From: Paramecium tetraurelia
Taxonomy: Eukaryota > Ciliophora > Oligohymenophorea > Peniculida > Parameciidae
Reading direction: 5' to 3'
NCBI RefSeq assembly: GCF_000165425.1
Contig: NW_001799017.1
Location: 62,001-126,000, forward strand
Length of the DNA: 64,000 nucleotides
The notes under the pieces are model-generated. The model did no database searches. It was not told the origin of the DNA and saw only the letters and a program-made list of their open reading frames with translations. The first letter of the stretch is position 1, and every line of letters begins with the position of its first letter. The position numbers and the translations under genes are program-made. Positions 1 to 64,000 of this stretch are shown piece by piece.

Positions 1-953
1 TTCCAGATGGAGGATATGGATAAATAATCAAGGAGTAAGGTAGGATAATAAGATTTAAGAGTATCAAAATCAAAATAGCAAACCTATTCATCATTATCTT
101 TACATTTGAATACAAGTAATTTGTTTTACATAAGATGATGAGAGATGATGCATTCTATTCGAATTTTGCCATCACTTACCTAACACTTAGAATTCTTATC
201 ATAATACTTTTGATTCAGTAAATTAAACTTTGGTAAATCCGTATATTGACTTTTATATCCAGGTGGTAAGGAAGCTTGTGGTTTGTAAATAAAGACTTCA
301 TCATCTCTTCTTTTCTTTTATTCCTTCTTCCTAATTACAGTTAACATCTCTTAAATGAATTCTTTTTCTGTTTTGTAATGGCCATATTTAAAGCTGCATT
401 CTGTATTTTGTAATGGATACTATTTTTGTAAATACTTCTATGATTCTATTTTGTAGTCATTCTTATAAGAAAGGAATTCTCTATCAGATTCACTCTTCCT
501 TGGTCGCCCTCTGCCTCTTCTTATGTAAAATTCATAATCTTCTTTATCATCATATCTATCTATAAAATGTGTTTGAATCGAAATGCTATCCTAATTTTTG
601 TAATGGTTAGTTTCTGGTAAGAGTTTATAATTCTATCCATTGGTTTGGCCTAGGAGAGCATATTTGTTTTCAGATGTGTATTTCCTATACACTTGACAAC
701 CTTTGTGCATGATGTGAACTCTAATTTTAATATGGCTATTTGCTTTGTAAATTTTAGTATGATAATTTTTATAATTTTGGCATCTTTCAAATCTGGTGAT
801 CAATTAATTCGAAATTCCCTCAAATGCAGTTTCTGGTTCCCAAGTTGATTCCTATTTTGAATATCCTACCCATTTAATATAGTATTCAAAGCTGTTTTGA
901 TATCTTTTGCCGTGAACAAATTCGACATCGAATTGTTATTATTGAAATTCCAT
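1..953 (-). CDS. HP1-like protein with chromo and chromo-shadow domains (3' end cut by window)
   Basis: Heterochromatin protein 1 family: binds methylated histone H3 and, through the shadow domain, dimerises and recruits partners in the nucleus. The frame opens with MEFQQQQ and enters a chromodomain at once, around residues 8-60; the hallmark is YYIKWVGYSKQESTWEPE. A basic RRGRGRPRKSE stretch near residue 150 looks like an AT-hook. The last visible 55 or so residues (IECIISHHLM... LLDYLSISSIW) match a chromo-shadow domain. About 317 residues are visible and no intron is needed. The stop lies beyond base 1. Ciliates carry several HP1-like proteins, some working in development; which one this is cannot be told here. 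Confidence 0.85.
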
Positions 954-1033
954 GTTGTAAATAGTTACTAAATGGTTCCTTTATTTCCATGATTATTTTA
1001 ATAAGAATAATTAATATATAATATATATATAGA

Positions 1034-3107
1034 TCATTTAGGTTTTTTATCCTTTTTGGGTGGGACTACTACTGAAGGTTTGTCTTCTTAAGCTCTTGAT
1101 TTGACTTGTTGTCTGACTTCATCCATATCTTTGCAATCTTCATCTGAACTGTCCTCCTCCTTATATACAAATTTGATGTTCGTTTCGCCATTCTCATTGA
1201 TTTCTTGAGAGATGTAACTCTACAATAGAGAGAAAGATTACCTTTGGATTGAGACAAATAAAATCTTCAACTTTGTTATATCTGGGATTAGTATTAATGG
1301 ACTCTTCATTAAGAAATTCCTAAGTTTTGGACAAGACAGTGAGCATTCTCTCAAGTCTCAGTTGAATGGTGGATGCAGTAGCAACCAAAGCATGTCTCTT
1401 AATTTCGATATTCTTGGGTTTCAGTCCCTTGCCACTCAATTGATACATGATTCTTGACAATGACATGGTGACTTCATCAATAGACTTTTCAACCTTTTTG
1501 ACTGACTTCTCCTTTTCTTAGAGTAGATCCTATTATTTGGTGACTTCTCTTTCTTATTCATCCAAATTGATTTAGGCATCCAAAATAGAATTCTCCTATT
1601 CATATTTCAATTTTTTGATTTCAGCCCTTAATTCCTCATTTTGTCTTTCATATCTTTCGATTTCCTTGCCTACATATTCTTAGATGTTTTTCAATTCCTG
1701 CTAATCTAAATCCATATTGAGTTTGTACTTCTGCATGTCTTCCTAACTAGCAATGCTGGTGACTACTCTCAATTTTTGAAACATTTATTTCTACATTATT
1801 CACATACTTACTTTCTTTTCCAATTCCTATTGAATATCATTTTTTTATTTATTGATATTTTGAGTGGCATTCTCAATAGCCAATTTAGCCTTATCCTTTT
1901 ATTCACCCTTCTTCTTCTTTTCATTCTCCTCCTTGATGGCAATGATCTTCTTCTCCCCCTATTACACAATTTCCAATGCTTATAGATCACCACATTTTGA
2001 TAATTCATCTTCTAAAATCTCTTCAAGCATGGGATCAAACCCTCTTTTAAGACTTGCACCAAAAAAGTTCTGTTAATTTTGAAATTCATTTCTATATTTT
2101 GAAACAATCTTTGACAAAGACTCCAATTGCTTCTTGCGACTCATCATACTCTACGAAGAAGCCTCATATTATTGGTATTTGATTTTCAATCCATCATAGG
2201 TGATTTAACATTGTTTTTGGACTTCCAATAGCAATTTTCCTTGATTTAATTATTCTAATTACTTCGCTTTCCAAACATATCCCTGAGTTTAGCAATTTCA
2301 TAGGCTTGCTTGGCCATCTTCTCCTCTTGCATTTATTCCTTCTGCATTAATTCCTCAATTGATTCTTTGACTTCAGTGTCATCATTTTGAATCGCCAAAT
2401 CGTTCAATAACTCATCCATCCTTCGACTCTTAATTATCATCTGCTTGATTTCATACAGCAACCTATCCTTATACAATCGCTATTTATTCAATTATTCCTC
2501 CTTTCTTTCCAAAGCTCCTTAGATTTTTGGCCTTGATTCCAAATTTTGTAAAGCTGTAACGATTCTTTTATTATATAAATCATGGCAAACTTTTTTATTG
2601 TTTCATTTCCAATGTGAGCATATAAATCTTTATAATGATTTTACACTAAATCCTCATACTCCTTCTTTATCTCCTCAATCTGTTACTACTGAGATTCCTG
2701 CAGAGGTTTGGGTTTCTGTGTCTTATCCTTATCCTTTTTCCCAGGTGCTACATTAAACACTACCACATACGTAGTAATTTAGTAGTTGCCTGTTGCAATG
2801 CATCTCGGAACAATTCAATCTTTTTTACTTTCGAAAGGGACTTCGGAGATTGCTGATGTCCTGGCTACGACGACTTTTGATTCACACTTTTAGAAGCATT
2901 CTGATTGTTCCCCAATTACGGCAGTTTTGAATTAGATGTTTAAGTCTTTTGTGGCTGTAACTGATTTAATCAATGCTTAATTACTTCCTTCTATCCTTTG
3001 TTGATTGTTTGCTCTGGTTGTTTCGAAACATTTATTTTCGGTTACACCAATGATACTGGTGCTGTGAGATCAAATGTAGAACCGCCTCCATCCATTAGTT
3101 ATGTCAT
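1034..3107 (-). CDS. Long coiled-coil protein, function unknown
   Basis: Six short introns (24, 23, 26, 23, 21 and 22 nt) join into one frame of 644 codons ending at TGA. After a low-complexity Q/S-rich head with a KKDKDK patch, the protein is almost entirely charged coiled coil from about residue 110 to 560. It ends in an acidic stretch and a basic tail (VPPKKDKKPK). Three of the introns end in AAG rather than the usual TAG. Length and layout recall axonemal or ciliary coiled-coil proteins, but no family motif is clear enough to name it. The first ATG of the frame is used; a second lies four codons in. Confidence 0.75.
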
Positions 3108-3348
3108 TTATAATTAATACTAATTGAAATTTATTCAAATCCCTTACTTATCATTATAGGCAACCTTTAAGAAAAGAGTAACATGATTGATTACTCATTT
3201 AGAGTACAAAAATCATCATAATCTTGAAATACACTGTAAAATTACAATGAATTAAACTTATATTAGTTGATGTTCAAAAACACATAATAAAATTGAATCA
3301 TGAGGGATGGTTAATTCAAATTAAATAAGTCGATTTCAGAATGATTGA

Positions 3349-3612
3349 TTTCTTAGACATGAAGAATAATTCTATGAGATTTATAAATTATTATGTTTTC
3401 TTAATGAAATACTATTTTGGAATAATATTTTTGGTAATCATTAGGATTATTGTTGATTTAATGAATAGATACCTGAAGAATGTAAAGAAATAGTCAATGA
3501 TTCTCTTTTGGAAATTTTATACAAAGAAGACTTTTAATTATTTAATTTAATCTATTTATATACTTTTTTAAAGTAGGTTGATGATCATGTTAAAATTGGA
3601 ATAAATGTTAAT
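3349..3612 (+). pseudogene. Possible gene remnant with in-frame TGA
   Basis: One frame reads like real protein (HEEQFYEIYKLLCFLNEIL, then PEECKEIVNDSLLEILYKED) but has a TGA just before it and a second TGA in the middle. A 35-nt GTA...TAG candidate intron covers the inner stop but breaks the frame on splicing. No start codon or family was found. It lies between two minus-strand genes. Most likely a decayed gene; a gene with unrecognised introns is the alternative. Confidence 0.3.
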
Positions 3613-3645
3613 ACTATTATTATTTTAATATAAAGGTAGAAATCT

Positions 3646-4816
3646 TCATTTAGGTTGTCCTAAATAAGCGAAAACAATGTCATTGATGTTATCCTCACTT
3701 CCATACATTTCTAAAAATTCCGTTGCTTATTCGAATGATATTTGTACACTTTCCATCAATTACAAGATTTTCTCATCCTTAATTTATTACAAATCCTTTT
3801 TCACTGTGATTACTAATGATATTTTTTTGCCAAAGAATTTGGTTTAATTCTACTCATCTTAATAAGTCAACTATTTCAATCAATGATGTATAATTACTTA
3901 AAATTCGTGTTTTAAATTCTAAACTTCTTTTTTTGGCATCTAATAAAGAAGTGAGAATTTAGCTGTTTATCCTGGATAGACATCATTTGTTAACTAATAC
4001 TTAAATTATTTAATTTACTTGGATTTTAACGTTTTTAAAAAGTCCATTAAGACCCACAAATGCTACTTGATTTCTTCTCCAAACTTAGTTACCTGTATTG
4101 AAAACTTCAAAATTCCATTCAAATTTTTCATTTGCTTTTTTGGTTATGATAAAGTCTTGTTGCTTTAATTCCATTTTATACTGTGGGTATTATTAAGCCT
4201 ATGAATTCTTAGGTTATAATATTCCATGATATTTCAATCTATTATCGATTCGTTAAATGATAAATTATTTAAACTCCTCAGAGTGATAATCGAATCCCAA
4301 AAACTCCTACTTTTCAATTTGTTTGATAATTCTAATTTATATATTCAATATACTCTTAGGCTAAATTAGTTTCAGGCTTATTTTCCTCAATTACAATTTA
4401 CTATTTCTAATCTGTGAATTGTTCTTGGTTTTGTTGTTTGGATTCTTGAAGGAAATTCATGACTGTAGATAGTTGGACATTGGATTGAGTGATTACACTC
4501 TGATTGAGTAAGGAAAGGTCGTCATTGGTTAGATTAGGATTGGTGGAATCCTTAACTAGAAATTTAATGGAAGTCCAATTCATCTGGGTGTAGATTTATT
4601 GGATTCTAAGCAAGGCTTCTTGGTCCTAAATTTTGAAGGGCTCCATTTCTATAAATATTTAAAAGTTTTACAGGGATGCAATGTGACATAGAGGTCGAAT
4701 CCTTTCTCTAGATGTTTCGGGTAGAGGTTTTGGATTGCGTTTTTGATAGTCTCTAGGGTTTTATGTGTTGTTGAGATTTTGTGGGTTTTGGTGTTATATA
4801 CTATTTTAATATTCAT
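3646..4816 (-). CDS. NBR1-like autophagy receptor (PB1, FW and UBA domains)
   Basis: Four introns (23, 22, 25, 27 nt) give 357 codons. Residues 1-48 (MNIKIVYNTKTHKIS..., ending GFDLYVTLH) look like a PB1 domain. Residues of about 215-310 fit the NBR1 'four-tryptophan' (FW) beta-sandwich, with FEWNFEVFNTGNQVW and VYPGQTAKFSLLYQMP. The last 40 (SFEQATEFLEMYGSEDNIND) resemble a UBA ubiquitin-binding helix bundle. NBR1 proteins carry ubiquitylated cargo to autophagosomes, using PB1 to self-assemble and UBA to bind ubiquitin. The ZZ zinc finger of animal and plant NBR1 was not seen, and no clear LIR motif was picked out. Domain order supports the call; each domain alone is diverged. Confidence 0.7.
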
Positions 4817-5012
4817 ATCAATTTAAATATTGATTAGTGCAATTTAATAATAAATATTGAAAATGTAGAATATATTGATGAAAATATTTATGCATATTAA
4901 GAAATGAAAAATATAAATATAAATATATGAATATTTCAAAAAGAATAATAAATTATTTTTGTGTTGTGGGAACAGGAAATAAATTAATCCCTCAGAATAC
5001 AGAGTTCTAAAA

Positions 5013-8000
5013 ATGTACTAAATAACATTCTCAAACATAGAGCACACCTTGACATCTTTGGAAATATAGATAAGTCAATTGAGTGAGGACATCCCCATCA
5101 AGGATAACGAAAAATGGGTGGATCTCTGCGGCAACAAGCAAGTGTGGTTGAGGTGCATTTACGATCAGAATTCTTAACCAATCACATCTCTAACTATAAA
5201 AGAATTAAAAGTTGAAGACAATGAATTAGTATTTGAGTTTTATAATAATACAGAAAATACCATTAACAGAAGACATCTATCCTGTGCCAATCAAGCGTAA
5301 ATTCGATTAGCTCACACATCAATTCAAGGGAATCAATAATGGGTATTCCTTATATTAAGGATTTTATGACATCTCCCAATACACAGATCAATAATAAAAA
5401 AAAAATCATCATCTCGTCCTATGCTATAAGACCCAGAACTAAAACAACTATCAGCAACCAATTTGTGACATCCAAATGATATTGGCAGATAAAATTGATA
5501 AGAAGAAATACACGTCCTCATTCAGCGACATGAGACTAGTGATCCCTAAGGATTTTCATGCAATTCAATTTCCATTAAGCAACTTTCGCTTCATCATTTT
5601 CAAATAAAGTAAACCTACTAAACTATAAAATTTATTAAGAATAGTCCCCATTCAAAGTAGCTTACATGCCCAAAATAATTGATAGATATCCTCTAGTAGA
5701 TCATCATGAGAGTCCGTTATCTCACATGATAACTATGATCCCAATGGTAATTAATATAAGTGAAAATCTAGTTTTGTTTTCCGCAAGGCATATACGTTGA
5801 GAAAAGCGAGATAGATCCCATCTCTAAGGGTCAATAAATCTTCAACTTTGTATTGACATCAGAAACTGGAAAAAGGACATATTGTATATGTTTGATTTTT
5901 CATGAAATCATACCTGCAGATATAATGGAATAATTGGGACATATAGATAAACAATAGTTAATTTGCTATCCTAAATCATTGTGCTTACTGAGTTCGCATA
6001 ATTACCCTGAGTAGATGAGAGAACTGATCAAATATATTTACAGATGCTCACTCTCTAAAAACAACATCCCAATTGAGAGTACAATATGCAACATCATCAA
6101 TAAGATTAAATTCCCTCAGCAGATCTTTGAGTAAGAAAATATATGCTTGAAGTATGTATTGCCTTCCTATGATATCTGTTTTTACACCAATTACAAATAT
6201 CCAGTAGGATACAATGAGGCTTTGGAATGTCTGTTCAGATTATTGGATATAAACAGAATCATAAACATTTACAGTGCAATTCTATTGGAGAAGAAGATAC
6301 ATTTTATTTCAAATCACTTATCAGTGCCAGGACTGGTCATCGATGCATTTTTATAATTATTGTTCCCATTTCAATTCACGTCTATTTTGATTCCAGTCTT
6401 GCCTGATAGTTTGAGAGGGTATATTGAGGCTCCTGTGCCTTTCTTGATCGGATATAGCCAAAAGAACATAATAGAGCAGAATCAGCATACTTAGGTTGAC
6501 AGTTTGTATGTGTATTTGGATACTAATTTTATTGTGAATTGCGAAAATTTAACTGCTATACCTGAAAAAGCCTTAAAGAAACTAAAATCTAGTTTAAAGC
6601 CTTTCAATAATTTATTTAATGATGATTACTCGAAACAATACTTAAGAAGAGTAGATTAGGCTTATCATATTTATATGGATGATGACAATTACGATCCTGA
6701 ATTCAATAAAAACATAGATTGGTATTAAATAAGAAATGCATTTTTAGAATGTAACAGTATTCTAATGAAGCAATATAAAAAATACATTATTTCCAATTCA
6801 AATAATGAAGGTGATTTCACTGAGATCTTCTAGGTTCAGGGTTATTATGATCATTGGAAGAAGGATAAATTTATTTAATAATTCATGGAAACAAGAATAT
6901 TCCAGTATTTCATCTAAGAACGCATAAAGTTCAGTGAAAATGAATCACAATACCAATTCTTCGATAAATACATAGAGGGCAAGGATCAGAAACTGAAATT
7001 CATGCTCCCAAAATAAATAATCGAAATTTAAGTGCCTGATGAGGACTAACTCACAGACACCATTCATAAATATGACAAGTTTCCATAATTGAATCACGAT
7101 CTTATGAAGGATTTCTAAGTAGATGAATAGGAGATAAATCAAGAAATATTACAAGAAGACATTCCTTAATTGGATCAGTAGAAATGGTCAAAGTATTTGT
7201 TAGAAACCATGTACAAGATTTGGTTCTTAATTTTTATTGTCAACGTGAGGAATAATCAAGACAACAAGATATTCCAACAGATGACTGAAGTAGCAATCTT
7301 AGTCTTGGAGTACATGAGAGAAAAACATTTGAATTTGACTGAGAAACTATTTCGATATGTACTAGAATCATGTGGCTATTTTCAAATGGATTCAAAGGCT
7401 TTGTATTTAGTGAAGTTAATGAAAGAAATCAAATTGGAAGCATCCCCAGCAACTCATGGAGTCTATTTCTAAGCTGTAGCCCAAGCGATGAATCAAAAAG
7501 GATTGCCAAGTGATCAACAACAACCCTAGGAAATTCACCAAACAGATGTAGTCTTATTGTAAAGAAATGATGGATAAAATGCTTATACTAATTCAGTATA
7601 CTCTCTACATTCCAACTGTCCAAGTTGCAAGAGGAAATTGCATTTTGAAGAGATCCTAGATTCCTATAGAAAGAGTTACTATGAGAATACCATTGAGTGT
7701 TTGAAGATCAATTAGGGTTGTGGGTCCACTTTCATACCCAAAATACAAATCACATTCTATTAAGAGGAAAACCCAATTGAGGCCGAATTGTATGATATTT
7801 ACAATCCGATACAAATACTCAAGAATCTTGAGAACATTGTTAACATCAAAGGAGATGCTTTCTTGATGAGTGACTAATTCGAAAAACAGTATAAGAATTT
7901 ATATGTTAATGTCATATTTTATATCAGACTAGTGAAGTTGCCATATTGCCATTTGGTAAAATTGTAGGATACAAACGAACTGTAAAGCCAAGTTGATTAG

Positions 8001-8294
8001 ACAATGAAGATGTTGCAGATGAAGAAGTCAAAAACCATTTTCTAAAGAGTGGCTCAAGAATTTGATTAGTACAGAGGAAAGTTGTCTTAGCAAGGAGATT
8101 CATCGGGAAACTCAAGTTCAAAATTCAAGTAGGATGATTACAATACAGCATAAAACTATGGGAGCAAATATATGAAGAAAATGTTCTCATCTCTTATTAA
8201 TGATTAATTTTCACTCCAGAACAAACGACAAAGCTCAAGCAATTTCTAATCATTACAACAGTTTGATGAGACCAAAGCCGAAAGCCCAAAATGA
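5013..8294 (+). CDS. DENN-domain protein, DENND4-like Rab GEF
   Basis: Three introns (25, 31, 25 nt) yield 1066 codons. The middle third carries the uDENN and cDENN signatures: FCFPQGIYVEKSEIDP and, about 120 residues on, the cDENN core around LLEKKIHFISNHLSVPG and EAPVPFLIGY. The C-terminal third holds a zinc-ribbon-like CPSCKRKLHF...C...GCGSTFIPKIQ block, as at the end of DENND4/Crag proteins. DENN proteins catalyse GDP-GTP exchange on Rab GTPases in membrane traffic. The start is the first ATG after AT-rich DNA, and MYQITFSNIEHTL continues in frame. No in-frame TGA is left. Confidence 0.8.
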
Positions 8295-8513
8295 ACCTAT
8301 ATAATTTATTATTTAAATATGCTTATTTTCATGTCTTTCTATTGTGGAATAGGGGATGTTTAACTTGATTCAAACGTGATGAAATTTTGAAAGATTTTGA
8401 AGAATTTATACAAACTTAATTATTTGCGGAGAGTCTCCAAATTAAATGACAGATTAATAAAGGATGTTTTTCTAACATTAAGACACAATATTTATAGTTC
8501 AAGTTCAAGATTT

Positions 8514-9014
8514 TCAACACATGATTCTGTTTTTACGCAATGATTTGAGAAATTATATAGCTTATTAAGGAGATTTATTAGTTTATATTAGTTTTTTCTT
8601 TAATCTTTAATTTGTCCGTTCTTTTTTTCCATTTAATATGGATTTTATTATTTCTAATATGCTCATTATTTGTTGCTCCTTCTCATGTTTGCTCTGTCCT
8701 TCCAAGAGACTCATGCACTTTTTAGCCTTTAGTTGTAAATTAACTTCTAATGGAGTTTACAATTCATTATTCAGAATCAAAGTCTATTCCTTTTGTATGA
8801 TTGACGAGTCATCCTTTTGATCATTCACTTCGCTTAGCGAAACTATCTCGAAAGGCATGGGTTTATATTTCAAAGGGTTTTCGATCTATTGCGAAGTTAT
8901 TTAGGTTAATTTATTTTTGCTGATATATAATTATGGGAAGGTTCTGATGTATGATTATTGCTTTAATTAAATGATCGATTCCTTCAGACTGTAAAATCTA
9001 AGCGCATCCTCCAT
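8514..9014 (-). CDS. Small hypothetical protein
   Basis: A single uninterrupted ciliate-code frame of 166 codons from ATG to TGA. The protein starts MEDALRFYSLKESIIQ. Its middle has an acidic stretch (SEVNDQKDDSS) and its C-terminal half is a charged helix that may form a short coiled coil (EGQSKHEKEQQIMSILE), followed by a Lys-rich tail. No known family was recognised. It sits between the DENN gene (convergent) and the kinase gene (divergent, about 150 bp away). Confidence 0.6.
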
Positions 9015-9165
9015 GTATTAATTATTATTAATTATTAAATCAACATGATTTTCATTATTTTACTAATAAATATTCAATCATCATAAAATAATCAAATTTT
9101 ATATGTTATTTCAATGAACATAGCATAATAATTTAATAAATCAAATATCTTTACAAATAATTATA

Positions 9166-10756
9166 ATGGATAATTAATTGTTGATCAAGAAGTAATGGCT
9201 TATTAAATCGAGACCTGAGAGGATCGAAGATATTTATGAATCTGATAAGAAAGTAAGGCTAACATATGAAAGTCTAGGAATTAGGTTCTGGAGCCTATGG
9301 CAGAGTCTTCAAGGCTAAACACAAGGAATTGGGATTGGAGAGAGCCATAAAGATGATTCCTAAAAAATTAATTGCAAGTCCAGATAGATTCAAAAGAGAA
9401 ATCGAAATTATGCAAAATTTAGTATTGAAATTTAGAATCAATATAGGATCATCCAAACATCATTAAACTATTTGAAAGCTTTGAGGATTAAAGGAATATC
9501 TATTTAGTCATGGAGTATGAATATATATCATTTATACTAAAGAATTTGTACTGGTGGAGAATTATTCGATACAATCATTGAGAAAGGCCATTTCACTGAA
9601 AAGGAAGCTTAACAAACATTCCTGTAAATAATGTAAGCAATTCACTATTGCCACACTCATGGAATATGTCATAGGGATCTTAAACCCGAAAACTTTTTAC
9701 TCCTTAGCAAATAACCAGATGCTCCAATTAAAGTCATTGATTTCGGACTTAGTGTGTTGTTCCATGATAGCCACTACAAAAATGTAGATGGAAAGACACA
9801 GATGAAATCAAAGGCAGGAACTGTATGACTATCAAACCTAAAATAGCCTTATTACATATCACCAGAAGTTCTAGATGGAAAATATGATGAACTCTGTGAT
9901 GTTTGGTCAGCCGGTGTTATTTTATACATTCTGCTGACAGGATTACCTCCCTTCAACGGTAGAACTGATGCAGAAATTTTGAAGGCTGTTAAGTCTGGCG
10001 TTTATAAATTGGATATTCCTCAATTAGAGGGAGTTTCAAATGACGTTAAGGATTTGATTTAAAAGATGTTAACCAAACCTGATCAAAGATTAACAGCTGG
10101 ACAAGTATTATAACATCCTTGGCTTACCTCAGTAGAAATCCCTCATTCCATATTAACTTTAGATTTCAAATCATTCAAAGGATTCAGTGCCAGCAACAAA
10201 TTAAAAAAAGTAAATTATACCTCCTAATCAGGTAACACTAACCTATATTGCATCCTAATTATCTGAAGTAGAAATCCAAGAATTAGGAAAGTTGTTTAAG
10301 GAATTAGATATAAATGGAGATGGCATTCTTACCTTGGAAGAAGTTAAAAAAGGGTTGCATAATTTCCAATAAGAGAGTTGGGGTGAAGTCATTTAAATTT
10401 TGAAAGCTATTGACACTGATTGCAATGGAGTCATTAATTATACTGGTAAAATCTATATTATTAATGAGATTAGAGTTTGTTGCTGCAACAATGGAGAGAA
10501 ATATGTATATGAAAAAGGAGAAATTATTGTAAGCTTTCAAGATGTTCGATGTTGATGGAAGTGGCAAAATTAGCAGTGAAGAATTAAAGAAATGTTTGGG
10601 AAGTATTATTTAATATATTTTACAGATAATGAAATTTATGGTTAATCTGATCCATAATTATGGCAAAATTTGATCAATGAAGCAGACTAGAATAAGGATG
10701 GAGAAATAGATTATCTTGAGTTTGTAGAGATGATGGACAAAGTTGATGCTAAATGA
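9166..10756 (+). CDS. Calcium-dependent protein kinase (CDPK)
   Basis: Seven introns of 22-28 nt give 471 codons. The kinase domain spans about residues 30-300: glycine loop [12 protein letters not shown], catalytic HRDLKPEN, activation DFGLS and the APE equivalent SPEVLDG. After a junction segment come four EF-hand loops, including [34 protein letters not shown] and [12 protein letters not shown] (TAA and TAG as Gln). This layout is typical of the Ca2+-activated Ser/Thr kinases of plants, apicomplexans and ciliates. All loops keep Asp and Glu at key positions, so Ca2+ binding is likely. No N-terminal glycine for myristoylation is seen (MDNQLL). Confidence 0.93.
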
Positions 10757-11821
10757 TTTATTATTGGTTCAAATCATATAAAATTAGTATTGTTATTAGT
10801 TATCAATAATATGATATAAGATCTATATGACAAAACCATTATCAATATTCCATACTATTTCATTAATTTTATGTAACTATTATTGGGGATGATCAAATAA
10901 TTAAACTTATAAATAATAAACAATTTTCAAAATCTTAAAATTCTCTAGAGAAATTCATAAAAAATCTCCTATACCTTTTTGAACTAATTTAATAATGGAA
11001 GTAGCTACTTTTGTATTTTGTTGTTCATTAGTAGTTAAAATAGTTTGAAGTATATTTGATAAGCATTTTGGTTATGTAAGTAAAGATAAATGGAAATCTT
11101 GTTTTAGTTTTGAATCTTTGATTAGATAATAGAAAAGTGGTTTTTTTAAGTGAAAAAAATTAAATATATTGTAATATTGATTCAGTGTCCACTTTGGAAT
11201 AATTTTATCCGTAATGTTTAATTTTAAAAAACATAAAGCTAATTTTTTTCAGTTAAATAATAAACTAAAAATTGATAGTAAACATAGTCTCTTTTGAATT
11301 ATAATAATAATTGGTATTTGTCTAATTGTTTTGCTTGATTGATGGAAATATCACTAAATTGACCTAGAAAATCTTATATAGGTTAAAAATGAAAAATTCT
11401 AAATGTATTCATTACACAAAGTGTTTCTAAGTAATATGATTAGTTTTCCTAAGATGAATATCAACTCTATTACTTCTGTTGTCCTACCTTTTGTAAAATT
11501 AATTTAATATATATAGGTATATTCTAATTTCAAAAATAATTGTGTTTCTATTTTAAACTTCGTTTTAATTTAACGAATCTATCATAATTATATGTTAATC
11601 TTGTGATTCATCTAGATACTTAAAAAAAGGCGAAACATTTGGCTATCAATAGCTAGGTCAAAATTAAGTAATTTTAATGTTTTGTTATTAAACCTTTATG
11701 TATTATATTCTAAATAATAATTTATAATATTCTCTAAAGATAATTTAATTTATATATAAATAATGAGATCTAAGCAATAATTTTATAATTATCATGTTAT
11801 TATATAATCATTATAATATGT
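10757..11821. other. Intergenic, no gene seen (1.07 kb)
   Basis: Very AT-rich. The longest ciliate-code frames are about 60 codons, without protein-like composition or joinable introns. It separates the end of the kinase gene from the end of a minus-strand gene, so it is a tail-to-tail spacer. Confidence 0.6.
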
Positions 11822-12358
11822 TCAATAATTGGATTTTGAGGCTTAGATGAAATCTATTCTTCTCAACATTGAGCTAACTGTGTGTTCTAATTCTTGAATT
11901 TAGTGGTAATATTGGCCACTCAGATTTTAGATTTCTTTAGTACTCAATCCTGAGAGTGTTCGATTCACTTTAATTAAGTCAGCTGCATTCAAAGATGGTG
12001 TTTACAGCTTTCTTTACCTCATACTGTTTTGATCTTCTTTCCAAGTATTGGCGTCAAAAGAAACATAACTTTGTGATGTAGATCTGTCAAATTTCTTCCA
12101 ATCTGATAAGGATGCTAAGTGATGGTGTTATGATATGTCATGATCGACATGCAACTTCTTACTTTGTAATGGGCTCTAATTTAATGACATCAAATTTTTA
12201 TGATCCAAATGAAATGTTTTAGCAATTTATCTTTACTTATCTTCTGTTCCATCCATTTTAGCTTAAGCAGCTTTACGCACATAATTTCTAAACTCTTGCA
12301 ATTCTTAACGGTTCATATTATTTGTATTTGTGTATGATAGATTGGAATGATTGTACAT
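11822..12358 (-). CDS. Hypothetical protein, divergent partner of the ubiquitin-like gene
   Basis: One intron-free frame of 178 codons from ATG to TGA, with protein-like composition throughout. It is rich in Ser, Gln, His and Lys, with a poly-His run (SQHHHLASL) and a C-terminal helix (QYYHQIQELEHTVSSMLRR) that may coil. No family was recognised. It is divergent from the gene at 12546 with 187 bp between them. The N-terminal part and this spacer recur as decayed copies at about 31.8-31.93 and 33.93-34.09 kb, in the same orientation relative to the neighbouring plus-strand gene, so the pair was duplicated as a unit. Confidence 0.65.
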
Positions 12359-12545
12359 TTGAAGGATTTTATATAAAATAAAAATTTATTTATGAATAAA
12401 TATCTAAATATTGCTACTCCATTTAATGAGAAAGATTTAATAATATTATTTTTCAGAGACGTGAGTAGATATATCTATAGAAATAAAAAATTAATATATT
12501 CTACTCATATTTTGATATCTTAGATTACAATATTAATAAATTAAT

Positions 12546-13793
12546 ATGAGTTCATAGAAAAAGGATTACAATATCACCCTTTCTTTCTTTGGAAAGTCAA
12601 CCTAAGTTACTATAGAAAAAAGTACTACAACCTTAGAACTTTACTAATTTTTAGAGGAAGCCTATCCATAGTATTCATCCATTGTATTATATTAGGGAGT
12701 TTGAAAAAGTAAAATACAAGAGTCTTAAATTCTTCTTGCCTGCTCAGAATAAATTTTTAAACATTAATCAGTCGACTTTAGAAACCGTTTTTGATAATTA
12801 CAACAATTATATAATGGAGTTGAAAGAAGATCTGCCTAGGAATGACTCTAATTGTTTTGCATCATCTAATGCAATTCCTAAAAAGCAAGTACAGACTGAA
12901 TAAGAGATCCAACAGAATTTCTAACCTTAAGACATCTAGCATTAATAGAATTAGTAAAATTAAATATATGCATAATAATGGGAATAACAATAATAACTCT
13001 ATAATTAGAATGTAATTTAAAACAACAATCAATAAAATTAATAATTCTAATATAATGATTAGACTCAATAACTGAATCAATAAGCATAAAATTAAGACTA
13101 TAATCAATAATAATTTTAATAATGGAGTATGCAATAAGATAATACAAATAATTAGAAGAATTAAAAAAAGTAAATTCAATATAATCATTTTTAGGACTCT
13201 CAGACTCCAATACAAAAATAATTAAATCCAATAAGTTGTTGATGAAACACTAACAGTAGATGAATTATATGCTCACTTTTATGATTAATTTAATATTGAA
13301 GGGGAAGTTAAATTGTTTTGGCAAGATTTGGAGTTATCTTGTTTGGAGCAATATGGAAGTATTTTTAACCAAGGAATTCAAAACGACTCCATAATTGAAT
13401 GCATAAGGTTTAATATTGATATAATTATTGAAATTTTTGATCGTCAGAGATAAGTGAGCCTCTAATAGAACAACCATTCATCTTTATCAACAATAAACGA
13501 AATCATATAAGTCATTTATATATACCTAGGGAAGACAGAGTACTTTATTTAATAATTCTAGAGAAACCATTAGTATAGAACTCTATCTCAGTAAAGACAA
13601 TTCTCCAATATAACAGCAGAATCAAAACAATTCATCAGCAACATAACTAAGTCAATCTTTTGAAAATGAATAACAAATAAGAGCCAATAAATATAATTGT
13701 ACCCTTAAAGAGTTGAATTTAATTGACAGCCCTCTAAAATTTAAGGCTAAAGTAAGGTATAATGGAGGATCAATAAAATCAATTTTAAATTGA
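12546..13793 (+). CDS. Protein with ubiquitin-like folds and Q/N-rich linker
   Basis: Residues 1-85 or so (ITLSFFGKSTQVTIEKSTTT, later FFLPAQNKFLNINQSTLE) have the strand-helix rhythm of a ubiquitin-like beta-grasp fold. A run of over 90 residues made mostly of Gln and Asn, with some Tyr, follows (about 12900-13160), then a second beta-grasp-like segment (VVDETLTVDELYAHFYDQF) and a short C-terminal region ending after NGGSIKSILN. Introns of 22, 25 and 26 nt fit. One junction, at about 13400-13445, could not be resolved: the downstream frame needs a shift that no standard intron provides, so a real frameshift is possible. Its N-terminal region matches the genes at 31983 and 34223, but it lacks their ADP-ribosyltransferase-like part. 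Confidence 0.55.
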
Positions 13794-13951
13794 TTTTTTT
13801 CAAGTATTTTATTTGATAACAAAAAAAATCTATTTTAATTTCTGAAAGTCTTTAAAGCAATTATTGAACTGAGTCTTCATGATTTAATTAAGAACTTTTA
13901 GGGAATCTGCATACTCTTCAGAATTCAAATACTTAAGTTTGTAAAATCTTC

Positions 13952-14254
13952 ATGAATCTGCTTTAAAAGTAAAATGGTTTTACTTGTTCCATTAAAATGC
14001 GTCAGTAAGTTCCATTATATGTATTATGCGTTGAATTAGCTGCATAAATTGTAAATCATACAAAATATCTGAAGTTGATGCTTGAAAATAAATTCCTGAA
14101 TTTGAAGTATGCAATCTATGAGATGGCTGCTCTAAAGCCACTCTGTTAAGAAGAAAGTATATAGGACTTATCTAAGAGTATCACCAGTGATGGCTCTCAA
14201 CTTAGAACTCTATTGAAAAGGGAGTTTAATTTTTTAAAGAAATCATTAACTTGA
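13952..14254 (+). CDS. Small ORF, about 100 residues, unknown
   Basis: An open ciliate-code frame from ATG (MNLLQKQNGF) to TGA with ordinary protein composition: a hydrophobic early stretch (LYVLCVELAAQIV) and a Lys/Ser-rich end. No intron is needed and no family was recognised. It sits between two plus-strand genes. The upstream limit could be different because another in-frame ATG follows 15 codons later. Confidence 0.4.
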
Positions 14255-14448
14255 AGTTTTAATAATGCTCGAATAGCACTGGATAGGATTATTTAAACTT
14301 GAAATAATGGATTTCATTAGGAAATCATATGCTTCTGATTTCTCAGAATAAAAATTACAACCTATAAAGAGTTAACATATTTCTAATCTATTCTCACTTA
14401 TTCAAGCATGTGTTTAAAAATGAATATTATAATTAAAATTATTATCAT

Positions 14449-15790
14449 ATGATTCATAATTCGAATAGAAATCCAATCACAGATCCTTATTCTTTAGAGG
14501 ATCAATTAGCAAGAGAATTGCAAAAACGAAAAGTTGAAGAGGAGAAAAGGAGAAGAGAAATTGAAAGAATTTGCGCTGAGAGTGAGGAAATCAAACTACT
14601 TAAATAAAAAGTTTAGACTGCATATGTGACCAAAGAGAGAACTTAATAATTGGCTGAATAATAGTTGAGAAGAATTTAAGAGTTGGTATATATAGTCAGT
14701 TATATTTTCAAAATAGAAATAAGAAAGTGAAATAGAAGCAGCGATTCTTGAAAAGTTGAAAAGAGAACAAGAGGAAGAAAGATCCAAAGAGAAATTTAGA
14801 CTCCAATAAAGACTAGAGGGGAAATATGTATTTGAATTCATCATCATCAATAGACATTATAAAAATAAATGAAAGAACATGAGCAATTAAGAGATGAAGC
14901 TAGAGAATAATACATTTATGAGAAGGAACAAGTTAATAGAGTCATTCACTAATTAATTAATGAGGATCGCAAGTTTTTAGAGGATTAGGCAAAAAAGAAG
15001 AAAATTGCTTTCTCAGACATGTAAAATGCTTTAAGAGAAAAGGCAGAATTGATATTTAGAATGAAATAACGAGAAAGAGAGGAGAATCAGAAATATTTGG
15101 ATTTTATAAAAGAAAAGGATAGATAGGCTCATGAAATTAAGGTGAAAAAATAAGAAGAAAATGCAGCTAAGTATAAGTTTTTACAATTTCTTTAGAGATA
15201 AGATATTTCAAAAATTGAAGGAAGAGGAGGAAAGAAGAAGATAAGAAGCAGAATTATTGACTGAACTTAGATTTCAACTCTATCAAGAATAATATGATGC
15301 TTAGTAGAGATAAAAAGATATTGATGAAGCTAATAAGAGAGAATTTCAAAAAAGAGAGATGTAGTAGGCTGAACAAGAAGCAAGATTAAAAAAGTAAAGA
15401 TAGAAGGAGGAAGAATAATAGATGGAAAGAGATTTCAGAGATCAAATGATGAGAAAGTTTGCTGAAGATGATAAACTTGAATAATTAGGATAATAAAAAC
15501 GAAGAATGAAGGAAATAGAACATAAAAGAGAAGTTGAAAGATTATGGCAATAGAAATTGGAAATGTATTAAATGGAAAAGCAGAAAGAACTTGAATAACT
15601 AGAAAGATAAAGAAGAGAAGAGGCTTATAAATAATTAGTGGTAGAGGAGGAAAAAAATCGTATTCTTCAAGAACATTTACAATAAGTTGGAGAATTCATT
15701 CCAAAAGGACTCCTATTAAAATAAGGAGATTCTCAATTTATTAAGTAAGGATAATCAAATGCAAGTTATTAATCTGGTTTTAGAATATGA
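14449..15790 (+). CDS. MNS1-like ciliary coiled-coil protein (TPH domain)
   Basis: Three introns (31, 26, 25 nt) give 419 codons. After a short head the whole protein is a highly charged Glu/Lys/Arg/Gln helix, as in the trichohyalin-plectin-homology domain proteins of cilia. The end, EEEKNRILQEHLQQVGEFIP then KGLL, matches the conserved end of meiosis-specific nuclear structural protein 1 (MNS1), where leucine-rich helix is followed by a G-x-x-PKG motif. MNS1 is a microtubule inner protein of motile axonemes, fitting a ciliate. CFAP53 and trichoplein are related alternatives. Confidence 0.65.
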
Positions 15791-15991
15791 AATTATAAAT
15801 TTTAAATATTTACAATATAAACATATAAGATTTTGTTAAAATAATCATTTTTATTACATTTTAATCTTCTTATATTGTAGATGTGATAAATTTATAATTT
15901 AATTGGAAAGTTAAAATTAGAGTAAATATTGTAGAAGAATATATGATTATGATAAAATCTAATAGATTTATTAAACATATCCTTTTCCAAC

Positions 15992-17560
15992 TCAACAAAG
16001 TATATTATAATCAAATTATTATATTAACATAGGACCAGAGCTTTATATTTAAAATTCGTTAATTTCAGGGATTTAATCATATCCTAGACCGTTGTTGTAG
16101 ATCATTGTTTTTTGAAGAGCTTTTTTGAGCATACCTTTAGAATAAATACTATAAATACTTAGATTTATGTAAAAGTGCTCTCTCTTGCTTTTTACGAAAG
16201 CAATTGCTTGATCTAAGGGAATTTGTAAGACAGATGCCAAATATATCACTGCAAGTGAGGGTGCTCTTCCAATTCCTGAAGTACAATGAATGTACACAAA
16301 TTCATACTGGTTAATTAGTTTTTTGAGAATTTATACTGCTTTAGTTATTTTTTTTTCAAAATCTTAGGGATCCATATCAAAGATTTCAAAGTTCTTCATA
16401 TAAATATTGTGTTTCTTATAACTAGCTAATATTTCATCCCAATCTACTCCTCGGTGATAGACATCCAATCTTGTTTGTAGATTTAGGACAGCTCTGATTC
16501 CATAGTTACTCAAGTTGATTATATCTTATTCATTTTATGGATAAGGACCTATAATAATGTTTTCATTTATTTGAGTGATGGAGAATTGAACAACGAAGTT
16601 CCAATCCAGTTTGTTCAGTCTTCCAAAGGACTCATAGTAAAAAAACGAAGGTTCCTTATCCGAAAATGAATAACCCATACTAGTTTCTTTGTTAGATTTT
16701 TGTTGCTTTTCTGAACAAAATGATCCATTTTTTTTATTGTGATGTCTCAAATGTTAACAGGCAGTCAACAATTGAGTTTTGATTTTGATTGGAGATTTGG
16801 CATACTGATCCTGAACTTATCGAAAGGATCTGAGATCGCTTGACTTCAAAAATCTTCCATTGCCTCTTTCCCATATCATTGAACCCGTGTCATCATTCCT
16901 AATGACGTAAAAATATCGGAATGAGAAATTCATTGAGTCTACGATGAAGGAGATGGACCATTGTTACACTGACTCCCCGTTTACTAATGTTACTGAATCA
17001 AAAATTACATATGTCTATTTTGGTTTATTATTTCATTAGTACTGGGTGAATCCATTAGCCCAATTACTCAATACTGCCTATAACCATCATTCTTTGTTTT
17101 TCAGGTAAGTTGTAATTTAATTTCAATTTAATTGTTCTATACCCCCAATATTCACCTTTAATAATTAATTATAGTAAATACAATTAAAATATTCAGACTT
17201 TGTCTCATTCTAAATCATATGGTTGGTGATTACTCTATTTTCTCCAGGTTCCCATAGTATATCATTCATAGTGGGATAATCGTAATTGTTAACTATGAAT
17301 TTGTACTCAATTTTGGAATATTTAGATCGATCTATTTTTATACATATTGTCCATTCATCATTCTTTTTTAAATATTATTCAAATAATACCTCATTCCATT
17401 ATAGTCGTAGTCCTTTAGTAGGAACCCAATTGCCAAGAATACTGCAATCTCCTACAATATAAATTGCTCTTCCAGGTTGAGTGTGATAATGAATTTTGAA
17501 ATACACCTTAAAATATGGTATTGGAAGCGTTGCAGTTGTAGATATTGATTGCTTTTTCAT
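15992..17560 (-). CDS. Laforin-like glycogen phosphatase with two CBM20 modules
   Basis: Two introns (26, 25 nt) give 505 codons. Residues about 12-125 form a starch-binding CBM20 module (VYFKIHYHTQPGRAIYIVGD, then LGNWVPTKGLRLQWNE). A second CBM20-like module follows (IKLKLNYNLPEKQRMMVIGS, LGQWIHP). The C-terminal third is a dual-specificity phosphatase with an intact loop HCTSGIGRAP and an upstream Asp-containing loop (EIFDMDPQDFEKK). CBM20 plus this phosphatase is the laforin architecture; laforin dephosphorylates glycogen or amylopectin. Orthologues are known from red-algal-lineage protists that store insoluble glucan, Paramecium among them. Two modules rather than one is notable. SEX4/LSF2-type glucan phosphatases are the closest alternative, but their binding module is C-terminal. 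Confidence 0.8.
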
Positions 17561-17639
17561 TTAATATTTCTTTTGAAAATTAATTTATTATATAATCAAA
17601 ATCAATCTAGCTCTTCGTCGTAAAATCTAGAAAATTAAA

Positions 17640-17960
17640 GGAAATAGCTTAAACAATGTGTGGAGAATGTAAACCTTTAATTTCTAAAACAAGGAGTGGC
17701 TAGCTCCATATACTTGGAATTTTTAAATTTCTTCTTCAATTAAATCCTGAAATTAAGATTATATTTCATAACTCATTTTCATGATTCGTACTTAATTTGT
17801 TCCCTTAGTGATAATATATAATCTATTTTCATAATTATTAAATTCGAACTTTAATAAAGCATTTTATAAATTCCATCTTGTATAATATTCTTAAAATGTA
17901 ATTTCAAATAAGTAAATAATAAAGGCGATATCATTTCAAAACGAATAATAATCAAATAAA
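17640..17960 (-). pseudogene. Possible gene remnant with in-frame TGA
   Basis: A minus-strand frame reads like protein (YYTRWNLQNALLKFEF, NYENRLYIITKGTNQVRIM, then FQDLIEEEIQKFQ) with strand-rich spacing recalling a PH or GRAM-type domain. It has an in-frame TGA about 20 codons after the only upstream ATG, and no intron was found to remove it. It lies between the kinase gene and the laforin-like gene. Decayed gene is the preferred reading. Confidence 0.3.
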
Positions 17961-18071
17961 CAAATGACTGATGTGTCGCAAAAAATAAAAATATTGTTCA
18001 TTAAAATATAAATTCTGATTTTTTAAGTAAGTACCTAAGATGAAGATATAAATCTAAATATTTATCATAAA

Positions 18072-19607
18072 TCATTCAGTTTTCAATCTTCCTTTAGTAG
18101 GTTAAAGAAATTCAATAATAGTATGAGGAGCTATTCTTTTATCAGGATCAATAGTAAGCATTTCTCGAAGTAAGAGTCTAATTTCTAAATCAACTTTAAT
18201 TCCTGTTAATAAGCAAAATAGCAATACCTGAATAATTATTGTCCAGATAATAGTCTAAATTTTTGACCACATGAATTTGTTTGTTTATAATTTAATCAAA
18301 AGCCCTATTCTTAACAGCAAATAAGCCTTGCTCAATTACTTCCTTATTGTGATGCTTTACAATGATTTTATTGTTCAACCAGAGAGGAATCCCATAAACA
18401 ATTTCTAAAATTACACAACCTAATGACCATATGTCTATAACCCAAGGTTTATAGTAATTTTGTAAGACTTTGAATAGTTTTACATCATAATCCTTGCCAT
18501 TTTCATAGAGGACGTAATTTAGGATTTCTGGAGACATATATTCAGGAGTCGCCATAGAGAACTGGGAGAGATCATCAAATATGAAACTACTCCCATAATC
18601 GATCAATTTGGTTTAGGTAATTTGATAAGATCCATTAAGACATTTAGATTTTTTAATGAGTATGTTTTCTGTTTTAAGATCGCAATGGACAATCCGTTAT
18701 TCAGTTAATAATATTAAAGCATGAGCGACATCTTTGATTATCCTCTTTAAAATATTGAGATCTTATTTTAAACTTATGTATAATGGTTTTTAGATCATCT
18801 TGAATATTGACATGATTAATTACTTTGTATACAATTTCATTTTTAATTTGTTATCCTTTCAACTCATACAGAGTATTTTTCAGATTCTCTCCACATACCT
18901 CTGTGAAAATCCAGGTATCAGTACTTCCGATTTCAAATCCCAAATATTATACTAGACTTTTGATTCCTAAGGTTGACTTGAGTTAAGGTTTTGGAATCCC
19001 ATTGTCAAAAAAATGAGATCCAAACCAAATTTCACGGAGGTAAGTTTGATTTGTGGTGGATTATTTAATTTATTTAATTGCAACCCTCATTTTGGTAGTT
19101 TTATGTTCTCCCAGCCAAACCAAGGAGAAGCCACCCTTCCCAAGAAGTTTAATCTTTTGAAACTGCAAAGGGAAATTATCAGGACCTGTATCATCCTCAA
19201 GGGAATGCTTCTGACTACTACTTTTCTGTCTTTTACTAGTGTTATTAAGAATATTGTTTTTTCTATCTGCACTTTTAGTAGATGTGAATGCATTGCTGAA
19301 TGATCTAGATTTAGATTATTTATTAGTAATGTAGGAGTCTAAATATAAGTAATCATCTAATGTGTCCATTCCTTATTCTGTTTTCTAAGTTAACCAATAT
19401 CATTACGAGTCTTTTGCTAACGGATTTCTTTTTGCTATTCATCATACTCACTATCGCTTCCTTTTCGAATTAATCAATTTTGCTAGATAACTATGGTCGT
19501 GGTCTGTCCTTCTTTGCTTTCTCAATCGAGCTCTAACGCATTTATGGCTTTGTTCTCCCATTGTGAGGACTCTGATTCTTCGTTTTAAAAAAACTATTAT
19601 AAAGCAT
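18072..19607 (-). CDS. Serine/threonine protein kinase, CMGC-like
   Basis: Three introns (22, 25, 25 nt) give 487 codons. A basic, Ser-rich head of about 130 residues precedes the kinase domain: glycine loop LGKGGFSLVWLGEH, VAIKQIK lysine, catalytic loop HCDLKTEN (Cys for Arg in HRD), and IDYGSSF in place of DFG with the metal-binding Asp kept. Then come ATPEYMSPEIL and DIWSLGCVILEIVYG. The Cys in HCDLK and the DYGS form are shared with SRPK and DYRK kinases, so the enzyme is probably active. An insert after the APE motif (around YENGKDYDVKLFK) is unusual. The gene ends GRLKTE then TGA. Confidence 0.8.
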
Positions 19608-19794
19608 AAATTAATTAGAATTAAACCCATATTATTTCGTGGATGTTCTAACTATATAATTATTTATAATCAATTCATTCACAATAATTATGATGACTTT
19701 AAACGCTTCGACATGAATATAATGATATAACACTTCCCGACTGAAATATATTTTTATTTTCAACTCCCTTAGAATACATCAATGCCAGTAATAA

Positions 19795-20811
19795 TCATAA
19801 TCCAGTTTGCTTCAAGCCCCACTAATCCAAGCCATCTCCAGTATTATCTACAGCCCGACAATCCACTACATCATGGATAGGCTTCAAGTAGTCCTGCATC
19901 AGTTTAGCACTCTAAGCCTTCTCCCTTTCATTACTGGCTGTATACAGAATCTTGGCATTCTAAATCTTGCTTATGATAAATTACTCATCAAAAAACTGTC
20001 TATTTTAAGTATAAAACCAATACTTTTGATTGAAATTCAAATTCTGAATGAATGTATGAATACTTGTCTTTGCCCATTAATATTTGAATTGATTTACCAA
20101 CACTTCCAGGCAATTTAACACATATTATTATCTTTATTTCATATGAAACTCTTTGTTATTATACTATAAATGAATAATATTACTAGAAACTATTCAAAAT
20201 CATACAGAATTTCATATTCATATGTTTCGATTTATTACAATGAGTTTTGTTATTCAATATCAACAAGTTCCAACATTTAGGCAGTATTTAAATCATCTAT
20301 AATTTTCTTGAATTCCTTCAGTGCGTTGTTAAATTAAAAGGTTTTAATATTCAATTGAATTTTTAGTATTTCTATAATTTAAATGTGCTTAGGAAGTTAA
20401 CAGAGTTCAAAAATTTCAATAACCAATTGATCACATTCATGTTACTTCAATTGATACTTTGTGATTGACAAACAATAAAGGATCTACAATAAATGATAAT
20501 CATAGAATTTGTTTTTAAATTCCTTAATTAGTAACTTAATTTTATTCAAAGCTGTGAATATTTTATTATCATTAGTTAGATATTTGAGTACTAAGCACAT
20601 AGCTTATTAGCAACTCATCTATTCTTTTTATGAACTCTCTTCTGCTTTCACTTTTTTGTTCTAATCTCCATAAATCTATTTCTCCACTTGATGCAATTGT
20701 TAACCCTACTTAACTTATTAATTTACTTTAGTCTTTTTGAAAAGTTGTTTGTCCAAAACTCTCTCTGCTTCCGTTCTGCAGTATTGCTCCCTATCAGTTC
20801 CTCATTTCGAT
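19795..20811 (-). CDS. Hypothetical helical protein, 5' end unresolved
   Basis: Two candidate introns (20 nt at about 20168 and 28 nt at about 20000), plus one 20-nt GTATTCATAC intron, join two long open stretches into one frame ending GLKQTGL then TGA. The protein is mostly helical and Gln/Lys-rich; segments such as DQLVIEIFELCQLPKH and NALKEFKKIIDDLNT suggest TPR-like pairs. No in-frame ATG was found between the upstream TGA (20812-20814) and the body of the frame, so a first exon may be missing. No family was assigned. Confidence 0.5.
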
Positions 20812-20904
20812 TATTATTCTTATTCAAAAAATATATATTATAAACTTAGAGTAAAATAATCAAGCAAATTTAATAAAGATATAAATAATTTATTAGAATA
20901 ACAA

Positions 20905-22030
20905 ATGTCCCCATTACCAGAACCAAACAATAATGGAATTCAAACACCTGAGAATAGAGAAGTAAATTTAACACTAAATGTTAGGCCTACAGATTTATTT
21001 ACAAGAACAAGGAATATGATTTTACAGAATATGTTCCTAAACACCCTGCAGGAAGAAGTTTCTTTGATAAAATGAAAGATGAGAAATAAGACATTACCGA
21101 ATATTTTAGGTACAATTATCCCTATATTTTAGCTGTCTACATTCAAAAAAGGCATTGAAAATATTAAAGTCCTAAAAAGTTGTGCGTACTGATCTTAAGG
21201 AATCAGAAGACAGCAAACGTTATTCTCATATCAAGAAGTAAGTCAAAGATCTTTTCTAACCAGATTGGACCATTGAAATCCTTCTCCTCGTAGCATTGAG
21301 TCTTGGATTATATCTTGGTGTCACAACTGATTGGTACATAGCCATACCGACAATTGCACTAACTTAGATAGTGGCTGGGTATTTATATGTATCATATATC
21401 ACTTAGATGGTAAGGCCATTCCACCAATCATAATCGACATCCATTGTTGTATAAGTTCTCCATTCCCTATGGTATCCTCCATGGCTTCTCCGCAGACTGG
21501 TGGTAATTCAAACATAATAACCATCATATCTTCACTAACAGAATTGGAAAGGATGATGACATCGATCACACATATTAAATGTGGTAATACGGATTCCTCT
21601 ATTTAAAATGGAAGGTTGATTCAGTCATTGCATCCTATAATAAAATTGACATTCTCTACGTGTTGATGCATCAAGTTATTGTATTCTAATAAAAAATTTG
21701 GATCTATTTGGTTGCACAATATATCGCAGGATTCTTCAGTGCATGCATTCTCATTGGAAATCATGAAAGAGAATATAAATTCTACAAAAAGATTGACAAG
21801 CCATTCATTGAACATTAAATCATCACCTCCAGAAATTATGACTGGACAGGTATTTTAATTAAATCTATATAGATTGGTTATCCAATTTGATAATGGGAGG
21901 CATGCAATTCTAAACAGAACATCATTTATTTCCTCAAATCCCATTTTATAGATTGCCTCATGCAGCCAAAATTATTAACAGAGAATTGAATAAATTTGGA
22001 TATAAAATTCGTGTGGATAAGATATTGTGA
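20905..22030 (+). CDS. Cytochrome b5-fused front-end fatty acid desaturase
   Basis: Four introns (23, 23, 28, 23 nt) give 342 codons. The N-terminal part carries a short cytochrome b5-like segment with the haem-ligand context EYVPKHPAGRSFF. Two hydrophobic segments follow (EILLLVALSLGLYLGV and IAIPTIALTQIVAGW). Three histidine boxes are complete: GHSTNHNRH, FKHNNHH and QTEHH. The Gln in the third box and the b5 fusion mark the front-end (delta-5/6 class) desaturases, which insert double bonds towards the carboxyl end of acyl chains in the ER. The b5 part looks shorter than usual. Regiospecificity cannot be told from sequence. Confidence 0.88.
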
Positions 22031-22834
22031 TATATTTTTATTAAAATAAATAAAATTTGAAAATTTATATTCAAATATAGTCTAATGATTCAATTTAGTA
22101 ATTCTCTCTACTCTTCAGTTCATTTGAAATAAAATACATTTTAACCATAATCCTATAATTTTTATTGATTATTTTTAAATACTAATAATAATAAAAGATT
22201 CTTATCAAGTTGCATCATATTCATTTTCCTAAAATGTAGTCTTACTTTTGCCTTTATTAGTTATCCAAAAAATCATTAAACTCCAAATACTAGTCAACAA
22301 ATTAATTGCATAATTCATTTTTTACTACTGTTTAGTAAATTAGAGATTTTTTAAAAAGTTGATTATTATATATTTAAAATCTAATATCAATAAAATTTTA
22401 CTTCTTTAAAATTAAATTATAATTTTTATTTCATATTAATTAAGTTTATCGTTTTATTTATGAAGTGTTGCATGATCTAAAACAACTGTTTTTTTAATGA
22501 TAGCAATGCTTATGAGACTTTCTAGATACATAGATACTATCTAATTTATTATTCATACTTATCTTTATTTGTTAATAGATATTTCTAATTGATAAAATAA
22601 TTGTTATATTAATGTTGATTTTAAGTTTTTGATCAAAAATTATCCAATCCTGATTAGAAAATCTGTAATTTATAACTTATTTCATCTAAAAATTTATTGT
22701 TTAGAATCAAAAAACCATAAAAAAATTTATAAATTTGATTTTGGAAATTACACTATTTTGTGGGGAGTATAATAATTCTAGATTTAAGAGACTCTGTTAA
22801 TAAATATAAAATAGACTATTTATATAGTTTAATG
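22031..22834. other. Intergenic, no gene seen (0.8 kb)
   Basis: AT-rich spacer between convergent genes (the desaturase on plus, the Myb gene on minus). No frame over about 50 codons with protein-like content was found on either strand. Confidence 0.6.
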
Positions 22835-23987
22835 TCAATCTTTTTTAGTTTTCTTAAGATTCAAATATCGAACTTCATTTTCTTCATCTAAATCGTTATA
22901 AAAAGTAAATGATTATTTTCTACTTTTTTATCCTTCTGCCTCTTACTATACATCAGGTATTTAGGGATGAGAATCTTTTTAGGCTTCTTTTTCCGATTTT
23001 GGTACATTTATTAAATCAGATAAACTCAATTTTCTGTTGTTTAAATACTTTGAAATTTTTACCCTGGGTTATTATGAGATATTGAATACATGATAAAATG
23101 AAAGAAGGACTCGTCATTTCCTGGTCTTGATTCTTCACTTAATTTGTGATCAGAATTTGTAGGGTTATTTTTTTCTTGCTGCATTGATTACTGTTGTATT
23201 TATTATTCATCATTTTGATCAATTTGTTCAATTTCTGAAATAGACTTATAAGCATTTTGAATCTATTGGAGAGCCATGATCTATCCCTTTTCCTTATGTA
23301 GATTGCATATTTCTTTCAGAAGTTCATCTGGTATTTGAGACATATCTGATACATCTTAGAGTTTTTTTTGTATTTTCAATTATTATTACCAATATAATGT
23401 GACTTATTCCTTAGTGGGATTATATATTTGTTATTCAGGCAAATTGAGGTCTAGGATACCCTATTGCAATTGGGCTTTGATTTATTATTATTGTTGATTA
23501 GACTCCGCCTACATAGACTCTGCGTTTAATTGGATTTCATCTTCGGATACATCTAAAAATAAATATATAAAATATAAGTGCATACCCATAATAGAGTTAT
23601 TCTTCTATTTTATTTACATTTATTCATCTTCAGAATATTAATGGAACATCTTATTCACAAAGATTTCTTTAATCTCGGAACTCTTCAGTCCATTAATTTG
23701 TTTGTGAAATTCTTTCTCCAAACGATTGAAAAATTTCTGAGCATGAGACCTGAAGTAGTTATCATTTGTTAAGATACCTTATTTATGCTCCACTTCTTGT
23801 ACCAACATATTCTTCTACTTTCTTCCAATTCTTTCCATGTAAACTCAATGCTTCAACAAATCTCTGATGTTCTTCCTTAACCCACCTACCTTATACTACT
23901 TCACCCTATACTATCTCTTAATTTGATAATTGCTACTTCACTATCATCCAAAGATTTAGATTACTTCCTTTTATTAAGTTAAGCCAT
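22835..23987 (-). CDS. SHAQKF-type single-Myb DNA-binding protein
   Basis: Four introns (22, 28, 33, 29 nt) give 346 codons. Residues about 32-85 form one Myb/SANT repeat with the regularly spaced Trp residues (RWVKEEHQRFVEAL, HGKNWKKVEEYVGTRSGAQI) ending in SHAQKFFNRL. This SHAQKF signature is typical of the 1R-Myb proteins of plants and protists that bind DNA as a single repeat. The rest is Gln-rich and acidic with a possible coiled coil, and ends in a basic stretch (LNLKKTKKD). It is likely a nuclear transcription regulator; targets are unknown. Confidence 0.88.
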
Positions 23988-24628
23988 ATTAATTAATTTT
24001 ATTAAAATTGAATTCAAACATTTCTAAACCATAAATTAAAAGATGATCAATTCAGACAATAGAAACCACACAATCTGGAAGTTCTTCAAATATGACTATT
24101 CTTGATAGTTATTGTCTACTCACACTGAATTGACTACAGGAAGGTGATTAAATAAGAGATGGCTGATAAAAACACATGAATATAAAATAACTTCTCATCC
24201 CATTAGAAATAATCATAACAAGAATCTACATGGATAAATCAGACAATAGGTGTCAGTCATTGATTAATATTATAAATATAGTTATATTAGAAACTCAACC
24301 TTATATAACCATTTGGTTAGATAAACTTCTTGAGATATTTGTTTCTTTTGATAACTAATAATAATTATTGTAATTTAAGCACATTAAGCATGCTTAACTA
24401 AATGATTGCAGCTTAATTTTACTCAAACAGTGTTTAGAAAGACAATAAATTATATAATGCATTTTTGATTGTCTTAAGAAACTGCTAAATTTAGAATTAT
24501 TGATATTTTATTGCAATTCAAAAATTAATTTAAGATTTGATAAATGATTGTATCTAGATTCAAACTAAGGATGATATCTTCAATTAAAATATTCATGGCA
24601 AGTAAATACAAATAATTAATCATACTGA
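23988..24628. other. Intergenic, no gene seen (0.64 kb)
   Basis: AT-rich spacer between two minus-strand genes. No convincing frame or joined exons were found. Confidence 0.55.
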
Positions 24629-25122
24629 TCATTTACAAAGTTTATAAGGTTTCATTCCAATAATTTCTTCGCAGGATGGACAATAATGTATAATGTCCCT
24701 GCATTCCGAAACAAAGCATGGAATCCAAAATAATGGCCAGAAAATCAGTAATATCAAGAGAGTGACAATTAGTGCACCACAACCATATTATTTCTCGATT
24801 CTAGAGATGACTTATTTTTAACATTTTTGACAGAATACTTTGGTTGGTTGTTCTTAGTCATTAGCATTCGTTGGCAAGTTTTTACTAGCATTTAATGCAT
24901 TATTTACCCTTTCGATTCTATAATGCTTTATTCGATTATTCTGTCGAAAGAATAATCTACCCGACTGGGACTATACGGAAGTGATTTCGATAAACAATTG
25001 CTCTATTCATTGAGAAACCCTATCGAGGTACTTTGTGATATAATTAACTTCGGACTGTTCTAATTACTATTATTTAATTATTTAGTTGTATTGGCTCTCT
25101 AGAATTCAGACTTCTTATTCAT
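24629..25122 (-). CDS. LITAF/CDIP-type zinc membrane protein
   Basis: One 23-nt intron gives 156 codons. The last 80 residues form a LITAF domain: VFCQKCQKQVISRIEKQYG, a hydrophobic hairpin (LIVTLLILLIFWPLFWIPCF) and a second knuckle HYCPSCEEIIGMKPYK. The two CxxC halves join into one zinc site that holds the domain against the cytosolic face of late endosomal membranes. LITAF proteins work in endosomal sorting. The N-terminal half is Asn/Ser-rich and has no clear PPxY motif. Confidence 0.88.
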
Positions 25123-25541
25123 TTTATTTAAATATATTTAAATTCTTTATAAAGTTTTAAAGAGCTTAAATTAATCAATCATTGTATCCGAACCCAATTA
25201 CGAAAAAATTGTTTCTATTTATATTTTGTTCAATTAAGAGAAAATTTTGAAATCAAGCTAAACAATAATCATACCTTAGCTAAATTATCTAAATTTACTA
25301 CATTTTTCCTAGTTATTACTTAATTAATCGTTAGAGACTTATCTAAGTATCACCAGTTGAAATATTTATGAGGAACTTCCTAATAATTTACTGAACGGAA
25401 TCTTTCCATTTTTTTAATCATTGCTTCTCAAAATCTACTCGTTATCTTTATTAAAATAACAAATCCCCACTAATATTTTCTATTATTTATCCTCATCATC
25501 TAATATATAATTTCTGATTCTTATATTTGAAAATTATATTA

Positions 25542-26012
25542 ATGGAAAAATTACTATTTTCTTAATTCCCTACATTAAATCGTCTTCCTTATATAGATCA
25601 AGCAAATTACAACAGAATATTGACACATCAGCACCTGCTAATGTGGTAGATAAAATGCATTATCATTAGTTTATCATTGATCTTTATCTGCAATCAATAG
25701 GAATAATTACTTGCTTTGAAGTCAAGACTTATAATTGAGAAAACTTCCATTCCCTTCTTATTTATTGTATTACTACTCTCTATTCATTTTGATTCTGAAA
25801 AAGTCACTCATTCCATAATATGCCGGTAGGACATTAAATTTGATGGTAAGCAAAACGAATTTTTAATTCATATATTTATTGAACTTTAATTATCACCTTC
25901 TTATTATAAGATTATAATATATTCTCAGCTTAATATATAATAGCACTAACAAAAAATACATATCTATCTTTTTATCCAATAAGAACTGTAAATGTATGGA
26001 TTGGTCTAATGA
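25542..26012 (+). CDS. ORF of 156 codons, doubtful
   Basis: Open ciliate-code frame from ATG (MEKLLFSQFPTLNRLPYIDQ) to TGA, with one or two hydrophobic stretches (KCIIISLSLIFIC and PFLFIVLLLSI) and a moderately charged C-terminal half. It is longer than expected by chance in such DNA but not decisively so. It stands alone in the largest gene-poor stretch of the window, which otherwise holds nothing recognisable between 25123 and 26466. No family was recognised. Confidence 0.3.
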
Positions 26013-26466
26013 GAGATAAATAAGTAATAAGCTAAAAATAATATAAATTCTGTTTTACCCTAAAAATCAAAGTTCTCCTTAAAGGATCGATCGAAATATA
26101 CCTAGTTTGTGTGAAGTGTAATTGTCTATGAGAATCACATGTCTATTCAATTAATAAATATTCTAAATTAAGATTAATTATATCTATTGTCCTATACTAT
26201 AGAACTAATGATTTTTTATATTAATTTATTGTTAGGTAATTTTAAAAGTCATAAGTTAAGTTTACGTTAATTAAATTGATATGATAAAGTAAAAATAATT
26301 TGACTAATTTGACTAAGCATTTCTAATTACTTTTAATGTTGGAATTGTTCAATACACAACGAAATTGGATATAAATTAAAATTGCATTTCATAATAAAAT
26401 CATAGATTTAGAATTAATAGTCAATTGTAAAGAATATATTGATACTTATAATAGAGGATTTAATAA

Positions 26467-27598
26467 TCAAATAATTTTAATTTCACTCAAGTCTAACCAA
26501 ACAATAAATATAATATCGGTTAAGGTAACTTTCATTGTATATGAGGAGTTGGTTTTCAAATTTAAAAAGGTCAGTTGTCCTTATGAATAAGTGCAGAGAA
26601 CTATGATAATGATTGAAATTCAATATACTTTTATCCCCATCTTAAAATGAAATACCTTTGTCCTTTCCTTAAACAGCCCCATTTTCAATTTCACTATGGT
26701 AAATACATTTGTCATTAAAATTCATGTACACGCCATGGCCAACTGTTTAGAGCTACTCTCCAGTAAGGATCAATCCATTTTTTTCAATAGATACTCGTTC
26801 CATAGCTCCTATACCTATTCCTACATAGTCACTCTATATCTTAATGATCTCAAATCTAATTTGAGTGCCCTCTTTGAGTAATTGGTTGGTCATGACGAAG
26901 GAAGGATCTTAAATGGTATGGTATTAATACATCCTTCTAAGTGTTTTGCTTTTTGATTGACGATTTCAAATTTGGTAAGTTAATCATAGGCTTGTGGCAT
27001 TTTTATGAATTGTGGTTTCTCAGTGATGGCGATTGGGATTGCTGCAGTTTGAATTTGGGATATTTTCTTTTTTGGTGATTGAACTTATTGGACAGGTTAA
27101 ATTGATTCTTATTTTGTATCTGCACTAATTAAATGAAATAAATCATCCAATTCTTTTTGAATTTGAATTTGTAATTCACAATATTAAGCAGTCTGCAATT
27201 CTAGGGTTTCTGAAATGTTATTGGGCAGTGCTTTGACTATTAAATCTATTGCCCGTTCATTTAATAAGGAGTATTCGGAATTGATAAATTTGGATGCTGC
27301 CTCAATCAATTCATATTTTTCACATTTCCTTTATTTTAAATATTTGTGATTCATACTTCTGATAAATTTCTTATTTCTTCTGCAAGTATTCCGAAATAAT
27401 TTGAAATTTAGATTCAATAATTTGTTTGGTGCTTGCAGTGATTGGGAATTCAGGTATGACATCTTTCAATTTCTTGGTGAGTTATCCCAGACTGGAGGAA
27501 CTATGGCCTTTGTGATAATCGAGTTCCTTTATGGATTAAATTAATCGGGATTATGCTTGACAATTCGGGGCTATACAAATTCGAGTCGAGGGTATCAT
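26467..27598 (-). CDS. SPRY-domain protein with degenerate N-terminal zinc site
   Basis: Three introns (28, 23, 28 nt) give 350 codons. The head has a C-x4-C then H-x2-H arrangement (ICIAPNCQ ... DYHKGH) that looks like a worn B-box. A helical, Gln-rich middle follows. The last 140 residues resemble a SPRY beta-sandwich: GIGIGAMERVSIEKNGL, HGVYMNFNDKCIYHSEIENG, then DGDKILCTYSQGQLTFLN. SPRY domains bind protein partners, and B-box/coiled-coil/SPRY is a TRIM-like order without the RING. Neither substrate nor partner can be inferred. Confidence 0.6.
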
Positions 27599-27624
27599 AA
27601 TTAATTAATAATAATTCGATAATA

Positions 27625-28340
27625 ATGAATAGTAGCTCAAAAATCCGAAAGGGGTCTCGCAATATGAAGTAGAACAATCCAACTTAATCAATAGGTACAA
27701 GAAAATCAGTCACGACCAAAGAACTCACATAATAAACGAACTTACTAAAAATGGAAAGACCCTAAAAGAAGTAGATTTAAGAACCATATGACTGTAGGTA
27801 TCCGAAGATACTCAATTGAAACCATCAACTGTGAAGGCAATTCTATAGGTCTATTTGAAGGAGGGCAGAATAGGGAAAAAATCCACCAGGGATAGAAAAG
27901 TCAAATTACTCAACACTACAGTGATCGCATTAATAGACAAAACTAAGTAATTTTCTATTTTTAACCTAATTTCAAATAGAAATAGCGAATATGCTATCGA
28001 AAACTTATAGTTCATCCACCCTCTGATTCGCATAAATTAGCAATCTTCTGAGATTTCTCATAATGGTTAAACACTCACTGAGACTCAATAGAATCTAGAT
28101 TAGTATTCGAAATAGCTTGTGATGATGCAAGTCAAGGATTTCCTACGAGAAAAGAAATCAGAAATAGTGGACTAGTTGGCTAACCCTTTGGCTAAATAAA
28201 ATTTCCTAAATTAGTTAGCCTAATTTGAAGTGAGTGAGCAATTGCCATTTCAAGAATTAAAGAAAGAGTAATTGTCTGCTGAAGATGAATCGTTTTTAGA
28301 GAAGATAACATATCATTTAAAATCGAAAGTAAAAATCTGA
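27625..28340 (+). CDS. Helix-turn-helix protein, transposase-DNA-binding-like
   Basis: With introns of 27 and 33 nt, plus a long 38-nt candidate near the start, the gene gives 205 codons. Residues about 15-60 read as a homeodomain-like helix-turn-helix (THIINELTKNGKTLKEVSED, LKPSTVKAILQVYLKEGRIG) followed by a basic segment (KKSTRDRKVK), as in the N-terminal domain of Tc1/mariner-type transposases and related regulators. The rest is Gln-rich helix with no DDE catalytic domain. It is divergent from the SPRY gene with 26 bp between start codons. The N-terminus is uncertain because the usual intron size does not join the first ATG to the domain. Confidence 0.5.
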
Positions 28341-28371
28341 TATAAATAAATAAATAATATTTTTATTAAGA

Positions 28372-28954
28372 TCATAATAAGTTAATTTTTTCAACCTTTG
28401 CATCTTCAATGACATTGATTTCTGCATTCTAATTAGAAATGAGTAAAGAATCTAGGTAATTTTCACAATTTTTTCCATTTTTTCCATATTTTACTTTGTC
28501 TATAAATGTAATAACCAATAAAATTGATTGAAATAATTTAATTTATCAAGATATTTCTGTCAAAATAGTAATCACCTTGAATTTCAGAAGAATATTCTAG
28601 TATATTACTTTTTTCAAAATCGATAATCGATGAATTATAGATGATTTTTATATTTGGATCGAGATCATTAATTTATTTATTATGATTTTATAATATCATA
28701 TTCCTAAAGAGTATTGTTTAATTATCAATATTTTTTTGTTACAAATACTACCTTTCATTTGAGGTATCCTAAGGAATATTAGGAATCCTTTTGGGTAAAT
28801 CTGAATAAGTGAAAATCTTTTATTTACAATTATTCTTAATAATTCGATTTTTCAAAATCAATTGGAGAGTAAAAGTAATCGAAAGCGATGGTAAAAAATA
28901 TTCAATTCCTAATCAGAATGAAGATCCTTCTATAATATTTCCAAATAAAAACAT
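28372..28954 (-). CDS. Hypothetical protein, 5' end unresolved
   Basis: A clearly protein-like frame runs to TGA after KVEKINLL, with one 22-nt intron; it includes a hydrophobic segment near its start (EYFLPSLSITFTLQLIL) and an Asn-rich body (IIYNSSIIDFEKSNILEYSS). Between the likely ATG and the body there is one in-frame TGA that no standard intron removes, so the start or first exon is wrong or the gene is broken. No family was recognised. The start is only 9 bp from the divergent gene at 28964. Confidence 0.4.
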
Positions 28955-28963
28955 TTATTATTT

Positions 28964-29326
28964 ATGTTAAAATTAATTCAGCCAATACTTGATTGTACAT
29001 TTTATATGACTTTTGGAATTTACTTTTCAGGTCAAACGAATTATGAGCAATGTTATCGAATATTTGCATTAAGTAAATACCATCTTATACAATTAGTTGC
29101 TAGTCTATACTACATACTTTTCTTTCTTCCTTATAAATTCAACAAGATCAACCTAAGTTCTAGATTAGTGTCAATTTGTACGGGAGGTATTGGCATAATC
29201 AGCTTCATTCTGAGTGTGTTTCTCAGTTATGAAGATGCATTTTTTGCTCGTTGCTATTGGACAACACTTGCAATAAGTACTGTAATTGGCACATACTTGG
29301 TTAAAACAAAAATGAAATCAGAGTGA
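28964..29326 (+). CDS. Small multi-pass membrane protein
   Basis: Intron-free frame of 120 codons with no internal TAA or TAG. It starts MLKLIQPILDCTFYMTFGIY and has about three to four hydrophobic segments (HLIQLVASLYYILFFLPY, GGIGIISFILSVFLS, WTTLAISTVIGTYLV), ending in a short basic tail KTKMKSE. No signal peptide cleavage site or known family was recognised. It is divergent from the gene at 28954 across 9 bp, so the two probably share a promoter region. Confidence 0.6.
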   Translation: MLKLIQPILDCTFYMTFGIYFSGQTNYEQCYRIFALSKYHLIQLVASLYYILFFLPYKFNKINLSSRLVSICTGGIGIISFILSVFLSYEDAFFARCYWTTLAISTVIGTYLVKTKMKSE

Positions 29327-29368
29327 ATTAATAATAAATAATTATATACATCTACATTTTCTAACTGA

Positions 29369-30543
29369 AATTAAATCCTAAAGAGAAGCCTTAAGTCAGA
29401 TCGTTTTAGGAGATTGGAGTAGAGTCAATAAGAATAATCCTCATTTTCGAAGCATTAGTATAAGAGTATTATTCCTGAATTTTGTGATTTTGTTACTAAT
29501 TATTCTTTAATTGATAATTTTAGAGTCAATTTTGTATATTCAAATATTAAGAAGATTATAATACCTGAAGCTTTGTCTAAAATCAAACTTTAGACTATTT
29601 TGTTATAACATAATAGTGATATAATTGAAAGAAATTAAATGTGTGTGAAATATTTTCTTGAGATAATAACATATCAATTACCAATAAATTCTACTAAAAT
29701 TTTATCAGATATCAAATAAATTTATGATGCTCTTTATTTTGGTTGATTTTAAATCCAAAGAAATAATGATGAAAATCAACAAATTATCTACCATAAGGAA
29801 TTAGAATAAATATATTATAAATTCATATATCTAAGATTGATAAATTAAATTGAACTAGCTTGCAGGTCTATAGTATAATAGATTATTATATATGCATTGA
29901 AATATCTTCTAAATTTTAAATGTGAACAAATTTAATTATACAATCAAGATACTTGGATTATTCAATTTCATATTGATTACAATTTTTAAATATGCTATTT
30001 TGATTAAATGTGATAATCAAAGAGTTGAACTCTCAATCTTAAAATTTATAGTAGTCCTAAGCGAATATATTGTTTTATATTTTGTATTTGAAAATCATCC
30101 ATTCTATAAACTTCACTATTACATAACTATGTTAGTATTGTTAAAGGAGTACCTCAAGGTATGAAAAGATATAAGCTAATTTATAGAAATGGAAACAGCT
30201 GTTAAAATAGAATAGAGATTATTAAGGTTCAGAGAATTTTAATAGACAACGTATTAAAACGATTTCTTTATTCGTGAATTTAATCTAAGGTTTATAGGGT
30301 TGCTTACAATATTTAGCATATTATTTGATTCAATAGATAAGAATGAGGAAATAACAGAAATTGTGTTGCCAATTGCAAACAAAAAATGTAGAAGATTATT
30401 CAAAAAATGATGAACAAAGTTAGATGAATTCATTTTAAGTTAAATCTAGTATAAAAATTAAATAATTATAGATTATTGATATTGGTTTTATGATTCATCA
30501 CAAAAGCAATGCATTTATAGTTTACTCTATTTTTTTCATTTGA
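29369..30543 (+). CDS. Hypothetical membrane-associated protein, exons incompletely joined
   Basis: Several long protein-like stretches lie in succession on this strand: Ser/Arg/Lys-rich head, helical middle (LRLINQIELACRSIV), hydrophobic stretch (KILGLFNFILITIFKYAILI), and a Gln/Lys-rich tail joined by a good 28-nt intron at about 30161-30188. A start codon was not found after the upstream TGA at 29366, and the frame change near 29900-29950 is not explained. It may be two genes or a decaying one. Its end overlaps the 3' end of the minus-strand gene at 30498 by about 45 bp. Confidence 0.35.
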
Positions 30544-31079
30544 TCTTCTATATAATTTAAATCCTCTTCATTTATCTCGAATGTATGAAATTTATAAGTT
30601 TTATTCACGACATCTTTAGACTATAGCACATTTTTAGATGTATTACCTTAAGATTCATAATGCAAACAGGTTTATTTATGTTTTTTGCTTTTTTTGAGTA
30701 GAATTGGTTATTAACTGACCACTGAAATTTTTCAATCTAATATTCATTGTATTAATAATTACTTTTTATCCTTGGGTCCTCTTTTTTATGTAATAGGATA
30801 ACACTCTATCTTTCTCAGTTAACCATGTCTAGTGTAATTCTTAGGGTGAGATTCCCTAAAACAAATATAATGATTTCATACATATTGCTCATAGGTTTGC
30901 TCTGAATCATTTTAGATGAGATCATCGATCAACTATTGGAAAATATCTACATTTTGAGAAAATGTTTCTTCATTGTAATTTCCTGACTCTTTCAGATATT
31001 CCTTCAGTTAATCAAGAGTAATTTCCTCTTAATTGTCTGTATATTTCATTATTAAGACACCACGAAATATTGGTTTCAT
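30498..31079 (-). CDS. Hypothetical acidic helical protein
   Basis: Two introns (26, 28 nt) give 175 codons from MKPIFRGVLIMKYTDNQEEI to TGA after INALLL. The N-terminal 70 residues are acidic and helical (TLDQLKEYLKESGNYNEETF), with the look of a single worn EF-hand-like pair but without a Ca2+ loop. The C-terminal part is basic, then acidic (HTFEINEEDLNYIEDQMKKI). No family was recognised. Confidence 0.55.
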
Positions 31080-31254
31080 TATAATTTTAATAATTCAGTT
31101 TATCTTAATTAAATCACTTTTCTGTTTATATTGTGAAAGAACTTGATATAAGTACATTCATTATGTGATGAGCATTGATATTATTGGAAATCAAAATAGT
31201 CTCTCATAAATCAAAATTTTAGTATTCGCCTTTTTTCAAAATTTGTTTATAGCC

Positions 31255-31480
31255 ATGATAACTACGATAATTTCAGAACAGTCATATAGCATTTATGGAA
31301 ATTATGTCCCTCCTTAAAGTATACAAATGATAATAAATAAACAAAGAGAACCTGAAATTAAAGGATGCATATCTTGAATAATAAATTTTTAATTCTATTA
31401 AGGAGGAATAAGAGATCATTGAATAGATTTCTTAATCAGATGAAATAAAAAATTTAGATTATTGGAAATCTATAAAATGA
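31255..31480 (+). CDS. Very small gene, 65 residues
   Basis: A 28-nt GTA...AAG intron joins MITTIISEQSYSIYGNYVPP to a charged helical second exon (KNLKLKDAYLEQQIF, IKEEQEIIEQISQSDEI) that ends KSIK then TGA. The combination of a fitting intron and clean amphipathic helix supports a real gene. An upstream ATG (MSIDIIGNQNSLS) with a 31-nt candidate intron could add a first exon but does not keep the frame. Unknown function. Confidence 0.5.
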
Positions 31481-31834
31481 AAGCATGTTTCAATTAAGAC
31501 ATGTCTTTAATTCAATATTTCAATTGAATTATAAATTCTTATTTATACTAATAAATAGATCAATGGTAATTAAATCATAATAAATTTAGTTAAATTAATT
31601 TGTCGTTTAGTTTTCGTAATCATTATAGAATATAAACTAATAAGAAATTATTATTTTTAATTTGTTAAAATGCTATAATTTTTAATTTAGCATACATTTC
31701 TCATAATGTAAAGATCAAATATAGCCTACCAAGGAACTTGATCGTCAAAGATTATCTATAGCATAAAACATATCATTGAGAAACAAATAAAAACTATCCC
31801 AAAAAAGGTATAATCAGATTAGCCTTCTCAAAAT

Positions 31835-31930
31835 TTTTGTTTTCCAAATGAGAAATTTAGAAATCTATGTTTACTTATTATCTGTTCTATACATTTTAAC
31901 CTCTACTGATTAAAGTATGTAATCTCTAAA
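31835..31930 (-). pseudogene. Decayed copy of the 11822-12358 gene, N-terminal part
   Basis: On the minus strand FRDYI and VKMYRTDNKQTQISKF align with FRNYVRKAAQAKMDGTEDKQ of the intact gene, in the same head-to-head position 5' of a ubiquitin-like paralogue. No start codon or continuing frame remains. Confidence 0.5.
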
Positions 31931-31982
31931 GTATAAAATTAAAACGGGCTATTCATATTTTGTTAAATATTAATTTATTGAT

Positions 31983-33675
31983 ATGATGTTTCCAGAATAT
32001 TATGAAATCGACATTTCTTGCTTTGAGGTAAAATCTTAAACTTCTTTAGCCTAAAATACCTCTACTTTAGACCTTTTTGAATTGTTAACAATAAAATTTC
32101 TAAAGTATTCAGAACTTTAATTAATTTTAGCATGTTAGGAAATAGCAAGGATTATAAATTTTTCTTACCCACTTTGAATAAATATGTAAGCATTAATGGA
32201 ACGACATTAAACAGAATTTTGGGAAATAATAAAAAATGTGTATTTGAATTGAAGCAAATTCTTAAATACCTAATAGATATATTAATAGATAATAACGAAT
32301 TATTTATTTTAGACGGTAAGACTTATAACCAACAAGTGAATAAACTTTAAATGAATAAAAAAAGTTGTTTCAGAACTGAAAGATTAATTTGAGAAAAAGG
32401 AAATTTTTATATAACACTTGTTATTAGTTTGTTAATAAATATATTTATAATAAGAAATTCGTTCAAAATCAGTTGAGGAATAAATTGATATATTAAATAA
32501 AGAACTTAAATAATTAGATAATAATAAGAATCTTACAAATAATTAAAAATAGTATCTTTAACATTAATATTAATAATAACTAATTACAAAATTAAAAGAT
32601 TATGGCAAAACTAAATCAATCCCTCATGTGAATTAGAATATTGATGTCTCAAATCCTGAATTGGCACTTTTTGTTTTAAAAGAATCATTATTGAGAGACA
32701 AAATCTAGAATTATTAGTAACAAGTAAAAAATATTCCTTTGGATTTGATTCAATAATTGGATATTATGGCTAAGATTAATCTTGTTTAAAAATAAGAAAT
32801 ACAAATCTTGATTATGATAAAATTGTTAATGATTAACAATTATTGTAATAACATTTATTAGAATTTAAGTAAAAGCTATCAAGTTCACTCAATATTTCAA
32901 CTGATTAAATTGAAATTTTAGGAGTATCAAAGGGTAACTTTGAAATTAGCTTTAATATTTTAGGAAATGATATGAAATCGATTTCATAATAGATTTAAAA
33001 TAATCCAGAAGCAAAGAAATTCTTAAATGAGTATTGTAATGGAAATGTAGAATATGTAGCATACTTTGATCAAGCAAATATCTAATCAAAGGGAGTCACT
33101 CTTTCTTTTGATGATTTTAATCCTTCACACAATATGAGTTTGGATAATTATCAAGAAAAAAAGAATAGAGAGGGCCTCCTTATCATAGATATGATTATTA
33201 TTTTCCAATAGGTTGTTATGGATTTGGGTTAAATGTAGAAAAGTAAGTAAAATAATATGGAAATGATTGGTTAAAAACGGATGGTAATCCTAATGAATGG
33301 AGAATTATGTATTATGGTACCAAGTAAGCTGCTGTTAATCAAATTTTGAGAAATAATTTAATTGCAGGTGGAGCATAAGATTACTAAAATACTGAATGTA
33401 TTGATGAATTTGGAAATAAAGTTAAAGTAGGACGTGGAATTTATTTTTCAAATAATATTAAGGTCTGTATTGATTATCGATATACTAATTACACTTAGAT
33501 TGGTAATAAATAATTTGCAGCTATTTTAATGACAAGAGTAAGCCGAAAAAAAATTAAATAAAGTGAAGGTATGAAATTGTTAAATTATTTCGTTGTTAAT
33601 AATTCAAAAGATGTGAGACCATATAGACTCTTATTGCATGAAAAACTAAAAGAAGGATATTGTTTTTAATTTTGA
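31983..33675 (+). pseudogene. Ubiquitin-like/ADP-ribosyltransferase-like paralogue, probably broken
   Basis: The N-terminal 80 residues (YYEIDISCFEVKSQTSLAQN, then a 26-nt intron, then YKFFLPTLNKYVSINGTTLN) parallel the gene at 12546. A C-terminal domain of about 170 residues has ADP-ribosyltransferase-type landmarks: MYYGTKQAAVNQILRNNLIA in place of the H-G-S/T strand, and VGRGIYFSNN like the PARP G-x-GIYF motif, ending in DVRPYRLLL. The frame between about 32350 and 32830 needs shifts without clear introns, and a run of seven A at 33155-33162 puts the sequence 2 nt out relative to the copy at 34223, cutting the domain off from its upstream part. Probably a pseudogene; domain fold is inferred from motifs only. 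Confidence 0.5.
33291..33449 (+). repeat. 159-bp block identical to 35046-35204
   Basis: Every base compared by eye matches between the two ADP-ribosyltransferase-like copies, from TAATGAATGG to TTATTTTTC, whereas the sequence on both sides differs clearly. The block encodes the central motifs of the domain (Y-G-T to GRGIYFS). Confidence 0.8.
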
Positions 33676-33929
33676 AAAGGAATTAAATTAATATATATCT
33701 ATAAGTAATTTTAATAATACCATCTATCAACACTAACATTAAAATTTGTTATTTAAATAGGAAAGCAAGATTAAATATTAGAAGATTGATTGAGCACAAA
33801 TCTCTCAAATTGTAAAATCCAAATAGCTCTGCCAACAGACATGATTAACAAAGATAGTCAATAGCATAAAACAAATCGTAGAGAAATCTCAGCATTTTAA
33901 AAATATATTTTCGAGTAAACTCCTCAAAA

Positions 33930-34090
33930 TTTTGTTAAGCAAATGAAAAGTTTTAGATATTATCTTAACTTATCTTTCTGTTCCATACATTTAACCGTGG
34001 CAGCTTTATGTACATAATCTCTAAATTCTTACTATTCATAACTGTTAATATTATTTGAATCATTGTACCTATGAAGGATTTTCTACAAAA
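33930..34090 (-). pseudogene. Second decayed copy of the 11822-12358 gene, N-terminal part
   Basis: The minus strand reads EFRDYVHKAATVKCMEQKDK against EFRNYVRKAAQAKMDGTEDK of the intact gene, again directly 5' of a ubiquitin-like paralogue. Frameshifts follow and the rest of the gene is missing. The spacer up to the plus-strand gene also resembles that at 12359-12545. Confidence 0.55.
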
Positions 34091-34222
34091 TAACATTTTA
34101 TTTATATATAAATATCTAAAAATGCTGTTCCATTTAATTCGAGAAAAATATAAAACAATGTAAAATATTTAATATAGGCTTATTCATATTTTGTTAAAAT
34201 ATTAATAATTTAATAGAATTCG

Positions 34223-35399
34223 ATGCAACAATATTATAAAATCAAAATTATTTTAGTTGGGAAAACAAAGCCACTTGTGTTAGAAAAATAAGACACAACC
34301 TTGAAAGTTTTCTAAATTTTATAAGCAGAAGAAGAGTATTTATAATAGTAATTAATATTAGGAATGTAGAAAATTTACAAAAAGAAGAAATTTGAATTTC
34401 TTCGTTCCAGTTTTGAATAGATTTGTCAACATTGATGAAACAAAATTAGAATACATTTTGGAAAATACGGAAAGCTGGTCATTTGAATTGAAGGAAGATC
34501 AATCATAGAAAAAGCAAACTAATAAATACAGTTGAATTGACAAAAGTATTAATACTGATTAGATATATTAATAAATAATATTAGCTACTTAATTATTTTT
34601 ACAGTAAGGTTTAAATTCATCAATTAAATTAATAATAACATTTATTAGAATTTGAGTAAAAGCTATCAATTTCACTCAATATTTCAATTAATTAAATCGA
34701 AATTAATTTTTAAATTATAGGAACTGATATGAAATCGACTTCATTATATATTTAAAATAATCCAGAAGCAAAGAAATTCTTAAATGAGTCTTGTAATGGA
34801 AAAGTAGAATATGTAGCATACTTTGATCAAACAAATAGCTAACCAAATGGAGTCACTCTTTCTTTTGATGATTTTGATCCTTCACAAAATATGGGTTTAG
34901 ATGGTTTTCGTTAGAAAGTATAGAGAGGGCCTCCTTATCATAGATTTGAGTATTATTTTCCAATAGGTTGCTATGGATTTGGGTTAAATGTAGATAAGTA
35001 TGTAAAATAATATGGAAATGATTGGTTAAAAAAGGATGGTAATCTTAATGAATGGAGAATTATGTATTATGGTACCAAGTAAGCTGCTGTTAATCAAATT
35101 TTGAGAAATAATTTAATTGCAGGTGGAGCATAAGATTACTAAAATACTGAATGTATTGATGAATTTGGAAATAAAGTTAAAGTAGGACGTGGAATTTATT
35201 TTTCTGATAGATTATCAGTTTCCAAAGGATATAAAAACCCTGTTTAGACAGGAAATAAGAAATTTAGTGTTTATTTCATGTCTAGGGTAAATCCCAGAAA
35301 ATTAGATAAAGTGAGAGCGTGAAATCGATTTATTATTTTGTTGTTAATTAATCAGAAGATTTTAGACCATATAGAATTCTAATTTAGGAAATCAAATGA
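34223..35399 (+). pseudogene. Ubiquitin-like/ADP-ribosyltransferase-like paralogue with frameshifted ends
   Basis: Starts MQQYYKIKIILVGKT; a 22-nt intron leads to LNFFVPVLNRFVNIDETKLE, parallel to the genes at 12546 and 31983. The frame then ends early (about 34530) and the region between is shortened. From about 34660 a long clean frame carries the ADP-ribosyltransferase-like domain (RGPPYHRFEYYFPIGCYGFG, MYYGTKQ, VGRGIYFSDR). Near 35296-35315 it is one base short compared with the 31983 copy, so it stops at 35320-35322 and loses the conserved DFRPYRILI end, which is still readable in the next frame to 35397-35399. Probably a pseudogene in early decay. Confidence 0.5.
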
Positions 35400-35693
35400 A
35401 ATGAAGTTTTAATTATAAATGTGTATTATTATTCTTATTTGATCGAAGTATATTTCAATATATAACTTATACTCAATTTATTTTTCTTTACTTTCATTAC
35501 TTTAACTTATAAATACTGACATATTATTAATATTATTATACACTCCTGATAATTTTATGTAAATTAAAAATATTATTACTGTATTAGAACTATTACATTC
35601 AGCATAGATAAGTACATAATTACGCTCTCTTTTTAAATATCTATGATTTTACTGATAATATATAAAAATATATATAAATTATTAATCAACAAT
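35400..35693. other. Intergenic, no gene seen
   Basis: AT-rich tail-to-tail spacer between the decayed paralogue and the RecQ gene. Nothing recognisable. Confidence 0.6.
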
Positions 35694-38523
<2,830 letters not shown>

Positions 38524-38839
38524 TTTTACTTCAAATTATATTATTATATTATTAAAAAAGTTAGGAACAAATTTTCATAATTTTGAAATCACTAAACCCC
38601 AAAAGTATTTACACCGAATTTCTTAAACGCCCATTTCAAAGTTGAACTCCAAATATTAATAATTTTATTGATACTAATTTTAAATGCCAAATAGTTGTAA
38701 TTTGATCTAAAATTGTAAGAGATCTTAAGTATAATATATAAAAATTGGTAGGATAATCAATAGCAGGAGATTTGATTTCTGATTCTAATTTTAATTCAAT
38801 GATAGGTATAATTAATATAAATAAATATAAATACATTAG
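38524..38839. other. Intergenic, no gene seen
   Basis: AT-rich spacer between two minus-strand genes. It stays open in one ciliate-code frame, but the translated content is low-complexity and not protein-like. Confidence 0.5.
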
Positions 38840-40007
38840 TCATTTTAGTTTAAGTAATCTCTGAATGGCTTCATTAGTCTTAGAGGTCTCTTGTATAATT
38901 TTTTAGGTAGTAGATTTATTGCTGGCATTGATATTGTTTTAAGAGTTTGTATTTCCTGCTTTTGCACTGTTTCCCTGGCTCTTATTTCTTTGTGAGGACT
39001 TGTGCATTTAAGCATTGCAAATATCAGATATGACATTGAGTGTGCTTCTCTGTTTTTTGGTATTGGCAAATCCTCCTTTGAGTAAGTATTGACTTGCTTA
39101 AATAATCTGAGATCTTTGAGTGATTGATTAGGCATGTGATTTTAAGAGTTGATTATATTTGATAAATAAGTCTTATTCTTAGGAATTGCGATGCTGGATC
39201 TGATTGTTGAGTTTGCCTGATTTGTGATGTTAAGACTGGGATTTGAAAGGAGCGGAGTGTCTCATGGAGTTTTGGGAGTGCAAATTAACACTGGAAGTGG
39301 GATACTCACTACTATAATCAACCTTCTTTAATCTGTGATCTGAATGACAAAACTAATAGATTTATGTCAGAGTACTTTTTGTCTTTGATTCTTCCATTGA
39401 CTTCTCCTTCAGTGTGCATGATGGCTTTGGGAGGGTGTTCGACAGATTCTCTTAATTGTTCATTTTCTTTGATGAGTTAACGATAAGTCTCGTTGGATTT
39501 GCCCAGATCCTTTTTCAATAGATGCATTTGCTTATGCATTTATTCAATAGTCTCTTTGTGTTGTTTTTCCAAGTCTTCAATTTTTTGCTGCAGAGTTTCA
39601 CTATACAACTTGAGTTGTTATTCGATCTTAGAATAAGTATGGAGAGTCTTACACTGATGTGTCCTCTGATTTCAGCTTCGTGCTTTTGGATGATTTGCTC
39701 TAATTTCTCATACTCCTCTTCAGGATGATAACTTCTATAGGAACTGTTATCATTGATATTCAGTTTGAGTTGCGTGATTTTTTTATCGACTTTCTTCATA
39801 AGGGTTTTGAAAACGTTGCCGATGATTTTCACAAGGCCTGCCAATGAATCGTAGTCTTTCAATTGGTGTTCGATCATCTTCAAATCATTTTATCCCTCAA
39901 GATAGCCTTCCAAACAGAACAACACCTTAAATGATGATTGATTTGGTTACATCTTCAAGCAAGGCCTTCAGAGGAGCCTCAATTAGGGATTCATTGATTT
40001 CACTCAT
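38840..40007 (-). CDS. Coiled-coil protein with Ser/Asn/Gln-rich tail
   Basis: Three introns (19, 26, 28 nt) give 364 codons from MSEINESLIEAPLKALLEDV to TGA after RLLKLK. The first half is a coiled coil (KHEAEIRGHIS, LYSETLQQKIEDLEKQHKET); the second is unstructured and rich in Ser, Asn and Gln, with basic patches. An alternative long frame over 38845-39135 is a shadow: the frame used here joins through three good introns. No family was recognised. Divergent from the next gene over 28 bp. Confidence 0.7.
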
Positions 40008-40035
40008 TCAAAATATAAATTCAGTTATTTAATAA

Positions 40036-40829
40036 ATGAATACAGAATCGAATGGAGCTTCTTTTGGTGATGTACCACAACCTGAATATTTTCAGAAATT
40101 TTTGGTCGGATAGAATCTAGTTGATTCTTCTACCTCATTCGCAAGACTCAATAGCAAGACAGTGACTGAGAGGAGTATTCGGGAATCATTTTGGGAAGAG
40201 CAGAATTATGAAGTCATCCTCCAATAGATGTTGGCTAGTAATATAAGATTGATGGATGAGATTGCCAAATGTTAAGTAACTGTGATCGAATTCATCAGCA
40301 GAACCTTGAAACCCAGGTTCAGTAGTTACAACGAAAGAATTCCGAACTCGCCACTTAAATTCAGCATTTGCAAGACACTAACGCCAAGCTACTACACGAA
40401 CTAGACTCTTGTAAGAAGGACAAACAGACTCTTCAAGAAGAGATCAAGAAAATGGAAAGAGAGAATAAGAAACTCTACTTACCTGAATCTAAATTTAAAT
40501 ACAACAATTTGATGGATCTCAACAAAATCCTAATGAACAAGACTGAGTCCTCCTTTCAATTCTACAAGGACCATCTGCTTTCCTCCAAATTCACCAGTCC
40601 AAAAATACACAACTCTAATCCCTTTATCTACACCACCAGACCTCAAAGTCCTTCGACCAGTGTCAGATAGAGTACACCAACCAAATCCGAAATAAAGTCC
40701 CCATTCCTCGTGTTTAACAACACTGCCAATTCCTGGAGAGACTCTTAACAAAATCGAAATGCTGTTGAATTTAAGAAATTTCAAAAGACTATGGAACAAT
40801 TAATGAGAAAACCCAAGAAAATCACTTGA
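40036..40829 (+). CDS. Coiled-coil protein, unknown
   Basis: One 23-nt intron gives 256 codons. The protein starts MNTESNGASFGDVPQPEYFQ, forms a coiled coil at about residues 60-150 (QNLETQVQQLQRKNSELATQ, DKQTLQEEIKKMERENKKL), and has a Pro/Ser/Thr-rich basic tail (TTRPQSPSTSVR). Its start lies 28 bp from that of the preceding minus-strand coiled-coil gene, and the two could act in the same structure, though only proximity suggests it. Confidence 0.7.
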
Positions 40830-40893
40830 ATATATTGAATTCATGCATCACTCAATACATATTCTTAACTTATTTAACAAAATACAATGATAA

Positions 40894-42255
40894 TCAAATA
40901 AAATCTTCATCTTCATCCTTCCAATCTTCCTATTACACCAAATAATCCATGTCTATTTTGAATCGTAAAAATCCTCCCAATCCACTAAAACCTTTCATAA
41001 ATTGATTTCCTTCAACACTGTGATCTGTAATTAATTGGAAATCTAATCCATAATCCTTAAATTTCTCAGACAGATGCTCAACCAGATCCTCCTTTACTGA
41101 AATGACAAACTATTCCCCATTCTTCTCCTCAATTAAACTGCCTGGTTCATATCCCTCGTTTCCTTTCACGTATTTAATTGCTTTTTCTAAAAAATAACAT
41201 GTGATATCATACATTCAGTCTATTTGCTCTAACATTCCAAACGTAAATACTAAAGAGTGTCTACACAGACTAAAGTTTTGATTGTCTATGACTCAACAGC
41301 TCTCATCGTGTCCTAAACACCATACACCACCAAACCTGTATCTTTATCGATGTTTTCAAAGAACTATCCTACCAGATTCTTTTCTCTGATATATTTGACT
41401 TCCAACAAGGACTCTTAACTCAATTAAACTGCTTGATTCAATCCCTATTCACCACCGTAATTGATGTCCACAATTGAAATAATCAATGGTTATAATCTCT
41501 TATCAAAGAATTGACTTCCAGCTAAGTCGTTTTTGAAATCAGCTGAACCTGCCAAGACCAAACCCTTCACATTGGGTCTGTCCTCAGCAATGAAACAGGT
41601 CGTGGCTGTTTCACATACCTTTCTTAAGTAATTATGTCTTTTTTCCATACGGAGACGTGCAAATCTGACTGAAGATTGACCTCCCTTGTTGTGCTTCTTT
41701 GGCAAATCAACGTCAAAGGATTTGATAATTTACTTGCTGTTTCCTTGGATTGTGGCAAACAAGGATCCATTACCATCCATGATGATGAATCCAAAGGGGG
41801 GATCAATGTTTAGCAGTGCCCTTAGTTCTTCCACGTGGAATTGGGGATCACAAAAATAGAGAGACAAATCCAAAGGTCTGTATGGTTCAATGACAACTGA
41901 AATTTTCTTCTCTCCTTTGCCATCTGCTTATTACACAATACCACAAAAAACCACTAATCCATTATTTGGAGCCTTATTGTATGGTCTTAGTCCTTGAATA
42001 GATAATGTATATACTTAGTATGGCTGCTTAAATAGCTTCTTGCACAGATATTCTGTTTCCTTTGTCCTTAATGGATGCTGCTTCTGCATATTAGGTATTG
42101 AGTCTATTCGTGATATCTGAAATGATTCTTTTTGGAGGAATATACACAGACACAACACTTGTGCCAGCAGTTCTTTCTTGACTCAAAGTTTTGATGAGTT
42201 TCTTAAGTCTGAATTGTTCAAGTGCTATTTCAGCATCGCTAAGTTTCTAATCCAT
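40894..42255 (-). CDS. eRF1: Eukaryotic translation release factor 1 (eRF1), UGA-specific type
   Basis: Two introns (22, 26 nt) give 437 codons, the normal eRF1 length. It recognises the stop codon in the ribosomal A site and triggers peptide release with eRF3. Domain 1 has AASIKDK at residues 59-65 where most eRF1 proteins have TASNIKS, and YFCDPQF at 126-132, the YxCxxxF motif. Domain 2 has the catalytic [17 protein letters not shown]. The C-terminal domain ends acidic ([10 protein letters not shown]). The Asp at position 64 in place of Ser fits a factor that ignores UAA and UAG. The gene itself uses TAA and TAG as sense codons. Its start is 90 bp from the stop of the ZIP gene. Confidence 0.96.
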
Positions 42256-42344
42256 AATTAAATAAATTATTCAAATAAATTATACTCAGATATTCCAATT
42301 TAATTATGACAATATTTAATTATATTATTAATATGAATAACAAT

Positions 42345-43460
42345 TCATTCTCCACCAACTGCTTACTCAATAAACCATAAACTTGATACAAATGCTATGG
42401 CAACCAAAAAGATTATGTACTTTTCCCATTTGTACTGTGAAATTGAAAACTCCTCTGTCAATGTCTCCATGGTTGAAATGTAAATAAATGTCCCAACTGA
42501 GATCGATACAAATATCCCAGTGTACAATGGCCCTTTGTCTGCCATGATCCATCCAATTCCTATCCCAACCGGATTCATTATAGCCTGAATCATTATCATG
42601 TAGGTTGATGTCGTCTTATTTACCCCTGCTTTCCTAAACGCAAGACCCAACGTCATCCCTTCAGCCTATAATATAATTTCACATTTCTAATTACCCATTT
42701 GTGACAACAAACCACCACGGCTATCCCTATACACAAAGAGACCTCCTCCTGAATGCCTATTGACAATCCCTCAAAAACCGCATGGATACCCACAGCTATT
42801 TATAAGATGTAAGGAGCCCATGTATTGACATCCTAATAAACTATTGAATTTTTAGGATCTTGTGCTATTGATTTTCTCACCATTTGTACGAATGAGGCTT
42901 TCTTTGCTACAATTAACTAACAAAATTGACAATTTTAATACCTAAGTGTTGAGAGCATCCTTGAATGTTTCCTCAGTATCCTTTTTGTTGCTAACAAAGC
43001 TTCTGCATCCACACTCCCATTCACAAATAGTTGATTTTAATCTTATATCTAAGTATTTTTAGAATTGCTCCCGTGATGATGGAGGTCCTCATCGTGTCCG
43101 TGATCGTGATGATGATCTGTTATTATTTTTTCAATAAAAAGGATCAGAGCAAAACTAGCTATAGATATTGCATATGCAAATGGAAAATGCTCCTCATCGT
43201 CATCAAAAGATTATTCAAAGTTCTCTGCTGCCTCTGGTAACAAATGAACCAAACCTACTGCCAGAAATAGACCCCCAGAAAATGCCCCCATGTATGCCAA
43301 AAGTTTCTATCCGTTCATGATTTACTTGTACCTTATTTGACTTGAATGCTTTGAGTCTTATTGGGAGACTACCCACAATAAGAATTAACATAAAAAAGGT
43401 GATCATGCATCCCACTTTGGTGATTGCAAGAACAACTTGATTCGAATCGTCATCACTCAT
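42345..43460 (-). CDS. ZIP-family (SLC39) metal transporter
   Basis: Moves zinc or iron into the cytosol. Several introns are present, including a clear 25-nt one after KAFKSNK. Recognisable parts: the N-terminal hydrophobic helix (GCMITFFMLILIVGSLPIRL), the conserved FSGGLFLAVGLVHLLPEA, a histidine-rich cytosolic loop (DHHHDHGHDEDLHHHGS), and the C-terminal helices with LGLAFRKAG and VSISVGTFIYISTMETL. The H-rich loop and the HLLPE and E-x-x-x-E type motifs are standard for metal binding and transport. Substrate cannot be told. Confidence 0.9.
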
Positions 43461-44226
43461 TGATTTAATTAAATGCCAACATTATACTATATTTATGATT
43501 CTTATAATAACTCTTCATTAAACTATGAATCACTTTCTATATCCAATCTATGAACCAACAAATTACCCCCCCCCCATATATTCTACTCATTCAAATAATA
43601 TTACTATACTCAAACACTTTTGTTGATTCCTAATATTATCATAGATAGAAGTGTTGAATTGAAATTGCATATCTATATATTGGATCTAAATAGAACTATT
43701 AGTAAACTGGAGATTTCAAAATCACAACAAAATGGTATAATTATGCATTAATAGTTTATCAACATATAAAAGTCAAAATAAATTCTGTATTTAAATGAAA
43801 AGTTATTCTCTCACATCTAAATTCAGATTTTCTGTTGACTTTAATTATCATACAATATAGTCAGTATCTGATTATGCTAAAAGTAGGATTGATAGAAGTA
43901 CTTTACTAAGATTATGCTAAATTATACACTCAAATTTCTCAGATATGCTATATTATTTTACACATATTCTAAAAATATGAATTGTAATAATTTGCTAATG
44001 AAAGAAGACTCAAAAAGACTCAAAAACCTTCAGATTTTCAAGATAGAGAGAGGGGATTTTATATAAGTGATGGATTTACATATAATTATTTATATACAGT
44101 GATCAAGTTTAAATCTAATATTAGTGTATTTTGTGTATGCTTATAACAATAAATGCACTAATCCTTGGTTGCTATATGAAATGCAAGAATAATTCAGAAT
44201 AAGAATAAAAAATTGCAGAAAATTGA
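43461..44226. other. Intergenic with a C10 homopolymer
   Basis: AT-rich spacer with no convincing gene. It contains ten consecutive C at 43566-43575, the longest C run in the window. Short protein-like stretches appear at about 44110-44220 on the plus strand but are interrupted by TGA. Confidence 0.5.
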
Positions 44227-44463
44227 TATTTCAAGAGAAGCAAGGAACAATTTCAAAAAGAGACTTGTGAAGGATTAGAAAATTATAATTTGATTCCTTC
44301 ATAAATATCAAAATATAAGGCTAAAATTTTTGAATCCTTTTTAAATAATGACTATTTAGTTAAGCTAAGTAGTATGATGAATCATTCAGGATATTCTATA
44401 AAATGGAAAAAGTAATAAGGAGATGGATAAACCTTAAAATTAAGTGAATTTTAATTATAATGA
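44227..44463 (+). CDS. C-terminal exon of an unresolved or decayed gene
   Basis: After a TGA at 44224 a clean frame reads KRSKEQFQKETCEGLENYNL then IFESFLNNDYLVKLSSMMNH and ends at TGA after LSEFQLQ. The composition is convincingly protein-like, but no ATG or 5' exon could be joined. It lies tail to tail with the gene at 44512. Confidence 0.3.
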
Positions 44464-44511
44464 ATATTGTATATTTATAAATATATATTAATTATATAGA
44501 AAGAAATACTG

Positions 44512-45642
44512 TCACTCTTCAATTTTTACTTTCTATTTTAATTTACTTCTTTCTAAATAATAGACAGGGTTGAGATGAAACTATTTAAAGCATTTAATTG
44601 TACAAAGCGTTACATTTATTTTATAGTATTTATGACAGCTTTCACAAATAAAACTTGATTTGTGGACTTTTTGATTATTCTATTTTTAACACACTTTACA
44701 TCTATTATAACAATTGTACACATACTTCTAGGAATGCAGACCTCTCATAGGGAAATGCAGATTCTTTTCATCCTTGAAAGGAGCTAAATGTGTTGAAATC
44801 ACTTATTTAATTAATTTTGTTGCTTTAATTTTTTTTGTGTATTTTTTAGGGTATTAATTTTGTTAGATTAGTTGGAGATTAAAGATCATGGTATCAGTCT
44901 CTTAATAGGTAAATTTAGGCAAATTTACAAGTAATCTAGCTAAATAATAGATAGAATTTGGTATATCATGTATTAATGTAACATCTTTTATTAAAGAATA
45001 TATGTTATACATTTTTACATATTACTCGTTCTAATCTAATTACTTAGCAAATTTCTCGTGGATCTCATCTACTTTTTTTAATTAATTTAAAGTGAATTTC
45101 TCATAGTCTTCTAGTTTTTCATTATCCTACTAATATTTAAGGATCACATGTTAATTGGAATGTTTAATCGTCAAATAACCATTCGACGAATTGGCTTAAT
45201 CTGTATTCTTTATCCAGATGAAAGCCTTACAGCTGGGATGAGGTAATTCTAACAATCGAAGTGCATGCTGAATTGTTTCTTTTTGTTCTCCCAAGAAATC
45301 TGGACCATAATTTTTAAAATGCAAGCAAACGAAAATCCTATTAACAAGAATTTCAAGAAGAAAGAGCTTAATAGCATCATAGTACCCATTTTCTTTGGAT
45401 TTAAGTTAATCTACATCAAATTGTTGTTGTTTAATAAGAGTGGAAGAGTTGGAATTGTAAGCATAAAGGAATATTGAGTTAATTTCTGATATAAGTCTTT
45501 AGAAAACTATTATTGTAACAAAATTGTTATCCTCTGACTCATATTTATTAGACAATTGTATTTTTGATTAATAGGCTAATTTTACATATAATGCAGCCTC
45601 GACGGTGTCCATAATATAAGCAACATCAGCAGATGAACTCAT
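44512..45642 (-). CDS. Protein with orphan piggyBac-type cysteine-rich domain
   Basis: An intron-free frame of 376 codons. The first 290 residues (MSSSADVAYIMDTVEAALYV...) are helical and not recognised; no DDE/D transposase catalytic core is visible. Residues about 310-355 hold C-x2-C-x11-C-x2-C-x9-C-x3-CF-x3-H (RCKVCQKQ, FICESCHKYY, LCTIKCFKQFH), the pattern of the C-terminal cysteine-rich domain of piggyBac transposases. Paramecium uses domesticated piggyBac proteins (PiggyMac and its partners) in programmed DNA elimination, so a stand-alone domain here is of interest. The zinc-site match is seen; any link to DNA elimination is inference. A different treble-clef zinc finger is the alternative. 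Confidence 0.6.
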
Positions 45643-46612
45643 CTATTTATCTTTAATATTTTTTAATCAAATTTCACTCAGTGTTAATTTAAATAACTAA
45701 AATCAAATATTCATACATCCCCCGAGAAATATGTTTTTTCAATTCAGCCCTTAAATTTTTGGGCCATACTATTTATGAAGCAAAATAGAACGTGTATAAT
45801 TTACTGTAATATTAAATCATATTCAATGAATTGCATTTTATTAGAATGATTTTTGTGCTGTGATAATAATTTGATTAATATTCTCTAATCAGCAAATCTT
45901 TGATTTATTTCCTAGAATTCATAATCTAAATAAATTATATCCTTTCTAATAATTCCAGTGTTATAGGTCTCACTTATTTGAAGTAACCAAACACATTAGA
46001 TTCAGAAGATCCAATTTCAATTAATCATACATTTGTATTCCCTCAAAAGCTTACTACTTTCTTTATGGATATACTATTTTATCTTAAAAACTAAAATATA
46101 ACAATTTTCCCATTTTCCATAAAAAAGCTTCTACTACTTTCTTTTCAAGTATTTTTACATATATTTTATATTTTTATTTTCATATTTATATACATAAGCA
46201 TACTAAATAATTCATTTATTTTTTGTTTTTAAATAAAATTTATAAACTTGAAATAAGAATTTCTTTACATCAGACACACACTTTTATATATATTATTTTT
46301 AATAATTCTATTTCCTATGCAACATAATTAACCTGCATATTATGTTACTGTTATAAAACTCAATAATAACAAGTAATGTGTGAATGTAGTTTTAAAATTA
46401 TTTAGAGACTGATCCACCTAGAAGTCTAATTAGAATGTTGATTCTTGTGTAAGTCAACATTCTAATTATTATACAATCATACTCTAGTTAGTTATCTATT
46501 AAATTAATTAAAAAACTTTGATATATTATATTAAGAAAGTATGTAAAATGAGATAGATTAAATACACAGTCCCTTACTAAAAAATGATAGAGAATCAGAA
46601 CAGAGAGCGTAA
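45643..46612. other. Intergenic, contains a perfect hairpin
   Basis: About 0.97 kb, AT-rich, upstream of both flanking genes. No frame of note was found; the 15-bp inverted repeat at 46427-46468 is the only structure seen. Confidence 0.6.
46427..46468. repeat. Perfect 15-bp inverted repeat with 12-nt loop
   Basis: The arm TAATTAGAATGTTGA (46427-46441) is followed, after 12 nt, by its exact reverse complement TCAACATTCTAATTA (46454-46468). It lies about 150 bp upstream of the P-type ATPase-like gene. It could be a hairpin, a regulatory palindrome or a transposon-end relic. Confidence 0.8.
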
Positions 46613-49191
46613 ATGATAGAGATGCAAGTCTTTAGGAGTTTGAATTAGAATGATTTAGAGAAACATTAGAAAAAAGATGAAATATTAGAAATTGAATCAA
46701 ATAAATTATAATAGATATTGGAAGCAAAAAGTTAATGGAAAACACTCCTAAAAGGATGGAAGAAAGATGGAAATAAATAATAGTAAAATGATGATAATTA
46801 TTTTGGATTTTAATATAATAAATTATTAGAAATCTTTGATCTGAATTAAATAATTAAAGAGGCTCAAAGCTCTTTATAAAAACATGATCAAGAGAAGGAC
46901 TTGATAGAGAAAAGATTGAAAATTTAGATTGAAAAATTAAATTAATTGGGAGGTATTTATGGTCTACAGAACTTTTTGAAAACTTGTATAAAGCAGGGTT
47001 TGGATGATACGAATGATTACGATTTGAAAATGAGAGAGAAATATTTTGGTAAGAATGAGAAACCTCAAATAGCAATAAAAAGTGTACTACAAATAATAAT
47101 TGAATAATTTCAAAAGGAAAGGTTGTTTTAATTATTATTGATAATAACAACTATTAACTTAATAATCTATTTCCATGAGAATGTGTAGATTTACTCATTG
47201 TACATAATAATGCTAATAATAATGGTAGTGTATAAAGGAGTGATAAAATAACAGTATAATAAGGAGATAGTGTAGCATTAAAACGACATCAAGGAGAGGA
47301 GTAAACATTTAATAAAGAGATGTAATGTATTAAGAAATGGAGATGACTCAATTTAGATTCATAATAGTTAATTGGTGGTTGGAGACATATTGATTTTCAA
47401 GCAAGGAGATTTCATATAATGTGATGGTATAATCACTAAGCTATCAAATTGCAATGGAATCGAAGTATTGCAACCATTCCCTAATCTTTTTAACACTCAC
47501 GAGGTTAAAAACGTAGATGAAGTAAAAGATTTACAAGTTATGCATGATGAATAGATGCAGCCTAATATATGTCTGATTGATAATTTCATTTTTGCTGGTT
47601 CTCAAATAATAAAGGGGTCTCTGGACAATTGCTAGTGTGTAGTGTTGGGTAGAAATCATCTGATTACATATAGTACAAGTAGTCCTTTTTGGAGGACACA
47701 AAAACAGAAAAATAAAGAACAACTTATTTGAAATAGAATTCTATGTATAATCCTTTTGCTTTTAAAATTGAATCACTCATGAATAAAATTGGAATACAAT
47801 GCATAATCAGTCTACTTATTTTACTGATAATATTGCTATTCAGGAATACTTATTTAATTAATATTACTCAAATTCTTTTGTATTTGTCATAGCTATCAAT
47901 AATTACTATACCATCTTAACTACTCCAATTGATAAACTTGTTTATGATCTATGTAATAAAGAAATGCAGACAAAGAAGTATTTATATCTAGGACTATTTA
48001 TCGTTGTATTGGTTGGGGTAAGTTAATGAAATAATTATTGATAAAATAGATAACAAAGTTTCAATGTTCAATAAATCATAAATAAATATTAGATATTTCA
48101 CCCAATCGCAATTAGAGGATGCATAAAAAATAGCAATTCAAACAGATCTTGTGAAAGAGGATGAAGTAAATGATAGGTATATCGAAGGTAATTTGTTAAG
48201 CAGTAGTTTCGAATAGAAAAACAAATTTATGTTTCTGAGTAGAAGACTTGTTTGCCCAACTTTGGATCATTTAAAATTAGAAAGGATTTAGTCAAGTAAG
48301 ACATTGGAGTGGCTAGAATAACAGAAATAGAAATTCTAGTTTTAAGGAATTGTTGATTAATAAAAGCTGTATGAGGAGATTAAAAATAAGAACATTATCA
48401 TTGGAGGAAATGCTGATAGAAAAGAACAATTGATAAATTTACTTAAACTCTATGACAAAATTATATTCATAAAGGGAGAAGAAAATGATGGCAAAGCTAT
48501 GGAAATGGCCCATGTTAGTATTGGACCTCATGAGTCTAGATCATGCATCAAACTGTTCAATCATCTAGAGTAAAGCGATCATAGTTACATATCATCCATG
48601 TATGAATGCATCAGTTAAGGGAGGGCAGTTTATTTTTATATTCTGTCATATTCTTATGCTTTGGCTTGCACTTCATAAACCATCATGATCTTTGCAATCT
48701 CTTCAGCCATTTTATCTGATGATATTTTTATTATGCCTATTCCAACTTTCATCATTTTCTATCTCACTTTGAATCATTTTTCACATTAGATTTAAAAACA
48801 ATGCAATTAGGATGTCTAGACCTACGTAATGCATCGAAGTCCCTATACGAAGTAGGGTAGAATTATTGATAGACATACAATGAGGAAACTATACAAATTG
48901 CATTCCATTTTAATTGTTGAGTTACTTATCGCTTCTTACTATGGCTTTTTTCAATCTGTTTAGGATATCTACATTGGATTATTATTTAGCAAACATGTCT
49001 TTATTATGGTTAGACCTATTAAATAAGTGTTACAATAAATTGAAGGCATTATATATGGATTATTAATCAATCTAATCAATTAATTCATAACTTATTCAAA
49101 TTAAGATTATCAAAGCATCTCAATACTCTTAAGAAACTATTCAATTGGTTTAATTGTTGTAGCATTTAATTTATTTGTTGGTTATAGATGA
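46613..49191 (+). CDS. P-type ATPase homologue (PMCA/P2B-like) lacking catalytic motifs
   Basis: One 29-nt intron (47679-47707) gives 849 codons with no in-frame TGA. The N-terminal region LGGIYGLQNFLKTCIKQGLD then YFGKNEKPQ matches the PMCA cytosolic lead into the first membrane pair. An actuator-like segment follows (LVVGDILIFKQGDFIQCDGI), then SIITIPSQLLQLINLFMIYV like the IPEGLP helix. The phosphorylation motif DKTGT is replaced by DKIDN (IIIDKIDNKVS) and the hinge TGDGxND by KGEENDG. Only about 145 codons separate them, so most of the nucleotide-binding domain is gone and no KGA/SPE is seen. Four to six C-terminal membrane helices remain. The TGES motif of the actuator was not found. A structural or regulatory pseudoenzyme is the best reading. 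Confidence 0.75.
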
Positions 49192-49257
49192 TCGCAATAT
49201 ATCATTTTAATAATAATTAATAAATTTGATATCTGTTTAATGATTTTTACATTTAAA

Positions 49258-50198
49258 TCATTTTTATTCTTGCTATTATTCATTTTCAAGTTATTGATTT
49301 TAATCGGCTCCTTCCTCTTAATCCTCTATTTCTTCCTAATTATCATTGTCTTCCTCATATTCCTCATCTTGCTCATCTACCTATTAAGTATTTTTGAGTT
49401 TCTGCATCCTCGATAATTTATCCAAAAAATCAACATTGATACCAAACTCAGGTAGACTCTTTTTACATAGGTTTTTTATTGATTCCAATTATTTTACAAT
49501 CTTTTGATTCTCCTCACTTATCAAATCTCTCTCTACTTATTATTATTATAATAACTCCTTATACTAATTCATTAGTTTCTCTTTCTAGGCAATTTCCTTT
49601 GAGCAAAACTCCTCTGTTTGGATCATGTCTTTCAGTAATGTTTCTTTTTCTACGAGTTTAGCTTTTTTATCATTCAACTCTTTCCATGCTTATCTATTGA
49701 TTATATAGATTCTTACTGCATTTATGTCTCCATTTATTTCTTGATATCAGCAATCTAGAAAGTAGTATTTCCACTTGAATAATAATTTTTTAAGGAATCC
49801 TCATTATTTTCAATTTCCTTTTCAAAGTCTTTTAATTTCTTTTCATATTGGATTTCAAGAGAACCGATTTAAGTACTCCACTTTTCTTCTTGTTTGGCTA
49901 GAAATTGCTTTTTGGTTTCAATAATTGATTCCAATTCACAAAGTTCTTGCTTTAATTCCTATGAGGCATTGGAGTGGTCTGAAATGCCACCGATGATAGA
50001 TTAGGTCGATTTAATCTGTTTCATCTCTTTTTTAATAAATGCTTTACATGAATAGGGAATGATGTCTGTTCTGTGTTATTTCAATTTTTAATGTACTTTC
50101 TATTCACATGAGTAACACATCTTTTCATTACAATCTATACACTGGATTGTAGCTGGATTTATTTGGCATTTTGGACATATCCTTAGAATATTAGACAT
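49258..50198 (-). CDS. B-box zinc finger and coiled-coil protein
   Basis: One 23-nt intron gives 305 codons. Residues 8-50 hold a B-box-like zinc-binding set: ICPKCQINPATIQCIDCNEK, MCYSCEQKVHQKLKQHR. Then follows about 200 residues of coiled coil (ELKQELCELESIIETKKQFL) and a very acidic tail (VDEQDEEYEEDND, EEIEDQEEGAD). The order recalls TRIM proteins without a RING. No C-terminal domain is present. Partner unknown. Confidence 0.7.
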
Positions 50199-50304
50199 TA
50201 TTATTTAATTAAAATAAAATTTAGAATTAAGTTGAATGACTAATATCAAATTTTATAATTTAGAAACAATTTATTATACAAAATAGAAATCAGGGGTTCA
50301 TTCT

Positions 50305-50635
50305 TCATCTTTTGTTTTTTGTAATCTTTCTCTTGAATAACAAAACGTATGGTTCCTTCTCAAAAATTGCATAGTGCAACCATCCTCGACTCTACTACAC
50401 TTTCAGCTTTCTCCATTCTTTCTCTTTGAGAAGTCTTTCTAGAAAATAATAAGGAAAAATTACATTCCCACTTGTAATCTTGCATGAGTTTGACCGATTC
50501 CTTGCCCAATCTGATAATGCGATATACGTGAGTGTCATCTTCATAATCTTAGGATATCTAATTTGTGAGTGGATAATTATCTTTTTATTTGTTCTCAAAG
50601 ACATTCAACACCTTTTCTTGTGAATTTTTTTCCAT
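50305..50635 (-). CDS. CKS1: Cyclin-dependent kinase regulatory subunit (Cks1)
   Basis: One 25-nt intron gives 101 codons, the usual size. Cks proteins bind CDKs and recognise phosphorylated CDK substrates. The core reads HVYRIIRLGKESVKLM, then LLKEKEWRKLKVQQSRGWLH, YAIFEKEPYVLLFKR, matching the family's E-x-EWR-x-LGVQQS-x-GWxHY and H-x-PEP-x-ILLF signature. The 'HEPEPHILLF' hinge that controls beta-strand exchange is FEKEPYVLLF here, with the first His and one Pro changed. APC8, another cell-cycle gene, lies 5.5 kb away, probably by chance. Confidence 0.93.
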
Positions 50636-50897
50636 TTTTTAAATTATTTAATTACCATAATGTTAAATTCTACATGACAAATTGATTTTCTGATCAGACT
50701 TAATGTATTTCTGTTGATATTAAGGATCATAAGACTAAGAATGCATTTATAGTAAGAACTAAGATAATTTATCTATTGGATTGGAGAGTATTTACAATTG
50801 ATGACATTATTGTGGAGGGAGAGTAGAATATATTGAATTGAGCAGAGAGAGAGTAAAAATATTGAAAAATTTAGTAATTACATATATAAAAATAATT

Positions 50898-52205
50898 ATG
50901 CAAAATAAAGAAGTTTTACAAAGAGTTTTTGACTTCTATTGCAAACAATAATATATTTAGGGATAGTTCGCCAGCTTTGAAAGATAATAATATGAGGCAT
51001 CTATTTTTACTATTGGTAAGTGGATGCATTTCTGTAGAGATTTTTAAGTGAAAATAAATAGTTCAAGGTTACTAGAGCTATTCAAAAAGTAAGCCAAAAA
51101 TTCGAAGGAACTTGATTTTGATTAGTTTATTTAATTGTTAAATGTCTTAGCAGTTGAGGAAGGACATGATTGTGGATAATACTAAGCAAATTTAGGATTA
51201 GACAACTGGAAGGTTTGTGTTTCAAAAATGAAAACCTTCCAAAGGCCCTTTTAAATGAAAGAGTAATCTGAAAGGATTAAAGATATCAAATATCAATTTA
51301 AAATATATCACCCAGAAGTCAAAAATGATGAATAAATCAAATAAATTTTATTATAAAGAAAACAATAAAATGAATAATTAAAGCTCATAGAAAGAAAAAA
51401 GAAAGCCTTTTATAAGTTGTAATTTGAATTAAAGCATTATACTAAATCTTAACTTTTAATAAAATACCCAACCTTAAAGGAACTTATTGAAAAACTACCA
51501 GATCCTTCCAAGACTAAGACTCTTTCAAGTTAAACCAAGGAACATGATTAAAGTGTGAACATATCCCAATAAATGTAATCTGCTCTTACATGGGAAAATC
51601 TCAATCATTTCCCACTGGCAACAGACTTTATTAATGATTTAATGGAATAAGAAGGGGAGGATGACGATTAATATTTGAAGGAATATTAGGAGTAGAGAGG
51701 ACTTGAGAATTCTCAAAAAATAGCTATTTCAAAAAATAGATAACCTAGTAATTTGGATTATCGCAATGAGAGATAACAAAGGTCTGTCTCAGATCATAAA
51801 TAAATTATCAAGGGTTAACGTTATGATGAACAACTGCACTCAATGGAAAGACAATACGATTAAAATAAGATGTCCAAGCTGAAAACGACAAGCAATACTT
51901 CAGAGGGCAATAATTACACATCCTTACAATACATTGATTCTAGTTTAATCAGATAACAAATACTAAAACAATAAAGATAGCAATTGCAGAATCACAACTA
52001 TTCAGTTGAATTGCCAAGGTAGAACTTATCATAAGGATATCCAGAAATTCTTATTGTGAAAGAGAAGCCTACTACAAGCAAATTGAATATTTCAATGTTA
52101 AAGAGAGTGCAATAGCTCTCTGGATTGGAAGCCATTAAGGAGTAGAACTTGCTCAACAAGATTATTTCTTAGTAGAGAGAGAAAACCAAAATTGCCTAGA
52201 AATGA
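50898..52205 (+). CDS. Hypothetical protein, Gln-rich and basic
   Basis: An intron-free frame of 435 codons from ATG to TGA. The first 100 residues look globular (VLQRVFDFYCKQQYIQGQF, IGKWMHFCRDFQVKINSSRL, LDFDQFIQLLNVLAVEEGHD) with the helix rhythm of EF-hand pairs but without Ca2+ loops. A charged helical middle and a long unstructured Gln/Ser/Lys-rich tail follow. No family was recognised. A GTAAGTGG stretch at 51017 resembles an intron start, but reading through keeps the frame. Confidence 0.6.
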
Positions 52206-52263
52206 CTCTAGTAACTTATTTATATATTTTCCATTTTGTTTTATATAATATTATAATAAATCA

Positions 52264-53417
52264 TCATTTGAGAATGATGTTTAACTTCTAATTCTTAAAT
52301 TCATAATCTGAAAATACTGCCATTATTTTGAGCGTATCTGCAATTGAACACATTGATAGCTGAAGACTATTTACATGGATTTTGATGTCTATAGATATTA
52401 ATTATTTTTGGATTACCTTTGATTTTGGCAAACATTTTGATTAATTCCGAGATTTCCGTAGGATCTTAGACTCCTGTGATTATGAGATTAGGTGAGAGTG
52501 GCATAATTTTCTATGTACAGTTTTCATTGTAGTAAATCATATATTCATCTTGTAAGGAAGTTGGCTATAAAGGTTGTAAGGGTTCAAAGTAGATACGCAA
52601 CTAGACGATAGATAAGGGATTGTTACTATTGAATCAAAGAATTGAGTGTTATTGAGATATTCTTTAGCTATGGTTGCTTAATTAAAGGTCTAGAATTTGA
52701 CGTAAGCCTTCTACTATTGTTTCTAGTAGAGAATCTCTTCAATGTTACCAAATTTAGAAAACACATTGTAAATCATCTTAGCAGTTACTTTAGAATCTAC
52801 TGATGCGATTCTGAGTAGTTTAGATTGCTTCTATCTTAGTAGTGTTTGTATTTCTGGATGCATATCAGTTAAATTAAGTTGAATCTCCTATTTCCAAATA
52901 TCAAAATCATCATCATCATAATCAAGCAATCGATTGATATCCTCATTTCTGACTGGACTTGAGTTGGCCCTGGAAGATGAACTTTGACTAATATGATTGG
53001 TTAAGTTGACTCGGATGTTGTCGTCTGTTTTAGAATGAAGAATAGAATCTGAATTTTGACTATTGCTGCTAGCTTAGGTATAATCCGTTCCTCTTGAATT
53101 ATCCACGATTTCGAGATTAAGATTTTTAAGTCGAGAGTAATGGATTATCATTCTATATACAAATTAAATTAATACTTGCCTCCTTGGATGTTCAACCCAT
53201 TCAATTGCTTTCTGGCTGAGATGGCACTCTTTAAATTGTGATATTCCACAAAAGCCTTGTTTGTCTTTCCTCTTTCGAAAATCAGTATTTTCTTAATGTC
53301 TCCAAACTCATTAAACTTCTTGTGCAAGAACTCATTCGTCAAGGGAAAGGATGGGGGTAATTAAGTTAGAATGAGTAGAAGAATTTAACTTGGAGGATCT
53401 CTGGAATTATTATACAT
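52264..53417 (-). CDS. RNA-binding protein with PTB-like RRM domains
   Basis: Three introns (23, 26, 28 nt) give 358 codons. RRM 1 (about residues 10-90) has LLLILTQLPPSFPLTNEFLH and KAFVEYHNLKSAISARKQLN. An RRM 2 (about 180-270) has LLRIASVDSKVTAKMIYNVF, KAYVKFQTFNQATIAKEYLN and LRIYFEPLQP. The latter, with strand-helix pattern and LRIYF end, resembles polypyrimidine-tract-binding proteins. A third, weaker one follows (LIITGVQDPTEISELIKMFA). Between RRM 1 and 2 lies a Ser/Asn/Asp-rich linker. Likely a regulator of mRNA processing. Confidence 0.8.
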
Positions 53418-53850
53418 TAAAATTTAATTAAAAATAAACCATAGGAATTTCTAAAGTATGCCAAAATCTTATTATAAGAATGAGCAGTTAAATCTTAACC
53501 CTCCTATTCTCCAATTCTTTTTTTATTAATAAACTTATTTAATTTCCAATGACGTAATTATTAAATTTGCTTATATTTCTAAAATATTAATTATCACATT
53601 TCCAATATCAAATAACTTTCAACCTCATTATTTAGTGGTTACAAAAACTGTCATCTGTAAAGCACCTCTCAAAACTCATAATCATTCTTGATCTAGAAAT
53701 TCGAATTAGCTCCATTGATTCAATTGGACATTCGTATAATTTAGCTAATAAATGTGTATGATTTCACTAAGAATAAGCTAAGGTCTAATAATGTATAACG
53801 ATAGTATTATAAAATAATATAATATTCGTAATCCGTATATAGATATTGTT
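53418..53850. other. Intergenic, no gene seen
   Basis: AT-rich spacer between two minus-strand genes. No coding frame or RNA gene recognised. Confidence 0.6.
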
Positions 53851-56084
53851 TCATTCAACTTTATAGTTTGTAAGCATGCCATCGACAAATTCAGCGCAAG
53901 ATTTAGCATTGTCAACCAAACTTACATTATTAGATTTAAGATATTCATAAGTCTCAGTCCAAATCTTCAATTACACTTCTATCTAGCATTATCTCTACAA
54001 TAAATCGGCCTTCTCCTCTTCCTTCGCATTCTTTTATTTTAACTTTTCCAATTGCTTAGCATATGATGCAGTACTTATCAATCTAATTTCATTGCTTAGA
54101 CAGAACATGAGTAAAGTGAAATATTGGTCATCCTTCAAATTGGATGGTTTATGACTACCTAAGAATTTCTCATCAATCTATAATTTTTATAAAGCATATG
54201 GTTTATATCTGACAGCTCCATTCTTTCTGATTAATTTGCTGGCTTTGTTCATCATCTCAACGATATTATCCATATAATAAGGTATCAGAAACTTTTAATA
54301 TAATCCCATACCAACACCACCTAAGAGACCACCGAAAAAGGCACCCCAAAATGCAATTGGAAATAGAATGCTACCAGCAACAGTCATTCCAACACCTATG
54401 GTAATGATAAGACCCAAATGGCCAAGATTTTTGGCTGTTTGAGAATCATTAATGACTTTATTGGCCAATATGGATTTAACAGCCAAGGCCAAGATTACTT
54501 ATTAAATGATAATACCTACAATTGGTAATCTGGAAGCAAGAATACCAAGGACACCAAAAGAAAGAGCTGTAAATCCAGCATTTTTCAATTTATCATCCCA
54601 AGGAATATCCTCATCGAGACAATCAACAATAAGAACACCAATACCCATGCCAAGTGCTTTTCCACCTATGACTCTGTTAGATGTTCCATATCTAATTGGT
54701 TTTTTTGGTGCACTGATTTTCTTGAATTTAAAGACAGCGTTTTTGAATCCAGATACATCATCAGCAGTTCTATCAATAGATTTTTCACTGGCAACACGCT
54801 TTCTGAATTCAGGATGTCCACAATGAAGGTAATCAAATTGTTCGTTTAGAAATTTAACTAAAAGAATGTTTTATTCTTTTTCCTCATCGAAGGATTCCCA
54901 ACCCTGTTCGTATTTGTGAAACATCAAATAATGATAAGAGAGACTCAAAATAAATTATTGAACTTTATTATTTTTCTCATCTTTGACAACAATTTTTAAT
55001 CCTTTTAAATCATTTTTTTACACTTTTTATGATTTAATTACTTTGATCTCATGACATAATATCATAAGGGGAATATCATCTGCATCTTAAATGACTTAAA
55101 TATTTTGAGGGAGAGGTTTAATGATATTAAATTAGGCATTGTTGATCAATTCATCAAAGTTCTTGTGTTGTTTGCCTGTGAATAATTGTTTACACTCATC
55201 CATTACGTAATAAAAATGTTTAATTGCCTATTTAACAATTACAGAATGTTTCTCCTGATTCACTTGAAATGATTGCCCTATCAAAGTGAATTCACCATAA
55301 TTGATGATGTTCTGTGATATTTCTTTCTACATGTATTTGTAATTTTCCTGATTTGCTAGACTCCCATAGATTTTCAATAGTTTATCGAGTTATTGCATTT
55401 TATAATTGGCATGACAGGCAACATCAATCAGATAGTTGAAGAAGTCAGTAACCAAATCAATAAACAACTTTTGGAGATTGTTCAAAAATTCATTCGTAAG
55501 TTATGTATCGAGATAGGCAAACTCAAATAGATCATATGCAACCCTCTTTAATTGAGATTCCAAAATTTCATTCAACAAGGCATTCAATTGTGCACTATTT
55601 AAATAATCATCACACAATTCAGAGATCAGCGTATCACACAATCTAATAGATGATAAACATTTATTACTCAAATGCATTTTCCTAAAAAGTCTTATAATAC
55701 CCTTTTAATTAAACCTTGATTTCTGGGAGTCGTTATACAAAAAATGCAGGCTCCTTCCATTCTTCGACACTTCTATCGATGAACTCATACACAATATCCT
55801 ATTTTTAGATTGAAAAATACCTCAATAAATTTAGGAGTGACATTCCACCCAATAAACATATACTTTCGAAGTATTTTAATACACTCATTCATTAGATTGA
55901 TTGTTCGTCGGTTAACTCCATCAATCAGGTCCTGGTTTAAGAAATAGTCTTCTATTTATAAAAACTGTTATTCGTTAGAAATTTAACTTAGAGCCTCTTT
56001 GAGATATCGGCAATCTAAGGTTATAGGAACTAAGATTTGTGTTTTCAGTGCATTAATGAGAGAATCGTGATAAATCTAATTCAT
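53851..56084 (-). CDS. Large hypothetical protein with glycine-rich membrane region
   Basis: Two introns (22, 19 nt) give 730 codons. The first 430 residues are helical and soluble-looking. A basic stretch follows (FRKRVASEKSIDRTADD) and then a glycine-rich hydrophobic region: RVIGGKALGMGIGVLIVDCL, FTALSFGVLGILASRLPIVG, GLIITIGVGMTVAGSILFPI, WGAFFGGLLGGVGMGLYQ. This could form two to four membrane segments packed by glycine zippers. The last 130 residues are charged. No family was recognised. Its start is 18 bp downstream of the APC8 stop on the same strand. Confidence 0.65.
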
Positions 56085-56102
56085 CAATTAATAATATATA
56101 TT

Positions 56103-57757
56103 TCACTTATTTAATTAACTCATTATTAAATTGGCTTCGTCTCTCTCCGGCCCATTGAAATCATAAAGCCTTTTCGCCATCTGCATCGCCCTTTCATTCT
56201 CTCCCCTTCTCAAAAACGCCCTTGCCAAATATAGTAATGACTCCGATAATTCCTTGTCCACTATTTACTCCTCATCTTTTCTCTTCAAACTCTCCTCAAA
56301 TGCAGACAACGCCTTATCAGTTTTACCCTAAATCCATAGAACACTAAATTATTTACCACTGCATCATACAGTTTCGCCAACTAATGGATAGCAATTCCTT
56401 CTTTATCTTTACATTGGTTTGCCCTTTCATAACATTTCATCGATTCATTTTTCTTATCCATCTTATCGTAACACTCTGCCATTGCATTCCACATTCTCGC
56501 ATCTTTCGGCCTGCTGATAACTGCCCTACTAAAGTAATACAGAGCATATTGATTCATCCCTTGTAATGCATAGGTCTATCCCAAACCATACCAAGCTCTA
56601 AAGTCCTTTGGATCTATTTCTACAGCATTTCTATAGGACTGTATCGCAGATGCCACATTCTTCATTTCTAAATACTCATGACCCATCAGAGTCCAAGCTG
56701 CCAAACAATCCTTATCTAGTTTTAGAGCCCTTTGGAAATAGTTTATCGCTTTTGCATGTTCATTCATAAGAGAATAATAATTTCCAACTACACAGCAAGT
56801 TTCTGGTACATACTTATTATTGGTAAATGATTATAATGCTAAGTTTGCTAGTTCCCCTTAATTTTCCTTTATATACAAAATATTTGAATATGTATCCAAA
56901 CTCTCAAATCTGTAAGGATCAATACTCAGCAATCTTTCAAACCACTCCAGTGATAATTCAAATTCTTAGTTGTTATAATAGGCATTAGCAATTTGATTTA
57001 TGATAAAATTAGAATTCCTAAAGTAATATAGTAATGTCTAGAATTATTCAACACAATTGGCATTCTTAAACTTCTCCAAATTAAAATTAGAACTCCAAAA
57101 TAATTTCATCCAATGATTTGGTAATTCCTCCAAAGTATCTTCTTCTGTTAGCAATTTACACAACTCCAACCAAACACTCCAAAAACAAGGCATTTGATGT
57201 AAAACCTAGATGAATACTTCTCTCGCTTCTCTTAGTCTCATTGTATCTTTTAAAATCAATCCATAGAGATAGAGATTTAATTAATTTAATTACTTTTGAT
57301 TGTACAATTTTGATAATTCTCTTTCCAATAATTTAAGCTCTGGATTCGTGGCTGTTTTTGAGTTCTCATTCTCAAATATCTCCTCTTCCTTTCTCAACTC
57401 TCCATACATGTATTATGAATAATAATAGAGGAACATTGCTGATTCATTTTTATGGATTAGATTTTATAATAATGATGCACATTTCTTGAACTCTCTTAAA
57501 TCAAATAGATTTCTAGCTACTAAAATGATATCATTGTATTCAGGAACAAATTCTCTTATGAATTGATAATTGTAATCTGTATTGCTTTGGATAAAATGCA
57601 TTGCAAATTATGATTATTATAAATCTTCTTCTTGTGTCAATCCTAATAATAACTCTCCTGTCCATTTGCTAGAATGATAGAGTTTGTTTTCTTGGAAGAA
57701 TCTAGTATAATATTGCAACTCTTTTTGAATTTCTTGCAATTTAGGCATTAATTCCAT
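56103..57757 (-). CDS. CDC23: Anaphase-promoting complex subunit 8 (CDC23), TPR protein
   Basis: One 29-nt intron gives 541 codons, close to the family length. APC8 is a TPR scaffold subunit of the ubiquitin ligase that drives anaphase. The N-terminal third is helical. From about residue 300 tandem TPRs are clear: [20 protein letters not shown], then [80 protein letters not shown]. The stretch [14 protein letters not shown] with [15 protein letters not shown] is the hallmark of CDC23/APC8. The protein ends MSQLNK then TGA. Confidence 0.92.
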
Positions 57758-57793
57758 TTTTCAAATTTCAAAATTATTACTAATTAAAACATA

Positions 57794-59088
57794 ATGATAA
57801 TTGGAGCAATTAAAGTGAAGGATGGTCTCTTCATAGGAGATGAATTAGCCTCTAAAGTAAGATATAGTCTTAACTTATAAAGGACCTTGAATTCGTGATA
57901 CAGAACAAAGTAACTAGAATTGTTAATTGCGCAGCTAAACAACTACCTTGTGTATTTGCAAACTATGGTGTTACCTATCTGAAATTTAACTGGGTAGAGA
58001 ATGAACAAGTACATCCTATATATCATGAATAAGTAAATACTATTTCCAAATGATACTGTTAATGAAATCTATCAATTTATAGAATAAGCACATAGTAATG
58101 GAGAATCTGTTTTGGTTCATTCAGTCAGAGGACAATCTCGTTCATGTTGTGCACTTGCAGCCTACTTTATGAGAAAATATAAGTGGAAACTTTATAAGAC
58201 CTTGGAGTTTCTCAATTCGAGAAGACCAGATCTTGAAATTAGAGCCAGTTTCTATCATCAGTTAACTCAATTGGAGTCCAAACTAAGTAAGAAGGGAGAA
58301 GGAGGTCTATCAAGTTCATGGCAACCACATGAGGAATAAGATTTACCCCTTGAGGAAGATGAAAATCTTCTCAGGAATACGTTTATGAATGCCAAATCCA
58401 GTCCAGCTGATTCATGTTGGTTAGATAGAAGACTATTCAATTAATATCTAAACGAAAACAGAGTCAGAACCATCACTTGGGCTGATGAAACCTTAGCTAA
58501 AAAGTCCTAAAAAAAGATCAAATAGACTAATCCCAAGAATGCTGTTAAATTGAATAGTTAAAATAATATAAGTGGGAATATCTACCACGTGACAGTTAAT
58601 AATTATGTAACTCTGAAAGAAGAATTAGAAAAATACAATTCCAGTATGAATTCCAGAGAAAATAATAATACACTTATCAAACCAAATAGTGGAACTATCA
58701 AAAGATAGTAAAATGATAGTCTCAAAAAGCATTAAGAATAGAAACTTAAATAAACTGGGAAATCTCAATCCTTAAAGTAATAAAAAAGGGACCCAACAGA
58801 CAGACCTAGATCTGCCTATGTGTACCAATATTAATTATTCTAGATAGCCTGAAATGCAACCCCCTGTTAATATTCCAAAACCAGCACCCTTTCCTTATCG
58901 CCAATTTTCTCCTGTTGTGAAAGGTAGTTAGATTTAATTACTTAAATTTAGGAAACAATGTTCCTAAAGTAACCTAATTGATTCCAACGAATAAAAACAA
59001 AGGGTGGAGATATCCATCACCTGGGTAATTGAAGAACGATGAGGATTTCATACAATCTTTTATCAACAGCAAACCTGTATGGAAATGA
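57794..59088 (+). CDS. Dual-specificity phosphatase-like pseudophosphatase
   Basis: Four introns (26, 25, 22, 28 nt) give 397 codons. The first 160 residues have the dual-specificity phosphatase fold: MIIGAIKVKDGLFIGDELAS, VTRIVNCAAKQLP, then HSVRGQSRSCCALAAYFMRK. In active enzymes the loop is HC-x5-R; here Ser replaces the nucleophilic Cys while His and Arg are kept, so it should bind phosphorylated residues but not cleave them. This parallels STYX-type proteins. The downstream helix RRPDLEIRASFYHQL is conserved in form. The C-terminal 230 residues are basic and low-complexity. Start 36 bp from the APC8 start on the other strand. Confidence 0.85.
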
Positions 59089-59163
59089 ACAAATTAATAC
59101 TACATTTTATATTTATTTTTAGTATTAATCCCTTTATATATGCTAAGATTTTAATATAAGCAA

Positions 59164-62100
59164 TCAAAGGTTTTCTTCCAAATGTTCAGATTTATCTATC
59201 CTTCTTATTAATTCTTTCTCTGATGTTTAATTTAATTGTCTCTTCATTCTATTTAACTGCTCCAACTGATCATCATTTTCTCTTCTCATTATATTTAGCT
59301 GCTCGCTTTTTGCCTACAACAATGTTTAAGCATCTGACAACTCAAAATTCAGTCTTTATATTTCTTTTGTCAACTTCGCCACATCCTCATTGTCTCCTCT
59401 TCTTTTATTCAATTATTCAAAAGTTTATTCGAACTCTTATTCTTTCAACTCTAGATCACTCTTCAACTTTTCAACTTATCTTCTCAATGATTATTTCTCA
59501 CTATTTGATTTTAGCTAACTGCTCTCTAATTCATGAATCTCATTCAATAAATTGATGTTTTTCTATTTCAATTATTCATAGTCTTCAACATGTACATAAT
59601 TCTAATCAATTTATCTTCTAAGAGAATCATACAATACTTCTTTATCTTAGAGTTGAATTTCTAAATTCGAAAATTATTATTATATTTGATTCAATTTTGA
59701 CTCTTTTTAATCGAGCTTTTATTATAATATTTCAATCTCATTATTCAAAACAGCCTAAATTATCTATTTAAATATATACCTTTTCATTTTCAACTTAGAA
59801 TTCCCAATCTTATCTCTAGTTTTCTCCTTCAGCATAATTTTGGATCTTTTAATTCAATTATTCAATTTCCTCAGTTAACTCATTTTTAACTTCAACTAAT
59901 TTTTCTTTTTGATTTTCTAAACTCTTAATTAAAGAATCCTTCTCTTGAAGCAATTACTCAATTTATTTATTAGATTCCTTATGTTCCTCTTAATATTTAA
60001 TAAATTAATCTTCATTCGATTACAACTACAAATTTAGATTAGCGATTTGATCTAATAGTTTTTACTCTCTCTTTCTTGATTCCTCGATTTTCTTTTAAGA
60101 TTCTAACATAGCATGATCAAGCGATTTTTAGGCTTTGTCAATTTAGTTATTTTGATTGTGAATTTCAATTTCGTATTAGTTAATTGCTTACTTATACTAT
60201 GATATTCTTGTTTCTTAAAAGCCAAATTTTTAGTTAAATTGGCTTCTTTCAAGATCTCTTTGTTGAGTTGATTCTTCTAATTCCTTCAAATAAATATCAG
60301 CACTTTATTTTAATTCTACTACTTGGAATTCTGCTTAGGTCAATCTTTCCTTATTTGATTTTAATAAAGATTCAAACTTCTATTTTTCTGAATTAAATTA
60401 GCTGATCTACCAGTCTTTTTATTTAATTTGTTCTTAATAATTTTAGATCTATTGAGAGGAACTAAATTCCAATTCAATTTTTGCAGTTTCCAATTCCTTT
60501 GCTCTCTATTTTTATTACTTTAATTATTGTTCCATTAATTATTTTTCTTATTGTAACTTGACATTTTATTCCTTTAATTCTTTTTTGAAGTTCTCCAATT
60601 CAAATTAATAATCTTCCAATTCCTTTTATTTTTATTTCTCTGTATCGCTCAATTAATGCTTCAAACCATTAATTGAATTATCTAACAACTGTTAATTAAG
60701 TTTATATTCATTGATTTATTCATCCTTCTTACGACTTTAGATAATTAATTTTTCATTCTCTAAATTTAGGAATTTAATTTATTCTTCTAAATTTTAGAGT
60801 TATTATTGGTTAAAACCTTTCAATTCTTAAATATCAGTTTCCCATTGCTCCCTAATACTGGCTTCAATTTCTTTTGTAACATTCTTTTATAATTCTAATT
60901 CGCTCTTGATATCATTAGCAATAACTTATTGTTTACTTAATTCATGTAATTTAGTCTAGTACTTAGAGGACTATTCTAAAAGTTATTGTTTTAACTTCTA
61001 AAGATCTTCTTATTGTTATTATATTTCTAAATCTTTGAATTTATTGATTCTTTCTAATTCTTACTATAATATTTTGATCTCTTTCTCTTACTCTTGATCT
61101 ATAGCATATAATTTTGCATTTTCAGTCTTCATTACTTAATAATTGTTCTCAGATTGTTACAATTATGCTTACAACTCTCTTATTATTTAATCTTATTGCT
61201 AATTTTCTGTTGAGTGTTTTAATTCGGTTTCATTTAGTCTTCTTTACAAGTTGTTGATTTATTATTATTCATAATATTATTTGAGTTCCTAGATCTATTT
61301 TTGATGTGAGAGTTCTTATTTGGCTTGTTTATCATGAACTAGTTATACTTCCTTATGCAAGCTCATATTTTTTAATCTGAATTCTTCGCACATTTAGTTT
61401 TATTGTTGAAGTTATTATTAAATCACTAACTTCTCGTCTTGAAGATCGTCTATCAACAATTACATCTTATTTTTTTCATTTACTAAATTATCAAATTAAC
61501 CTAAGAGTTTTGAATACTTTTATTATTCCTATATAAGTTAGTCGTTCTTTTTGCTCAAAATTTATTAATGTTATTATTGGATGTCCTTTAATTGTATTTA
61601 GCTTTAATGAGAACAATCATTTTCAACTTTTATTTTTGTTTCCTCAATCTATCTTGCACTTTTGAAATGAGTATCTTGAACTTATTATTTCAAATTTTAT
61701 AATTCATACTCTAAATTTTAGATATAGGCTTTTAAATTCTAATTCTCATCAACACTTTGAACATTCTTGATAATAAATCATAATAATTACATTTTGTGAA
61801 ATCTAAATAAACTTGGTTTCATTTTTTTTCAATTCATTGACTAATAGTTAAATCTCCTCATTCTTCTTTTATAATAACAATTATTATTGTTTAATATTAT
61901 GTTATTCAGTTTATAATTTATAAGTTTGATTAGAGAGTTGAATTTCTAATTCATTGATAATTTTATTGTATTTTTATTGATCAGCTTAGATTTAGTTTTA
62001 AAGTTAAAGATTTTCAGTACTCAATTTACCATATCTAGCTTCATATGAATCAATAATTTTGATGTTTTCCTTCTTTCTTAAATTCGGAGATTAATCCTAC

Positions 62101-62381
62101 TTTCTTGCAGGAGAAAAAATTCTATCAGCTTATTTTATATAAGTATATATACTCAAATTATAGGATTTCTCTAAATGCTAAGAGGATCTCAAGTGAAAAT
62201 TCTGAGAATCCTATCTCCTCAGTTAGTTTTTGGGATTCTCCATAACACTTAATTATTAAACAGCCTCATCGTTTCTGACTTATTTTGCCACTTATTAGCT
62301 TGGAATAGGATTGTTATCTTGCTCTTTTTGTCTTTTTGGTGTATTGGAAGTTCGCTATCGTTTATGTGACGATCTGTTCAT
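59164..62381 (-). CDS. Very long coiled-coil protein, over 1000 residues
   Basis: Starts MNRSSHKRQRTSNTPKRQKE, a basic head of about 85 residues followed by a 24-nt intron (about 62125-62148). The rest, down to TGA after HLEENL, is nearly continuous heptad-type coiled coil rich in Gln, Asn, Leu, Glu and Lys. Very many TAA and TAG codons give Gln. Further introns are likely but were not all placed. Such proteins act as structural rods at basal bodies, cytoskeleton or Golgi; no motif says which. No kinesin or other head domain is present. Confidence 0.7.
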
Positions 62382-62495
62382 TTAACAGAAATATGATTAT
62401 AATAAATTTATAAATAGTGCAAAGTGGAATTCTTATAATAAAAAATGTAGGTAAGAATACGTAATGTTAATTATTTATAATTTCAATAGAGTAAA

Positions 62496-64000
62496 TCATT
62501 TTTTCATTGTTTTGCTTTTTGGTTTTATTTTTTAGACATATAACTATTAAACTGAGACTTAGGTTTTTTTCTAAGAACTGGCACTCTTCTGAGCACTAGT
62601 AATTCTTTGAGTTTCAATGTTAGATTGTGTTTTTTGTTTTGAATTGATTTTTGGACTTTCAAGCATGGCCTTATACTGTTAGAATGGAGTCTTAATATTT
62701 AAATTATTCATATTAAGTTGATTGATATTGATGTTGATATTAGCTGACAGAGGAACAGATGATTGGGATGTATAGATTTTGAAGAGTTTTTCAGAAGATT
62801 TGGTATGTGTTAATGACTACTTGGCATCTTATCCCATATTAGTGTGCATTTTCATAGAGAGGTGCTTCTAATGCTTATTAGGAGAGTTTATCTCTGTATA
62901 ATGAGTTTATGTCTGACTTTTCTTATGAGTAGGAATTACTAAATTGGGACTATTGCTTTATTTCAATGGTTATTATGATTATATTAATTTTAATTGCTCT
63001 GAAGATATGCTTCTAGTACTAGTGATGTAATGAATGCTGTTTTGTTTAGATTGATAATTCGATATGTGATTAGCTTTTCCTGATTATTTGGAACTGAATA
63101 GACATGGATTTGCGTGATTAACAGTTAAAATCTGTTATTTTAAGAACTTTTGTAAATCCGTATCTCCATTGCTGCTATTGATAAGTTTATTGGAAGAAAC
63201 TAAGGACTTTTGGGAAGTATCTTTACTTAAGGTCTTGAAATGTCCTTTTTGTTGAGGAGACTTTTAGACTGGCCTTTTACTTATTCCTGCAGCATAGATA
63301 TTTTATTTGTCCTTATAAAATTGAGTATTTTTGGATATTAGTTATTTAAGTAATTTCAAGTTAGGGGGATACTAAGATTTCTATTGCTATTATTGAGTCA
63401 TAGTCATCCATGTTGCATCAATATTCTAATATGAGGGGAGATATATTTACAATAATTTCATCACTAGCCTTAGACTTTAAGATCTCTCTTAACACTGAAA
63501 GACTTGACACTTGAGTCTACTGGGTTATGCTATTTAATACTTTGATGTCTTCTTTGAGCTTCTCATATTCTAATTATTTTGATGTGATTACATGTGCAAT
63601 TACTAGCATCTTCCACTGGAATACCAAGCATGAATTTTATCTTCCTATACTCTATCTATCTAATGGTTTAATCTAAAAATAATGTACTTCTTTTTCTCAT
63701 AAAAATAGATTGCCAAATCAGACACTCTTGGCATGAACATTCTTGGAATATCTTTGTGATACTTGTAGTATTCTAACAATTACTCAAACTTCATAGGTTG
63801 ATCATTTTGTGGGTAAAATCTATGAAGCAACATTAATTATCCTGTATATACCTTTTTAGAAATTCATCATAATCTTCAAGAGTCAATCTATCTTTGAATT
63901 TAATAACCCATGATATTGGCTTTGTTGAAAATAAATCCTCGTATTTTCTTCCATTCCATTGCGATTATGAGTATTTCGTGTACAAAGCCTAAATGCCATT
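62496..64000 (-). CDS. Hypothetical protein with long Ser/Gln/Lys-rich tail (5' end cut by window)
   Basis: The visible part starts in mid-gene (QWNGRKYEDLFSTKPISWVI, LTLEDYDEFLKRFYPQNDQP) and has a globular, aromatic-rich section to about residue 100 (RMFMPRVSDLAIYFYEKKKY). It continues with a short coiled coil (YEKLKEDIKVLNSITQQ) and a long unstructured Ser/Gln/Asn/Lys-rich tail ending KSKTMKK then TGA. Introns of 32, 22, 22 and 25 nt fit. No family was recognised; the N-terminus lies beyond base 64000. Confidence 0.6.

Follow-up and report, generated by a model that had tools for sequence, protein, structure and literature searches.

A probable pseudo-P2B-ATPase of Paramecium, devoid of the catalytic motifs and kept under purifying selection

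What can a calcium pump be kept for, once the motifs required for pumping have been lost? This question is raised by a gene found in the window, i.e., the whole 64,000-nucleotide stretch of Paramecium tetraurelia DNA that was analysed. The gene (46541..49191, plus strand; genetic code 6, with the TGA stop codon at 49189-49191) is split over two frames in the assembly, and its full extent is backed by four intact orthologues, P0001-P0004. Translation table 6 was used for all reading frames, which resulted in long frames, and the ORF listing presented the locus as two overlapping ORFs, 46442-47731 and 47581-49191. The initial annotation described here 849 uninterrupted codons; however, the span 46613-49191 comprises 2579 bases, which is no multiple of three, and the gene lies in two frames. 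That description thus does not hold for the assembly, but it captures the family in essence, since the orthologues are intact. The protein probably starts at 46541, as homology to a duplicate of the gene on contig C11 begins just 5' of the ATG at this position and all four orthologues begin with MQNE; position 46613 was rejected as the start on the same grounds. From 46541, the frame as assembled terminates after 396 codons.

The intact orthologues (881-883 aa), found by protein search in P. primaurelia, P. pentaurelia, and P. sonneborni, read through both sites at which the copies of this genome are broken, and these proteins, as annotated by others, also lack DKTGT. The existence of orthologues with the same losses, proposed as a check of the initial reading, was therefore confirmed by 4/4 intact proteins from the three named species. 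The copies of this genome differ from the four database proteins in 5-11% of residues, which indicates that none of the latter is this genome's own product. The genome searched comprises 69 Mb in 231 contigs, with the window at C64:62001-126000, and single-protein searches of it revealed one other copy, the duplicate on C11. Outside Paramecium, no relatives with these losses were found among 7,895-7,998 candidates scored with words from the first 500 residues, and this absence is weak evidence because the candidates were few and the first 500 residues only were used. A protein search with the C-terminal half, aimed at fragments and distant relatives, returned the same four orthologues only.

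The homology to PMCA-type pumps, noticed at the outset, was corroborated by Pfam, NCBIfam, and PDB sequence and profile comparisons, and it extends from M1 to M10. The P2B-like N-terminal motif (GGIYGLQNFLKT..GL..FGKNEKP), together with the start of M1, occupies 46946..47155, and the corresponding Pfam model PF00690 (Cation_ATPase_N) scored above its cut-off in all four orthologues. It is followed by the M1-M2 region (47081..47311) and by the actuator (A) domain (47312..47664), which is cut by the frame break; further downstream, the M3-M4 (47752..47979) and M5-M10 (48580..49188) regions are located, M1-M4 being delimited by hydropathy and by the secondary structure of a weak predicted model. 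The A-domain model PF00122 matched the orthologues with 25.7, 29.7, 26.2, and 26.8 bits, one of the four exceeding the 28.1-bit cut-off. Within the window itself, the first ORF matched Cation_ATPase_N (1.8e-5) and, partially and under the cut-off, E1-E2_ATPase (3.9e-5), and the second one gave a Pfam trace match (0.087). The best NCBIfam match of every orthologue was TIGR01517 (PMCA type; E of about 1e-15), with scores of 54.7-56.3 bits that are far under the cut-off of 507.05. Based on the N-terminal motif and TIGR01517, the protein is probably of P2B origin. A P2A origin is less likely, although other P2 profiles are close, P0003 matches the PMR1-type TIGR01522 at 4.8e-14, and SERCA2 is the top PDB sequence match of the C11 copy.

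The identity between the pseudo-pump and active pumps is about 20%, too low for a reliable tree. No Pfam P- or N-domain model matched the orthologues at E <= 1, and the loop (residues 560-720), when compared by itself at the profile level, was linked with active pumps at no more than 50.5% probability. The full-length predicted model is weak (mean pLDDT 52.8, pTM 0.45) and the M4-M5 loop modelled alone is unusable (pLDDT 38.8). In the fold search with this weak full-length model PMCA, SERCA, and SPCA lead, with Foldseek TM values of 0.31-0.44 among the matches listed; in the model, the protein terminates with its last helix and no tail extends beyond it.

P-type ATPases are commonly described by the motifs TGES, PEGLP, DKTGT, KGA, TGD, and TGDGxND, and P-domain residues by the HAD motif numbering. 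Some of these names are supported by passages of PMC10654040 and PMC6592433. In the alignment, the TGES dephosphorylation motif is replaced by T[HYQ]EV, PEGLP by P[ST]QLL, DKTGT by DKID, and TGDGxND by KGEE-ND in all four orthologues, and the KGA, DPPR, and TGD segments are missing, as they fall in alignment gaps. The window and C11 copies show the same DKID and KGEEND, so that the loss of the catalytic motifs is common to every copy examined. In the window, THEV stands in place of TGES at 47495..47506, where the residue pairing is alignment-dependent. The segment previously designated IPEGLP-like is indeed present, but reads IPSQLL, with the PSQLL of the M4 cation site at 47911..47925. The reported losses of the two catalytic motifs were reproduced: DKID(N) begins at 48040 (DKID at 48040..48051, with D and K of the phosphorylation site retained), and KGEE-NDG occupies 48472..48492. 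The M6 motif WxNLxxD became YL[TA]LNHF or YLTINHF, again with alignment-dependent pairing. Between the first and the last motif there are 144 residues in each of the four orthologues, compared with 262-310 in 13 active relatives, in agreement with the shortening noted before; the shortened, less conserved stretch at the position of the nucleotide-binding domain corresponds to 48052..48330. Judged from the sequence, the requirements of the normal catalytic cycle are absent from the pseudo-pump. It should be stressed that T319, E321, P458, D501, K502, K628, N649, and D650 (P0001 numbering) are retained in 17/17 aligned sequences.

The pumps of the same genome have a different appearance, as DKTGT is present in 30/30 actuator loci (the best 30 of 117 matches, which is a favourable sample), among which L004 has a similar A domain (26-32% identity). 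The nearest to the pseudo-pump in the local tblastn search included L024, L025, L027, L002-L004, and L010, and the subgroup of L024, L025, and L027 reads CQVLGG..FDKTGTLT.

Comparison of the window and C11 copies gave a dN/dS of 0.042 (dN 0.047, dS 1.14; 877 codons, breaks left out), and the value 3' of the window's frame break was 0.035; this earlier suggested check thus gave a clearly non-neutral result. In the actuator region, dN/dS was 0.032, compared with 0.012-0.088 in nine pairs of DKTGT-bearing pumps (ten pairs were picked among the 30 loci, and L026/L029 was left out as saturated). Furthermore, the columns invariant in six sequences are unevenly distributed. They constitute 96% (43/45) of the P2B motif, 95% (19/20) of the segment preceding DKID, and 93% (77/83) of the residual P domain (48331..48579), in which the motif III K and the motif IV ND are retained, compared with 71% (69/97) of the shortened N region and 70% (94/135) of the N-terminal extension of about 135 residues (46541..46945), the least conserved part. 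Far from drifting, the dead core thus belongs to the best-kept parts of the protein. The possibility of a neutral pseudogene family was rejected in view of the dN/dS of 0.042 and the intact orthologues: the family itself is no pseudogene and is under strong purifying selection.

The gene may best be explained, with reasonable though not full confidence, as encoding a pseudo-P2B-ATPase, i.e., a PMCA-derived membrane protein that is probably inactive and has been kept by selection for a non-pumping role, likely that of a membrane regulator or scaffold. With the motifs lost, ATP would not be bound at the normal site, the usual phospho-enzyme would not be formed, and Ca2+ would not be coordinated in the usual way. 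The helices, along with the A domain and what is left of the P domain, could then constitute a fixed pump-shaped platform; its binding partner, be it an active PMCA, some lipid, or a different membrane protein, would be regulated or held in position by it. Such a membrane-platform role is suggested by analogy with the human TMEM94. A passage of PMC9608856 states that backward swimming of Paramecium is ended at least in part by plasma-membrane Ca2+ pumps, which makes a Ca2+ pump a plausible partner.

One point against this explanation is that the frame is broken in both copies of this genome, which fits loss, even though 4/4 orthologues are intact. Compared with its C11 duplicate, the window copy contains two additional bases near 47615-47621 (break placed at 47613..47621, where the orthologues continue as KGSGQLLVCSVG), and in the C11 copy a single base is missing near codon 55, i.e., at a different site; each duplicate thus seems to carry one frame break, either recent or artefactual. 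As the positions of the two breaks do not coincide, and the four orthologues have neither, a conserved programmed frameshift was rejected. The chances are roughly even that the protein is not affected by the breaks, which would then be errors of the assembly or short introns whose removal restores the frame. According to parts of PMC5663052 and PMC9612004, respectively, introns of P. tetraurelia are 20-35 bp long in 99.9% of cases, and GTA..TAG is favoured in Paramecium introns. Frame-restoring candidates do exist, namely a 35-nt GTA..TAG at 47639..47673, which would join both frames if spliced, a 26-nt GT..TAG at 47617-47642, and a 23-nt GTA..AAG in the C11 copy (counted by eye on the alignment). 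However, GTA..TAG of suitable length occurs in 70/215 overlapping 150-nt stretches of the pseudo-pump gene, and splicing would remove residues kept by the four orthologues at both sites. Selection, on the other hand, appears unrelaxed, both in dN/dS and in the counts of branch-specific residues, which are small (8 in the window copy vs 15 in P0003; 11 in the C11 copy vs 11 in P0001) and reveal an excess of change on neither broken branch. The same figures speak against the somewhat less probable, but still sizeable, possibility that the family is being lost in this species, each duplicate having acquired an independent indel and become a young pseudogene, with the other species keeping theirs; in view of the lack of relaxation, any loss must be very recent. 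Loss would be in line with the different positions of the two breaks, and frequent assembly error is made somewhat less likely by a control, in which 5/7 other long ORFs of the window, compared with the same duplicated block, were unbroken in both copies, so that a gene broken in both of its copies is unusual here. Nevertheless, the control is not clean because two of the seven ORFs are irregular. One of them, 62499-63863 (minus strand), has three in-frame TGA stops in its duplicate at C11:132629-133963, due to introns or to decay of one copy, and the match of the other, 41169-42182 (minus strand), to C11:156439-157453 consists of two pieces that overlap and differ in frame, which may reflect an intron, an indel, or a repeat.

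At the level of structure, the pseudo-P2B explanation is also weakened by the poor full-length model, the unusable loop model, the borderline loop match, and the lack of Pfam P- and N-domain matches described above. The last of these also disfavours an active pump of unusual sequence, still phosphorylatable through D501, K502, K628, and ND and binding the nucleotide elsewhere, as do the absence of the KGA, DPPR, and TGD segments and the replacement of TGES and of both cation-site motifs; we consider it very improbable, despite the invariance of these residues in all 17 aligned sequences and the strong conservation of the core. It may be added in its favour that TMEM94, which has no TGES, binds AMPPCP at micromolar affinity (PMC12134183), and that another group claims it as a Mg2+ ATPase (PMC13322241). 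It is possible to convert the shell of a pump into a channel, and the helices look kept while the coupling motifs are gone, so the protein could also be a passive conduit rather than a regulator; however, the cation motifs of M4 and M6 have given way to other residues and no pore is evident, which leaves this idea with little probability. As D501, K502, K628, N649, and D650 are kept in 17/17 sequences, residual ligand or phosphate binding may remain in the pseudo-pump. A bolder variant of the platform model, which we put forward tentatively and regard as rather unlikely, is that the collapsed core has become a new conserved site for a ligand or partner: with the ATP-binding domain gone, the P-domain residues of HAD type that are retained (Asp-Lys, Lys, and Asn-Asp) might sense Mg2+, phosphate, a phosphorylated partner, or a nucleotide without hydrolysis, as part of a pump-shaped platform tuning a Paramecium Ca2+ pump or channel. 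If so, it would be a regulator of calcium signalling built from a dead calcium pump.

The pseudo-pump shares with the P2B pumps (TIGR01517) the N-terminal GG.xGL..LKT..GL motif, M1-M2, and apparently the A domain and the membrane layout, but differs in the lack of the catalytic and cation motifs, the N domain, and the TGD segment and, in the predicted model, of a tail after the last helix. From the P2-type Ca2+ pumps of its own genome it is distinguished by DKID in place of the DKTGT of the 30 loci examined. The human TMEM94/ERMA, likened here by description, is a ten-helix pump-like protein that likewise has no TGES; its cryo-EM structures hardly differed across six conditions and ATPase activity was not detected, although whether it is a pseudo-pump is disputed and has been left undecided by its authors (PMC12134183). 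TMEM94 keeps a large N-domain-like CTD3, whereas this part is cut down in the pseudo-pump. No TMEM94 chains were among the matches listed in the PDB sequence and fold searches, which is no evidence of absence. A P-type ATPase-like module is likewise present in alveolate guanylate cyclases (TgATPaseP-GC, PfGC-alpha/beta, and Paramecium GC), but it is of P4 type and fused to the cyclase, while the pseudo-pump is P2B-like and no cyclase domain was detected in the Pfam scan of the 881-883 aa orthologues. In PfGC-beta, the P4-ATPase domain has lost most signature residues, as stated in a passage of PMC6592433.

Among kinases and phosphatases, inactive enzymes that selection has preserved are a familiar phenomenon. 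For P2B pumps, the initial opinion that catalytically dead P-type ATPases are hardly described holds within the literature searched, but TMEM94 (disputed; PMC12134183) and the PfGC-beta domain (in the part of PMC6592433 cited above) are precedents; degenerate cyclase ATPase domains and the candidate TMEM94 indicate that the kind is already known. These P-type precedents are either disputed (TMEM94) or domains of fusion proteins, and the pseudo-pump is free-standing. A free-standing, P2B-derived dead pump with the N domain cut down and pump-like constraint was not found in the open-licence literature searched. Its significance lies in the fact that a protein stripped of the energy-using motifs is constrained about as strongly as the pumps retaining them. 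Genes of Paramecium can be silenced by feeding, and the question of what a pump is good for once it is unable to pump becomes directly testable in this organism.

As regards the genomic surroundings, the 26-64 kb part of the window and C11:132-182 kb are the two halves of a duplicated block, in inverted orientation to each other (C11 was compared over 112-182 kb), with about 79-84% identity in the seven longer matches. The region 43546-46497 of the window found no match in the 7.4-kb C11 interval between the flanking matches (147694-155073), and it comprises an ORF encoding 384 aa (44512-45666, minus strand) without a Pfam match. Other neighbouring genes encode a B-box zinc-finger protein (49677-50297), APC8/Cdc23 (56288-57760; PF04049, 6e-46), and a dual-specificity phosphatase (57983-58849).
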